Shown here piece by piece: positions 1 through 34,301 of a stretch of DNA of 34,301 nucleotides; positions within the stretch are counted from its first letter, which is position 1; every line of letters starts with the position of its first letter. A model generated the notes under the pieces. That model made no database searches, had not been told where the DNA came from, and saw only the letters and a list, made by a program, of their open reading frames with translations. This DNA is from a virus. The stretch spans positions 1 to 34,301 of IMG/VR virus record IMGVR_UViG_3300047374_000049, one strand, 5' to 3'. Made by a program: the position numbers and the translations under genes.

Positions 1-174
1 AACACTAGGTCAGAACCTGACACTGTAAAGCTGTCTTGTGGTGCTTGGATAACACCGTTCAGAGATACTAGCAGTTGGTTAGCACTCTCTGGGTAGTATG
101 CCGCAGACCCTAGCGTCAAAGCGTAGGTATCTGTAGCAGAAGCAGTAAGGCTGTCTAGCTTGTGAAAGCCACCG
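1..174. repeat. Window-end direct repeat, left copy
   Basis: The first 174 bases match the last 174 bases (34128-34301) in the same orientation with three differences by eye, at left positions 11, 17 and 48 or so. The repeat lies inside the 5' part of a minus-strand tail-fibre gene. Two differences are silent and one changes Asp to Asn near residue 65. Either the contig is a circular or redundant genome whose ends come from slightly different variants, or two fibre genes share this N-terminal module. Confidence 0.9.
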
Positions 175-203
175 CCTACTGGATTTTTACCTATGTATGG
201 CAT
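1..203 (-). CDS. Tail fibre protein, N-terminal part (runs off the left edge)
   Basis: This gene begins MPYIGKNPVGGGF and leaves the window after about 67 residues. The visible part is a small beta-rich module of the kind found at the N-terminus of marine podovirus fibres (motifs YALTLGSAAYYPE and LLVSLNGVIQAPQ). Its ATG overlaps the TAA of the upstream 60-aa gene as TAATG, so translation is probably coupled. If the window ends are joined through the 174-bp repeat, it continues in frame into the gene at 33458-34301 and gives a 290-residue fibre with a C1q-like tip. Otherwise it is a separate paralogue. Confidence 0.85.
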   Translation of the reverse strand, partial: MPYIGKNPVGGGFHKLDSLTASATDTYALTLGSAAYYPESANQLLVSLNGVIQAPQDSFTVSGSDLV

Positions 204-385
204 TAGTCTGCATCCTGTATTGTGTTGCCTTCAGCTACCCATTCAAGGATAGCCGCATAGTGGCGGTTGGCTGTGTCAAGGGGAACGAACATCTCTGTGC
301 CGTTAATGGTTGCTTTAATGCAATGATTGTTGCCAGACAACGTATCTGCAATGTACTGTGCAAATGTAATATTTATTTCTTCCAT
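203..385 (-). CDS. Small fibre-associated protein (possible assembly chaperone)
   Basis: A 60-residue acidic protein. It ends with the pattern PLDTANRHYAAILEWVAEGNTIQDAD-like, split here as 'NRHYAAILEW' and 'AEGNTIQDAD'. Short phage proteins with an 'NRxYxxxLxWxAEGNTxxxAD' ending often sit beside tail-fibre genes and recall XkdW-like or fibre-chaperone proteins; that assignment is from memory and is an inference. The gene starts 3 bp after the stop of the preceding fibre gene, and its own TAA overlaps the ATG of the next fibre gene. A GGAG lies about 9 bases before the start. Confidence 0.75.
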   Translation of the reverse strand: MEEINITFAQYIADTLSGNNHCIKATINGTEMFVPLDTANRHYAAILEWVAEGNTIQDAD

Positions 386-388
386 TGC

Positions 389-1417
389 TTACAACTCCGA
401 ATCTAAAAAGAACTCAGCAAGATAATACCCATAACCACCACCAGAAATGGAAACTAGCACAACTAAATATTGATATATTCCATTTGAACTGTCGTAAACA
501 CTAGCAGAGTGAAAACCAGTGCAAGTACCGCCAATACCTTTCTGTGATTGTGTTATGGTTGGTTGTGACCTCATAGGAGTTGCCAACCCAGTTTCGTGGG
601 GTGCGCCATTTCCAGAAGTTCCAAAATCACACTCATGCCTATAATAAACTTCCTGATAATACCTCTGACACCTAGCCAACTCATCGCCATAGCTACGATG
701 CTCAAACGGTGTGGCCTGTTCGCCTACTTCTAGCTGTACGCCTGTTAGATAAAAATTATTAGCCGCATCATCCATAACATTAACCTGACCAACAACTCTA
801 TTTGCATCAGTTGAAGATGCCCAAGATGTATTTAATGTGCCGCCAGAATAGGTTGACCCAGCAAGAAGCCACCAAGCCACTTGTAATGAAGCGGCATTAT
901 CATTATCAAATGCCCCTGTCGTGTCTGCAGGAAACTGCAAAGTTACATTTTGCCAAGTATCCGCAGTAGTAATTGAGTAAGATTTTGAAACCTGACGAGT
1001 GTTATCAAGGTCATACAATTCAACAATATGAGTTCCCGTCTTTGCTGACTTTACCCAAAAACTAAGGGTTAAAGACTTTGCTTCACTTGTGCCTTTTCTT
1101 AACTGCTGTAAATCCTGTCCTTCAAATCTTGTTCTTAAATGAGCAAAATCTCCTGCCGCAACAGATGTATCCGCAGTTGTAACATCTATCTTTAATGAGT
1201 TTGCAAATCCCTCACCAGAGGGAACATCTGTGCTTTGTGAAGCATCAACTACAGCCGCACCAGACCGTGTAAAATTCCATCTATCACAAGCTGTGTATGC
1301 AGAAGTAATGCTTGTTTGCGTACCCCTCTGTGCCACATGCATCGCACCATTGATGATAAGATTTCTAGCCCCTGCATATTGCTCTTGAGAGGCTGGTAGT
1401 ATTTTTGATAATGCCAT
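389..1417 (-). CDS. Tail fibre / carbohydrate-binding-like virion protein
   Basis: A 342-residue protein, probably a receptor-binding fibre component. Near the N-terminus it has the phage-typical stretch NLIINGAMHVAQRG followed by 'YTACDRW', which introduces a jelly-roll or CBM-like beta sandwich (about residues 18-240: 'LTLSFWVKSAKTGTH', 'YLTGVQLEVGEQATPFEHRS', then an 'ARCQRYYQ' helix). This architecture recurs in fibres of many marine phages. The C-terminal 100 residues are serine/glycine/tyrosine rich and probably variable. The start is supported by GGGAG in the leader. That leader (AGACTGACATGGC) is shared with the gene at 32954-33448, showing that the cassette was copied. Base composition is more AT-rich than in the head genes. 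Confidence 0.8.
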   Translation of the reverse strand: MALSKILPASQEQYAGARNLIINGAMHVAQRGTQTSITSAYTACDRWNFTRSGAAVVDASQSTDVPSGEGFANSLKIDVTTADTSVAAGDFAHLRTRFEGQDLQQLRKGTSEAKSLTLSFWVKSAKTGTHIVELYDLDNTRQVSKSYSITTADTWQNVTLQFPADTTGAFDNDNAASLQVAWWLLAGSTYSGGTLNTSWASSTDANRVVGQVNVMDDAANNFYLTGVQLEVGEQATPFEHRSYGDELARCQRYYQEVYYRHECDFGTSGNGAPHETGLATPMRSQPTITQSQKGIGGTCTGFHSASVYDSSNGIYQYLVVLVSISGGGYGYYLAEFFLDSEL

Positions 1418-1427
1418 GTCAGTCTCC

Positions 1428-2252
1428 CTAACCTATTAAGTAACCACAAAAATTCATGTAATGAGGGTCTGTAGCTGGAACAGTATAAGTTCCATCAATT
1501 GCGCACCTTATCACATCGTTTTGAGCTAAATTCATTACAACTTGAACATGATTTGTATAATGTATCAAATCATTACCTGACCAACCTTTTTGTTTTAAGG
1601 TAGTTCCGTGATATAATGATAAAGCTAAATAATTTACTGCACCCGTAAGCCCAACATTTGCCCAAATGCAATATACACCAGCAACAGGAACTGTATAACT
1701 AGCACCAAGCGTTGAGGAATTGTCTAATCCACCCCCACGACTTTCTTCAATTGCATCAAAATATACTGCCTTATCTGTTCCTGCGATTGCGCTTGTTGCA
1801 AGACCAGCATATCCTCTAAAATAAAAATAAGGAACTTGAGGTGCAAGAATACGCCCACTGCTATCAATCGTCATCGCAGTGTTAGTACCAGTGCTATCTT
1901 TAATCGTAGCTAGATTAACAGAAGTTCCTAAGTTAGATGCCGCCGCACCACTAGCCAACTTTGCTGTAGTAACAGAACCATCAGGCGGCACTACAGTCTG
2001 CAATGCCAGCGAGTTATACACCACATAGATATCATCACTAGCAACTACATCGCCTGTCAGCGTTACAGCTGTATCAGCCACAGTGTACGCAGTCGTTGGC
2101 TCTTGTTTTACATTGTTAATGTAAAGGTCAATATCTTCTTCTTTGCTAACAGCGTGAGTTAGCGTAAGAGTATCGCCAGTTGCCCCTGTCAAGTCTTGCT
2201 TGGTAGGACGCTGGACAAAGCCCTCTGCTTGTTGATTGCCTACATAACCCAT
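1428..2252 (-). CDS. Tail fibre with C1q-like C-terminal domain
   Basis: A 274-residue fibre. Residues 1-95 form a module common in marine phage fibres (MGYVGNQQAEGF, 'TLTHAVSKEEDIDLYINNV', 'DDIYVVYNSLALQTVVPPDGSV'). Residues 95-150 are a linker with 'TTAKLASG' and 'TNTAMTIDSSGRIL'. The last 125 residues resemble the C1q/TNF jelly roll, with an amphipathic core 'YTVPVAGVYCIWANV' and the terminal 'FCGYLIG' typical of C1q domains, which form trimeric tips. The linker and terminal motif recur in the fibre at 33458-34301, so the two are paralogous from mid-protein onward. GGAG lies about 6 bases before the ATG. The target receptor is unknown. Confidence 0.82.
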   Translation of the reverse strand: MGYVGNQQAEGFVQRPTKQDLTGATGDTLTLTHAVSKEEDIDLYINNVKQEPTTAYTVADTAVTLTGDVVASDDIYVVYNSLALQTVVPPDGSVTTAKLASGAAASNLGTSVNLATIKDSTGTNTAMTIDSSGRILAPQVPYFYFRGYAGLATSAIAGTDKAVYFDAIEESRGGGLDNSSTLGASYTVPVAGVYCIWANVGLTGAVNYLALSLYHGTTLKQKGWSGNDLIHYTNHVQVVMNLAQNDVIRCAIDGTYTVPATDPHYMNFCGYLIG

Positions 2253-2261
2253 CGGTTACTC

Positions 2262-2597
2262 CTACGAGCTAATGTCATCAACAGCCGATACCCATACATC
2301 AACAGATGATGCTGTATCTGACTGCACATAAAGCCTGTCACCTGACTCAACGACAAACTTACCACCGCCATCTAAAACTTGAAGCGCACCACCAGCCGCA
2401 ATAGGCGCATCTTTAATTAAATAGATATTGTTAGTACCGTCATTAATGTAACAACTAACAGTAACTGCATTGCTAACAATGTTAGTAATATGTATGCCAA
2501 CTAAAGTATCATAACTGTCAAAGTTAGAACCATCAGGTATATCTGCCGCAACAGTACCTACAGCACTTAATGTATATCTGCGAAAATTCTGTGGCAT
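2262..2597 (-). CDS. Small beta-sandwich virion protein
   Basis: A 111-residue protein beginning MPQNFRRYT. It matches a pattern known from many marine phages: a start like 'NFxRYTxxxVGT', a middle 'YLIKDAPIAAGGALQVLDGG' and an end 'GDRLYVQSDTASSVDVWVS'. These proteins are predicted beta sandwiches and occur in head or tail structural regions; their exact role is unproven. The gene sits between the gp17-like adaptor fibre and the C1q-like fibre in a closely spaced series, so a fibre-collar or adaptor role is the natural inference. Confidence 0.75.
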   Translation of the reverse strand: MPQNFRRYTLSAVGTVAADIPDGSNFDSYDTLVGIHITNIVSNAVTVSCYINDGTNNIYLIKDAPIAAGGALQVLDGGGKFVVESGDRLYVQSDTASSVDVWVSAVDDISS

Positions 2598-2611
2598 TTT
2601 TTGCTCCTAAA

Positions 2612-3994
2612 TTATAAGGCCACGCTCATTGCTATAGCAAAGCCGGGGGTTGCGCCAGCCTCAATAGCTGTCCATTGTTGTGTGCCAATATCGTAAACAT
2701 TTAACTTTGCATTTCCAGAATCATAATATAATGCGCCATTAATCAGTGCATTGCCGTCATTATCTAATGTTGGTGCTGAACTTTTTGCGCCTAAATATCT
2801 ATCATCAAAGTTATCAAACTGCGCTTCTGCTAGTTCTGCGTAATACCTTGCAGAATGAAATGTACCATCAACAGTATTGCTACCACTTACATAACTAGCC
2901 CAATCTTTAGCAGAGTGTGCGCCAGAAGAACCTCTGTTCATGTCACCTACTGCATAAGCCTTACTTGACATCTCAGTACCATCTACAGTGCTGGAAGACG
3001 CAGTAATAGCCCATTCTTTTGCCGCACCAGCACCAGAAGTAGATGTAACGCCTGTACCACCATTAGCCCAAGCCTTTGCAGAATAGTCTGTGCTATCTAC
3101 AATGCCGTTTGTTTTAACAGCCCAATCATTCGCGTTGCTTTCTGATGTTGCGGCATTTGTCTCGCTAGTAGCCGCCGCTGTCTGCGCATCCAACGCTTTT
3201 TCTTTGTGGTGCAATGCTGAGTAGCCGGTGGTCGTGCCATCGCTCAGAGTAAACTGGCTGTCCTCTGGGTGGATGGCCAGCTTCTTGGCGTCATCAACAG
3301 CCGTGGCGTCAATAACCAAATCCCATTTAGACACATCTGCGTTGCTGCTAATTGGCGTAGTGCCGCTGGATGTGTGCGCGGTGTTACAGCGATAGATGTT
3401 ATAGTTGCTAGCATCACGCACGATGTCGCGGATGCCATACGCAACAGATGCCGCCCAGTCATCGCGCCAGTTACCGATATCCTCACCGACTGTTGGGTTG
3501 CCATCGCTATCAAACGCTAGCGTCTTGCCAGAGCGCGATGCCTTGGTTGGCAGGGTCATGTCTACCACGCCGCCGTCTTCTACCAGCGCCGGGTCATACA
3601 CAGGCGCACGCAATGCGCGTCTGCCTTCTTCCGACACTTGCTGGTCAAAGATTGTTAGGCTGTCTAGCTGTTCGTTCAAGGACGATGCAAGCAAATCACC
3701 GGCGGTAACAAAGTCCGTGGTGCGCTCAATGTCGCGTGCGCCAACCACAACGATCTGGTCGGACGCGGTTGGCGTAGACGGCACGCTGCCGCCGGTCACA
3801 ATGGTCACATCGCCAGTGCCGTTGGCGTTAATGCTAACGGTGTAGTCTGTGGTTAGCGTTAACAAGGTAGCGTTGAAGTATACCGCAAGGTCGTTGCTGT
3901 CGATGATTTCAAACGTAAACGCGTATGGCCCCAGACCGGCTGACCCGGTGAAGACTGCGCGTCTGGTAACTGCGTTAATGTTGTAATCTGCCAT
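2612..3994 (-). CDS. T7 gp17-like tail fibre with chitin-binding-like module
   Basis: A 460-residue fibre. Residues 1-135 match the T7 tail-fibre N-terminal domain that docks on the tail tube: 'RRAVFTGSAGLGPYAFTFEI', 'TTDYTVSINANGTGDVTI', 'ERTTDFVTAGDL', 'LNEQLDSLTIFDQQV', 'RRALRAPVYD'. Residues about 178-225 look like a carbohydrate-binding module of the CBM5/12 type (W-x-YGIRDIV-x-NIYRC-x-HTS). Then come repeats built on 'AKDWA/AKEWA/AKAWA' with alanine/serine-rich coils, and a C-terminal 'YLGAKSSAPTLDNDGNAL...GALYYDS' segment seen in many fibres. The protein is shorter than T7 gp17 (553 aa) and lacks an obvious receptor-binding tip, which agrees with separate fibre genes downstream supplying it. 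The leader has AAGGAG. Confidence 0.9.
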   Translation of the reverse strand: MADYNINAVTRRAVFTGSAGLGPYAFTFEIIDSNDLAVYFNATLLTLTTDYTVSINANGTGDVTIVTGGSVPSTPTASDQIVVVGARDIERTTDFVTAGDLLASSLNEQLDSLTIFDQQVSEEGRRALRAPVYDPALVEDGGVVDMTLPTKASRSGKTLAFDSDGNPTVGEDIGNWRDDWAASVAYGIRDIVRDASNYNIYRCNTAHTSSGTTPISSNADVSKWDLVIDATAVDDAKKLAIHPEDSQFTLSDGTTTGYSALHHKEKALDAQTAAATSETNAATSESNANDWAVKTNGIVDSTDYSAKAWANGGTGVTSTSGAGAAKEWAITASSSTVDGTEMSSKAYAVGDMNRGSSGAHSAKDWASYVSGSNTVDGTFHSARYYAELAEAQFDNFDDRYLGAKSSAPTLDNDGNALINGALYYDSGNAKLNVYDIGTQQWTAIEAGATPGFAIAMSVAL

Positions 3995-4032
3995 AGTAGC
4001 TCCTTGGGGGTATTATAACTTATTTTCTTTAA

Positions 4033-6975
4033 TTACTGAACCGCTATAATTTTCTGGTCTAAATGCGTGTCCTCGTTGCGCACTCTTTTTATAGCCGCGC
4101 TTTTAAACTCGCTGATGTAATCCATTAAGTCCTCGCGCTGCTCTTCTCTGGTTGGCAAGGCTTTATATTGGTCAGTAAGTATGCGCGCTTCCAATATAGG
4201 CAAAAGCGTTAGGCTATAATCAAAACCATCCTCGCCCTCTAGTCTGCCGCGTGCATCTGTTTTGTTCATGTAAGTTAATATTTTGTTGTACTGGCTTGCG
4301 TTTAACAGCACGCCGTCTATCTTTTTGCTTGGCATTGGTATGCCTTGGCCAAGCCTCATTATTTCTTGGTCAACCGCGCTAAACTTTGTCTCAGCGATGC
4401 GTATTGGCGACACCATCTCCCAACCAGCGCCGGTGCCTTCCATCATCTCTTCGCCCCACAGGTTTAGCCTAGGCTCAACGGTGTCGCTAAAGAATGGGTT
4501 GCGCGCCTTTGCTTTTTGCAGAGACATATAAAAGCCCCTCGCAAACGCCGGTAGCTCTGTTATGTCTGTGCCAAGCACCTGACCCTCTGGCAACAAGTAA
4601 GACCCAGCAACCGGCCCTGCCGCGCCTTCGCCAACTTCCATAGTTCTTTCGTAAGCCGCCCCGACAGATGAGACAGTCGGTACTAAAGACAGGCCAGCGT
4701 CAGTTAGTTTTTTGGCCGTTAATTCAAAAGCAGCCTCGGTCATTTTTTCTTCGCTTCTGAATACTGACGATAGCTCTTGCACACCCTGCAAGAATGGTAG
4801 CGACAGGGTATAATCTGCAATGCCCCCGGTAGCCGCCATAGCGAGATTGTCTAGCGTACCACTGTCGTCCTCGTATTGTGCATAGTAAGCAAAGTCAGCC
4901 GACATAGCCAGCAGCCCCGACATTGGGTCTAGCCGGCTAAAAGTCATAGACCTGTACTTGCCTGTCCATGTGCCATCATCATTGTATATCTTAAAGTTTA
5001 TTGAATAAGGCTGTACGCCAATGCGTTGCATAGCTTGGCGAGACTTTGGGTTTTTCGGGCCTTTGCCAACTATAATAACCCGTTCATCGGGGTCATCGAA
5101 GCCCATAGATGCACCAGCAAACCCTGCCATAATTAAAGACCCAAGCGACATTCTTGCCAAAGCCATATCTGCATCGCGCCCACCGGCCTTTATTTGTGCG
5201 CGAACCCTTGAGCTAACAAGCGGCAGGGGCGTGCGTGCAAGTGTTTGCTTTACTATGTTTGTGGGAGTGCGATAGAACGGCACAAACAGTTTTGCCGCCG
5301 GGTGTGACGCAATCCCCTGTAGGCCGCCAAGTAGTCCGTCCACATCATTTTGGAACGTCATTTCTCTAGCCGCTTGTTTGGCTGTTTTCATAATGCTAAC
5401 AGGCGGCTCTGACAAAATGTTTGCATGCTCTAGCGCTGCCTGTTGCGTAGCCTCTTCTACGCTCTTACCCGCATCTATTAGCTCGTCATACAGGTCGCCA
5501 GCTGCTATCTCTGCTTGCTCATGCAATGTCATGCGGTAGGCTATGCCCTTAAAAAACTCATCTTCAGCTAACAAGAAACGCCCCGGCATACGCGCATACA
5601 CGCCCAGCGTATTAACAGCCGCAGCCCCCACGTTTCCGCTTTTAATTTCTTGTATAATCTCGCGGGGGTCGCCTGTTGTGCCTATCGCGCGTCTGTTGCG
5701 CACATCTATTTTTGACGCCGCCTCTGTGCCTTCTTCTATTACAAAAGATTTGCCGGCAACAAAAAGCGCGTCAAGAAATCCTTTTCTAATGCCGTTAAGT
5801 TGCGCGATAGCTTGGCGCGCCTTTACCCTCTCTGGGTTGCTGCCCTTTCGCAAAGTGCGCAACCGACCAATTCCAGACGCAAGCGCAGTCTCGGCTGTCC
5901 GGGTGACCATAAACATGGTATTGCCAGCTATATTGACCATGTGCGTTGTGGGGGCTGACAATATAGAATTGATCCAAACCTCTGTTACAACATCCATGCT
6001 TTTTGCGCCAAGACTTTGCTCTACAAACTTGCCTTTTGCAAGCGCAGTAGGCAGCGACATGTAAAGTTCGCCAATATGCTCAAAGTCATCTACGCTACCA
6101 GCGCCAAACATCCTTGTGATGCCTTCCGCACGCTCACCAATCTCGCCTAGCTCTAGCTTCTTGCCAACCACGCCAGCAACTTGCAACGTGCGCCCCGCCT
6201 CAGATACAGCGCCGCTAACATTAGCCAACAGCACGCCCTGCGCTGACATTAACTGCATAAACCGCGTCATGGCAGCTTCACGGTCTGCACCCTCTGGCAA
6301 TTGTTTCGCCGCAATAAGAGCCGCGTCTGTTTCTTTTATTAGCTGGTACGAACCAATAATGCCGCCAAGCACTTCTTCCGCATTAGCGGCCATGCCGGGC
6401 TTACGTGTAAGCATATCGACAACAATGTTATTTACACCCTTTTGCTTGACACCTTCTAGCACAGCGTCAAACCCTACAGTGCCACGCCGCGCCTTTTCAA
6501 ACAGCTCTTCGTTTGCGTCCTTTAATCTAGCTGTGTAATCCGCTAAGTCGAACTCACCCATTTGCTCTGATATCTGTGGGAAGTTTAGCCCCTTAACGTA
6601 TTGACCGCCTAGCGCTTGGCTAATGGCGTCAACATCTTCTTGCGCGGCTTCTTTAATAATAAGCCGACCACCTATTTCTTGCACAGGCTCATCAGGCAGT
6701 TTCTTGCCTAAGTTTACCTCGGCCTGACGGGTGCGTTTTTTAAGGTAGTTTATTATAGGCCCGGTGGCGGCGACCTCAATGTTCTCCGGGTCGTCAACAG
6801 ATGGCGCTTGCTCCATGCCCTGTTGTATGACGCTAACCGTTTCTTCGGTGGTCATCTCTTGCGGGGCGTCTGGCGCATGCTCAAACAAATCCGCAGATTT
6901 TTGCTCTGCGGCAATGTCCTTTGCCTCAGTGCTAGCAATCATTTCGTCTGTTTTTTCTTCAAGCAGATCGGCCAT
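4033..6975 (-). CDS. Large internal virion (ejection) protein, gp16-position
   Basis: A 980-residue, mostly helical protein and the longest gene in the window. By position (after the gp15- and gp14-like genes and before the fibre) it corresponds to T7 gp16, which is ejected into the cell and extends the tail channel across the envelope. The N-terminal 60 residues are acidic and coiled. The middle has 'INSILSAPTTHMVNIAGNT' and 'FVPFYRTPTNIVKQTLA', motifs seen in large phage internal or polyvalent proteins, followed by short hydrophobic stretches such as 'MSLGSLIMAGFAGASMGF' that could insert in membrane. I see no lysozyme or transglycosylase active-site motif, unlike T7 gp16. Function follows from position and size. 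Confidence 0.75.
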   Translation of the reverse strand: MADLLEEKTDEMIASTEAKDIAAEQKSADLFEHAPDAPQEMTTEETVSVIQQGMEQAPSVDDPENIEVAATGPIINYLKKRTRQAEVNLGKKLPDEPVQEIGGRLIIKEAAQEDVDAISQALGGQYVKGLNFPQISEQMGEFDLADYTARLKDANEELFEKARRGTVGFDAVLEGVKQKGVNNIVVDMLTRKPGMAANAEEVLGGIIGSYQLIKETDAALIAAKQLPEGADREAAMTRFMQLMSAQGVLLANVSGAVSEAGRTLQVAGVVGKKLELGEIGERAEGITRMFGAGSVDDFEHIGELYMSLPTALAKGKFVEQSLGAKSMDVVTEVWINSILSAPTTHMVNIAGNTMFMVTRTAETALASGIGRLRTLRKGSNPERVKARQAIAQLNGIRKGFLDALFVAGKSFVIEEGTEAASKIDVRNRRAIGTTGDPREIIQEIKSGNVGAAAVNTLGVYARMPGRFLLAEDEFFKGIAYRMTLHEQAEIAAGDLYDELIDAGKSVEEATQQAALEHANILSEPPVSIMKTAKQAAREMTFQNDVDGLLGGLQGIASHPAAKLFVPFYRTPTNIVKQTLARTPLPLVSSRVRAQIKAGGRDADMALARMSLGSLIMAGFAGASMGFDDPDERVIIVGKGPKNPKSRQAMQRIGVQPYSINFKIYNDDGTWTGKYRSMTFSRLDPMSGLLAMSADFAYYAQYEDDSGTLDNLAMAATGGIADYTLSLPFLQGVQELSSVFRSEEKMTEAAFELTAKKLTDAGLSLVPTVSSVGAAYERTMEVGEGAAGPVAGSYLLPEGQVLGTDITELPAFARGFYMSLQKAKARNPFFSDTVEPRLNLWGEEMMEGTGAGWEMVSPIRIAETKFSAVDQEIMRLGQGIPMPSKKIDGVLLNASQYNKILTYMNKTDARGRLEGEDGFDYSLTLLPILEARILTDQYKALPTREEQREDLMDYISEFKSAAIKRVRNEDTHLDQKIIAVQ

Positions 6976-7010
6976 CCGGCTCTACTCCATCTTGCAAAGG
7001 TGTGGGAACT

Positions 7011-9119
7011 TTATTCAGCCCCTTGAGAGCCGCGTAAAACTTCCCCTTCTGCGGTTGCATTTTGGAAGTTTCTTGCTGCTTCATCGAGTTTTGTTCTGTT
7101 GACTTCTGTTCTTTCATACCAAGGTACATCCGCTCTTTCTGTTACTTTAAATCCTTTTGGCACAACGCCAGTTGCTGGCTTTTTAACATGCGCCAAAAAC
7201 TCTTTGGCTCTTTCAGGCGTCATATAAACAAATGAACCATCTGACAATGGGTATCTTTGAACCGGGCCATCTTGACCTCTAATATACCTAAACCCAGACG
7301 CAAACTCATCCGTCTTGCCTTCTGTGACGCCTTCGCCTATTGGGCTTCGCTTGCTGACCGCACGCAAAGTCGAATGGCTAACTACTTGCTCTCCTTCTAT
7401 AACCCAGCTTTCCCAATGGAAACGACCTAGGCTAGCATCTTGTGAGCGTCCTATCATATCATACGCTTTTTGTATGTTGGGGCGCAACCCATCTTCAAGA
7501 GCCTCGGTTACCAATAAACCTCTTGGCCCTTTAAATATACCAGCAAGCCCCTCACCATTCTTGCCTATTCCATCGTAAATGTTTTTGCCGCCAAACTTCC
7601 CATCATCCCAGAGGTGTCTGCCTTGTATTCTATCCATGACAAGAACATCATCACGACCAGCAACTAACAGAATGAAGCTGACGACCTTATTGTCAATTCC
7701 AGCGCTTTCTGTCAGCGTCATAAATTTGCGGCGTATTTCTTTTGCTGGCGCGTTGGGGTCAGCCACCATGTCGTGGATGATTTCTAGCACTGTCTGGTTT
7801 GAACCTTCTGGCTTTTTGCCAAGTTCAAAAAGTAGCTTACCGGCCGCATTTACATTCATAGTTACCTGTTTGCCCGGTGAGCCTTCAGGTAAAGACTTTT
7901 TCATGTTGTCCACCCAATTGGCCATATCAGCTTCTGTGAACGTGCCATTTGCAACTTTTTGCACCAATGGCGCGGCATCTTCCATTATGTCAATAAATGC
8001 CGCCTCTTGCTGTACCGGGCCAGCGCCTCTTGACAAAATGCCCCACACAAACAAATCCGCTGTCATGGTTGGGTCGGCTTCTTTGGCTTGATAGATGTTG
8101 CGTATTTCATTTACATACGCAAAGCCCTCATCAACCCCAGCCTTTAACTCAGGCGTCAAATTTTTTAGCTTGTCAGCTATAGCCTCTGGGGATTGACCGT
8201 ATTTAATTGCAACACTAGGCGGATGTGGTAAATATTCTCCGCCCATTGTTTCTTGAACAAACTTAGCCCAACCAGCCTCAGAGCGAACAGCATCTGGGTT
8301 GCTTGTCAAAGATGCATCAATGTTATTTAAGACAGCATCTTTGTTTGCTTTTGGAAACTTTTGCACAACCGGGGTAATTGCCTTCTCCCCATTGCCTTGA
8401 ATGAGCAACTCAGCCGGTGTCTTGTGCGCTCGGGCCTCTGCCGGTGCTGGTGTTAAGGTAAATTCTGTTTCTCCACGCATCGACTTAACAGCATCACCCG
8501 CCGCCGCAATTAACGGGTCGGGGTCTACGCCAGCGCCAAGCGTTACACCGCCTTCTGCCATACGCGCCTTTGCGCCTTCCCCTGCGCCTTCGATAACATC
8601 GCCAGCTTTAGACAGGATTTGCGGCCCCTTAGTTACAGCACCCTTGGCCAACCCACCAACGCCCCCAAACTCGCCCACTGTCATTGCTTCTTCGAGCGCT
8701 TCCATTTGCACATCAGATGCGCCCACTTGCTCTGCTTGGTCGCGCAAATATCCCTTAACTGCGCCCGACCCATACTTGTCTGATATTTCTGATAACGTAT
8801 TTGTAAACGCCTCTAGTCTGCCCTCGCCCTCGTCTGGAAATAGCGCCTTGTACGCGCCAGCCGCAAGCCCGGCTATGTCTCCGGGCAGACCGACTGTTGC
8901 TGCCGTTGCGCCACCGGCAAGACCACCGACAACCGCTGGCAACTCTTCCACGGTTTGCTCTAGGCTTTGTGGCTCTGCCTGACGCATTGGGCTGCGCAAG
9001 TATGGCATAGGATTAGGGCGCATGGTTACAGACCCATCCTCGCCTCTAAATAGTTCGATGTTGCCGCCGCTATCCATTAAAGAATAGCTATTCATTAATT
9101 CAGCTTCTAGGTCTTTCAT
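7011..9119 (-). CDS. Internal virion protein, polyvalent-like
   Basis: A 702-residue protein in the ejection-protein block. The N-terminal quarter holds glycine/alanine-rich hydrophobic segments ('AVVGGLAGGATAATVGLPG', 'IAGLAAGAYKAL', 'EFGGVGGLAKGA') that may be membrane-active. The rest is mostly soluble, with a striking 'VMDRIQGRHLWDDGKF' region (about residues 500-530) and 'YMTPERAKEFLAHV' near the end. I do not recognise the domain; large polyvalent phage proteins injected with DNA are the closest analogy. It starts 1 bp after the stop of the gp15-like gene and is separated by 35 bp from the next gene. An enzymatic domain cannot be excluded. Confidence 0.7.
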   Translation of the reverse strand: MKDLEAELMNSYSLMDSGGNIELFRGEDGSVTMRPNPMPYLRSPMRQAEPQSLEQTVEELPAVVGGLAGGATAATVGLPGDIAGLAAGAYKALFPDEGEGRLEAFTNTLSEISDKYGSGAVKGYLRDQAEQVGASDVQMEALEEAMTVGEFGGVGGLAKGAVTKGPQILSKAGDVIEGAGEGAKARMAEGGVTLGAGVDPDPLIAAAGDAVKSMRGETEFTLTPAPAEARAHKTPAELLIQGNGEKAITPVVQKFPKANKDAVLNNIDASLTSNPDAVRSEAGWAKFVQETMGGEYLPHPPSVAIKYGQSPEAIADKLKNLTPELKAGVDEGFAYVNEIRNIYQAKEADPTMTADLFVWGILSRGAGPVQQEAAFIDIMEDAAPLVQKVANGTFTEADMANWVDNMKKSLPEGSPGKQVTMNVNAAGKLLFELGKKPEGSNQTVLEIIHDMVADPNAPAKEIRRKFMTLTESAGIDNKVVSFILLVAGRDDVLVMDRIQGRHLWDDGKFGGKNIYDGIGKNGEGLAGIFKGPRGLLVTEALEDGLRPNIQKAYDMIGRSQDASLGRFHWESWVIEGEQVVSHSTLRAVSKRSPIGEGVTEGKTDEFASGFRYIRGQDGPVQRYPLSDGSFVYMTPERAKEFLAHVKKPATGVVPKGFKVTERADVPWYERTEVNRTKLDEAARNFQNATAEGEVLRGSQGAE

Positions 9120-9120
9120 G

Positions 9121-10809
9121 TCAATCCATCAACAATCTGTAGCCGTCATTAAGGGAGTCTTTTTGCGTTTGCCCATAGCTTTGTCTGTTAACAAAATCTA
9201 TTGCATCTTGTGGGGTTGCGTTTTCGGTTAAAAAGCCTTGCTCAACAAGACTATCAAAACGCTTTTGCGCGGCTTCCTTTTTCGCTTTTAAAACATCTTC
9301 TTCTGTCACCTGAAACTGCTTTACAAGGGGCTGCACAAAGTCATACCTGTTAAGGTCTGGGTTTGCCTTTACTGCCTGAATTAGCCTGTTCTCAATGTCA
9401 GCAACTTGCCTAGCTATTCTTTTTGTATCGCTATCATCAGAAAGTATTGTAAGGTCTGCCACAGCCACATCAGGCAACAGTGAGTTTTTAACAAAGGTCA
9501 TCGCCTCGCGGTGCGCCTCATTTCTGCCAGATTTTACTTTATCTTGCATTGTAAGGAAAGTGGGGTTGCTTAAATCACCCCGGCTGTATGCGCCCCTAAC
9601 CATGCTCATGGTAAGAAGCCCATCAACAGACGCTAGATTTAGATTGGCCACTGTAGACGGGTCGTCTATTGCGCCATCGCTTCTGATCTGGCTGGATATA
9701 TCAATCCACGCAGACCCATCTACTACCTTTAACTGCGCCAGTTCCTGAGAGTAATCTTCGTTTTTCAAGCGCTTGTCTGTAATGCTCACTAACAGACTTT
9801 CTGATGTTTCTGTTCTTTTTCTTTCGGCTGCTTGGCTCAGAGATGTGTTTGTGGCCTCTATATTTCTTAATTCTTCACGCGCCTTTTTTGATGCTTCCTG
9901 CTGCTGGGTTGTTGTCATGTTAGACCAAATATCAGCAAACCGCGTGTCAGTTATTTGCCCCGTGGACAATTGCTGCAAGCGCTCTGCCGGGGCTTGGTTA
10001 AGCCAAGCAGAAGTGCTGGTAGCATAAAGCTCGTCTACTTCGGCATCAAATGCTTTCAGTTTGCTAGACAAAAACGCAGGGTCGGCAATTTGGTTTGCCA
10101 TTTTTATGATAGAATTTCTTTCCTTTTCTATAAGCTGAGACATAGGCACATAGTCCTTGTCGATGCTTTTTGGGATTGAGCCGTTTTCAAATATATCTGG
10201 AAGAGTGTATTGCAAAACAAAATCAACATTATCAGCCGCCACTGTCTTGTCTTGCTCTTTTTGGTTTGCTAGCAATTTGTTAGAATGCGCAAGCAAGGCG
10301 CTGTTCCCAACAGTCGCCATAGTGGCGCGGAAGTTTAGCGCCGCTGACGGGCTAATATCCTGTAGCGTTGATGTATAGCCATCAATAATTGCATTGGACT
10401 GCTCAGTAAACGTGGCAGTGTCCATATTCTCTTGTTGCGCCTGAATGCGCAAATTTATCATTTGCTCACGCGCCGACATCTCAAAGTTCGTTGTCATGCT
10501 TTGCAAAGCGGCCTTACGCGCAGCACGTCCAAACACGGTAGTCTGGTCGCCCGGCACTAAGTCCTCGATGTCGCCCTGCGCGTCCTGTAGCTGTTGTTCT
10601 GTAGGCGCATTCTGGGCGCCATACTCAGCACCCTCTATTAGTGCCTTCTCCTCAAACTTCTTTAGCGCAAAGTCTGTCATGCTATCCAAGCCGCGCTGGA
10701 TAGGTGCCATTGCCCTAGCTTGCGCCCTGCCCGTAGCCACATAATCCACGGTTGGCACGGTGGGGATGCTAACGCCTAATGGCCTGTATCTTTTTAAACG
10801 CTCTGCCAT
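9121..10809 (-). CDS. Internal virion protein, gp15-like
   Basis: A 562-residue, almost wholly helical and charged protein without membrane segments. It begins MAERLKRYRPLGVSIPTVP, a start typical of gp15-position internal core proteins in marine T7-like phages ('RY...V...P'), and continues with long coiled stretches ('ALKKFEEKALIEGAEYGA'). T7 gp15 (747 aa) forms part of the inner core and then the periplasmic tunnel. This protein is shorter but has the same place in the order gp14-gp15-gp16. Only one base separates it from the gene on each side. Confidence 0.75.
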   Translation of the reverse strand: MAERLKRYRPLGVSIPTVPTVDYVATGRAQARAMAPIQRGLDSMTDFALKKFEEKALIEGAEYGAQNAPTEQQLQDAQGDIEDLVPGDQTTVFGRAARKAALQSMTTNFEMSAREQMINLRIQAQQENMDTATFTEQSNAIIDGYTSTLQDISPSAALNFRATMATVGNSALLAHSNKLLANQKEQDKTVAADNVDFVLQYTLPDIFENGSIPKSIDKDYVPMSQLIEKERNSIIKMANQIADPAFLSSKLKAFDAEVDELYATSTSAWLNQAPAERLQQLSTGQITDTRFADIWSNMTTTQQQEASKKAREELRNIEATNTSLSQAAERKRTETSESLLVSITDKRLKNEDYSQELAQLKVVDGSAWIDISSQIRSDGAIDDPSTVANLNLASVDGLLTMSMVRGAYSRGDLSNPTFLTMQDKVKSGRNEAHREAMTFVKNSLLPDVAVADLTILSDDSDTKRIARQVADIENRLIQAVKANPDLNRYDFVQPLVKQFQVTEEDVLKAKKEAAQKRFDSLVEQGFLTENATPQDAIDFVNRQSYGQTQKDSLNDGYRLLMD

Positions 10810-10810
10810 T

Positions 10811-11386
10811 TTATAGTAAACTCATAAATTGCTGTGACGCTGTTTGTTGCAACGGGTTGTATGAAGCAGACGCGGCTAGCGGCTGGTATGTCGCTGGCGC
10901 ACTTAGCCCAACGCCGCCGGTTGTCGCGCCGCCAGATGGCGCACCACCCATCATTGCGCCAGTAGCGCCAGCCTGTAGCATGCCCACAATGGCTTGGTTA
11001 CGCGCCGCCTTAACAACAGCCCTTGCCTGACGCTCATACTCAATAGCTTGCAACTCGGCTTGCCGGGTCACGATAGTCTGCCCCTCGCGTGTGGTGTAAT
11101 ACTCGCTTGCGCCACCCTTCTGCGCCATCACACGCAAAAACGCCGCACTACCAGAAAAGGCATCAACACTGCCAGCGCCAGCGGCGGCTCTCTGCGTTGC
11201 CATAGTGCGCAGCATGTTGTCTAGCACAGCCACACCCTGTTGCTTATACTTCAGCGCCTCAGAGCGCCCCTGCATGCGTGTTTGTGTTGCTTGCGCACCA
11301 AGACCGCGTGCTTCTGCTTTAGCACCGCTAATGCCGGCCATTCCGCTTGCGGCGGCTATTGCGACTGGTACTGCTACATGTGCCAT
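10811..11386 (-). CDS. Internal virion protein, gp14-like
   Basis: A 191-residue protein with an N-terminal hydrophobic segment ('VAVPVAIAAASGMAGISGA'), a long helical central part with repeated Q/R/A heptads ('QAELQAIEYERQARAVVKAAR') and a glycine/alanine-rich hydrophobic C-terminal stretch ('AIVGMLQAGATGAMMGGA'). This size and layout fit T7 gp14 (196 aa), the ejected protein that makes the outer-membrane pore. It lies directly after the tail nozzle gene and before the gp15-like gene, as in T7-like phages. One base separates it from each neighbour. Confidence 0.78.
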   Translation of the reverse strand: MAHVAVPVAIAAASGMAGISGAKAEARGLGAQATQTRMQGRSEALKYKQQGVAVLDNMLRTMATQRAAAGAGSVDAFSGSAAFLRVMAQKGGASEYYTTREGQTIVTRQAELQAIEYERQARAVVKAARNQAIVGMLQAGATGAMMGGAPSGGATTGGVGLSAPATYQPLAASASYNPLQQTASQQFMSLL

Positions 11387-11387
11387 A

Positions 11388-13595
11388 CTATTGCCCTACA
11401 CTCACTTTGTATTCGATGCCCAGCACTGACATTTTCAGCGGCACCTCTTGGGTTATTGTTATCTGCCCATCATAGCTATAGCCTAGCATGCCGTTGATGG
11501 TCTTGATCCCAGTAAACTCTTGCACTGACGAGTTTAACACATTTGTGCCAAAACTGCGAAACGGTATCAGCGACCCGTTAATCAGTAAAGACTGCGTTTC
11601 AAACAATTCAGCGTTTACTTCAAATATGCGTTTCTTAAAACCTTTCAGCGAACCGCTAGGCAGTCTAGGCTCAACCGGCAGCGTCTTCATGGTAGGCGTA
11701 AAGTTCAGCCCCACCTGATGGCTAGACGTTGCGGCAGACGCAAATGTAACTGTCGATGGTGACACGCCCACCACCTGTGTTGGCTCTACAACGCCGTCAC
11801 GGATGATCTGCACAGTCTCAGCCTCTAAGTGCGGCATGTTGACAGATGACGCCGCACCGCCTGTCACAGCGCTGTCTAGCAGGGTATCTGGGTCAAACAC
11901 TTCGACATAATAAACGTCAGCGCTGTTTACGCTGCGCTTTACCACTACATAGATGTCATCAACATCCACGCCGATATTTATAAACTCACCCTCGGTTGTC
12001 CACTCAGATGGCGCGATTACGTTCTGGCTGCGCAGTAGCGTGTAACAGGCGATAGACCCATCATCACCATTAACCAGCATTAGCCGGTCGCCCTCATCCG
12101 TAGATGTAGCAACGCGCACCGCCATCTCTTCTGGCGCTTTGAGCAGATGCGATGATAGCAGAGATATCTTGTCTGACGTATACGCGTTAACCGTATCGCT
12201 AAAGATAAATTCCTGTATGGCCTTCCCCTGCCGTTGGATAAATAGCGTGGCACCGTCCACGTTCTGCACGCGCAAGCCCGGCTTCATGCCAAAGCTGGTT
12301 TGCGATTTCACAATAAGGTTTGCCGGCGTAATAGGGTCATCAAGCGCTTGTGGCACATAGAACTCGCCGCCGGTAGTGAATACTTGTAAGTTACGCCCGG
12401 CATACATATCGACAATCGCGTTGAATGTGCCGGTGTCTAGGCTGGCCTCAACAGACGCATCGTCTAACGCTTCGCCGGGGTCAAAGTTAAAGAAGTCAGC
12501 AACGCGGCTGCCCCAGATGGTAGACGGGCGCTGCTTAGAGCCGCCGAAGTATAATCGGCCTTCGTGGAATACAACACTGCGCGGCCAACCCCTAGTGCTA
12601 GACCATGTGTTTTCGTAGCCATGTTCGCTCTCCCAATCACCTGACACAATGGCGCTGGTGTCGAAAAACGGTATCTCTACATACGCTTTGACCTCGGTGT
12701 TGCTAACAAACTGCGTAATACGCGCACGCCCAAAGCCATTTAGCGCCACGATATATTCGTCTACCGCTGCCGCCTTGAACGCCTTGATGTCATACTGCGA
12801 TGTATTGTCAGGCTGTGTTGTCCACGCTGGAAACACCGTAGCAACCTTTGTTGATGCTACATAGTCCTCAATGTGCCGTGTCTGCCCAGACCCAGTGCCG
12901 CCCGTAATCTCGATAAACATACCATTAGGCTGGTCGTCTGATGTAAAGCTGGATGCAGCTTTCAGCGTTATTGTGTCTGCACCGCCAGCCTGTGCTGTGC
13001 CGTTGTCGCTGGTAACAGATGACGCGGTGATAGTAATGTTGCCAGATGTTGCGCTGGGTGTGATCGTAAATGTCGGATTGTGCGTATCAAAGTTAAATGC
13101 ATACTTTGGAATAAAGTCAAACACGATAGTGCTTGCTGTCCAATCGCTATCTGTTGCACCCCGCAAAATCCTTACCGGCTCTAAATCCTCATGCACGACA
13201 ATCACAGTGTCAGCAGATTGCACCCAGTTCATCTCAGGCAGAATGGCGGCAGTCAGCGATGACACCGTTAGGTAATCATTGCCAGACCCGTTGATGTTGG
13301 TGATTAGCGTTCTGTCCTTGTAAACGTACATCTTGCCGGGCGTAAACACCAGCATGTAGCTATCGCTAACGCTGAACTCGAACCCAACCATGCGCACCGC
13401 ATTTGCCGCGCCGCTGTCTAGCTCATGCACAAACTTAGTGCCGTCACGCCGTACTGCGCCACCCTGTGGCTGGATAGACACGTTCTGCGCTGTGGTTAGC
13501 GCTGATTTGTACTGGCTGATGTCTGTGCGTGCGCGGAGCTTCGGGTCTATCTCGCCAGACGTAAAATCATTTTGTATCTGTATAATCCGGCTCAT
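11388..13595 (-). CDS. Tail tubular protein B (gp12-like nozzle)
   Basis: A 735-residue tail nozzle protein. The N-terminus 'NDFTSGEIDPKLRARTDIS' followed by 'QNVSIQPQGGAVRRDGTKFV' is the signature of T7 gp12-type proteins in marine podoviruses (T7 gp12 is 794 aa). The body is beta-rich, with 'SRVADFFNF' and 'GMKPGLRVQNVDGATLFIQRQG' typical of the propeller region. The nozzle closes the short tail and anchors the fibres. It is encoded 1 bp after the gp11-like gene and 1 bp before the gp14-like gene. Confidence 0.92.
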   Translation of the reverse strand: MSRIIQIQNDFTSGEIDPKLRARTDISQYKSALTTAQNVSIQPQGGAVRRDGTKFVHELDSGAANAVRMVGFEFSVSDSYMLVFTPGKMYVYKDRTLITNINGSGNDYLTVSSLTAAILPEMNWVQSADTVIVVHEDLEPVRILRGATDSDWTASTIVFDFIPKYAFNFDTHNPTFTITPSATSGNITITASSVTSDNGTAQAGGADTITLKAASSFTSDDQPNGMFIEITGGTGSGQTRHIEDYVASTKVATVFPAWTTQPDNTSQYDIKAFKAAAVDEYIVALNGFGRARITQFVSNTEVKAYVEIPFFDTSAIVSGDWESEHGYENTWSSTRGWPRSVVFHEGRLYFGGSKQRPSTIWGSRVADFFNFDPGEALDDASVEASLDTGTFNAIVDMYAGRNLQVFTTGGEFYVPQALDDPITPANLIVKSQTSFGMKPGLRVQNVDGATLFIQRQGKAIQEFIFSDTVNAYTSDKISLLSSHLLKAPEEMAVRVATSTDEGDRLMLVNGDDGSIACYTLLRSQNVIAPSEWTTEGEFINIGVDVDDIYVVVKRSVNSADVYYVEVFDPDTLLDSAVTGGAASSVNMPHLEAETVQIIRDGVVEPTQVVGVSPSTVTFASAATSSHQVGLNFTPTMKTLPVEPRLPSGSLKGFKKRIFEVNAELFETQSLLINGSLIPFRSFGTNVLNSSVQEFTGIKTINGMLGYSYDGQITITQEVPLKMSVLGIEYKVSVGQ

Positions 13596-13596
13596 G

Positions 13597-14211
13597 CTAG
13601 AACCTTACGTCAGAGATAGGGAATTCCTGTATAGTCTGCGCTGGTCTGTCTGCGCCGTCAATGTTGATAGCAACGCGCACCAACCCGCCGCGCATGTTTT
13701 CAGATGGCGCACCATAGGCACGGTTATGAAAGTAATCGGCTTTGGTAATCTGGTCGGTGATAGGCTCTGCGAACTCAGCCGCCAGTGCTGTCTTTAGCAA
13801 GCGCACAAAATATGGCGGGAACTCGAAAGGCTCTGGGCGGTACTGGTAATCAATCCACACATCTTCATAGTTTGTGTTTAGGCCATCGCCGTATATCTCA
13901 AAGTCACGGCGCGGCTGTGCGCCCACAGCATCCACATTAAAAACAGCCTTGGGGTTGCCAAGTAGATTGCCCGGCAACTGGTAAATATATTTCCATTCGT
14001 TGATAGGTGTTTGTGCTAGCTGCGCTAGCTTTACCTTTTTAATCGACCAGCTATATGCGTACTGCATTAACAATGTATCACGCACATCATCATAAAGCCG
14101 GTCAGCCACTTGCGCCTCATCTGTTCCAACATTGAAGCTAGATAAAGGTGTAGCGCCCAACATAATGAGCGCCTCAGAACAGATAGATAGTTTGGTATCG
14201 CCAGCGGCCAT
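13597..14211 (-). CDS. Tail tubular protein A (gp11-like adaptor)
   Basis: A 204-residue adaptor between portal and nozzle. 'SICSEALIMLGATPLSSF' with 'EAQVADRLYDDVRDTLLMQYAYSW' is the classic T7 gp11 N-terminal helical region, and 'YIYQLPGNLLGNPKAV' matches the central family motif. The length is close to T7 gp11 (196 aa). It is the first gene after the terminator at 14228-14259, so its mRNA must come from readthrough or from a promoter I cannot identify in the 55-bp gap. Confidence 0.92.
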   Translation of the reverse strand: MAAGDTKLSICSEALIMLGATPLSSFNVGTDEAQVADRLYDDVRDTLLMQYAYSWSIKKVKLAQLAQTPINEWKYIYQLPGNLLGNPKAVFNVDAVGAQPRRDFEIYGDGLNTNYEDVWIDYQYRPEPFEFPPYFVRLLKTALAAEFAEPITDQITKADYFHNRAYGAPSENMRGGLVRVAINIDGADRPAQTIQEFPISDVRF

Positions 14212-14227
14212 CTAAAACACTCCAAAG

Positions 14228-14260
14228 AAAAAGGCCGGGGCGGCATACACCGCCCCAGCT
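14228..14260 (-). terminator. Rho-independent terminator after the capsid unit
   Basis: Read on the minus strand, a G/C stem (GGGGCGG with CCGCCCC, 14250-14256 with 14237-14243, loop of six) extends by three more pairs to about 10 bp. It is followed by C and five T, then C and three T. It lies just after the 90-aa capsid-associated gene and before the gp11-like gene. It should cut most transcription coming from the capsid gene. Confidence 0.88.
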
Positions 14261-14266
14261 ATTGGA

Positions 14267-14539
14267 TTAGTCTGTGTCGGTCATTGCGATGGCTGTGCCA
14301 TCGGTAACGTCCACAACACCTGATGCATTAGATGCGACCATAACAATTGACATTGTTGGGGTTGCGCTATCATGCACAAAGATGATGTCGCCGACTGCAA
14401 GTGTGTCAGACAGGTCATTGAAATAACCCGCTGTGTTCACGTCTGCAATCGCGTCTGCTGATGTGTAGGTGTACATTGAAGGCGCGTTGCCCTTCTTTGC
14501 TGCACCGATGACATTCAGTCCGTCTTTTGAAAAAGCCAT
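14267..14539 (-). CDS. Capsid decoration-like / head protein
   Basis: A 90-residue protein beginning MAFSKDGLNVIG, with 'MYTYTSADAIADVNTAGYFND' and 'LAVGDIIFVHDS'. This pattern ('DAIAxVNTAGYF') is common in small proteins next to phage major capsid genes and is beta-rich, so a decoration or head-fibre role is likely; that is inference from position. It follows the capsid gene by 12 bp, with a GGAG-type site, and is closed by the terminator just downstream. The two genes therefore form one short, probably abundant, transcript. Confidence 0.78.
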   Translation of the reverse strand: MAFSKDGLNVIGAAKKGNAPSMYTYTSADAIADVNTAGYFNDLSDTLAVGDIIFVHDSATPTMSIVMVASNASGVVDVTDGTAIAMTDTD

Positions 14540-14551
14540 TGTTTATTCTCC

Positions 14552-15385
14552 TTACTCTGTCGCTGAGATTTTGACAATGCCTTCATCGTCAATCGCAATG
14601 GCTCCAGCGGAGAACATTGAAGAGACAAGGAAAGACGTTTTCTCTGGGACGTAATTTATCTCACTACGCTGACCCATGCCAATGCCCATGCCGATTGCAT
14701 CGCGGTGAAATGCGAAGCATGTGCGTGTTGATGGAAGCGGTAAGCCACCCTCATCACGGTCGCCAAGGGTAATGAACTTGAAGCCTAAGAATGTATCAAT
14801 CTCGCCAGTTGAAAGAGCTTTGACTGTAGCGAAATCGCTGCTTGTCAATTCTGTTTCGTCTAGCAATGCTGCTAAGCCGTTTGCGTGGATTAGCATGCAA
14901 CGACCTTCGGCTGGCACGTTCTTTGTGTCAAGCGCCTTCTTAGCTGCAAGCAACTTTGCAAGGTTCATGTTTGTACCAGCGCCACCAACTGTTGTTGCAA
15001 CTGTTGATGGTGAAGATGCTGCATTCAGCGCGTCAATGACTAGCTGATCCATGCGGCGTCCGATAGCACCTGATACAACTTGTACCAACTCCCGACGCTC
15101 GTCAAAGTTGACCTTTTGCTGATTAAACAGATCGCTGTATTCTGCAGCAATAAAATCTGACATCGTTGCGGTCACTTGCGAATAACTAACATTTAATGGG
15201 GTTATGTCAGTTTGCGGAACTCTGATTGTTGCGGTGCCTTTCCCAATTTTAGGGAACTTAACCTGATTGCCTTCGACATTTGTCCGTTCACGGATAACAC
15301 CGGCCAACGAGCGTGCGCCCTGATAAGCCTGTTTAACTTCCGCATCGAACATTTGCACGAAAGCGTTAGAAATAGCTACTGCCAT
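14552..15385 (-). CDS. Major capsid protein
   Basis: A 277-residue capsid protein of the HK97-fold type used by podoviruses. It has an N-terminal helix ('QMFDAEVKQAYQGARSLAGV'), an extended segment ('VKFPKIGKGTATIRVPQ'), a spine-helix region ('NQQKVNFDERRELVQVVSGA') and a domain containing 'RCMLIHANGLAALL' and 'FLGFKFITLGDRDEG'. Scaffold lies upstream and a decoration-like protein downstream, the usual order. Its start is supported by GAAAGGACAG. A dedicated promoter (15486-15514), a leader hairpin and flanking terminators imply separate high expression. Confidence 0.9.
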   Translation of the reverse strand: MAVAISNAFVQMFDAEVKQAYQGARSLAGVIRERTNVEGNQVKFPKIGKGTATIRVPQTDITPLNVSYSQVTATMSDFIAAEYSDLFNQQKVNFDERRELVQVVSGAIGRRMDQLVIDALNAASSPSTVATTVGGAGTNMNLAKLLAAKKALDTKNVPAEGRCMLIHANGLAALLDETELTSSDFATVKALSTGEIDTFLGFKFITLGDRDEGGLPLPSTRTCFAFHRDAIGMGIGMGQRSEINYVPEKTSFLVSSMFSAGAIAIDDEGIVKISATE

Positions 15386-15453
15386 TTTTCTGTCCTTTCG
15401 GTTTAAATGTTTTCAAAAAAGTCGCATCAGGTGTCCGGGAACCGGGCTGACAG

Positions 15454-15480
15454 CTTGGGCATAAACGCTACGCCCCCAAG
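15454..15480 (-). promoter_or_regulatory. 5' leader hairpin of capsid mRNA
   Basis: On the minus strand CTTGGG (15480-15475) can pair with CCCAAG (15459-15454). The predicted start of transcription, about 7 bases after the -10 at 15486-15491, falls at the first base of this stem. A hairpin at the very 5' end is a known way to protect mRNA from RNase E; applying it here is inference. A second small palindrome (CCGG-GAA-CCGG on plus, near 15436) follows in the leader. Confidence 0.5.
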
Positions 15481-15485
15481 CGGGT

Positions 15486-15514
15486 CTAACAGGCCACAGG
15501 TGGTTGTCTGTCAA
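15486..15514 (-). promoter_or_regulatory. Putative sigma-70-type promoter for the capsid gene
   Basis: The minus strand has a perfect -35 TTGACA (15514-15509), a 17-base spacer and a weaker -10 TGTTAG (15491-15486). It lies in the longest intergenic gap of the late region (15386-15560), just after the scaffold terminator and about 100 bp before the capsid ATG. The host polymerase would be needed, consistent with the lack of a phage polymerase. The -10 matches the consensus at only three positions. Confidence 0.55.
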
Positions 15515-15525
15515 GTGAATTTTAA

Positions 15526-15555
15526 CAAAAAAAAGCGCGACCCGCAAGCCGCGCT
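15526..15555 (-). terminator. Rho-independent terminator after scaffold
   Basis: Read on the minus strand, AGCGCG (15555-15550) pairs with CGCGCT (15539-15534) around a 10-base loop, followed by a run of eight T (15534-15527). It sits 6 bp past the scaffold stop. Placed immediately before a TTGACA promoter, it separates the packaging/portal transcript from the capsid transcript. Confidence 0.88.
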
Positions 15556-15560
15556 ATTAA

Positions 15561-16364
15561 TTAGATAGCAGAATAGTCTTGCGTGCCATAAACACGCTCA
15601 AACATCTTCTCGACCTTTGCACGGTAAGCTGGGTCTGTTTGGTACTCAGGCTTGCCTACCATCGCATTCAATTCCTCTTTAGATGGCGCACCATCTACTG
15701 GGGTCATGTCTACAGGAATAGGACGGTCGCCGTAGTAAGAGCGCACTTTCTGCAAAGCCTTTAGACCCTGCGCTGTGCCGCCCATGATCTTGAACTCTTC
15801 AAAGTCACCCTCTGACCAAACGCCTTTGCGCACCAAACCCTGCGCCCATTCTGTCATCGACTTAATAGTCGCATCAGCATTCGGGCCAAGTTTTGTAAGC
15901 TCTTCCTGATAAGAGATTTCAGCGCTCTCTTCTTCCTGTTGCGCCATAGAAATAAAGCTATTCGCCAGCTCGTCAAATGCACTCTGGCTAATACCATTTT
16001 CCTTCGCCCAATCTCGATATGTCGAGAGAAGCGGGTCATCGTCAGGAATACTTGCATCCTTAAATAACTTATCATCGTATGCCTCTGGGGCTTTGTGCTT
16101 GCCCTGCGAAAACTTCTTCTGCAATTCGTTGTAGGATTTGACCAAGTTTTCTAAGTCTGGCCCCTCTTCCTCATTCCAAAATTTATCTGGATACCACTCA
16201 GGCTTTTCAAACTCAACCTCTTCACCTTCCTTGGCAACCGTCACGTCATCAAGTGATGCCGGGCCAGTCTCAGGCTGGATGTGTGAGATTGTGCTTTCTT
16301 CGGGCTGCTGGTTATCCTCGGTTTCTACCGATGCTTGGGCCATCAAGCCTTCTGTTTCGTTCAT
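15561..16364 (-). CDS. Capsid scaffold protein
   Basis: A 267-residue, strongly acidic, low-complexity protein with helical C-terminus, as expected for a podovirus scaffold that binds capsid subunits and leaves the prohead. An acidic N-terminal 60 residues is followed by 'PEWYPDKFWNEEEGPDLENLVKSYNELQKKF' (quoted in part: 'EWYPDKFW' and 'VKSYNELQKKF'), a very common motif in phage scaffolds, then 'APEAYDDK'. The start overlaps the previous stop as ATGA. The position between the Bbp19-like gene and the capsid supports the call. Confidence 0.88.
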   Translation of the reverse strand: MNETEGLMAQASVETEDNQQPEESTISHIQPETGPASLDDVTVAKEGEEVEFEKPEWYPDKFWNEEEGPDLENLVKSYNELQKKFSQGKHKAPEAYDDKLFKDASIPDDDPLLSTYRDWAKENGISQSAFDELANSFISMAQQEEESAEISYQEELTKLGPNADATIKSMTEWAQGLVRKGVWSEGDFEEFKIMGGTAQGLKALQKVRSYYGDRPIPVDMTPVDGAPSKEELNAMVGKPEYQTDPAYRAKVEKMFERVYGTQDYSAI

Positions 16365-16630
16365 AACTGCCTCGCTCTCTGCATCCGCTTTTCTATTTCG
16401 CGGACTAGTGAATTTTGCCCTTCCCTAGCAAACCCGTGAGAAGCATCTTCTCCCGGATACCAAGTGGGCTGCTCAATCGTCAGTGAGCGAAGGTGTGTTA
16501 GTAATTGTTGCCCATCCTCACTGCCGTACACGCGCAAATATAACCTGTCTATGTCATCTTGGTTATCTTGCTGTGTCAAACGTGCTTGCGGCTCTACTGT
16601 CCGCAAGCTATCCCAACCCTCTTCAACCAT
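16361..16630 (-). CDS. Bbp19-family small head protein
   Basis: An 89-residue protein with 'RLYLRVYGSEDGQQLLTHL' near residue 29 and 'FAREGQNSLVREIEKRM' near residue 67. This spacing (R-x-Y/F-LRVF...G...L-x-L ... reGxxxlvxxI) is that of the Bbp19-type phage proteins encoded between portal and scaffold in many podoviruses. Function is unknown; a head-assembly role is inferred. It follows the portal stop by 1 bp and overlaps the scaffold start by 4 bp. Confidence 0.8.
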   Translation of the reverse strand: MVEEGWDSLRTVEPQARLTQQDNQDDIDRLYLRVYGSEDGQQLLTHLRSLTIEQPTWYPGEDASHGFAREGQNSLVREIEKRMQRARQL

Positions 16631-16631
16631 A

Positions 16632-18173
16632 TTACTCCCCTGTAGCCTCAGCCGCTTGCATCGCTACTTGCGCTGCTTGCATCTGTGCCATTTGTTCTGC
16701 CATCTGTTGGCGCTCTTCTGGTGATGTGCGTAGCTCTGCCGGAATGCCCATCTTGTCAGCCACATGGTCTGCGATGGCGCCTGTGCGCACTGCCATCTGG
16801 CCATCCTGTCCAAGTGATGACGCAATCTGCACCCACTGCATTATCTTCTCGATGCCGCCCATGTTCTGCGCTTGCGCGATAGGCGATACCGGCTGCACCT
16901 TAATCTCTAGCCCGTTTACCTTTAGCGGCATCTCAATCATGCCGCGCTCATCCATCACCGCAAGAATGCGAGACACAACGGGTATCATCGTTTCTGTAAT
17001 TAGACGACCAAACGAACTGCCCATGTTGCTGGCTAGCTCAGATATCTTTGCAGACACCTCTGTGGCTGACCGTGCAGACATATTGTCTGGCGGTAGCGTG
17101 TCGTCCATCATAATCTTTTTAATGTTCATGCGTAGGTCGTTGATGATGATCTGCGACACGTTGAAGTCACCAGAGCGCGGCAACATGCGCAAGCTCTCAC
17201 CCTGTGGGCCACCGTTACGCGCGACTGGGATAATAGCACCCGGCGCAATGCGGATAGTCTGCGGGTTAAGAACCCCATCATCTGCCGCTGTGTACACACC
17301 AGCGATGGATAGGCTGGCGTTCTTTAACAATAGCTCTAGCGTTTTGTTTAGCGTCTTGATGTCAGCAATAGCTGTGACCAGTGGGCCACGTCCATACACC
17401 TCGCCAGCAACCTTCATATAACGCGCCACAACCCAAGGGCTGGACTTCATGGTGCGCTCTACGATGGCTTCCTTGCCTTCTTTCTCGATGACATAATAGT
17501 TATACTCGCCTGTTTCCAAATCTAAGCAAGTCGCCTCGACTAGCTCTATCTCTTCGGTAGGCTTGTCATCAATCATGCGCTGTAGCTTGGCTGACACCTC
17601 GGCGTCATCCCAATGCTGTTTTATCGCTTCTGCCTTCATGCGCATACGGCGGTAGACGTTATCGACCTTGCCGTGCGCACCCTCTTCGATGCACACAAGG
17701 TATTGAGGCACGGCGGTGAACCGGATGGGAGTGATGTCATCACCGGGTTGGATAAGCATCACCGCCGTACCAACTGCTAAGTCCATGAGAAACTCACCCA
17801 TGGCCAAGTCAAAATTAGTCTGACGCAACAGCGCAAACATCTTGTCGCTGTAAATATCTAGCGCGGCCTGTGCTTCAATGCGGCGCTCAACAGGAATGTC
17901 TGCGCCCGGCTCTAACCGGCACCAGTTAGATTGTGGCGGGAATAGGCCAGACTGAATGCGGTTTGCAAAACGCTGTGTGGAATTAATCGCGGTACTGTCA
18001 AACACGCGTGCCATTTTGTTTTGGCCGGGTGACCCGCCACCTTCATAGTAGCCGTCATACAAGTTGCGCTGTGGTAGCGCGAACTCGTAGCAATCTTCGT
18101 AGATCTGCCGCCAGTTATCCTTGCGGCGTTGTGCCAAGTCGTGGCGCTTCAATATCTGCTGTGGGGTCATCAT
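16632..18173 (-). CDS. Portal (head-tail connector) protein
   Basis: A 513-residue portal of the T7 gp8-like head-tail connector family. Family features are 'FDSTAINSTQRFANRIQSGLFPPQSNWCRL' (in part: 'STAINSTQRFANRIQSGL'), 'MDLAVGTAVMLIQPGD', 'YGRGPLVTAIADIKTLNKT' and 'RSATEVSAKISELASNMGSSF'. The C-terminal 40 residues are Q/A/M-rich and helical, like a portal barrel. The dodecameric ring at the capsid vertex is the DNA channel and the docking site for TerL. Two ATG codons (18173 and 18170) are possible starts; both overlap the upstream TGA. Confidence 0.93.
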   Translation of the reverse strand: MMTPQQILKRHDLAQRRKDNWRQIYEDCYEFALPQRNLYDGYYEGGGSPGQNKMARVFDSTAINSTQRFANRIQSGLFPPQSNWCRLEPGADIPVERRIEAQAALDIYSDKMFALLRQTNFDLAMGEFLMDLAVGTAVMLIQPGDDITPIRFTAVPQYLVCIEEGAHGKVDNVYRRMRMKAEAIKQHWDDAEVSAKLQRMIDDKPTEEIELVEATCLDLETGEYNYYVIEKEGKEAIVERTMKSSPWVVARYMKVAGEVYGRGPLVTAIADIKTLNKTLELLLKNASLSIAGVYTAADDGVLNPQTIRIAPGAIIPVARNGGPQGESLRMLPRSGDFNVSQIIINDLRMNIKKIMMDDTLPPDNMSARSATEVSAKISELASNMGSSFGRLITETMIPVVSRILAVMDERGMIEMPLKVNGLEIKVQPVSPIAQAQNMGGIEKIMQWVQIASSLGQDGQMAVRTGAIADHVADKMGIPAELRTSPEERQQMAEQMAQMQAAQVAMQAAEATGE

Positions 18174-18439
18174 GATTTTTTGTGCCTATTCGCAAAGTTA
18201 CGCGCTGCTTCTTTAGAGCCAAAGCCCCATGCCTTCAAAGCAAGGCCAAGGCGTGTTGGCTTGCCGTCCTTCTTCTCCGCACCCTTCATGCCAGCAAAGC
18301 GTGCGGCAAATGATACGCGGCGCGGGTTTGTGCCAGACTTCACTGGGCGCTTTAGATTGCCGCCATCTTTGCGCTCAAAGTGCTTGCGCCCGGCTTCGTT
18401 CAAGCCACCCTTCGGGTTCTGGTATTTTTTCGCCGGCAT
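18170..18439 (-). CDS. Small basic protein (DUF6321-like)
   Basis: An 89-residue, very basic protein beginning MPAKKYQNPKGGLNEAGR. It has 'RRVSFAARFAGMKGAEKKDGKPTRLGLALKAWGF' in part ('SFAARFAGM' and 'KPTRLGLALKAW'), a pattern I associate with DUF6321-type phage proteins of unknown function. It may bind nucleic acid, judged from charge only. Its ATG overlaps the stop of the upstream 55-aa gene (TAATG), and its TGA overlaps the portal start. Confidence 0.8.
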   Translation of the reverse strand: MPAKKYQNPKGGLNEAGRKHFERKDGGNLKRPVKSGTNPRRVSFAARFAGMKGAEKKDGKPTRLGLALKAWGFGSKEAARNFANRHKKS

Positions 18440-18606
18440 TAGCTACGCGCTGCCCTCATGTTGTCGATAAGGTTAGGATATGGACGACCAGCCTTTGCAG
18501 CGGCACGCTGTGCGCTACGCTTCTGCGCTGGCGTTAGGCTCTTTGGCTTGCCAGCGCTTTTGGGGCGTTTCTTTTCCCATACGGCTTTAGGTTTTTTCTC
18601 AGCCAT
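18439..18606 (-). CDS. Tiny basic protein, 55 aa
   Basis: This short ORF encodes a lysine/arginine-rich protein: MAEKKPKAVWEKKRPKSAG, then 'SLTPAQKRSAQRAAAKAGRP' and a C-terminus 'YPNLIDNMRAARS'. The last part ('AGRPYPNLIDNMRAA') recurs from memory in small phage proteins encoded near portal genes. It overlaps the previous gene by 8 bp and the next by 1 bp (TAATG), which argues that it is real despite its size. No function is known. Confidence 0.72.
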   Translation of the reverse strand: MAEKKPKAVWEKKRPKSAGKPKSLTPAQKRSAQRAAAKAGRPYPNLIDNMRAARS

Positions 18607-18742
18607 TTTTGTCGCCCTCTGCCATTTTCGCTTTCATGCGCTGGTAAAACTTCCACATCTTCTGGCCAGTGGTTTCTGTTGGTGCGCCTTTCTGGCCTTT
18701 GTATTGTTTACCAAGCCCGATTTTATCAGCTATCTTTGCCAT
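18599..18742 (-). CDS. Tiny basic protein, 47 aa
   Basis: This ORF encodes MAKIADKIGLGKQYKGQKG followed by 'TETTGQKMWKFYQRMKAKMAE'. It is basic and predicted helical. It overlaps the upstream 54-aa gene by 17 bp and the downstream 55-aa gene by 8 bp, keeping the compact chain unbroken. I do not recognise a family. Support comes from coupling and from the absence of any other gene on this strand here. Confidence 0.62.
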   Translation of the reverse strand: MAKIADKIGLGKQYKGQKGAPTETTGQKMWKFYQRMKAKMAEGDKNG

Positions 18743-18890
18743 AGCTCTTCTTCTTTGCCATTTTAGATTTCATGGATGCGCCGGTTACACGGCCACCTGT
18801 CTGACGTGCATATTCTTTAGCCGCACTCATGCCAGCCTTTGTATACGCGAATGTGCGCGTTTTACCGTCCTTAGAAACTACCTTTGGCAT
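18726..18890 (-). CDS. Tiny basic protein, 54 aa
   Basis: This ORF encodes MPKVVSKDGKTRTFAYTKAG and then 'MSAAKEYARQTGGRVTG', ending in a lysine-rich tail. A start like 'MPKV-SKDGKT-x-FxYTKAGxxAAK' is common in small phage proteins near packaging genes (recalled pattern, function unknown). Its ATG overlaps the TAA of the preceding gene (TAATG), so it is probably translated by reinitiation. Confidence 0.72.
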   Translation of the reverse strand: MPKVVSKDGKTRTFAYTKAGMSAAKEYARQTGGRVTGASMKSKMAKKKSYGKDS

Positions 18891-19108
18891 TACCCTGCTC
18901 CTAATGTTGTTTGCCCACCTTCACCACCGCCTAAACGCCCAGCGCTAAGCAACGCTCTGCGCCCACCACGGCGCGCGCGCTTAGATGCTGCCGCCGCTCT
19001 CTCATCAAGCGTGGCTACGGCTACCGGCGCGATGTCCTTTGGTTCAATTTCTTTTGCTGCTTTTTGCATAGCTGGCACTACTGTCTTTTTCCCAAAAACT
19101 GCGCCCAT
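18890..19108 (-). CDS. Small basic protein, 72 aa, with 'RRALLSAGRLGG' motif
   Basis: A 72-residue protein beginning MGAVFGKKTVVPAMQKA and ending with 'RGGRRALLSAGRLGGGEGG'. The ending resembles that of the next upstream gene ('GGSRMLLSRERE...TLGGS'), with both finishing in 'TLG', so the two may be diverged relatives of one family of short podovirus proteins. I chose the ATG at 19108, which overlaps the previous TGA (TGATG) and has AGGAGG about 7 bases ahead, over a GTG one codon earlier. Confidence 0.75.
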   Translation of the reverse strand: MGAVFGKKTVVPAMQKAAKEIEPKDIAPVAVATLDERAAAASKRARRGGRRALLSAGRLGGGEGGQTTLGAG

Positions 19109-19335
19109 CACGAGCCTCCTAATGTAGATTGAATACCTGTTTGCGCATTCTCACGCTCTCTGCTCAATAGCATGCGTGAACCGCCAGAAGAGCGCACACG
19201 CCGCCTTGCCGCAATCTGGCGCATCTTCTTCGCCTCGTCTGCCTCTAGGCGCTCTTCTTGACGCTGTTGTGCCGCCGCGATTTCTGGGTCAGGCGGGGGC
19301 GGCGCTGGAGTTTTAGGGCTGAATAGACTTCCCAT
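19108..19335 (-). CDS. Small proline/arginine-rich protein, 75 aa
   Basis: A 75-residue protein: MGSLFSPKTPAPPPPDPE, a charged helix ('QQRQEERLEADEAKKMRQIA') and 'RRRVRSSGGSRMLLS'. Short proteins with an 'LFSPPxPxxPxPDPE' start and an R-rich 'GxxxLLS' end occur beside portal/terminase genes in many podoviruses; function is unknown. The ATG at 19335 has GAGGT about 7 bases before it and overlaps the GNAT gene by 23 bp. Longer in-frame extensions upstream lack such a site. Confidence 0.78.
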   Translation of the reverse strand: MGSLFSPKTPAPPPPDPEIAAAQQRQEERLEADEAKKMRQIAARRRVRSSGGSRMLLSRERENAQTGIQSTLGGS

Positions 19336-19795
19336 CGAAGTACCTCGCAAACATAAAATAATCTTGACCGACAGGCCCATACCCACGCATGCGGCCTTCG
19401 TTAGTGAATTTTACCGCAGATGCCCACCTAACTGCAAACGAATTATCAACTTCGACTGTCATCTGCAATCGGTGTAATTGCAAGTCGATAGCAATGTGAT
19501 TAAAGTAGCGCATGGCTGTGCGTGTAGCTGATATTGGTACGCGCTCAAACTGATATGATGTAAGCAACCAGACCTCTGCGTTGCCCGGCCATAGCTTGAT
19601 AGCCCCGAATGAGCAAATCATTTCGCCCTGATGCAATACCGTATAGGCATGCTCCTGTTGCTGGTACATCTTTAGCAGCGCTTCGTAATTAGGCACATCG
19701 TCAAATGGCTTCTTGTCGAACTCTCGCAAGTCCATATTGTACGGGTGCGCCCAGTGAAATGGCACTATAGTTGCGTCTTTGTTGCTAGAAAACAT
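19313..19795 (-). CDS. GNAT-fold protein, T7 gp13-like (DUF2833)
   Basis: A 160-residue acetyltransferase-fold protein. The order 'YTVLHQGEMICSFGAIKLWPGNAEVWLLTS' (strand-turn-strand, quoted in part) then 'HRLQMTVEVDNSFAVRWASAVKF' and 'YFMFARYF' is that of T7 gene 13 and related DUF2833 proteins, which look like GNAT enzymes and affect virion assembly. An acetyl-CoA pyrophosphate loop (Q/RxxGxG/A) is not evident, so catalysis is doubtful. It overlaps the TerL stop by 11 bp. Confidence 0.82.
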   Translation of the reverse strand: MFSSNKDATIVPFHWAHPYNMDLREFDKKPFDDVPNYEALLKMYQQQEHAYTVLHQGEMICSFGAIKLWPGNAEVWLLTSYQFERVPISATRTAMRYFNHIAIDLQLHRLQMTVEVDNSFAVRWASAVKFTNEGRMRGYGPVGQDYFMFARYFDGKSIQP

Positions 19796-21338
19796 CGAAG
19801 TCCATCTTGGCTGTCATCTGCTTAAACTGGCCGCTTGCGTGGCTGTTGCGCGTTAGCTTGCGATGCTCAGACCCCATCATCAGGTAGCCGTAAGCATCGC
19901 CAACGTGCGAATGTTCGTTTTTGTTCGGCGCATCCTTGAACCGTTCCTGACCGCCACCCATCGCAACGCGCTTAAAATGATAGCCACCAGCAAGCGACTT
20001 GCGGGTGCGCGTGCAACTACGGTCTACGATGATGCCGGGCTTGCCGTCTATAAGCCGGTTCATTGGCGCAGCACCAGCCTCACGGCGCACCATAAAGTCG
20101 TTTGACGCGGTAGGCTGTGCGCGCAAGCCAAGCGTGCGCATATGCTCAAACGCAGTTACCTCAAATATCTCATCACGCTTTGCGCCAGCCGGGTCACCCC
20201 AGATAAACACCTCTGACTTAGGAAAGCGCGTATTTATGTCGGCCATCAAATGGTGACAAAAGCGCTCTAGTCCCATGTCAAACGCGACAAGCTCATGCAC
20301 AACATGCCAACGCCCGTTGTTCATCTTCTGACCAAACACGGCGGCAGGGGTCAAACCAAAGTCAAGGCCAATATGCACAGGCCAACCCGGCTCTATCTCA
20401 ACATCGCTGGACATAATGCTGTCGCTAAACTCCGGCCACACAGCCTTGCCGTCCTGTACATAAACGTATTGCCCAGCCGCGTAGCACTGGATCCAATCCA
20501 AGTGCTTGCCGGCTAACTGCTGCTCATAGTAACCGCCGGGCAAGTTGTTTACGTTTTCTGCTTGCGGGTTGTTAATCCAATACTTGTTAGCCGCAAAGAT
20601 GTTGTGTTCGTGTTCCTTAGTAGCCTCGATAACGCCGCCGGGTTGTTTGTAAAACCTCCACGGGTACTTGCCCTTGATAGGCTCTTTCTCCGCTAGGCGA
20701 TGCCACCAGTGGTCGTCTGACATGGGGTTTGTTGACATCCACACACCACGCCAAGGGCAACCGCCGTGGCGCTTGGTTGGGTAACGACCGACACGCGATG
20801 TAAGGCCATCGACTACCGCTTTTGGTAACTCTCTAGCCTCGTCTATGAAACCCCCCGTAAGCTCAAGACTAAGCAACTTCCGCACATCCTTGGGCTGGTC
20901 AAGCGCGAGAAAAATAACCTCGCAATCAAGCCCCGGCGTGCCGTCACGCGGTGGCAGCTTGATGTGGTGCGTGATAGGCGGCGACCAACGCATCTGCCCC
21001 CAAGTATTCTCCGGGAATATCTCTTGCCATGTCTTAATGGTCGTTGTGCGCAGTTCCGGGTAGCTGTTTCTGATTACGGCAAAACGCGTATATCTTACAT
21101 TGTCCACAGGCGAAGGTGGTTGCTTTACAGCACGCAGCATCACCTCGGCCAGCGAGGCATATGTCTTTCCAGAGCCTACTGGCCCAAGTAGACCCCGCAC
21201 AAAAGAATTGTCGTTTAAAAAATCCCATACTGTAGGGCTTTCGCTAAAATCAAGATTGAGGCCATTTAGCACCTCGGTGGTCGGCTGCTTGGTTCTGCGC
21301 CGCGACCTGTCAGTCGCTCTAGTCGCTCTCGCCATCAA
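19785..21338 (-). CDS. terL: Terminase large subunit
   Basis: A 517-residue packaging motor. The ATPase domain has Walker A GPVGSGKT (residues 52-59) and a Walker B-like 'LTGGFIDEARE'. The nuclease domain has the first acidic site in 'HIGLDFGLTPAA', a second in 'VFIWGDPAGAKRDE' and the last in 'EHSHVGDAYGYLMMG'. The N-terminal 20 residues are basic. It follows TerS and a zinc-ribbon ORF whose end it overlaps by 20 bp. The family and marine 'DFGLTPAA' signature are clear, but the packaging mode (fixed ends or headful) cannot be read from the sequence. Confidence 0.95.
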   Translation of the reverse strand: MMARATRATDRSRRRTKQPTTEVLNGLNLDFSESPTVWDFLNDNSFVRGLLGPVGSGKTYASLAEVMLRAVKQPPSPVDNVRYTRFAVIRNSYPELRTTTIKTWQEIFPENTWGQMRWSPPITHHIKLPPRDGTPGLDCEVIFLALDQPKDVRKLLSLELTGGFIDEARELPKAVVDGLTSRVGRYPTKRHGGCPWRGVWMSTNPMSDDHWWHRLAEKEPIKGKYPWRFYKQPGGVIEATKEHEHNIFAANKYWINNPQAENVNNLPGGYYEQQLAGKHLDWIQCYAAGQYVYVQDGKAVWPEFSDSIMSSDVEIEPGWPVHIGLDFGLTPAAVFGQKMNNGRWHVVHELVAFDMGLERFCHHLMADINTRFPKSEVFIWGDPAGAKRDEIFEVTAFEHMRTLGLRAQPTASNDFMVRREAGAAPMNRLIDGKPGIIVDRSCTRTRKSLAGGYHFKRVAMGGGQERFKDAPNKNEHSHVGDAYGYLMMGSEHRKLTRNSHASGQFKQMTAKMDFDVF

Positions 21339-21552
21339 AGTCTCCGGGGATATACGTTACTATCATCATGCCCTCTGTCACATCGGTCATGCTCTCATCA
21401 ATATCTAACAGCACGCCCTTGCAACTAGAGCAAACCACTTGCTGTGTCTCAGCGTAACACCGGCCACGCGTATCCTCGCCGCAATGGTCGCAGATAACGT
21501 AGTCAGAAAAAAACCGCACAAAATTATTGTGCGTCATCTTCGTCACTGACAT
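21319..21552 (-). CDS. Small zinc-ribbon protein
   Basis: A 77-residue protein with one zinc-binding pair set: 'CDHCGED' (residues 21-24) and 'CSSC' (about 41-44), 16 residues apart, then an acidic C-terminus. It lies between TerS and TerL and overlaps both (29 and 20 bp). The start at 21552 has GAGGTG nearby; an internal ATG at 21537 is an alternative. The role is unknown. Its place suggests a link with packaging or simply a small early accessory gene. Confidence 0.65.
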   Translation of the reverse strand: MSVTKMTHNNFVRFFSDYVICDHCGEDTRGRCYAETQQVVCSSCKGVLLDIDESMTDVTEGMMIVTYIPGDFDGESD

Positions 21553-21937
21553 CCTTCACCTCATACGTTGTGGTTTGCGGCCCGGTCACGTTAATGCCTA
21601 TCATAGATGGGCGCTGGTCGTCACTGTTCGGCTCTAACAAACCGCGATGCTTTGCCAGCAAGCGTAACGCCGACAGCTTGTCGTGCATCTCCACCTCGAT
21701 GGTGTTGCCGTGCTGGTTTGGCGTTACCTTCACCTTCTTGATGCTACGCCGTGCGCGTTCCGGCAACTGGTCAGACGGCGTAAGCTGCACCTGACCCATA
21801 GCATCCCAGCTAATGACATCTGTAGCCTCGCCAGCCGCGATAGCCTCTAGCTCTTGCACCACCGCCTCGCGCCGGTCTGTGTCTTGGCTAGCCAGCGCTG
21901 CGCGTTGTTGCCTAGTTGTCAGGGGCTTCTTGGACAC
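21524..21937 (-). CDS. terS: Terminase small subunit (probable)
   Basis: A 137-residue protein just ahead of TerL. The diagnostic part is 'MHDKLSALRLLAKHRGLLEP' (about residue 85), a motif that recurs in small terminases of many phages, followed by an acidic tail ending DEDDAQ. Unlike most TerS proteins, the N-terminal half shows no clear helix-turn-helix. I prefer the GTG at 21937 (MSKKPLTTRQQ), with GGGAGG five bases upstream, over a longer TTG-initiated form. It overlaps the DUF6378-like gene by 26 bp. Confidence 0.8.
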   Translation of the reverse strand: MSKKPLTTRQQRAALASQDTDRREAVVQELEAIAAGEATDVISWDAMGQVQLTPSDQLPERARRSIKKVKVTPNQHGNTIEVEMHDKLSALRLLAKHRGLLEPNSDDQRPSMIGINVTGPQTTTYEVKDVSDEDDAQ

Positions 21938-22184
21938 ACTTGCCTCCCGTCCATGCGTAACCCGCAATGTCTACCCAACTATCCATGTGGTCGGGTGTCT
22001 CCATCAACCGCGCTAGCTTCACTTGCACCATCATCATCGCCACCTGTTCGGCGGTAACCTCAACGCCCAATGTAATCGACCACTGCGCGGCTATGCGCTC
22101 ATGGTTGATGTACACGTTGCCGTAATTCTTGCCACGGTCGGCGACCGCGCTTTTCGCCTCGTCTAATATATCCACAATCTTCAC
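21912..22184 (-). CDS. DUF6378-like phage protein
   Basis: A 90-residue helical protein: 'ILDEAKSAVADRGKNYGNVY', 'NHERIAAQWS', 'EQVAMMMVQVKLARLMETP' and 'DSWVDIAGYAWTGGK'. This order (YG, iA-W, vAlmM-x-LKiAR, DsxvDiaGYa) matches DUF6378-type proteins that are widespread in phages, with unknown function. The GTG at 22184 overlaps the previous stop as GTGA and has GGAG about 8 bases before it. A longer upstream reading lacks these signs. Confidence 0.82.
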   Translation of the reverse strand: MKIVDILDEAKSAVADRGKNYGNVYINHERIAAQWSITLGVEVTAEQVAMMMVQVKLARLMETPDHMDSWVDIAGYAWTGGKCVQEAPDN

Positions 22185-22423
22185 CCTACAATCTCCAAGC
22201 CGCACGCTTCGCATTTCATCTCGCCGCCCAACTCTGTCTGGCACTTAGGACACTGCCCATTGGCCATGAGCTTTGCCATAGACCCGTCACCCGTAGCATA
22301 AGCCACCGGCACATGCTCTGTGCAAGGGCAAGCGCAGTTCTTGCAACGGCAATGCTCCGCATCTTCCCAATCGAACTCCTCGCACCCGCAATCGGCGCAT
22401 CTGCGTACCTCGTCATATGTCAA
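22181..22423 (-). CDS. Cysteine-rich zinc-ribbon protein
   Basis: An 80-residue protein with three cysteine clusters: 'CADCGC' (residues 9-14), 'HCRCKNCACPC' (24-34) and a C-terminal rubredoxin-like pair 'CPKC' and 'CEAC' (about 58-73). It may bind two zinc ions. The start is TTG, with GGGAG seven bases ahead; no in-frame ATG precedes the first cysteines. It overlaps the upstream zinc-ribbon gene by 11 bp and the downstream gene by 4 bp. Confidence 0.68.
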   Translation of the reverse strand: MTYDEVRRCADCGCEEFDWEDAEHCRCKNCACPCTEHVPVAYATGDGSMAKLMANGQCPKCQTELGGEMKCEACGLEIVG

Positions 22424-22571
22424 TGCCTAACTCCCTCAATGTTGGTGTTTCTACACTATCATCGTCTGGTTGTTCTACGCAATAGCGCTCACCGCACCAG
22501 TAGCATTCCCACAGGTCTGCGGCCTCGTCATATAGCTGGTGATGGTCGGCTCCGCAGCTAGGGCAAGTCAT
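22413..22571 (-). CDS. Small zinc-ribbon protein, 52 aa
   Basis: MTCPSCGADHHQLYDE opens a short protein with a classic zinc ribbon: CPSC at residues 3-6 and CYWC about 18 residues later, then an acidic C-terminus. I use the ATG at 22571, directly before the first CxxC. A longer open frame extends upstream through a GC-rich hairpin region and is unlikely to be coding. The ribosome-binding site is weak. Function unknown. Confidence 0.62.
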   Translation of the reverse strand: MTCPSCGADHHQLYDEAADLWECYWCGERYCVEQPDDDSVETPTLRELGIDI

Positions 22572-22687
22572 ACGACAGAACCGGGGAAAATTTTGTGTGA
22601 CACCCCCCGTACAGTACCAGACGGGGGCGGGGGCAAGGGGTCGCTTTTTCTGGCCGGGCGTGTTTGCGCGCGCTGTACATAAGCAAA
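22572..22687. other. Intergenic region with GC-rich hairpin
   Basis: This 116-bp gap separates the initiator-like gene from the zinc-ribbon genes. CCCCCGT (22604-22610) can pair with ACGGGGG (22621-22627) around a 10-base loop, and GTGTGACAC lies beside it. On the minus strand the stem is followed by only AAAATTTT some bases later, so it is not a clear terminator. A GCGCGCGC run lies at about 22667-22674. I see no convincing promoter. Confidence 0.5.
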
Positions 22688-23362
22688 TCAACCTTTGTTT
22701 TCCTGTACGTCAAAATAACGCACTACGTCAGACAGTGCTGGCACGCCGGCACGCCTCTCTATGGCTTGGTCACACACCGCAAGCGTGGCAGCACGTACAT
22801 CGTCAGCCGATACCTCACGCAATGCCAGCCGGCGTGCGTGTGCTATCTCATTATCGTACAGCCTCACCTGTCCTGTCGCCTGTTGGACGGCACGCAGATA
22901 GGCATGGCATAGCTCACCAGCGTGCGTGTCTGTCTGTGGTTGTGCATCCCCCAGACCCCCTATCTCTTTGCTGATATCATCTTCTTGGTCTGCGCGTAGC
23001 TGTAGCGCCTTGGCCGTGTGTATATCTTCATAGGTTGGCAGCGGTTCATCGCCCTTCCACAGCACCTGATACCTGTTTGTCTTCCACCCGCTGGATGTCT
23101 CTTGATACTCTTTAGGGTTTAGCTGGCGCACATACTTGCCATCCTTTAACCGCTTCATCGCATCCAGAATGCTCTTTCTTTCCGCATAGCCGCTCACTGA
23201 GCATAGGGTATCGAGAGATGGCCAGCATACCCCAGCGCGATTAACAAACGCACACAGCGCCCCCAGAACGCGAAGCTCACGCTCTTTTAATTTGCGGTCG
23301 CCACACGCACGCATTGGCATGACACTGTACGGGCGTTTGTTCTCAGAAAGGGATTTTGTCAT
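22688..23362 (-). CDS. Winged-helix replication initiator-like protein
   Basis: A 224-residue protein. Residues about 25-85 form a winged helix like those of phage replication proteins (HTH_36 / lambda O type): 'RKLKERELRVLGALCAFVNR', then 'CWPSLDTLCSVSGYAERKSI' and 'DAMKRLKDGKYVRQL'. The C-terminal half is charged and helical ('DNEIAHARRLALREVSADDVRAATLAV', in part) and could contact the helicase, as DnaD/O-like proteins do. It lies close to the primase-helicase and to the GTGCGA array. Initiator is the best guess; a transcription factor is possible. It overlaps the upstream gene by 20 bp. Confidence 0.7.
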   Translation of the reverse strand: MTKSLSENKRPYSVMPMRACGDRKLKERELRVLGALCAFVNRAGVCWPSLDTLCSVSGYAERKSILDAMKRLKDGKYVRQLNPKEYQETSSGWKTNRYQVLWKGDEPLPTYEDIHTAKALQLRADQEDDISKEIGGLGDAQPQTDTHAGELCHAYLRAVQQATGQVRLYDNEIAHARRLALREVSADDVRAATLAVCDQAIERRAGVPALSDVVRYFDVQENKG

Positions 23363-23927
23363 CGAGCTTGTCCTCTAGGTCTGTTTTCTTTACGTCACTC
23401 ACCACTGCGCCGGGGAACGCATCCTTGACAGCAACGGCTAGCGTGTTCTGCTCTGACCACTTGGCCAGTATCACCGCCACCTCTTGCACGCAATACACCA
23501 GCGCGTCAGGCATGTCCTTCTTGATATGCATAACCGCTTGCTCATCACGCGCTATCGCAACGACCTTGCCATCAGCATGCGCAGTCCACACGTCCATGCC
23601 AATCTCTTTGCCGCCCAGCGCGATGGCTTCCTTCTCCAACGCCGCATAAGCACGCAAGGTCACAGCCACATGATGTTCAACATCAACCGCCGCATCACGA
23701 TGGATAGCATCGTTGAGCTTGTCCATCTGCTGCCAGAACCTATCCCGCAATTCAGGCGACACAAGGTTAGGCAATCTCTCCACACCCCACCGGCGTTCAT
23801 AGTCAGACACAACCCTGTCATATTCTGTGAGGTAGTTTTGTATCTTCCGATAGGTTGCCTCACTTGTCACCTTGGTTCCCATCATCCGTCTCAATGCTGT
23901 AGCATCAGGCTTCTTTACTTTTCTCAT
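23343..23927 (-). CDS. Conserved replication-region protein with SSB-like acidic tip
   Basis: A 194-residue protein of unknown fold. It starts MRKVKKPDATALRRMMG, continues 'YRKIQNYLTEYDRVVSDYERRWG' (in part) and ends 'DLEDKLDDKIPF'. The last residues copy the C-terminal tip of bacterial SSB (DDDIPF), which binds host replication and repair proteins, yet no OB-fold pattern is visible. The ATG at 23927 has GAAAGG upstream; the longer frame would run through the repeat array and is rejected. It lies between the primase-helicase and the initiator-like gene. Confidence 0.68.
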   Translation of the reverse strand: MRKVKKPDATALRRMMGTKVTSEATYRKIQNYLTEYDRVVSDYERRWGVERLPNLVSPELRDRFWQQMDKLNDAIHRDAAVDVEHHVAVTLRAYAALEKEAIALGGKEIGMDVWTAHADGKVVAIARDEQAVMHIKKDMPDALVYCVQEVAVILAKWSEQNTLAVAVKDAFPGAVVSDVKKTDLEDKLDDKIPF

Positions 23928-23961
23928 CCCTTTGCCCTTTCTCCGTGCTGTGCGTGCGTGC

Positions 23962-24047
23962 GTGCGATAACCATAGGGATTATCGCACAACACCACGCGT
24001 GCGACTTCAGCGTGCGACCGTGCGATTTAAGGTTATTACAGTCGCAC
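23962..24047. repeat. GTGCGA iteron/dyad array (candidate origin or operator)
   Basis: The array has six copies of GTGCGA or its complement in 86 bp. GTGCGATAA (23962-23970) and TTATCGCAC (23980-23988) form a perfect 9-bp inverted repeat with a 9-base centre. Direct copies lie at 23999, 24012 and 24020, and an inverted copy at 24042-24047. A GTGC/TGCG run precedes the first copy, and an AT-rich TTTAAGGTTATTACA sits between the last two. It fills the non-coding gap after the primase-helicase and near the initiator-like gene, as an origin or autoregulatory operator would. Confidence 0.7.
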
Positions 24048-24053
24048 GTTTCC

Positions 24054-25856
24054 TTATAAGTCTTTGTATTCCCACACATAGCTACCTTCTATCACAATCG
24101 CACGCTTTGTCTGTAACGCATCCCTTGCATCTCTGCGCCTTGAACGCGTGCTATCGGGTGTTTTCGCACGGTGTTTGTCGTGCCACGCCGTCACTGGCAC
24201 GCGCTCTTGGCCTAGTTCGACAGACAGATTACGCAGTGCTTGCAGGGCTATCTTCTGCGGCTCCGTCAGCTTCGCACTACGCGGCTTCTTCTCTGGCATG
24301 TCGGCCTGTGTCATCACCACGCTCACATCGTCTATCAACGCCACCGGGGTCATCGTAAACGCTGCGTCTGGCATTGGCTCCGCGTCCTTCTGCTTCTCCG
24401 TGGTCAGCGTCACCGTCTCTTCCAGCTTGCTCACCTTGATGCTTGCGTCAACGGCGCCCAGCAACGCCGTGCTGCCGCGCATACCCCTCGCCGCGTCCTT
24501 CCCGGAATGGTGAATGGCCACCACCGCACATTCGCAGTGGCGCTTTACCACCTCGCACGCATCCACAAACATGCCCATGTCGGTTGCGCTGTTCTCATCA
24601 CCGCCGAGTAGGGCGCGTGCTACAGTATCCACAAACACCGCGCTGAACTTAGTATCGAGGTTGTCGATGGTACGCAGTAGGCGCTCCACATCGTCAGGTT
24701 CGCGAAACCTCACCGCCGTGGGTAGAACGTAAAACGGCACATCCGCTGTTAGCTTGTGATGCGCTTGCCATGCCTTGATACGCTTACCCAGACCGCCAAC
24801 ACCCTCGCCAGCTATGTACAGCACTGCGCCACGCTGCACTGGGTTATTGTGCCACGCCTTGCCATAAGCCACCGACAGCGCCATGTCTATCGCTAGGAAT
24901 GATTTACCAGCCCCCGGCTCACCGTATAGCACGCTGAACCCATGCTTGGTAAGCAACCCATCCACCAGCCATTCCACTGGCGGCATGTTGCGCAGATAGT
25001 GTACATCATACACATCGAATACGTCTGGGCGTTCTACTGGCGCTTCCACGACCACCGGCGCCTGTTCAATCGGCTGTGCCGATGTGACCAGCGCCGCTAG
25101 CTCTTCCTTCGTACCGCCAGCCTGTAGCCAATCGTAAACGTCTTGCTTATCATCCAAGCCCGGCAAGTTGACACAGTTGATAGAGTTGACCACGGGCAAG
25201 AGGTTAGCCGCCACTACGTCAGCATGTGCCTTGCCAGCCTCGTCAGCATCAGGCAACACCACAACGTCACGCCCTGCAAACCACTTATTTAGATCCGCGT
25301 GCCAGTTCTTCGCACCGCCGTGGCTGGTCGTTGCTACCGCACCCAGCTTCTTCATTGCGTCTGCGCACTTCTCGCCTTCCACCACAAATATCTTTTTGTT
25401 CGGGTTGGCTATGATGTCAGGCAGATTATACGGCACCGGGGTAACGTCCTTGACGTTCCACACCCAGCCGCCCTTGCCGTCAGGTCTGCGTTGCCTAAAT
25501 GTCTTTGGCTCGTATCGCACAACCTGATAGATGCACTCGCCATGCTCATCTATATAATCGTATGCCTTTGACATGTACCGCGCTGGCTGGATGGTCTGTT
25601 GCACTTGCTTGGCTATGCCGAATTGCTTTTCCAATATATCAGGCAGACTGCGTAGCTGTGCGCCCTCATTGATGCGCACCATGTCTATGACCCCGCCGCC
25701 TTCGTTGGCCTCGAAGTCAAACCATGTGCCTTTGCGCAAGTCTACACTGCGCGACCCGTGCGTACCCCAGCGCAGTTCATGGCCGCGCTTTTCTTTTGGT
25801 TCGCCCCAGTAGTGCCGCGCTATCTGTTCTATATATGCTGCTATGTTCTGTGTCAT
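24054..25856 (-). CDS. TOPRIM primase-RecA/AAA helicase (RepA-like)
   Basis: A 600-residue replication protein. The N-terminal 90 residues ('ELRWGTHGSRSVDLRKGTWFDF') resemble a primase N-terminal fold but lack the usual zinc-binding Cys/His set. A TOPRIM domain follows with VEGEKCAD (about 159-166) and LPDADEAG (201-208). The motor domain is RepA/AAA_25-like: Walker A GEPGAGKS (312-319), Walker B 'SAVFVD' (405-410) and a 'IHHSGKD' motif (448-454). The C-terminal 90 residues may be a winged helix. It should unwind the fork and make primers for the host polymerase. The ATG at 25856 with GAGGG upstream is preferred over a 14-codon extension. Confidence 0.9.
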   Translation of the reverse strand: MTQNIAAYIEQIARHYWGEPKEKRGHELRWGTHGSRSVDLRKGTWFDFEANEGGGVIDMVRINEGAQLRSLPDILEKQFGIAKQVQQTIQPARYMSKAYDYIDEHGECIYQVVRYEPKTFRQRRPDGKGGWVWNVKDVTPVPYNLPDIIANPNKKIFVVEGEKCADAMKKLGAVATTSHGGAKNWHADLNKWFAGRDVVVLPDADEAGKAHADVVAANLLPVVNSINCVNLPGLDDKQDVYDWLQAGGTKEELAALVTSAQPIEQAPVVVEAPVERPDVFDVYDVHYLRNMPPVEWLVDGLLTKHGFSVLYGEPGAGKSFLAIDMALSVAYGKAWHNNPVQRGAVLYIAGEGVGGLGKRIKAWQAHHKLTADVPFYVLPTAVRFREPDDVERLLRTIDNLDTKFSAVFVDTVARALLGGDENSATDMGMFVDACEVVKRHCECAVVAIHHSGKDAARGMRGSTALLGAVDASIKVSKLEETVTLTTEKQKDAEPMPDAAFTMTPVALIDDVSVVMTQADMPEKKPRSAKLTEPQKIALQALRNLSVELGQERVPVTAWHDKHRAKTPDSTRSRRRDARDALQTKRAIVIEGSYVWEYKDL

Positions 25857-25881
25857 CTTATTCCCTCTTCCCCTTTGGAAA

Positions 25882-25923
25882 TGGTAGGGCGCTGGCAAAG
25901 GGAGGAAACCCAGCGCCCTACCA
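25882..25923. other. Perfect 14-bp inverted repeat between SSB-like and primase genes
   Basis: TGGTAGGGCGCTGG (25882-25895) and its exact complement (25910-25923) flank a 14-base loop. No T run follows on the minus strand, so it is not a standard terminator. The loop in the transcript is pyrimidine-rich (TTTCCTCCCTTT) and could pair weakly with the purine-rich ribosome-binding region of the primase gene. It could be an mRNA processing or stability element, an attenuator, or a DNA-level site. Confidence 0.75.
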
Positions 25924-25927
25924 ACTG

Positions 25928-26545
25928 CTAGAACAGGTCAGCGCCACTCGCGGCTGGCTGTTCCACAGGCGCAGCCGGCGTTTCTGCCGGTGCGCTAGGT
26001 GCTTCCGCACCATCAAATGCCGTTGGGCGTTCTACCCACTGGCTGATTTCCCACACCGGCACCTTAAAACGCTGTTCGCCCTGCGGTGTGTTAACGGTTG
26101 CTGTCTTTGTGGCTGTCACCTTCATGACAGGACACAGACCGGGGTTGTTCGCGCGTTCAGCCTCGTACTGATTGTGTAGCTGGTCAAACGCAGACTGCAC
26201 CATCTTCGACTGGCTGCTGAACTCACGCAAGCCAATCTCGCGGCTGCACAGCTTCACACGAAACGCAGACTTGTGGTCTGCTGTCGGCTTGTCTGGCATG
26301 CGCTCACCCAGCTTGACCATGTGGAAGTCTGGGCGGTTGGCAACAAACGCCATATAGCCGACCTCGATGTTTTCCATGTCAATCGCTACCTCAAACGGTA
26401 ACGCCATCTCGATGCTTTCACGCACCCATTCGCCGTTTACGTTCTCGCTTTCAACGCGGTAGAACTCACCCACCTTCGCGTCAAACTTTATTATTGGCGT
26501 GATGTTACCACCGCCGCCGCTTTCATTTACTAAACCAAGTGCCAT
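25928..26545 (-). CDS. Putative ssDNA-binding protein
   Basis: A 205-residue protein made of a beta-rich domain (residues 1-165: 'NITPIIKFDAKVGEFYRVES', 'GYMAFVANRPDFHMVKLGE', 'KVPVWEISQWVERP') and an alanine/proline linker ending 'SGADLF'. A folded domain, a flexible linker and an acidic tip with terminal phenylalanine is the layout of SSB and of T7 gp2.5. Homologous phage proteins are commonly placed directly before primase-helicase genes, as here. No diagnostic OB-fold motif can be proven by eye. AAGGAA precedes the ATG. Confidence 0.62.
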   Translation of the reverse strand: MALGLVNESGGGGNITPIIKFDAKVGEFYRVESENVNGEWVRESIEMALPFEVAIDMENIEVGYMAFVANRPDFHMVKLGERMPDKPTADHKSAFRVKLCSREIGLREFSSQSKMVQSAFDQLHNQYEAERANNPGLCPVMKVTATKTATVNTPQGEQRFKVPVWEISQWVERPTAFDGAEAPSAPAETPAAPVEQPAASGADLF

Positions 26546-26563
26546 TTTATTTTCCTTTACACT

Positions 26564-27412
26564 TTACTGACCAGTTGCGCTGGCCTCGCATTGCCGTATG
26601 GCAATCCCTATTTGCATTGCAATTTTTGGCAAGATCGCATTGCCTAATCCTTTAAGTCTGTCCACCCTTCTGGGTATCCCATGAGCCACTCTACCCACTG
26701 CGGGTTCAGTGGGCCACCGACCTTCTCGCCCAAGTTCCCCTTCCCCCTGTCTGTCGTGCTGTCCTTGTGCATGAACGCGCGCGGTGTCGGCCACATCCTC
26801 GCCTGATCCGCCAAATTCGCCCCAAATTTCAAGTCGGGGTTCGTCTTGCTGATGCGTCTGCCCTGTTCGTCCAGTTGTCTCGGCCCGCCCGTCCCGTCCG
26901 ATGCTCTCGGTGTTGCCCATAAATCGCCCGATGATCCAGACCCGATCTCGTCTGTGCGGGGCATCGACACCGCAAGCCGGTACAATAAACGCCCTTGTGG
27001 CGTAGCCATCGGCTTCCAAGTCAGATAGCACTTGGTCGAGACCCATGGAGACATGACCATAAACATTTTCGAAAACGCACCAAGCGGGTCGTTTTTGTGC
27101 AACAATCTCGCGGATGTACGGCCAGATGTGGCGGTCATCTTCCGCGCCGAGGCGCTTCCCGGCTTGTGAGAATGGTTGACATGGATACCCGGCAGTAAGA
27201 ATTGTATCTCGTCCCCCGGCTGGGATTTTTTCTGGCTCATTTGCTAACACCTTTACATCTTCTTCGATTGGCACATCAGGCCAATGCTTTGCTAATATCT
27301 TGCGCGACCACGGCTCAATGTCGCAGAACATGGCTGGCGTTGACAGGCCAGCCCATTCAAACCCCAGCGCAAATCCACCGATGCCCGAACATAAATCTAT
27401 ATGACGCATCAT
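26564..27412 (-). CDS. C5 cytosine DNA methyltransferase
   Basis: A 282-residue Dcm-family enzyme. It has motif I 'DLCSGIGGFALGFEWAG' (SAM binding, residues 6-22), motif IV 'GYPCQPFS' with catalytic Cys78, motif VI 'FENV' (114-117), motif VIII 'HRRDRVWIIG' (about 153-162) and motif X 'LKGLGNAILPKIA' near 260. The target-recognition part between VIII and X is short (about 100 residues) and G/R/E/Q-rich. No partner endonuclease is present, so self-protection or regulation is likely. Its ATG overlaps the previous stop (ATGA). A second frame inside it is also open for 198 codons. Confidence 0.92.
   Translation of the reverse strand: MMRHIDLCSGIGGFALGFEWAGLSTPAMFCDIEPWSRKILAKHWPDVPIEEDVKVLANEPEKIPAGGRDTILTAGYPCQPFSQAGKRLGAEDDRHIWPYIREIVAQKRPAWCVFENVYGHVSMGLDQVLSDLEADGYATRAFIVPACGVDAPHRRDRVWIIGRFMGNTESIGRDGRAETTGRTGQTHQQDEPRLEIWGEFGGSGEDVADTARVHAQGQHDRQGEGELGREGRWPTEPAVGRVAHGIPRRVDRLKGLGNAILPKIAMQIGIAIRQCEASATGQ
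26644..27240 (-). CDS. Overprinted ORF within the methyltransferase (198 aa)
   Basis: This frame lies wholly inside the methyltransferase gene, shifted by one base, and covers its residues 58-256. It is not random-looking. It contains 'ASARKMTATSGR', 'CYLTWKPMATPQGRLLYRLA', 'LWATPRASDG' and the ending 'LNPQWVEWLMGYPEGWTDL'. From memory, these motifs recur in phage proteins annotated beside or within Dcm genes, so the second frame seems to be conserved in the wider family. The start has AAGGTG about 8 bases upstream. Whether it is translated, or joined to the methyltransferase by frameshifting, is unknown. Confidence 0.45.
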   Translation of the reverse strand: MSQKKSQPGDEIQFLLPGIHVNHSHKPGSASARKMTATSGRTSARLLHKNDPLGAFSKMFMVMSPWVSTKCYLTWKPMATPQGRLLYRLAVSMPRTDEIGSGSSGDLWATPRASDGTGGPRQLDEQGRRISKTNPDLKFGANLADQARMWPTPRAFMHKDSTTDRGKGNLGEKVGGPLNPQWVEWLMGYPEGWTDLKD

Positions 27413-27591
27413 TTGTTTGGCTGCCTGTTTGAGCTACGCCGCTTCATTGCAATGCGTGCTGTGTGCGCAGATATAACAGAACTACGCCACTTTGGGTTGC
27501 GCCATCTGTTGTTTACATCATGCCGGTCGTTGGCGTCAAACAACGCCTCTCGCTGTTTCTTTAGATGCGCGGCGAACTCTTCCACGCTCAT
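27409..27591 (-). CDS. Small basic protein, 60 aa
   Basis: A short protein beginning MSVEEFAAHLKKQREALFDA, with 'NNRWRNPKWRSSVISAHTAR' and an R/K-rich end. I take the ATG at 27591, which follows the resolvase stop by one base with GCGAG in front; an ATG at 27609 would add six residues. The stop overlaps the methyltransferase start (ATGA). Function unknown; it is basic enough to bind DNA. Confidence 0.6.
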   Translation of the reverse strand: MSVEEFAAHLKKQREALFDANDRHDVNNRWRNPKWRSSVISAHTARIAMKRRSSNRQPNK

Positions 27592-27592
27592 A

Positions 27593-28030
27593 TCACTCGC
27601 TAGTTTCATTGCACATAAGCTCCCTTGCAACCATGCAGAAATCGTTAAACGTCATCTCGACTGCGTACTTCCAGTCGTACCCGTCACCCATTTGGCGCTC
27701 AAACGTGGCTAGCATCGCCAGCGCCTCAATAGGCACGCGCCAGCGTTCCGGCAGTCTATCGAACTTATAGACCAGCGCCGGTATTTTGCCAGCCTTCTCC
27801 GCTGCCACGCAAATTTGATCCCAATGGCTGGGCGAGGCAAACGTGCTACCCTGCCGGTAGCGTTTGCATTCTATTACAAACGGAAACGCATCGTCTTCGC
27901 ACGTCAGGTCAGGCAAGCCAGCCTCTGCCCATTGGTCTAGCACCCTGCGAAACTCTAGCCCAAGCTCCGCATGCAGCCTGTTCTTTACGTCACGCTCAAA
28001 CGATGCGCCCTTGTTGCGAGAGTTAACCAT
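27593..28030 (-). CDS. Holliday-junction-resolvase-like PD-(D/E)XK nuclease
   Basis: A 145-residue nuclease. 'NSRNKGASFERDVKNRL' puts a conserved glutamate at residue 12, 'WAEAGLPDLTCE' an aspartate at 41, and 'FVIECKRYRQG' the E-x-K pair at 54 and 56. This is the layout of Hjc/RecU/RecB-like phage nucleases, which would resolve replication or recombination intermediates before packaging. It overlaps the RHH regulator by 8 bp and leads into the methyltransferase operon. A restriction-type function is less likely given the early replication setting. Confidence 0.8.
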   Translation of the reverse strand: MVNSRNKGASFERDVKNRLHAELGLEFRRVLDQWAEAGLPDLTCEDDAFPFVIECKRYRQGSTFASPSHWDQICVAAEKAGKIPALVYKFDRLPERWRVPIEALAMLATFERQMGDGYDWKYAVEMTFNDFCMVARELMCNETSE

Positions 28031-28217
28031 TGCGTGCCGCCGCTATCACCCGGTCTAAGTCAGACCCGTCTTTGGTCAGGCGCTTTTCTAATTCTTGCGC
28101 CAGTATTTCGTCAGCCAGTGACGCCATCGAGCGATGCGCCGACTGCTCTACCGCTTCCTTCAGCATCAAAACCGTCTTGGTTCTGAGCCGCAATAATGTT
28201 GGTTTTGTTGTTGTCAT
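28023..28217 (-). CDS. Arc-like ribbon-helix-helix regulator
   Basis: A 64-residue protein: a short strand 'PTLLRLRTKTV' (DNA-contacting residues R10, R12, K14 in alternation), helix 'LMLKEAVEQSAHRS' and helix 'MASLADEILAQELEKRL'. This is the Arc/MetJ fold, which binds operators as pairs of dimers. It is the first gene of the long leftward operon. A dyad at 28219-28233 covers its ribosome-binding site and a matching dyad lies over the divergent promoter, so autoregulation is likely. RHH antitoxins are an alternative, but the neighbour does not look like a toxin. Confidence 0.85.
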   Translation of the reverse strand: MTTTKPTLLRLRTKTVLMLKEAVEQSAHRSMASLADEILAQELEKRLTKDGSDLDRVIAAARNG

Positions 28218-28218
28218 G

Positions 28219-28233
28219 ATATCGCCCTGATAT
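28219..28233. promoter_or_regulatory. Operator-like dyad O1 (ATATC-N5-GATAT)
   Basis: A 15-bp inverted repeat, ATATC GCCCT GATAT, starts one base before the RHH start codon. On the minus strand its centre AGGGC is the likely ribosome-binding site of the RHH gene. It shares the longer block ATGATATCG-N3-TGATAT with the second dyad 43 bp away, about four helical turns. Confidence 0.65.
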
Positions 28234-28250
28234 TTTTTCGCTATCTGCCC

Positions 28251-28281
28251 TTTACATTATGATATCGAAGTGATATATAAT
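28251..28281 (+). promoter_or_regulatory. Putative rightward promoter
   Basis: TTTACA (28251-28256) is followed, after 17 bases, by TATATA (28274-28279), or after 19 bases by a perfect TATAAT (28276-28281). Transcription would begin near 28287, about 35 bp before the first plus-strand ATG. The second dyad overlaps the spacer and -10, so a protein bound there should block it. On the opposite strand CATAAT (28261-28256) could serve as a -10 for the leftward operon. Confidence 0.6.
28262..28276. promoter_or_regulatory. Operator-like dyad O2 (ATATC-N5-GATAT)
   Basis: A second inverted repeat, ATATC GAAGT GATAT, has the same arms and spacing as O1 and lies in the spacer and -10 of the rightward promoter. 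It is the best candidate for a site bound by the RHH protein to control the plus-strand early genes. Confidence 0.65.
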
Positions 28282-28282
28282 A

Positions 28283-28315
28283 GTTGACGGCACGTTGACC
28301 GTTAGTTGAAAGGGA
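28283..28315 (+). repeat. Three GTTGA repeats at 11-bp spacing
   Basis: GTTGACGGCAC, GTTGACCGTTA and GTTGAAAGGGA follow each other with exactly 11-bp period (starts 28283, 28294, 28305), just after the rightward -10 and up to the ribosome-binding site. Copies one helical turn apart suggest a protein-binding site on one DNA face, perhaps for the LexA-like winged helix at the end of this operon. Confidence 0.55.
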
Positions 28316-28320
28316 ATAAA

Positions 28321-28566
28321 ATGACAGCATCAGCAAAAACATTTGATTGGATTACAGACAAGATTGCCAAGGGCATGACAGTCGCAATCACAACTGGCTT
28401 AAAATCAATTCACGTATCACCAAAGACGTTTGCTGCGTTTGACAAGGCTGGTCAGCCGATGTTCAAGATCAACAGCGCAAACGAATTGATGATGGCAGAG
28501 GGCAAATCATACGTCTGCATCGCAACACCTGACATGGTGTTGGTCAAAGTTTCAGCACACGCATAA
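28321..28566 (+). CDS. Unknown early protein, 81 aa
   Basis: The first rightward gene. It encodes MTASAKTFDWITDKIAKG, then 'MTVAITTGLKSIHVSPKTFAAF' (in part), 'SYVCIATPDMVLVKV'. Mixed helix and strand with no membrane segment. The ATG at 28321 has AAAGGGA in front; a TTG five codons earlier is less likely. Small proteins of similar layout occur in early regions of marine phages, function unknown. A host-takeover role is only a guess from position. Confidence 0.72.
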   Translation: MTASAKTFDWITDKIAKGMTVAITTGLKSIHVSPKTFAAFDKAGQPMFKINSANELMMAEGKSYVCIATPDMVLVKVSAHA

Positions 28567-28578
28567 AGGGGCAGCATA

Positions 28579-29202
28579 ATGAAGTTCATCGTCTACTACC
28601 GCGTATCTACTCAGCGTCAAGGCCAGTCCGGCCTTGGCCTTGAGGCACAGCAGCACGCATGTGCGCATTACGATATTGTCGCTGAATACACAGAAGTAGA
28701 AAGCGGCAAGAAATCTAACCGCCCGGAGCTAGCCAAGGCATTGGCGCACGCCAAGAAGATAGGCGCGACACTGCTTATCGCAAAGCTCGACCGGCTGGCG
28801 CGTAACGTCCACTTTATCACAGGCTTGCTCGAAGCTGGCGTGCCTATTACATGCGCCGACATGCCAGAGGCAGACCGCACATTCCTACAGATGGCCGCTG
28901 TCTTTGCAGAATGGGAAGGTCGCCGCATCAGCGAACGCACCAAGGCAGCGCTAGCCGCAGCCAAGCGCCGTGGCGTAAAGCTCGGCTCACCTGACCCTGC
29001 AAAGGGTGGTTCAGTTACCGGCAAGCAACGCGCCAGCGCCACCGCACAGGTAGCGCCGCAAGCTATGCCTATTATCAACGCATTGCGCAAGGCTGGTCAG
29101 AGCCTACGCGCCATCGCATCCGCGCTCAATGACGCGCAGATACCGACCGCAATGGGCGGTCAGTGGCACGCATCTAGCGTGCGTAATCTCATCAACGCAT
29201 AA
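28579..29202 (+). CDS. Small serine recombinase (resolvase/invertase family)
   Basis: A 207-residue recombinase. The catalytic domain has 'VYYRVSTQRQG' with nucleophile Ser10 and Arg8, and 'LLIAKLDRLARN' with D71, R72 and R75; a long E helix follows ('ERTKAALAAAKRRGVKLG'). The C-terminal helix-turn-helix reads 'GQSLRAIASALNDAQIPTA' and 'WHASSVRNLI'. It lacks the large C-terminal domain of serine integrases, so it is more like Hin/Gin or Tn3-type enzymes that invert or resolve DNA. No flanking crossover sites were recognised. It starts 12 bp after the 81-aa gene. Confidence 0.92.
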   Translation: MKFIVYYRVSTQRQGQSGLGLEAQQHACAHYDIVAEYTEVESGKKSNRPELAKALAHAKKIGATLLIAKLDRLARNVHFITGLLEAGVPITCADMPEADRTFLQMAAVFAEWEGRRISERTKAALAAAKRRGVKLGSPDPAKGGSVTGKQRASATAQVAPQAMPIINALRKAGQSLRAIASALNDAQIPTAMGGQWHASSVRNLINA

Positions 29203-29212
29203 GGGGAATATC

Positions 29213-29335
29213 ATGCAGAAAGTTGCTGGAATGTTGTTTACATATGCGCTACTCAGCCTGTGGGTCATGGGCTGGCTAGACATATTCGGGCCACAATATA
29301 CGTGGTGGAATTTAATCTATCTTATGGGGGGTTGA
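29213..29335 (+). CDS. Small membrane peptide, 40 aa
   Basis: MQKVAGMLFTYALLSLWVMG is one membrane span, followed by 'PQYTWWNLIYLMGG', possibly a second, interfacial segment. AAGGGGAA lies eight bases before the ATG. The TGA is followed after one base by the HNH start. The role is unknown. Confidence 0.65.
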   Translation: MQKVAGMLFTYALLSLWVMGWLDIFGPQYTWWNLIYLMGG

Positions 29336-29336
29336 T

Positions 29337-30026
29337 ATGGAAATCATCACACGCAAAGAGGCACAAGAAAAAGGGCTGCCTCGATACTTCACTGGCAAGC
29401 CGTGCAAGCATGGGCATGTTTGTGAACGGTTTGTTGCGCAGAAAACGTGCGTTGAATGCAAGCAAAAATTTGACAAAGAGTATTACGAGAAAAACAAAGA
29501 ACGCTTGTTAAAAAAAGTGAAGAATTACGCGGAAGTAAACAAAGATAAAATTACGCAGTATAATTTAGAATACTATGCAAGCAACAAAGAACACATGAAG
29601 AAAAACTCTTCACAGAGGTACAAAGAGAAACGTGAAGAAATACGGGAAAAAACGAAAGAATACTATCAAAGAAACAGTGAAAAAATACGCGCTAGGGTGC
29701 GTGAATACAGTCTAAAAAACAAAGAAAAGGTGCGTGCGGCAAGAAAAGCTTACAGATTAAAAAACGTTGCCGTGTTGACGGTTATAAAAACAAATAGAAA
29801 AAGACACGTCAAAAAAGCAACGCCATTTTGGGCGGATATGCAACGTATAAAGGTGAAGCACAAGGAGCGTATCGCCATGACAAACATGACAGGTCTTGAA
29901 CATCACGTTGATCACATTGTGCCGTTGCAGGGTGCAAACGTGTGTGGCTTAAATATACCAGCAAACATGCGGGTTATTTTAGCAAGGGATAATATAAGCA
30001 AAAGAAACAAATGGGAGACAGTATAA
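29337..30026 (+). CDS. HNH endonuclease with N-terminal zinc ribbon
   Basis: A 229-residue endonuclease. The N-terminus has a zinc site ('GKPCKHGHVCERF' and 'KTCVECKQKF'). The middle is a long, lysine-rich helical repeat built on 'YYEKNKE / YYASNKE / YYQRNSE / YSLKNKE'. The C-terminus carries the HNH core 'EHHVDHIVPLQGANVCGLNI' with 'NMRVI' and a final 'NISKRNKW'. Such enzymes are often mobile in phages. The gene is distinctly AT- and lysine-rich against its neighbours, a sign of acquisition, yet its stop overlaps the next start (TAATG). Confidence 0.88.
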   Translation: MEIITRKEAQEKGLPRYFTGKPCKHGHVCERFVAQKTCVECKQKFDKEYYEKNKERLLKKVKNYAEVNKDKITQYNLEYYASNKEHMKKNSSQRYKEKREEIREKTKEYYQRNSEKIRARVREYSLKNKEKVRAARKAYRLKNVAVLTVIKTNRKRHVKKATPFWADMQRIKVKHKERIAMTNMTGLEHHVDHIVPLQGANVCGLNIPANMRVILARDNISKRNKWETV

Positions 30027-30994
30027 TGGTCGGAAAACTTACACCTGATAACATGCTATCAGCCTCGCGCATCGCGCAGCTTATGGGGCAATCACCATAT
30101 GCCACGCAAAACGAATTGCTGTCAGACATGCTTATGGTAGACGAAGGCGTGACGCCGCGCCCTATCGAACAGAATGAACTCATGGCATGGGGCGACATCC
30201 ATGAGGGTGCAATCATCGCAGAAGCATCACGCCGCCTTGGCCTTGTCGATGTCGAAGACGACTTCGCGCAAGCGTTCTTCCATGACAAGCTTCGCCTTGC
30301 AGCATCGCTGGACGGCATGGCCACAGGCACGCGTCTCATAAAAGAAGACCACGCGCAGGGCATCATCATCCCCGGCACGGCAAACGCAATCCAGTTAACC
30401 GACAAAAAATTGTTGCTGGAATGCAAGACAACACAGGCAGCGCCAGAAGATGTGCCGCCACCACATCGCGGCGTGCTACAGCTACAGGCGCAGATGATGT
30501 GCGCTGGTGCAAGCTTGGGCGCGGTGTGTGTACTCTATCGCGGGTCTACCTTGCGCATGTTCCTGTACCACGCTGACGCTGGCGTACAGGCACGCATTGC
30601 ACAGGCTGTCGAAGAGTTTGAGCAACGCCGCAGAGACATAGACTGGTATCCGCTGATGTCACCAGCCGATGGCAACGTGGCCTACAGCCGGGTCGATGAT
30701 GTGGCACAGCCGCTGGACGTATCAGACGGCGAAGTTCAGGACGCTATCGAGGCTTTGCTTGAGGCGAAGCGTGCAAAAAAAGAGTGCGACCAGATTATCG
30801 CTGACGCGGAAACGGTCATCAAGGATTATATGGGCAACCATGAAGAAGCAAACACCGTTGTGGATGGCAAAAGGGTTATCGTTAAGTGGGGCATGCGCAA
30901 CATGAAAGCTACGCAAGAGAAGGTTGTGCCGGCAAAGCCAGCCATGCGCGTGCGTCAGAATGCTTTGACCGTGAAGGAGCTTGGCGATGTATAG
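30026..30994 (+). CDS. YqaJ / lambda-exonuclease-like recombination nuclease
   Basis: A 322-residue exonuclease. 'LSASRIAQLMGQSPYATQNEL' and 'WGDIHEGAIIAEA' open the family fold; 'LAASLDGMA' supplies the aspartate (D96) and 'LLLECKTT' the E-x-K pair (E132, K134); 'GVLQLQAQMMCAG' follows. This matches YqaJ-type 5'-3' exonucleases that start single-strand annealing. No Bet/Erf/RecT partner is apparent; the SSB-like protein or a host annealase may serve. The C-terminal 100 residues form a coiled coil and a basic tail. GGGAGA supports the ATG at 30026 rather than one five codons earlier. Confidence 0.88.
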   Translation: MVGKLTPDNMLSASRIAQLMGQSPYATQNELLSDMLMVDEGVTPRPIEQNELMAWGDIHEGAIIAEASRRLGLVDVEDDFAQAFFHDKLRLAASLDGMATGTRLIKEDHAQGIIIPGTANAIQLTDKKLLLECKTTQAAPEDVPPPHRGVLQLQAQMMCAGASLGAVCVLYRGSTLRMFLYHADAGVQARIAQAVEEFEQRRRDIDWYPLMSPADGNVAYSRVDDVAQPLDVSDGEVQDAIEALLEAKRAKKECDQIIADAETVIKDYMGNHEEANTVVDGKRVIVKWGMRNMKATQEKVVPAKPAMRVRQNALTVKELGDV

Positions 30995-31205
30995 GATTAC
31001 ACCAGCCCAGCATCGCGTTCTGAGCGCCATACAGACGCTATCTGAGGCGCAGGGGTACGTTCCTAGCTACACACAGCTAGCGGCTACCCTGAACGTCTCC
31101 AAGCAAGCCATAGGAAAGCATGTGGAAATCATGTGCGACCGTGGCATATTGCGAAAAACCTACGGCCAGCGCCACACGCTGGAGATAGTGAAGGGGGCGC
31201 AGTAG
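30987..31205 (+). CDS. LexA-type winged-helix DNA-binding protein
   Basis: A 72-residue protein that is only a DNA-binding domain: 'TPAQHRVLSAIQTLSEAQGY' (first helix), 'PSYTQLAATLNVSKQAIGKHV' (turn and recognition helix), 'CDRGILRKTYGQRHTLEIV' (wing). It resembles the N-terminal domain of LexA but has no peptidase part, so it cannot self-cleave. It is the last gene of the rightward operon, overlaps the exonuclease end by 8 bp and may regulate early transcription. Confidence 0.82.
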   Translation: MYRITPAQHRVLSAIQTLSEAQGYVPSYTQLAATLNVSKQAIGKHVEIMCDRGILRKTYGQRHTLEIVKGAQ

Positions 31206-31222
31206 CCCCCTTACTTTTTATT
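31191..31222 (+). terminator. Rho-independent terminator of rightward operon
   Basis: AAGGGGGC (31191-31198) pairs with GCCCCCTT (31205-31212) around six bases, followed by ACTTTTTATT. The stop codon of the winged-helix gene (31203-31205) lies in the loop and stem. The plus and minus genes converge here. On the minus strand no T run follows, so it mainly stops rightward transcription. Confidence 0.9.
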
Positions 31223-31579
31223 GCGCTTCTCTAGCAATCCCTCAACAGCACCGCCGCCAAAGTAAAAGCCCAGTATCAACAGCATCGCATAGTTGATGCT
31301 AAACTGATCCATGACCTTGGTGACGTCATCAGGGTTGCCCCTGCCAGATAGCGTCATGCCCATCACAATGGCGAAGCAAGTCACATAGGTGAAGCCAAAC
31401 ATAAACGCTAGCATGCGCTGCGCTATCTTAAATGGCGCGTAAGCCTGTAGCAAATCCGTCTTTGCCTTTGACTTTACCGCTACTTCCTCTTCTGTGCTAG
31501 TGTGCATGCTGTCGATAAGGTCAATGCCTTGCTTCACGACATCACCAGACCCAAGTATCTTTGCTAATATTCCTAACAT
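31211..31579 (-). CDS. Holin (GTA_holin_3TM-like)
   Basis: A 122-residue membrane protein. After an amphipathic N-terminus, 'KAKTDLLQAYAPFKIAQRMLAF' leads into a first span ('MFGFTYVTCFAIVMGMTL'); a second span is 'YAMLLILGFYFGGGAVEGLL', with a basic end. The 'APF...RxxLA' and 'LGFYFGGxxxE' motifs are those of the 3TM holin found in gene transfer agents and marine phages. It would open the inner membrane for the endolysin encoded directly upstream on the same strand. Confidence 0.85.
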   Translation of the reverse strand: MLGILAKILGSGDVVKQGIDLIDSMHTSTEEEVAVKSKAKTDLLQAYAPFKIAQRMLAFMFGFTYVTCFAIVMGMTLSGRGNPDDVTKVMDQFSINYAMLLILGFYFGGGAVEGLLEKRNKK

Positions 31580-31951
31580 CTAATAACTCCACACGTTAGA
31601 CCGGGGCGGCTTGGTGTATGTGTCCAAGTGCAAGAAACGATTGCGCCCAGACTGTGCCACGCCTATGCCGGTAAAGCCTAGCTCGAACGCTAGGCGCATA
31701 ATGTTGTATGCGTCAGCCCCGCCGCACGCGATATCTACAGCCAGCCCCATCGTGTGTATGCCCGGCCTGTCCTTCGCCGCTTCCACCGGGTGTGTCTCAT
31801 GGCGGTAGCCGCTGGTCACGGTCATCGCCTTGCCGTGTGCTGTGCGTAGCGCTTGCAGCTTATCCATGAAGCTGGCTTGCATCTCGCACTTGCCTGTATG
31901 GCTGCATGTAAACTCAGCCTCGGTAAAGTTTGGGTAGTTGTCCCAGTTCAT
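31580..31951 (-). CDS. Endolysin, M15 peptidase
   Basis: A 123-residue peptidase of the M15_3 type. 'TVTSGYRHETHP' (SGYR at 47-50) and 'GIHTMGLAVDI' provide zinc ligands His66 and Asp73, and 'RFLHLD' gives His108 with Asp110. These enzymes cut the peptide part of peptidoglycan. No signal sequence or cell-wall-binding domain is present, so it depends on the holin. Its ATG overlaps the previous TGA (ATGA), and one position separates it from the holin gene. Confidence 0.92.
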   Translation of the reverse strand: MNWDNYPNFTEAEFTCSHTGKCEMQASFMDKLQALRTAHGKAMTVTSGYRHETHPVEAAKDRPGIHTMGLAVDIACGGADAYNIMRLAFELGFTGIGVAQSGRNRFLHLDTYTKPPRSNVWSY

Positions 31952-32367
31952 ATGCCACCTCTCACCACCGCCAGCGCATGCTGCCAGCTATCTATCTCTA
32001 CGTCCGGCTCGTCAAAGCTCCGCGCACTGATGCGCTTGCTTACCGTGCCGACACTATCCAGCGCGGTGAATATTACCTTGCGCCGGTCAATTGCTACTGA
32101 CGCTATTATATCATACGCGCCGCGCTCTGCCTTCTTTTTAGTTAGCCCCATGCCATAGTTAAAGTGATAGCATGGCGTGCGTCCGTCTGCCTCTGGCAGC
32201 ATGTTGCGTGCCTTCACCTGTATGCGCAGATAGCCAACATCATCCCACGCCAGCAAGTCTATCTTGTCCTGTTGTGCCATAGCCGCGCCCATGATGCCCG
32301 GCATTCCCAACACAGCGGCGCAAGCGACATGCTCGCCTATTAGCCCCGTCCTTGTTTCCCCCGCCAT
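31948..32367 (-). CDS. PD-(D/E)XK-like nuclease in the lysis cassette
   Basis: A 139-residue protein. 'GLIGEHVACAAVLGM' has a glutamate at 12, 'QQDKIDLLAWDD' an aspartate at 37, and 'LRIQVKARN' the Q-x-K form of the catalytic pair (Q50, K52); 'YDIIASVAIDRRKVIF' follows. This resembles small PDDEXK endonucleases (PDDEXK_5-like). Its job in a lysis cassette is unclear; debranching or host DNA breakdown are possible. The ATG at 32367 overlaps the previous TAA (TAATG); an upstream extension is rejected. Confidence 0.7.
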   Translation of the reverse strand: MAGETRTGLIGEHVACAAVLGMPGIMGAAMAQQDKIDLLAWDDVGYLRIQVKARNMLPEADGRTPCYHFNYGMGLTKKKAERGAYDIIASVAIDRRKVIFTALDSVGTVSKRISARSFDEPDVEIDSWQHALAVVRGGI

Positions 32368-32807
32368 TATAGCCCTTTCAGATACAACACCCACCACATA
32401 AGCATAGCAAGTCCTACAAACCCTGCTATGATTAGAACAACTATTATAATGATTTCTATGATTTGTTTGTTGCGCTTACGCCGGGCAGCTAGTGCCGCCT
32501 GTCTGTTCTTACGCGCTACCGCTTGATAGTTTAGCCAGTCCGTCCACAAGTTGGGCCTCCCGTGCCAGATCATCAACTGCTTTAGCTCTTCTTCTTGCTG
32601 CTTGAGCTTTTCCAGATGCATGAATTCTTCTAGGTCGCCGGATGCAAATGGACTGCGCTTTTTCTTTTCTGCTTTGCGGCGCAAGTCCTCAGTCGCGTTG
32701 ACGTATGATGCGATCTTGTCCGCGCAGTCTGACAATTCTTTGCCGTTCTGCACAAATTGCTTGACCACCTGAAAAGCGGCGTTGGCGGCAGCAAGCTCGG
32801 CAAGCAC
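32367..32807 (-). CDS. Coiled-coil membrane protein
   Basis: A 146-residue protein. It has a helical N-terminus 'ELAAANAAFQVVKQFVQNGKEL', a charged coil ('EEFMHLEKLKQQEEELKQLM'), 'GRPNLWTDWLNYQAVARKNR', and one C-terminal membrane span of isoleucine/valine-rich residues ('IIIIVVLIIAGFVGLAML'). The same order is familiar from proteins of unknown function in marine phages. A lysis-accessory or spanin-like job is inferred from the neighbours only. The start is GTG with GGAAGGA eight bases ahead. Confidence 0.75.
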   Translation of the reverse strand: MLAELAAANAAFQVVKQFVQNGKELSDCADKIASYVNATEDLRRKAEKKKRSPFASGDLEEFMHLEKLKQQEEELKQLMIWHGRPNLWTDWLNYQAVARKNRQAALAARRKRNKQIIEIIIIVVLIIAGFVGLAMLMWWVLYLKGL

Positions 32808-32810
32808 TAG

Positions 32811-32957
32811 CTAGTCCTTCCGTGATTTCCATAGGTTCCGCGACAGCATGGCTATTGTCAGTATAATCGCCACAAGAGACAGCCACTCATTAAGAACATT
32901 GATCCACCACGGAGCAGTCAGGCCACCAGCATATAAAGGGATATCGTTCTGGTTCAC
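32811..32957 (-). CDS. Small membrane protein, 48 aa
   Basis: This ORF reads (GTG) VNQNDIPLYAGGL, 'APWWINVLNEWLSLVAIILT' and 'IAMLSRNLWKSRKD'. It is one membrane span with a basic cytoplasmic end. The GTG overlaps the TGA of the upstream virion gene (GTGA), and the stop is 4 bp before the next GTG. A pinholin or antiholin-type role is possible but unproven. Confidence 0.68.
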   Translation of the reverse strand: MNQNDIPLYAGGLTAPWWINVLNEWLSLVAIILTIAMLSRNLWKSRKD

Positions 32958-33448
32958 CCTGCAATCTCCGTAAGTGTAATCGTGCTAATTGCGCTGTATT
33001 CACTAGGCCTTCTATTAATATCTAATTGATTTCCGCCAACTAAAACTTGTATTTTATAAGTGGTTGCAGAAGTTGTTGCAGGGCTATCAAGAAACTTCAT
33101 ACTTGCTGTCTCACCTCTGTTTGCGTTAACAGTTACACCTACAGTAGTTTGAGTGCCTTGACCACTAAGCCCAAGACCAATAGATGTGCCATCTCTAACA
33201 ATTCTATATTTTATTTGATTACCAGCATTTGTTGTATGTGCGCCAATGTTAAACTCTACCATAATTTTACTTGATGTGGAGATAGGCGTAATGCTTGCAG
33301 TTAAACTTGGAATATCAACAAAGCTAGTTGATGTTGTAGTAAAGTAATCAGACTTAACCGCTTGCACCACCTGCAACACAGTACCACTGGGCAACCCTGC
33401 GCTAGTAACAGCAGACAGAGACTGATTGTTTAGTTTAATTAAAGCCAT
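32954..33448 (-). CDS. Fibre-associated beta-rich virion protein
   Basis: A 164-residue protein beginning MALIKLNNQSLSAVTSAGLP, then 'GTVLQVVQAVKSDYFTTTS' and a beta-rich domain ('SSKIMVEFNIGAHTT', 'QIKYRIVRDGTSIGLG', 'TYKIQVLVGGNQLDI') ending 'ISTITLTEIAG'. An N-terminus like 'MAL-KLNNQSLxAVTSAGLPSG' is very common in marine phage fibre-cluster proteins. The leader GGAGACTGACATGGC is shared with the gene at 389-1417, so both are the second member of a duplicated fibre cassette. Probably a receptor-binding or tip accessory protein. Confidence 0.78.
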   Translation of the reverse strand: MALIKLNNQSLSAVTSAGLPSGTVLQVVQAVKSDYFTTTSTSFVDIPSLTASITPISTSSKIMVEFNIGAHTTNAGNQIKYRIVRDGTSIGLGLSGQGTQTTVGVTVNANRGETASMKFLDSPATTSATTYKIQVLVGGNQLDINRRPSEYSAISTITLTEIAG

Positions 33449-33457
33449 GTCAGTCTC

Positions 33458-34301
33458 CTATCCTATTAAGTAGCCTTGAAAGTGTGGCGTACCTTCGTCT
33501 GCGGTTGCATATTGGTACAAATACAAATTAGATACATTTACCCTAATGTAATCATTAGCTGTCATTTCTGTTATAAACGATGTGTGAGCAGGTAAATACG
33601 AAGTAATATTAGTGTAAGCGTAATATTCTCTAGCTATATCCCAAGTTGAAGCATCTGAACTGGTTTCAAAATCTACTATTATTGTTCCTGTTGTTGTGCC
33701 GCCATTAGAACTACAAGCAAAAGCATTTAACATAAAACAATAAAGTCCAGTTACAGGTGCTTTAAAATAATGATTGGTTGTATCGTAATAGTTTCCAGTA
33801 TTAAATATTGTACTGTTAAATTGTATTACACCATTAATACCCCCTGCCGTACCTATTCTTCTCATACTAAAAGCTGGTCTAGCTGGTGTAAGAATACGAC
33901 CAGTGCTATCAATAGTCATGGCAGTGTTAGTGCCAGCCGCATCACGAATAGTACCGACATCAAGATTGCCAGACACCGCTATGTTAGTGTCCAGCTTGGC
34001 AGATGTTACAGCACCGCTACCAATCTTGGCAGTCGTAATAGCCCCATCAGTAACCGTCTTTACAGCCAGCACATCACCCAGCGCAACAACAAAGTCGATG
34101 CTGTCTGAGCCTGTCAGTGCGCTGTCAAACACTAGGTTAGAACCCGACACTGTAAAGCTGTCTTGTGGTGCTTGAATAACACCGTTCAGAGATACTAGCA
34201 GTTGGTTAGCACTCTCTGGGTAGTATGCCGCAGACCCTAGCGTCAAAGCGTAGGTATCTGTAGCAGAAGCAGTAAGGCTGTCTAGCTTGTGAAAGCCACC
34301 G
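33458..34301 (-). CDS. Tail fibre with C1q-like tip (runs off the right edge)
   Basis: The visible part lacks the first few codons. The N-terminal module 'YALTLGSAAYYPE' matches the fragment at 1-203. The linker 'TNTAMTIDSTGRIL' and the terminal 'FQGYLIG' match the fibre at 1428-2252. The final 140 residues form a C1q-like jelly roll ('YFKAPVTGLYCFMLNAFAC', 'ANDYIRVNVSNLYLYQY'). If the window closes on itself the full protein is 290 residues. The open frame continues to the window edge, so the TTG often taken as a start is internal. Confidence 0.82.
   Translation of the reverse strand, partial: GGFHKLDSLTASATDTYALTLGSAAYYPESANQLLVSLNGVIQAPQDSFTVSGSNLVFDSALTGSDSIDFVVALGDVLAVKTVTDGAITTAKIGSGAVTSAKLDTNIAVSGNLDVGTIRDAAGTNTAMTIDSTGRILTPARPAFSMRRIGTAGGINGVIQFNSTIFNTGNYYDTTNHYFKAPVTGLYCFMLNAFACSSNGGTTTGTIIVDFETSSDASTWDIAREYYAYTNITSYLPAHTSFITEMTANDYIRVNVSNLYLYQYATADEGTPHFQGYLIG
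34128..34301. repeat. Window-end direct repeat, right copy
   Basis: This copy of the 174-bp end repeat differs from bases 1-174 at three positions by eye. Joining the copies restores one continuous fibre gene of 873 bp including stop. Because the repeat is inside a coding region far from the terminase genes, it is more likely an assembly overlap or circular closure than a packaging-made terminal repeat. Confidence 0.9.

Follow-up and report, generated by a model that had tools for sequence, protein, structure and literature searches.

A conserved operator pair predicted to bind an RHH repressor, with a probable second regulator, at the divergent junction of a phage contig

During the lytic growth of phage P22 the RHH protein Arc acts as repressor of its own promoter; an arc mutant of a P22-like phage makes too much of the early and too little of the late proteins (PMC12111858). 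The half-sites in the complexes of AmrZ, Arc and CopG are separated by a linker of 5 bp (PMC3325190). The locus described here shares with P22 Arc and Pant a small phage protein of the RHH class, here a putative one, autoregulation, here a predicted one, and the 5-bp linker; Arc limits early lytic expression (PMC12111858; PMC3325190). It differs from Arc/Pant in that the RHH gene heads a leftward unit opposite a recombination operon, and in that two separate operators with half-site arrays are present. The initial annotation drew the parallel to Arc in P22. As a functional likeness the parallel stands, yet the scan of neighbouring genes did not reveal ant, sar or mnt. P22 Arc is the closest functional parallel, and we do not claim membership in a P22 immI module.

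Other described systems share single traits with this locus. AmrZ from Pseudomonas aeruginosa is an RHH protein which represses its own promoter via two sites with an A/T-rich 5-bp linker (PMC3325190), yet it is a chromosomal global regulator of 108 aa which is an activator as well. A CopG/ParD-type relationship is suggested by an operator-linked family in related phages which matches Pfam RHH_1, and by a weak Foldseek match to ParD; unlike in those systems, there is neither a toxin partner nor a plasmid copy-control context. Switches of the lambda type (cI/cro, cII) likewise have divergent arms, regulators on both arms and a direct-repeat array beside a promoter, but the protein families here are others, and neither a tyrosine integrase nor a sign of lysogeny is seen. 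In Aca-type anti-defence regulation a conserved promoter and a repressor precede fast-changing small early genes (PMC11065993); here the predicted regulator is RHH, not HTH, and the early genes are only putatively anti-defence. The closest isolate by terminase (65.7% identity) is Methylophilales phage MEP301, which has a similar divergent layout, a resolvase, YqaJ, an RHH protein (gp52) and a similar operator. It differs because its RHH gene, from another family, is located inside the leftward operon, and neither a D array nor a close relative of the winged HTH protein, both described below, was found. A published description of such a switch was not found in searches of an open-access library.

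The window analysed is an entire IMG/VR record of 34,301 bases. Its intergenic region 28218-28320 (103 bp) is the sole divergent junction of recognised genes in the contig because the genes between 28321 and 31205 run rightward and recognised genes elsewhere run leftward. The GC skew switches sign at this junction. The leftward unit starts with a gene for a predicted RHH (Arc/CopG-like) repressor of 64 aa (28023-28217, minus strand) which overlaps the following gene (27593-28030) by 8 nt. On the plus strand, the first gene codes for an 81 aa protein (28321-28566) and occupies a hypervariable slot. It is followed by a small serine recombinase of the resolvase/invertase type with 207 aa (28579-29202; PF00239, E 1.2e-27; PHROG DNA invertase), an HNH/endonuclease VII-like protein (29337-30026; phrog_1035, E 9.6e-16), a YqaJ/RecE-like exonuclease (30011-30994; PF09588, E 1.6e-12; phrog_434, E 2e-31) and, as the last gene, a LexA-DBD-like winged HTH protein (wHTH) of 74 aa (30981-31205; PF01726, E 1.3e-6). 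A strong intrinsic terminator at 31191-31212 on the same strand, an 8-pair stem followed by a T-rich tail, ends the operon. Inversion of tail-fibre genes by the recombinase was considered and set aside: no convincing inverted-repeat pair was seen, the best candidates being imperfect long-distance matches.

A sigma-70-like rightward promoter was read from the sequence and its relatives at 28251-28279 (plus strand), with TTTACA at 28251-28256, a spacer of 17 bp and TATATA at 28274-28279; TATAAT at 28276-28281 is an alternative -10 box. The -35 box of relatives is mostly TTGTAA, or TTGACA. A consensus promoter scan detected neither of the divergent promoters. Since the scan accepts only -10 boxes that end in T, the rightward promoter with its TATATA went unreported; the best match of the scan, TTGACC-16-TAAAAT, was discarded on account of its overlap with the start codon.

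Within the junction the initial annotation had noted two identical-arm dyads 43 bp apart, one over the ribosome-binding site of the RHH gene and the other over the rightward promoter. Both are exact copies of ATATC-N5-GATAT, ATATCGCCCTGATAT at 28219-28233 (O2) and ATATCGAAGTGATAT at 28262-28276 (O1), the 34.3-kb contig contains no further exact match, and their positions hold. Shuffles exclude a chance origin of the pair. When the intergenic region was shuffled with dinucleotides preserved, two dyads appeared in 0 of 20,000 and a single dyad in 28 of 20,000 sequences; whole-window shuffles yielded two dyads in 0 of 400, and any pair of identical-arm 5-bp dyads was seen in 0 of 3,000 shuffles.

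Each dyad can be read equally well as hexamers with a period of 11 bp. Read this way, O2 extends from 28218 to 28245 and contains the half-sites GATATC (28218), GATATT (28229) and GCTATC (28240). The first two make up the dyad at 28219-28233, the third continues in the same 11-bp register. O2 spans -2 to -16 of the RHH start codon (ATG, 28215-28217, minus strand), including a Shine-Dalgarno-like AGGG. The register of three half-sites recurs in the related lineages L060 and L068, and weakly in L069. O1 (28261-28277) consists of GATATC (28261) and GATATA (28272) and is located in the spacer of the rightward promoter. At both sites one finds repeated short half-sites, with the 5-bp linker known from Arc, CopG and AmrZ. 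The anatomy given in the initial annotation was correct as far as it went; it had overlooked the third half-site of O2, the D array and the LexA-DBD-like wHTH protein.

The class of the 64-aa protein had to be approached indirectly. It has no match in Pfam, and direct family searches were nearly silent. Weak matches to the PHROG Arc-like repressor were obtained for 4 of 15 family members (best E 0.018). A profile of the RHH family matched an operator-linked family, A4 (probability 90.6, E 1.3e-6), and A4-type members in turn match Pfam RHH_1, one of them above the cut-off. The AF2 monomer has helices at residues 13-25 and 31-63 and no strand (pLDDT 73, pTM 0.34); a Foldseek search with this model returned weak matches at E ≥1, many of them RHH proteins (ParD, NikR and others). 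Individually these lines of similarity are weak and transitive, mutually they agree, and together they suggest an RHH protein. Accordingly, of the earlier designation as Arc-like, an RHH-type family can be retained by comparison, while similarity to Arc-like PHROGs is marginal. Between 37 and 45 relatives of this protein were found in viral contigs, and KPTLLRLR and HRSMASLADEIL are common to them with few exceptions. A direct tblastn search in named phages and plasmids gave no match; neither did a scan of genome_contigs with one peptide pattern.

The operator is conserved together with this family. In 7 of 12 lineages found via the protein, ATATC-N5-GATAT is exactly preserved between the -35 and -10 boxes with a varying linker, and one further lineage has O1 with a single mismatch. 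The dyad is absent from the remaining 4 of 12, i.e., the groups L062, L066, L071 and L079. Among the 19 closest relatives the arms of O2 are exact throughout; at O1 every one of these relatives shows a single degenerate arm, and both arms are exact in the window. In an O1 alignment in which some rows were chosen by the operator pattern itself, the information content of the 4-bp linker core is 0.12-0.45 versus 1.1-2.0 for the half-sites.

The reverse approach started from the operator. A scan of 2.9 million viral contigs with TTGNNANNGATATCNNNNTGATATATA alone identified 27 contigs, the reversed control pattern a single one. In 24 of the operator-bearing contigs an RHH ORF is located within 1 kb of the operator. 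For L091 the full record (G004) shows the RHH gene at a distance of 459 bases, which brings the count to 25 of 25 checkable contigs; L089 and L092 were left out because the contig or stretch ends too close. The 27 hits represent few lineages, and the 25 are not 25 independent events. With an HMM restricted to the query family in order to avoid circularity, the RHH gene was top-ranked in 6 of 6 operator contigs tested, at modest scores. As background, 276 kb of other loci contained 3 RHH ORFs.

The operator scan recovered a relative overlooked by the protein scan, L088, and beyond that two other RHH families. In L096 a different RHH gene is divergent from the operator, and its neighbours are of the same kind, with a C5 methyltransferase on one side and a recombinase on the other. 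In the KPFLVRLT group the RHH gene is located downstream of the operator within the operon and is not divergent. Another phage group, L081-L099 (records G001-G007), possesses the nearly perfect promoter TTGACATA-GATATC-N5-GATATATATT, and its RHH gene follows downstream after a few other genes. In MEP301 (L105, MW452941.1), gp52, annotated as hypothetical (32729-32890, minus strand), is an RHH protein, and a site GATATC-N5-TATATA is present at 34702 ahead of gp01. Pelagibacter phage Hodr has neither an RHH gene nor the operator beside a divergent junction. A C5 cytosine methyltransferase gene is present in the window as well (26564-27412), near the left side of the RHH gene; in L096 a C5 methyltransferase gene directly adjoins the RHH gene. 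Phage C72C1, which shares the methyltransferase region, has an unrelated HTH protein as divergent repressor and was left out of the alignment.

The dyads are real and conserved and most likely form an RHH operator pair, and a second regulator is probable. We consider it quite probable that the RHH protein acts at O1 and O2, regulating itself and controlling the rightward operon. Autoregulation and control of the recombinase/HNH/exonuclease operon had been predicted before; the comparative evidence, i.e., site positions, conservation and RHH linkage, makes this the best reading because the sites lie over the protein's own ribosome-binding site and over the rightward promoter. A promoter of the host sigma-70 type would drive the rightward operon with its variable small gene, serine recombinase, HNH nuclease, YqaJ exonuclease and wHTH. 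Dimers of the 64-aa protein would bind to half-sites of 6 bp that recur with a period of 11 bp. On O1 they would cover the promoter spacer and the -10 box and shut off the rightward operon; on O2 they would cover the ribosome-binding site and early leader of the RHH gene and limit its synthesis. A leftward promoter was not recognisable in the sequence, and therefore the step at which O2 mediates autoregulation could be initiation, elongation or translation. Less certainly, the wHTH encoded at the end of the operon might read the D array at the start of rightward transcription and so provide a second feedback arm.

The D array (28283-28310, plus strand) consists of GTTGAC (28283), GTTGAC (28294) and GTTGAA (28305) with an exact period of 11 bp. 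Relative to the predicted rightward transcript it runs from about -4 to +23, and in the window contig it is in register with O1. The leaders of eight RHH lineages contain three hexamers spaced by exactly 11 bp, and in each lineage 11 comes out as the best lag (shuffle p 0 to 0.033). The sequence of D changes with lineage: TTGAY in the window, L024, L031 and L069; TTAAY/TTGAC in L088; GRTAAY in L068; GATAAT-like in L067 and GGACA-like in L060. In L071-L078, which form part of this RHH clade, the leader has an inverted repeat, GCTGG-N6-CCAGC, in place of a direct-repeat array.

The protein at 30981-31205 has the features of a LexA DNA-binding domain, and its profile matches LexA structures (best E 3.2e-12). 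The C-terminal autoproteolysis/dimerisation domain of LexA is absent; the 74-aa protein stops after the DNA-binding domain. The wHTH gene closes the rightward operon in every D lineage whose contig reaches that far. A scan starting from the wHTH yielded no new operator-bearing lineage; the near-match to the operator in L141 was discarded, as no RHH gene lies beside it.

These observations permit an extension to which we assign slightly less than an even chance: a bipolar switch with two regulators, in which the RHH protein reads O1/O2 and the LexA-DBD-like wHTH reads D. The wHTH would either repress its own operon, with its sites at the start of transcription, or activate a leftward promoter whose -35 region would be under D, similar to the cII direct repeats of lambda/P22. 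In favour of such a switch, the architecture of D is conserved while its sequence changes, and all D lineages with sufficient contig carry the wHTH; in the operator groups devoid of D (L096, the KPFLVRLT group and MEP301) no close wHTH relative was detected. Further, wHTH proteins with QA or QS recognition helices go with TTGAY, those with other helices with TTAAY, GRTAAY or GATAAT. Both the D motif and the recognition helix of the wHTH vary, whereas the RHH strand KPTLLRLR and O1 remain constant; this makes the wHTH a better candidate for D than the RHH protein. On the other hand, seven lineages are too few for a test of covariation, L088, with a P in the helix, retains one GTTGAC, and L062, L066 and L071 have a diverged wHTH yet no D array.

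It is unlikely that the dyads are sites of a host regulator or of another phage protein with an indirect linkage to the RHH gene. The sites do coincide with part of a sigma-70 promoter, a place of action of host factors, and HTH_36-type proteins occur in 13 of 13 records tested. However, HTH_36 proteins are also found in 14 of 14 control genomes, usually kilobases away, whereas the RHH gene remains within 1 kb of the operator in all 25 checkable contigs even when its position shifts from divergent to downstream. The half-site spacing, too, suits RHH proteins. Still less probable, indeed very unlikely, is an RNA hairpin at O2 which hides or presents the RHH ribosome-binding site in place of a DNA operator. 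The AGGG is in fact positioned in the loop of an ATATC/GATAT stem, but this stem is predicted at -1.3 kcal/mol, no better than shuffles (z -0.11), and O1 possesses the same half-sites though it is upstream of the rightward transcript. That an AT-rich promoter sequence merely resembles a dyad and serves no regulation is highly improbable, for although GATATA and the -10 box overlap, the GATATC of the spacer does not belong to any promoter element and is nevertheless among the most conserved parts, and the reversed control (1 contig versus 27) and the shuffles argue against it.

Regarding lifestyle, the characterisation as a phage without recognisable integrase is borne out, as no tyrosine integrase was found in nine contigs. 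A small resolvase is present in most of the related contigs. With a temperate immunity region one would expect an integrase and integration; here there is only the 207-aa recombinase of the resolvase type, and for the corresponding gene of MEP301 the authors themselves doubted a functional role as recombinase (PMC8024684). Because a tyrosine integrase is missing and the resolvase is doubtful, a role of the predicted RHH switch in lytic timing appears more likely than one in lysogeny.

In a set of 45 loci the slot behind the rightward promoter is filled by 19 unrelated families; where it is empty, the recombinase gene is the first of the operon. Several of these families recur behind more than one RHH lineage (slot in L044-L078 and L088). 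The tested representatives have no Pfam match, one has a PHROG match, and PADLOC found nothing for the slot gene. Anti-defence loci with a conserved promoter in front show a comparable arrangement (PMC11065993). If the RHH operator reading is right, the slot would mark a site at which phages trade new early genes while the promoter stays constant, and the roles of these tiny proteins would become directly testable.

A broader proposal, on balance rather doubtful, is that of a widespread phage switch, in which two self-encoded regulators on opposite arms, an RHH protein whose operator hardly varies and a LexA-DBD-like wHTH with a helix-matched array of 3 x 11 bp, would control a hypervariable and possibly anti-defence early-gene slot. 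If this held, the operator could be used as bait for the early genes of the slot. The RHH operator reading, if right, would provide a transcription logic for small uncultivated, presumably lytic aquatic phages in which gene control is barely known, and a sequence tag which locates RHH regulators in unrelated phages. With the isolate MEP301 a cultured system is at hand.

Outside this region, the two ends of the contig (3-203 and 33458-34300) encode near-identical N-termini of tail genes (SGSDLV versus SGSNLV), which are explained either by a duplication of tail genes or, at a circular junction, by an artefact of assembly.
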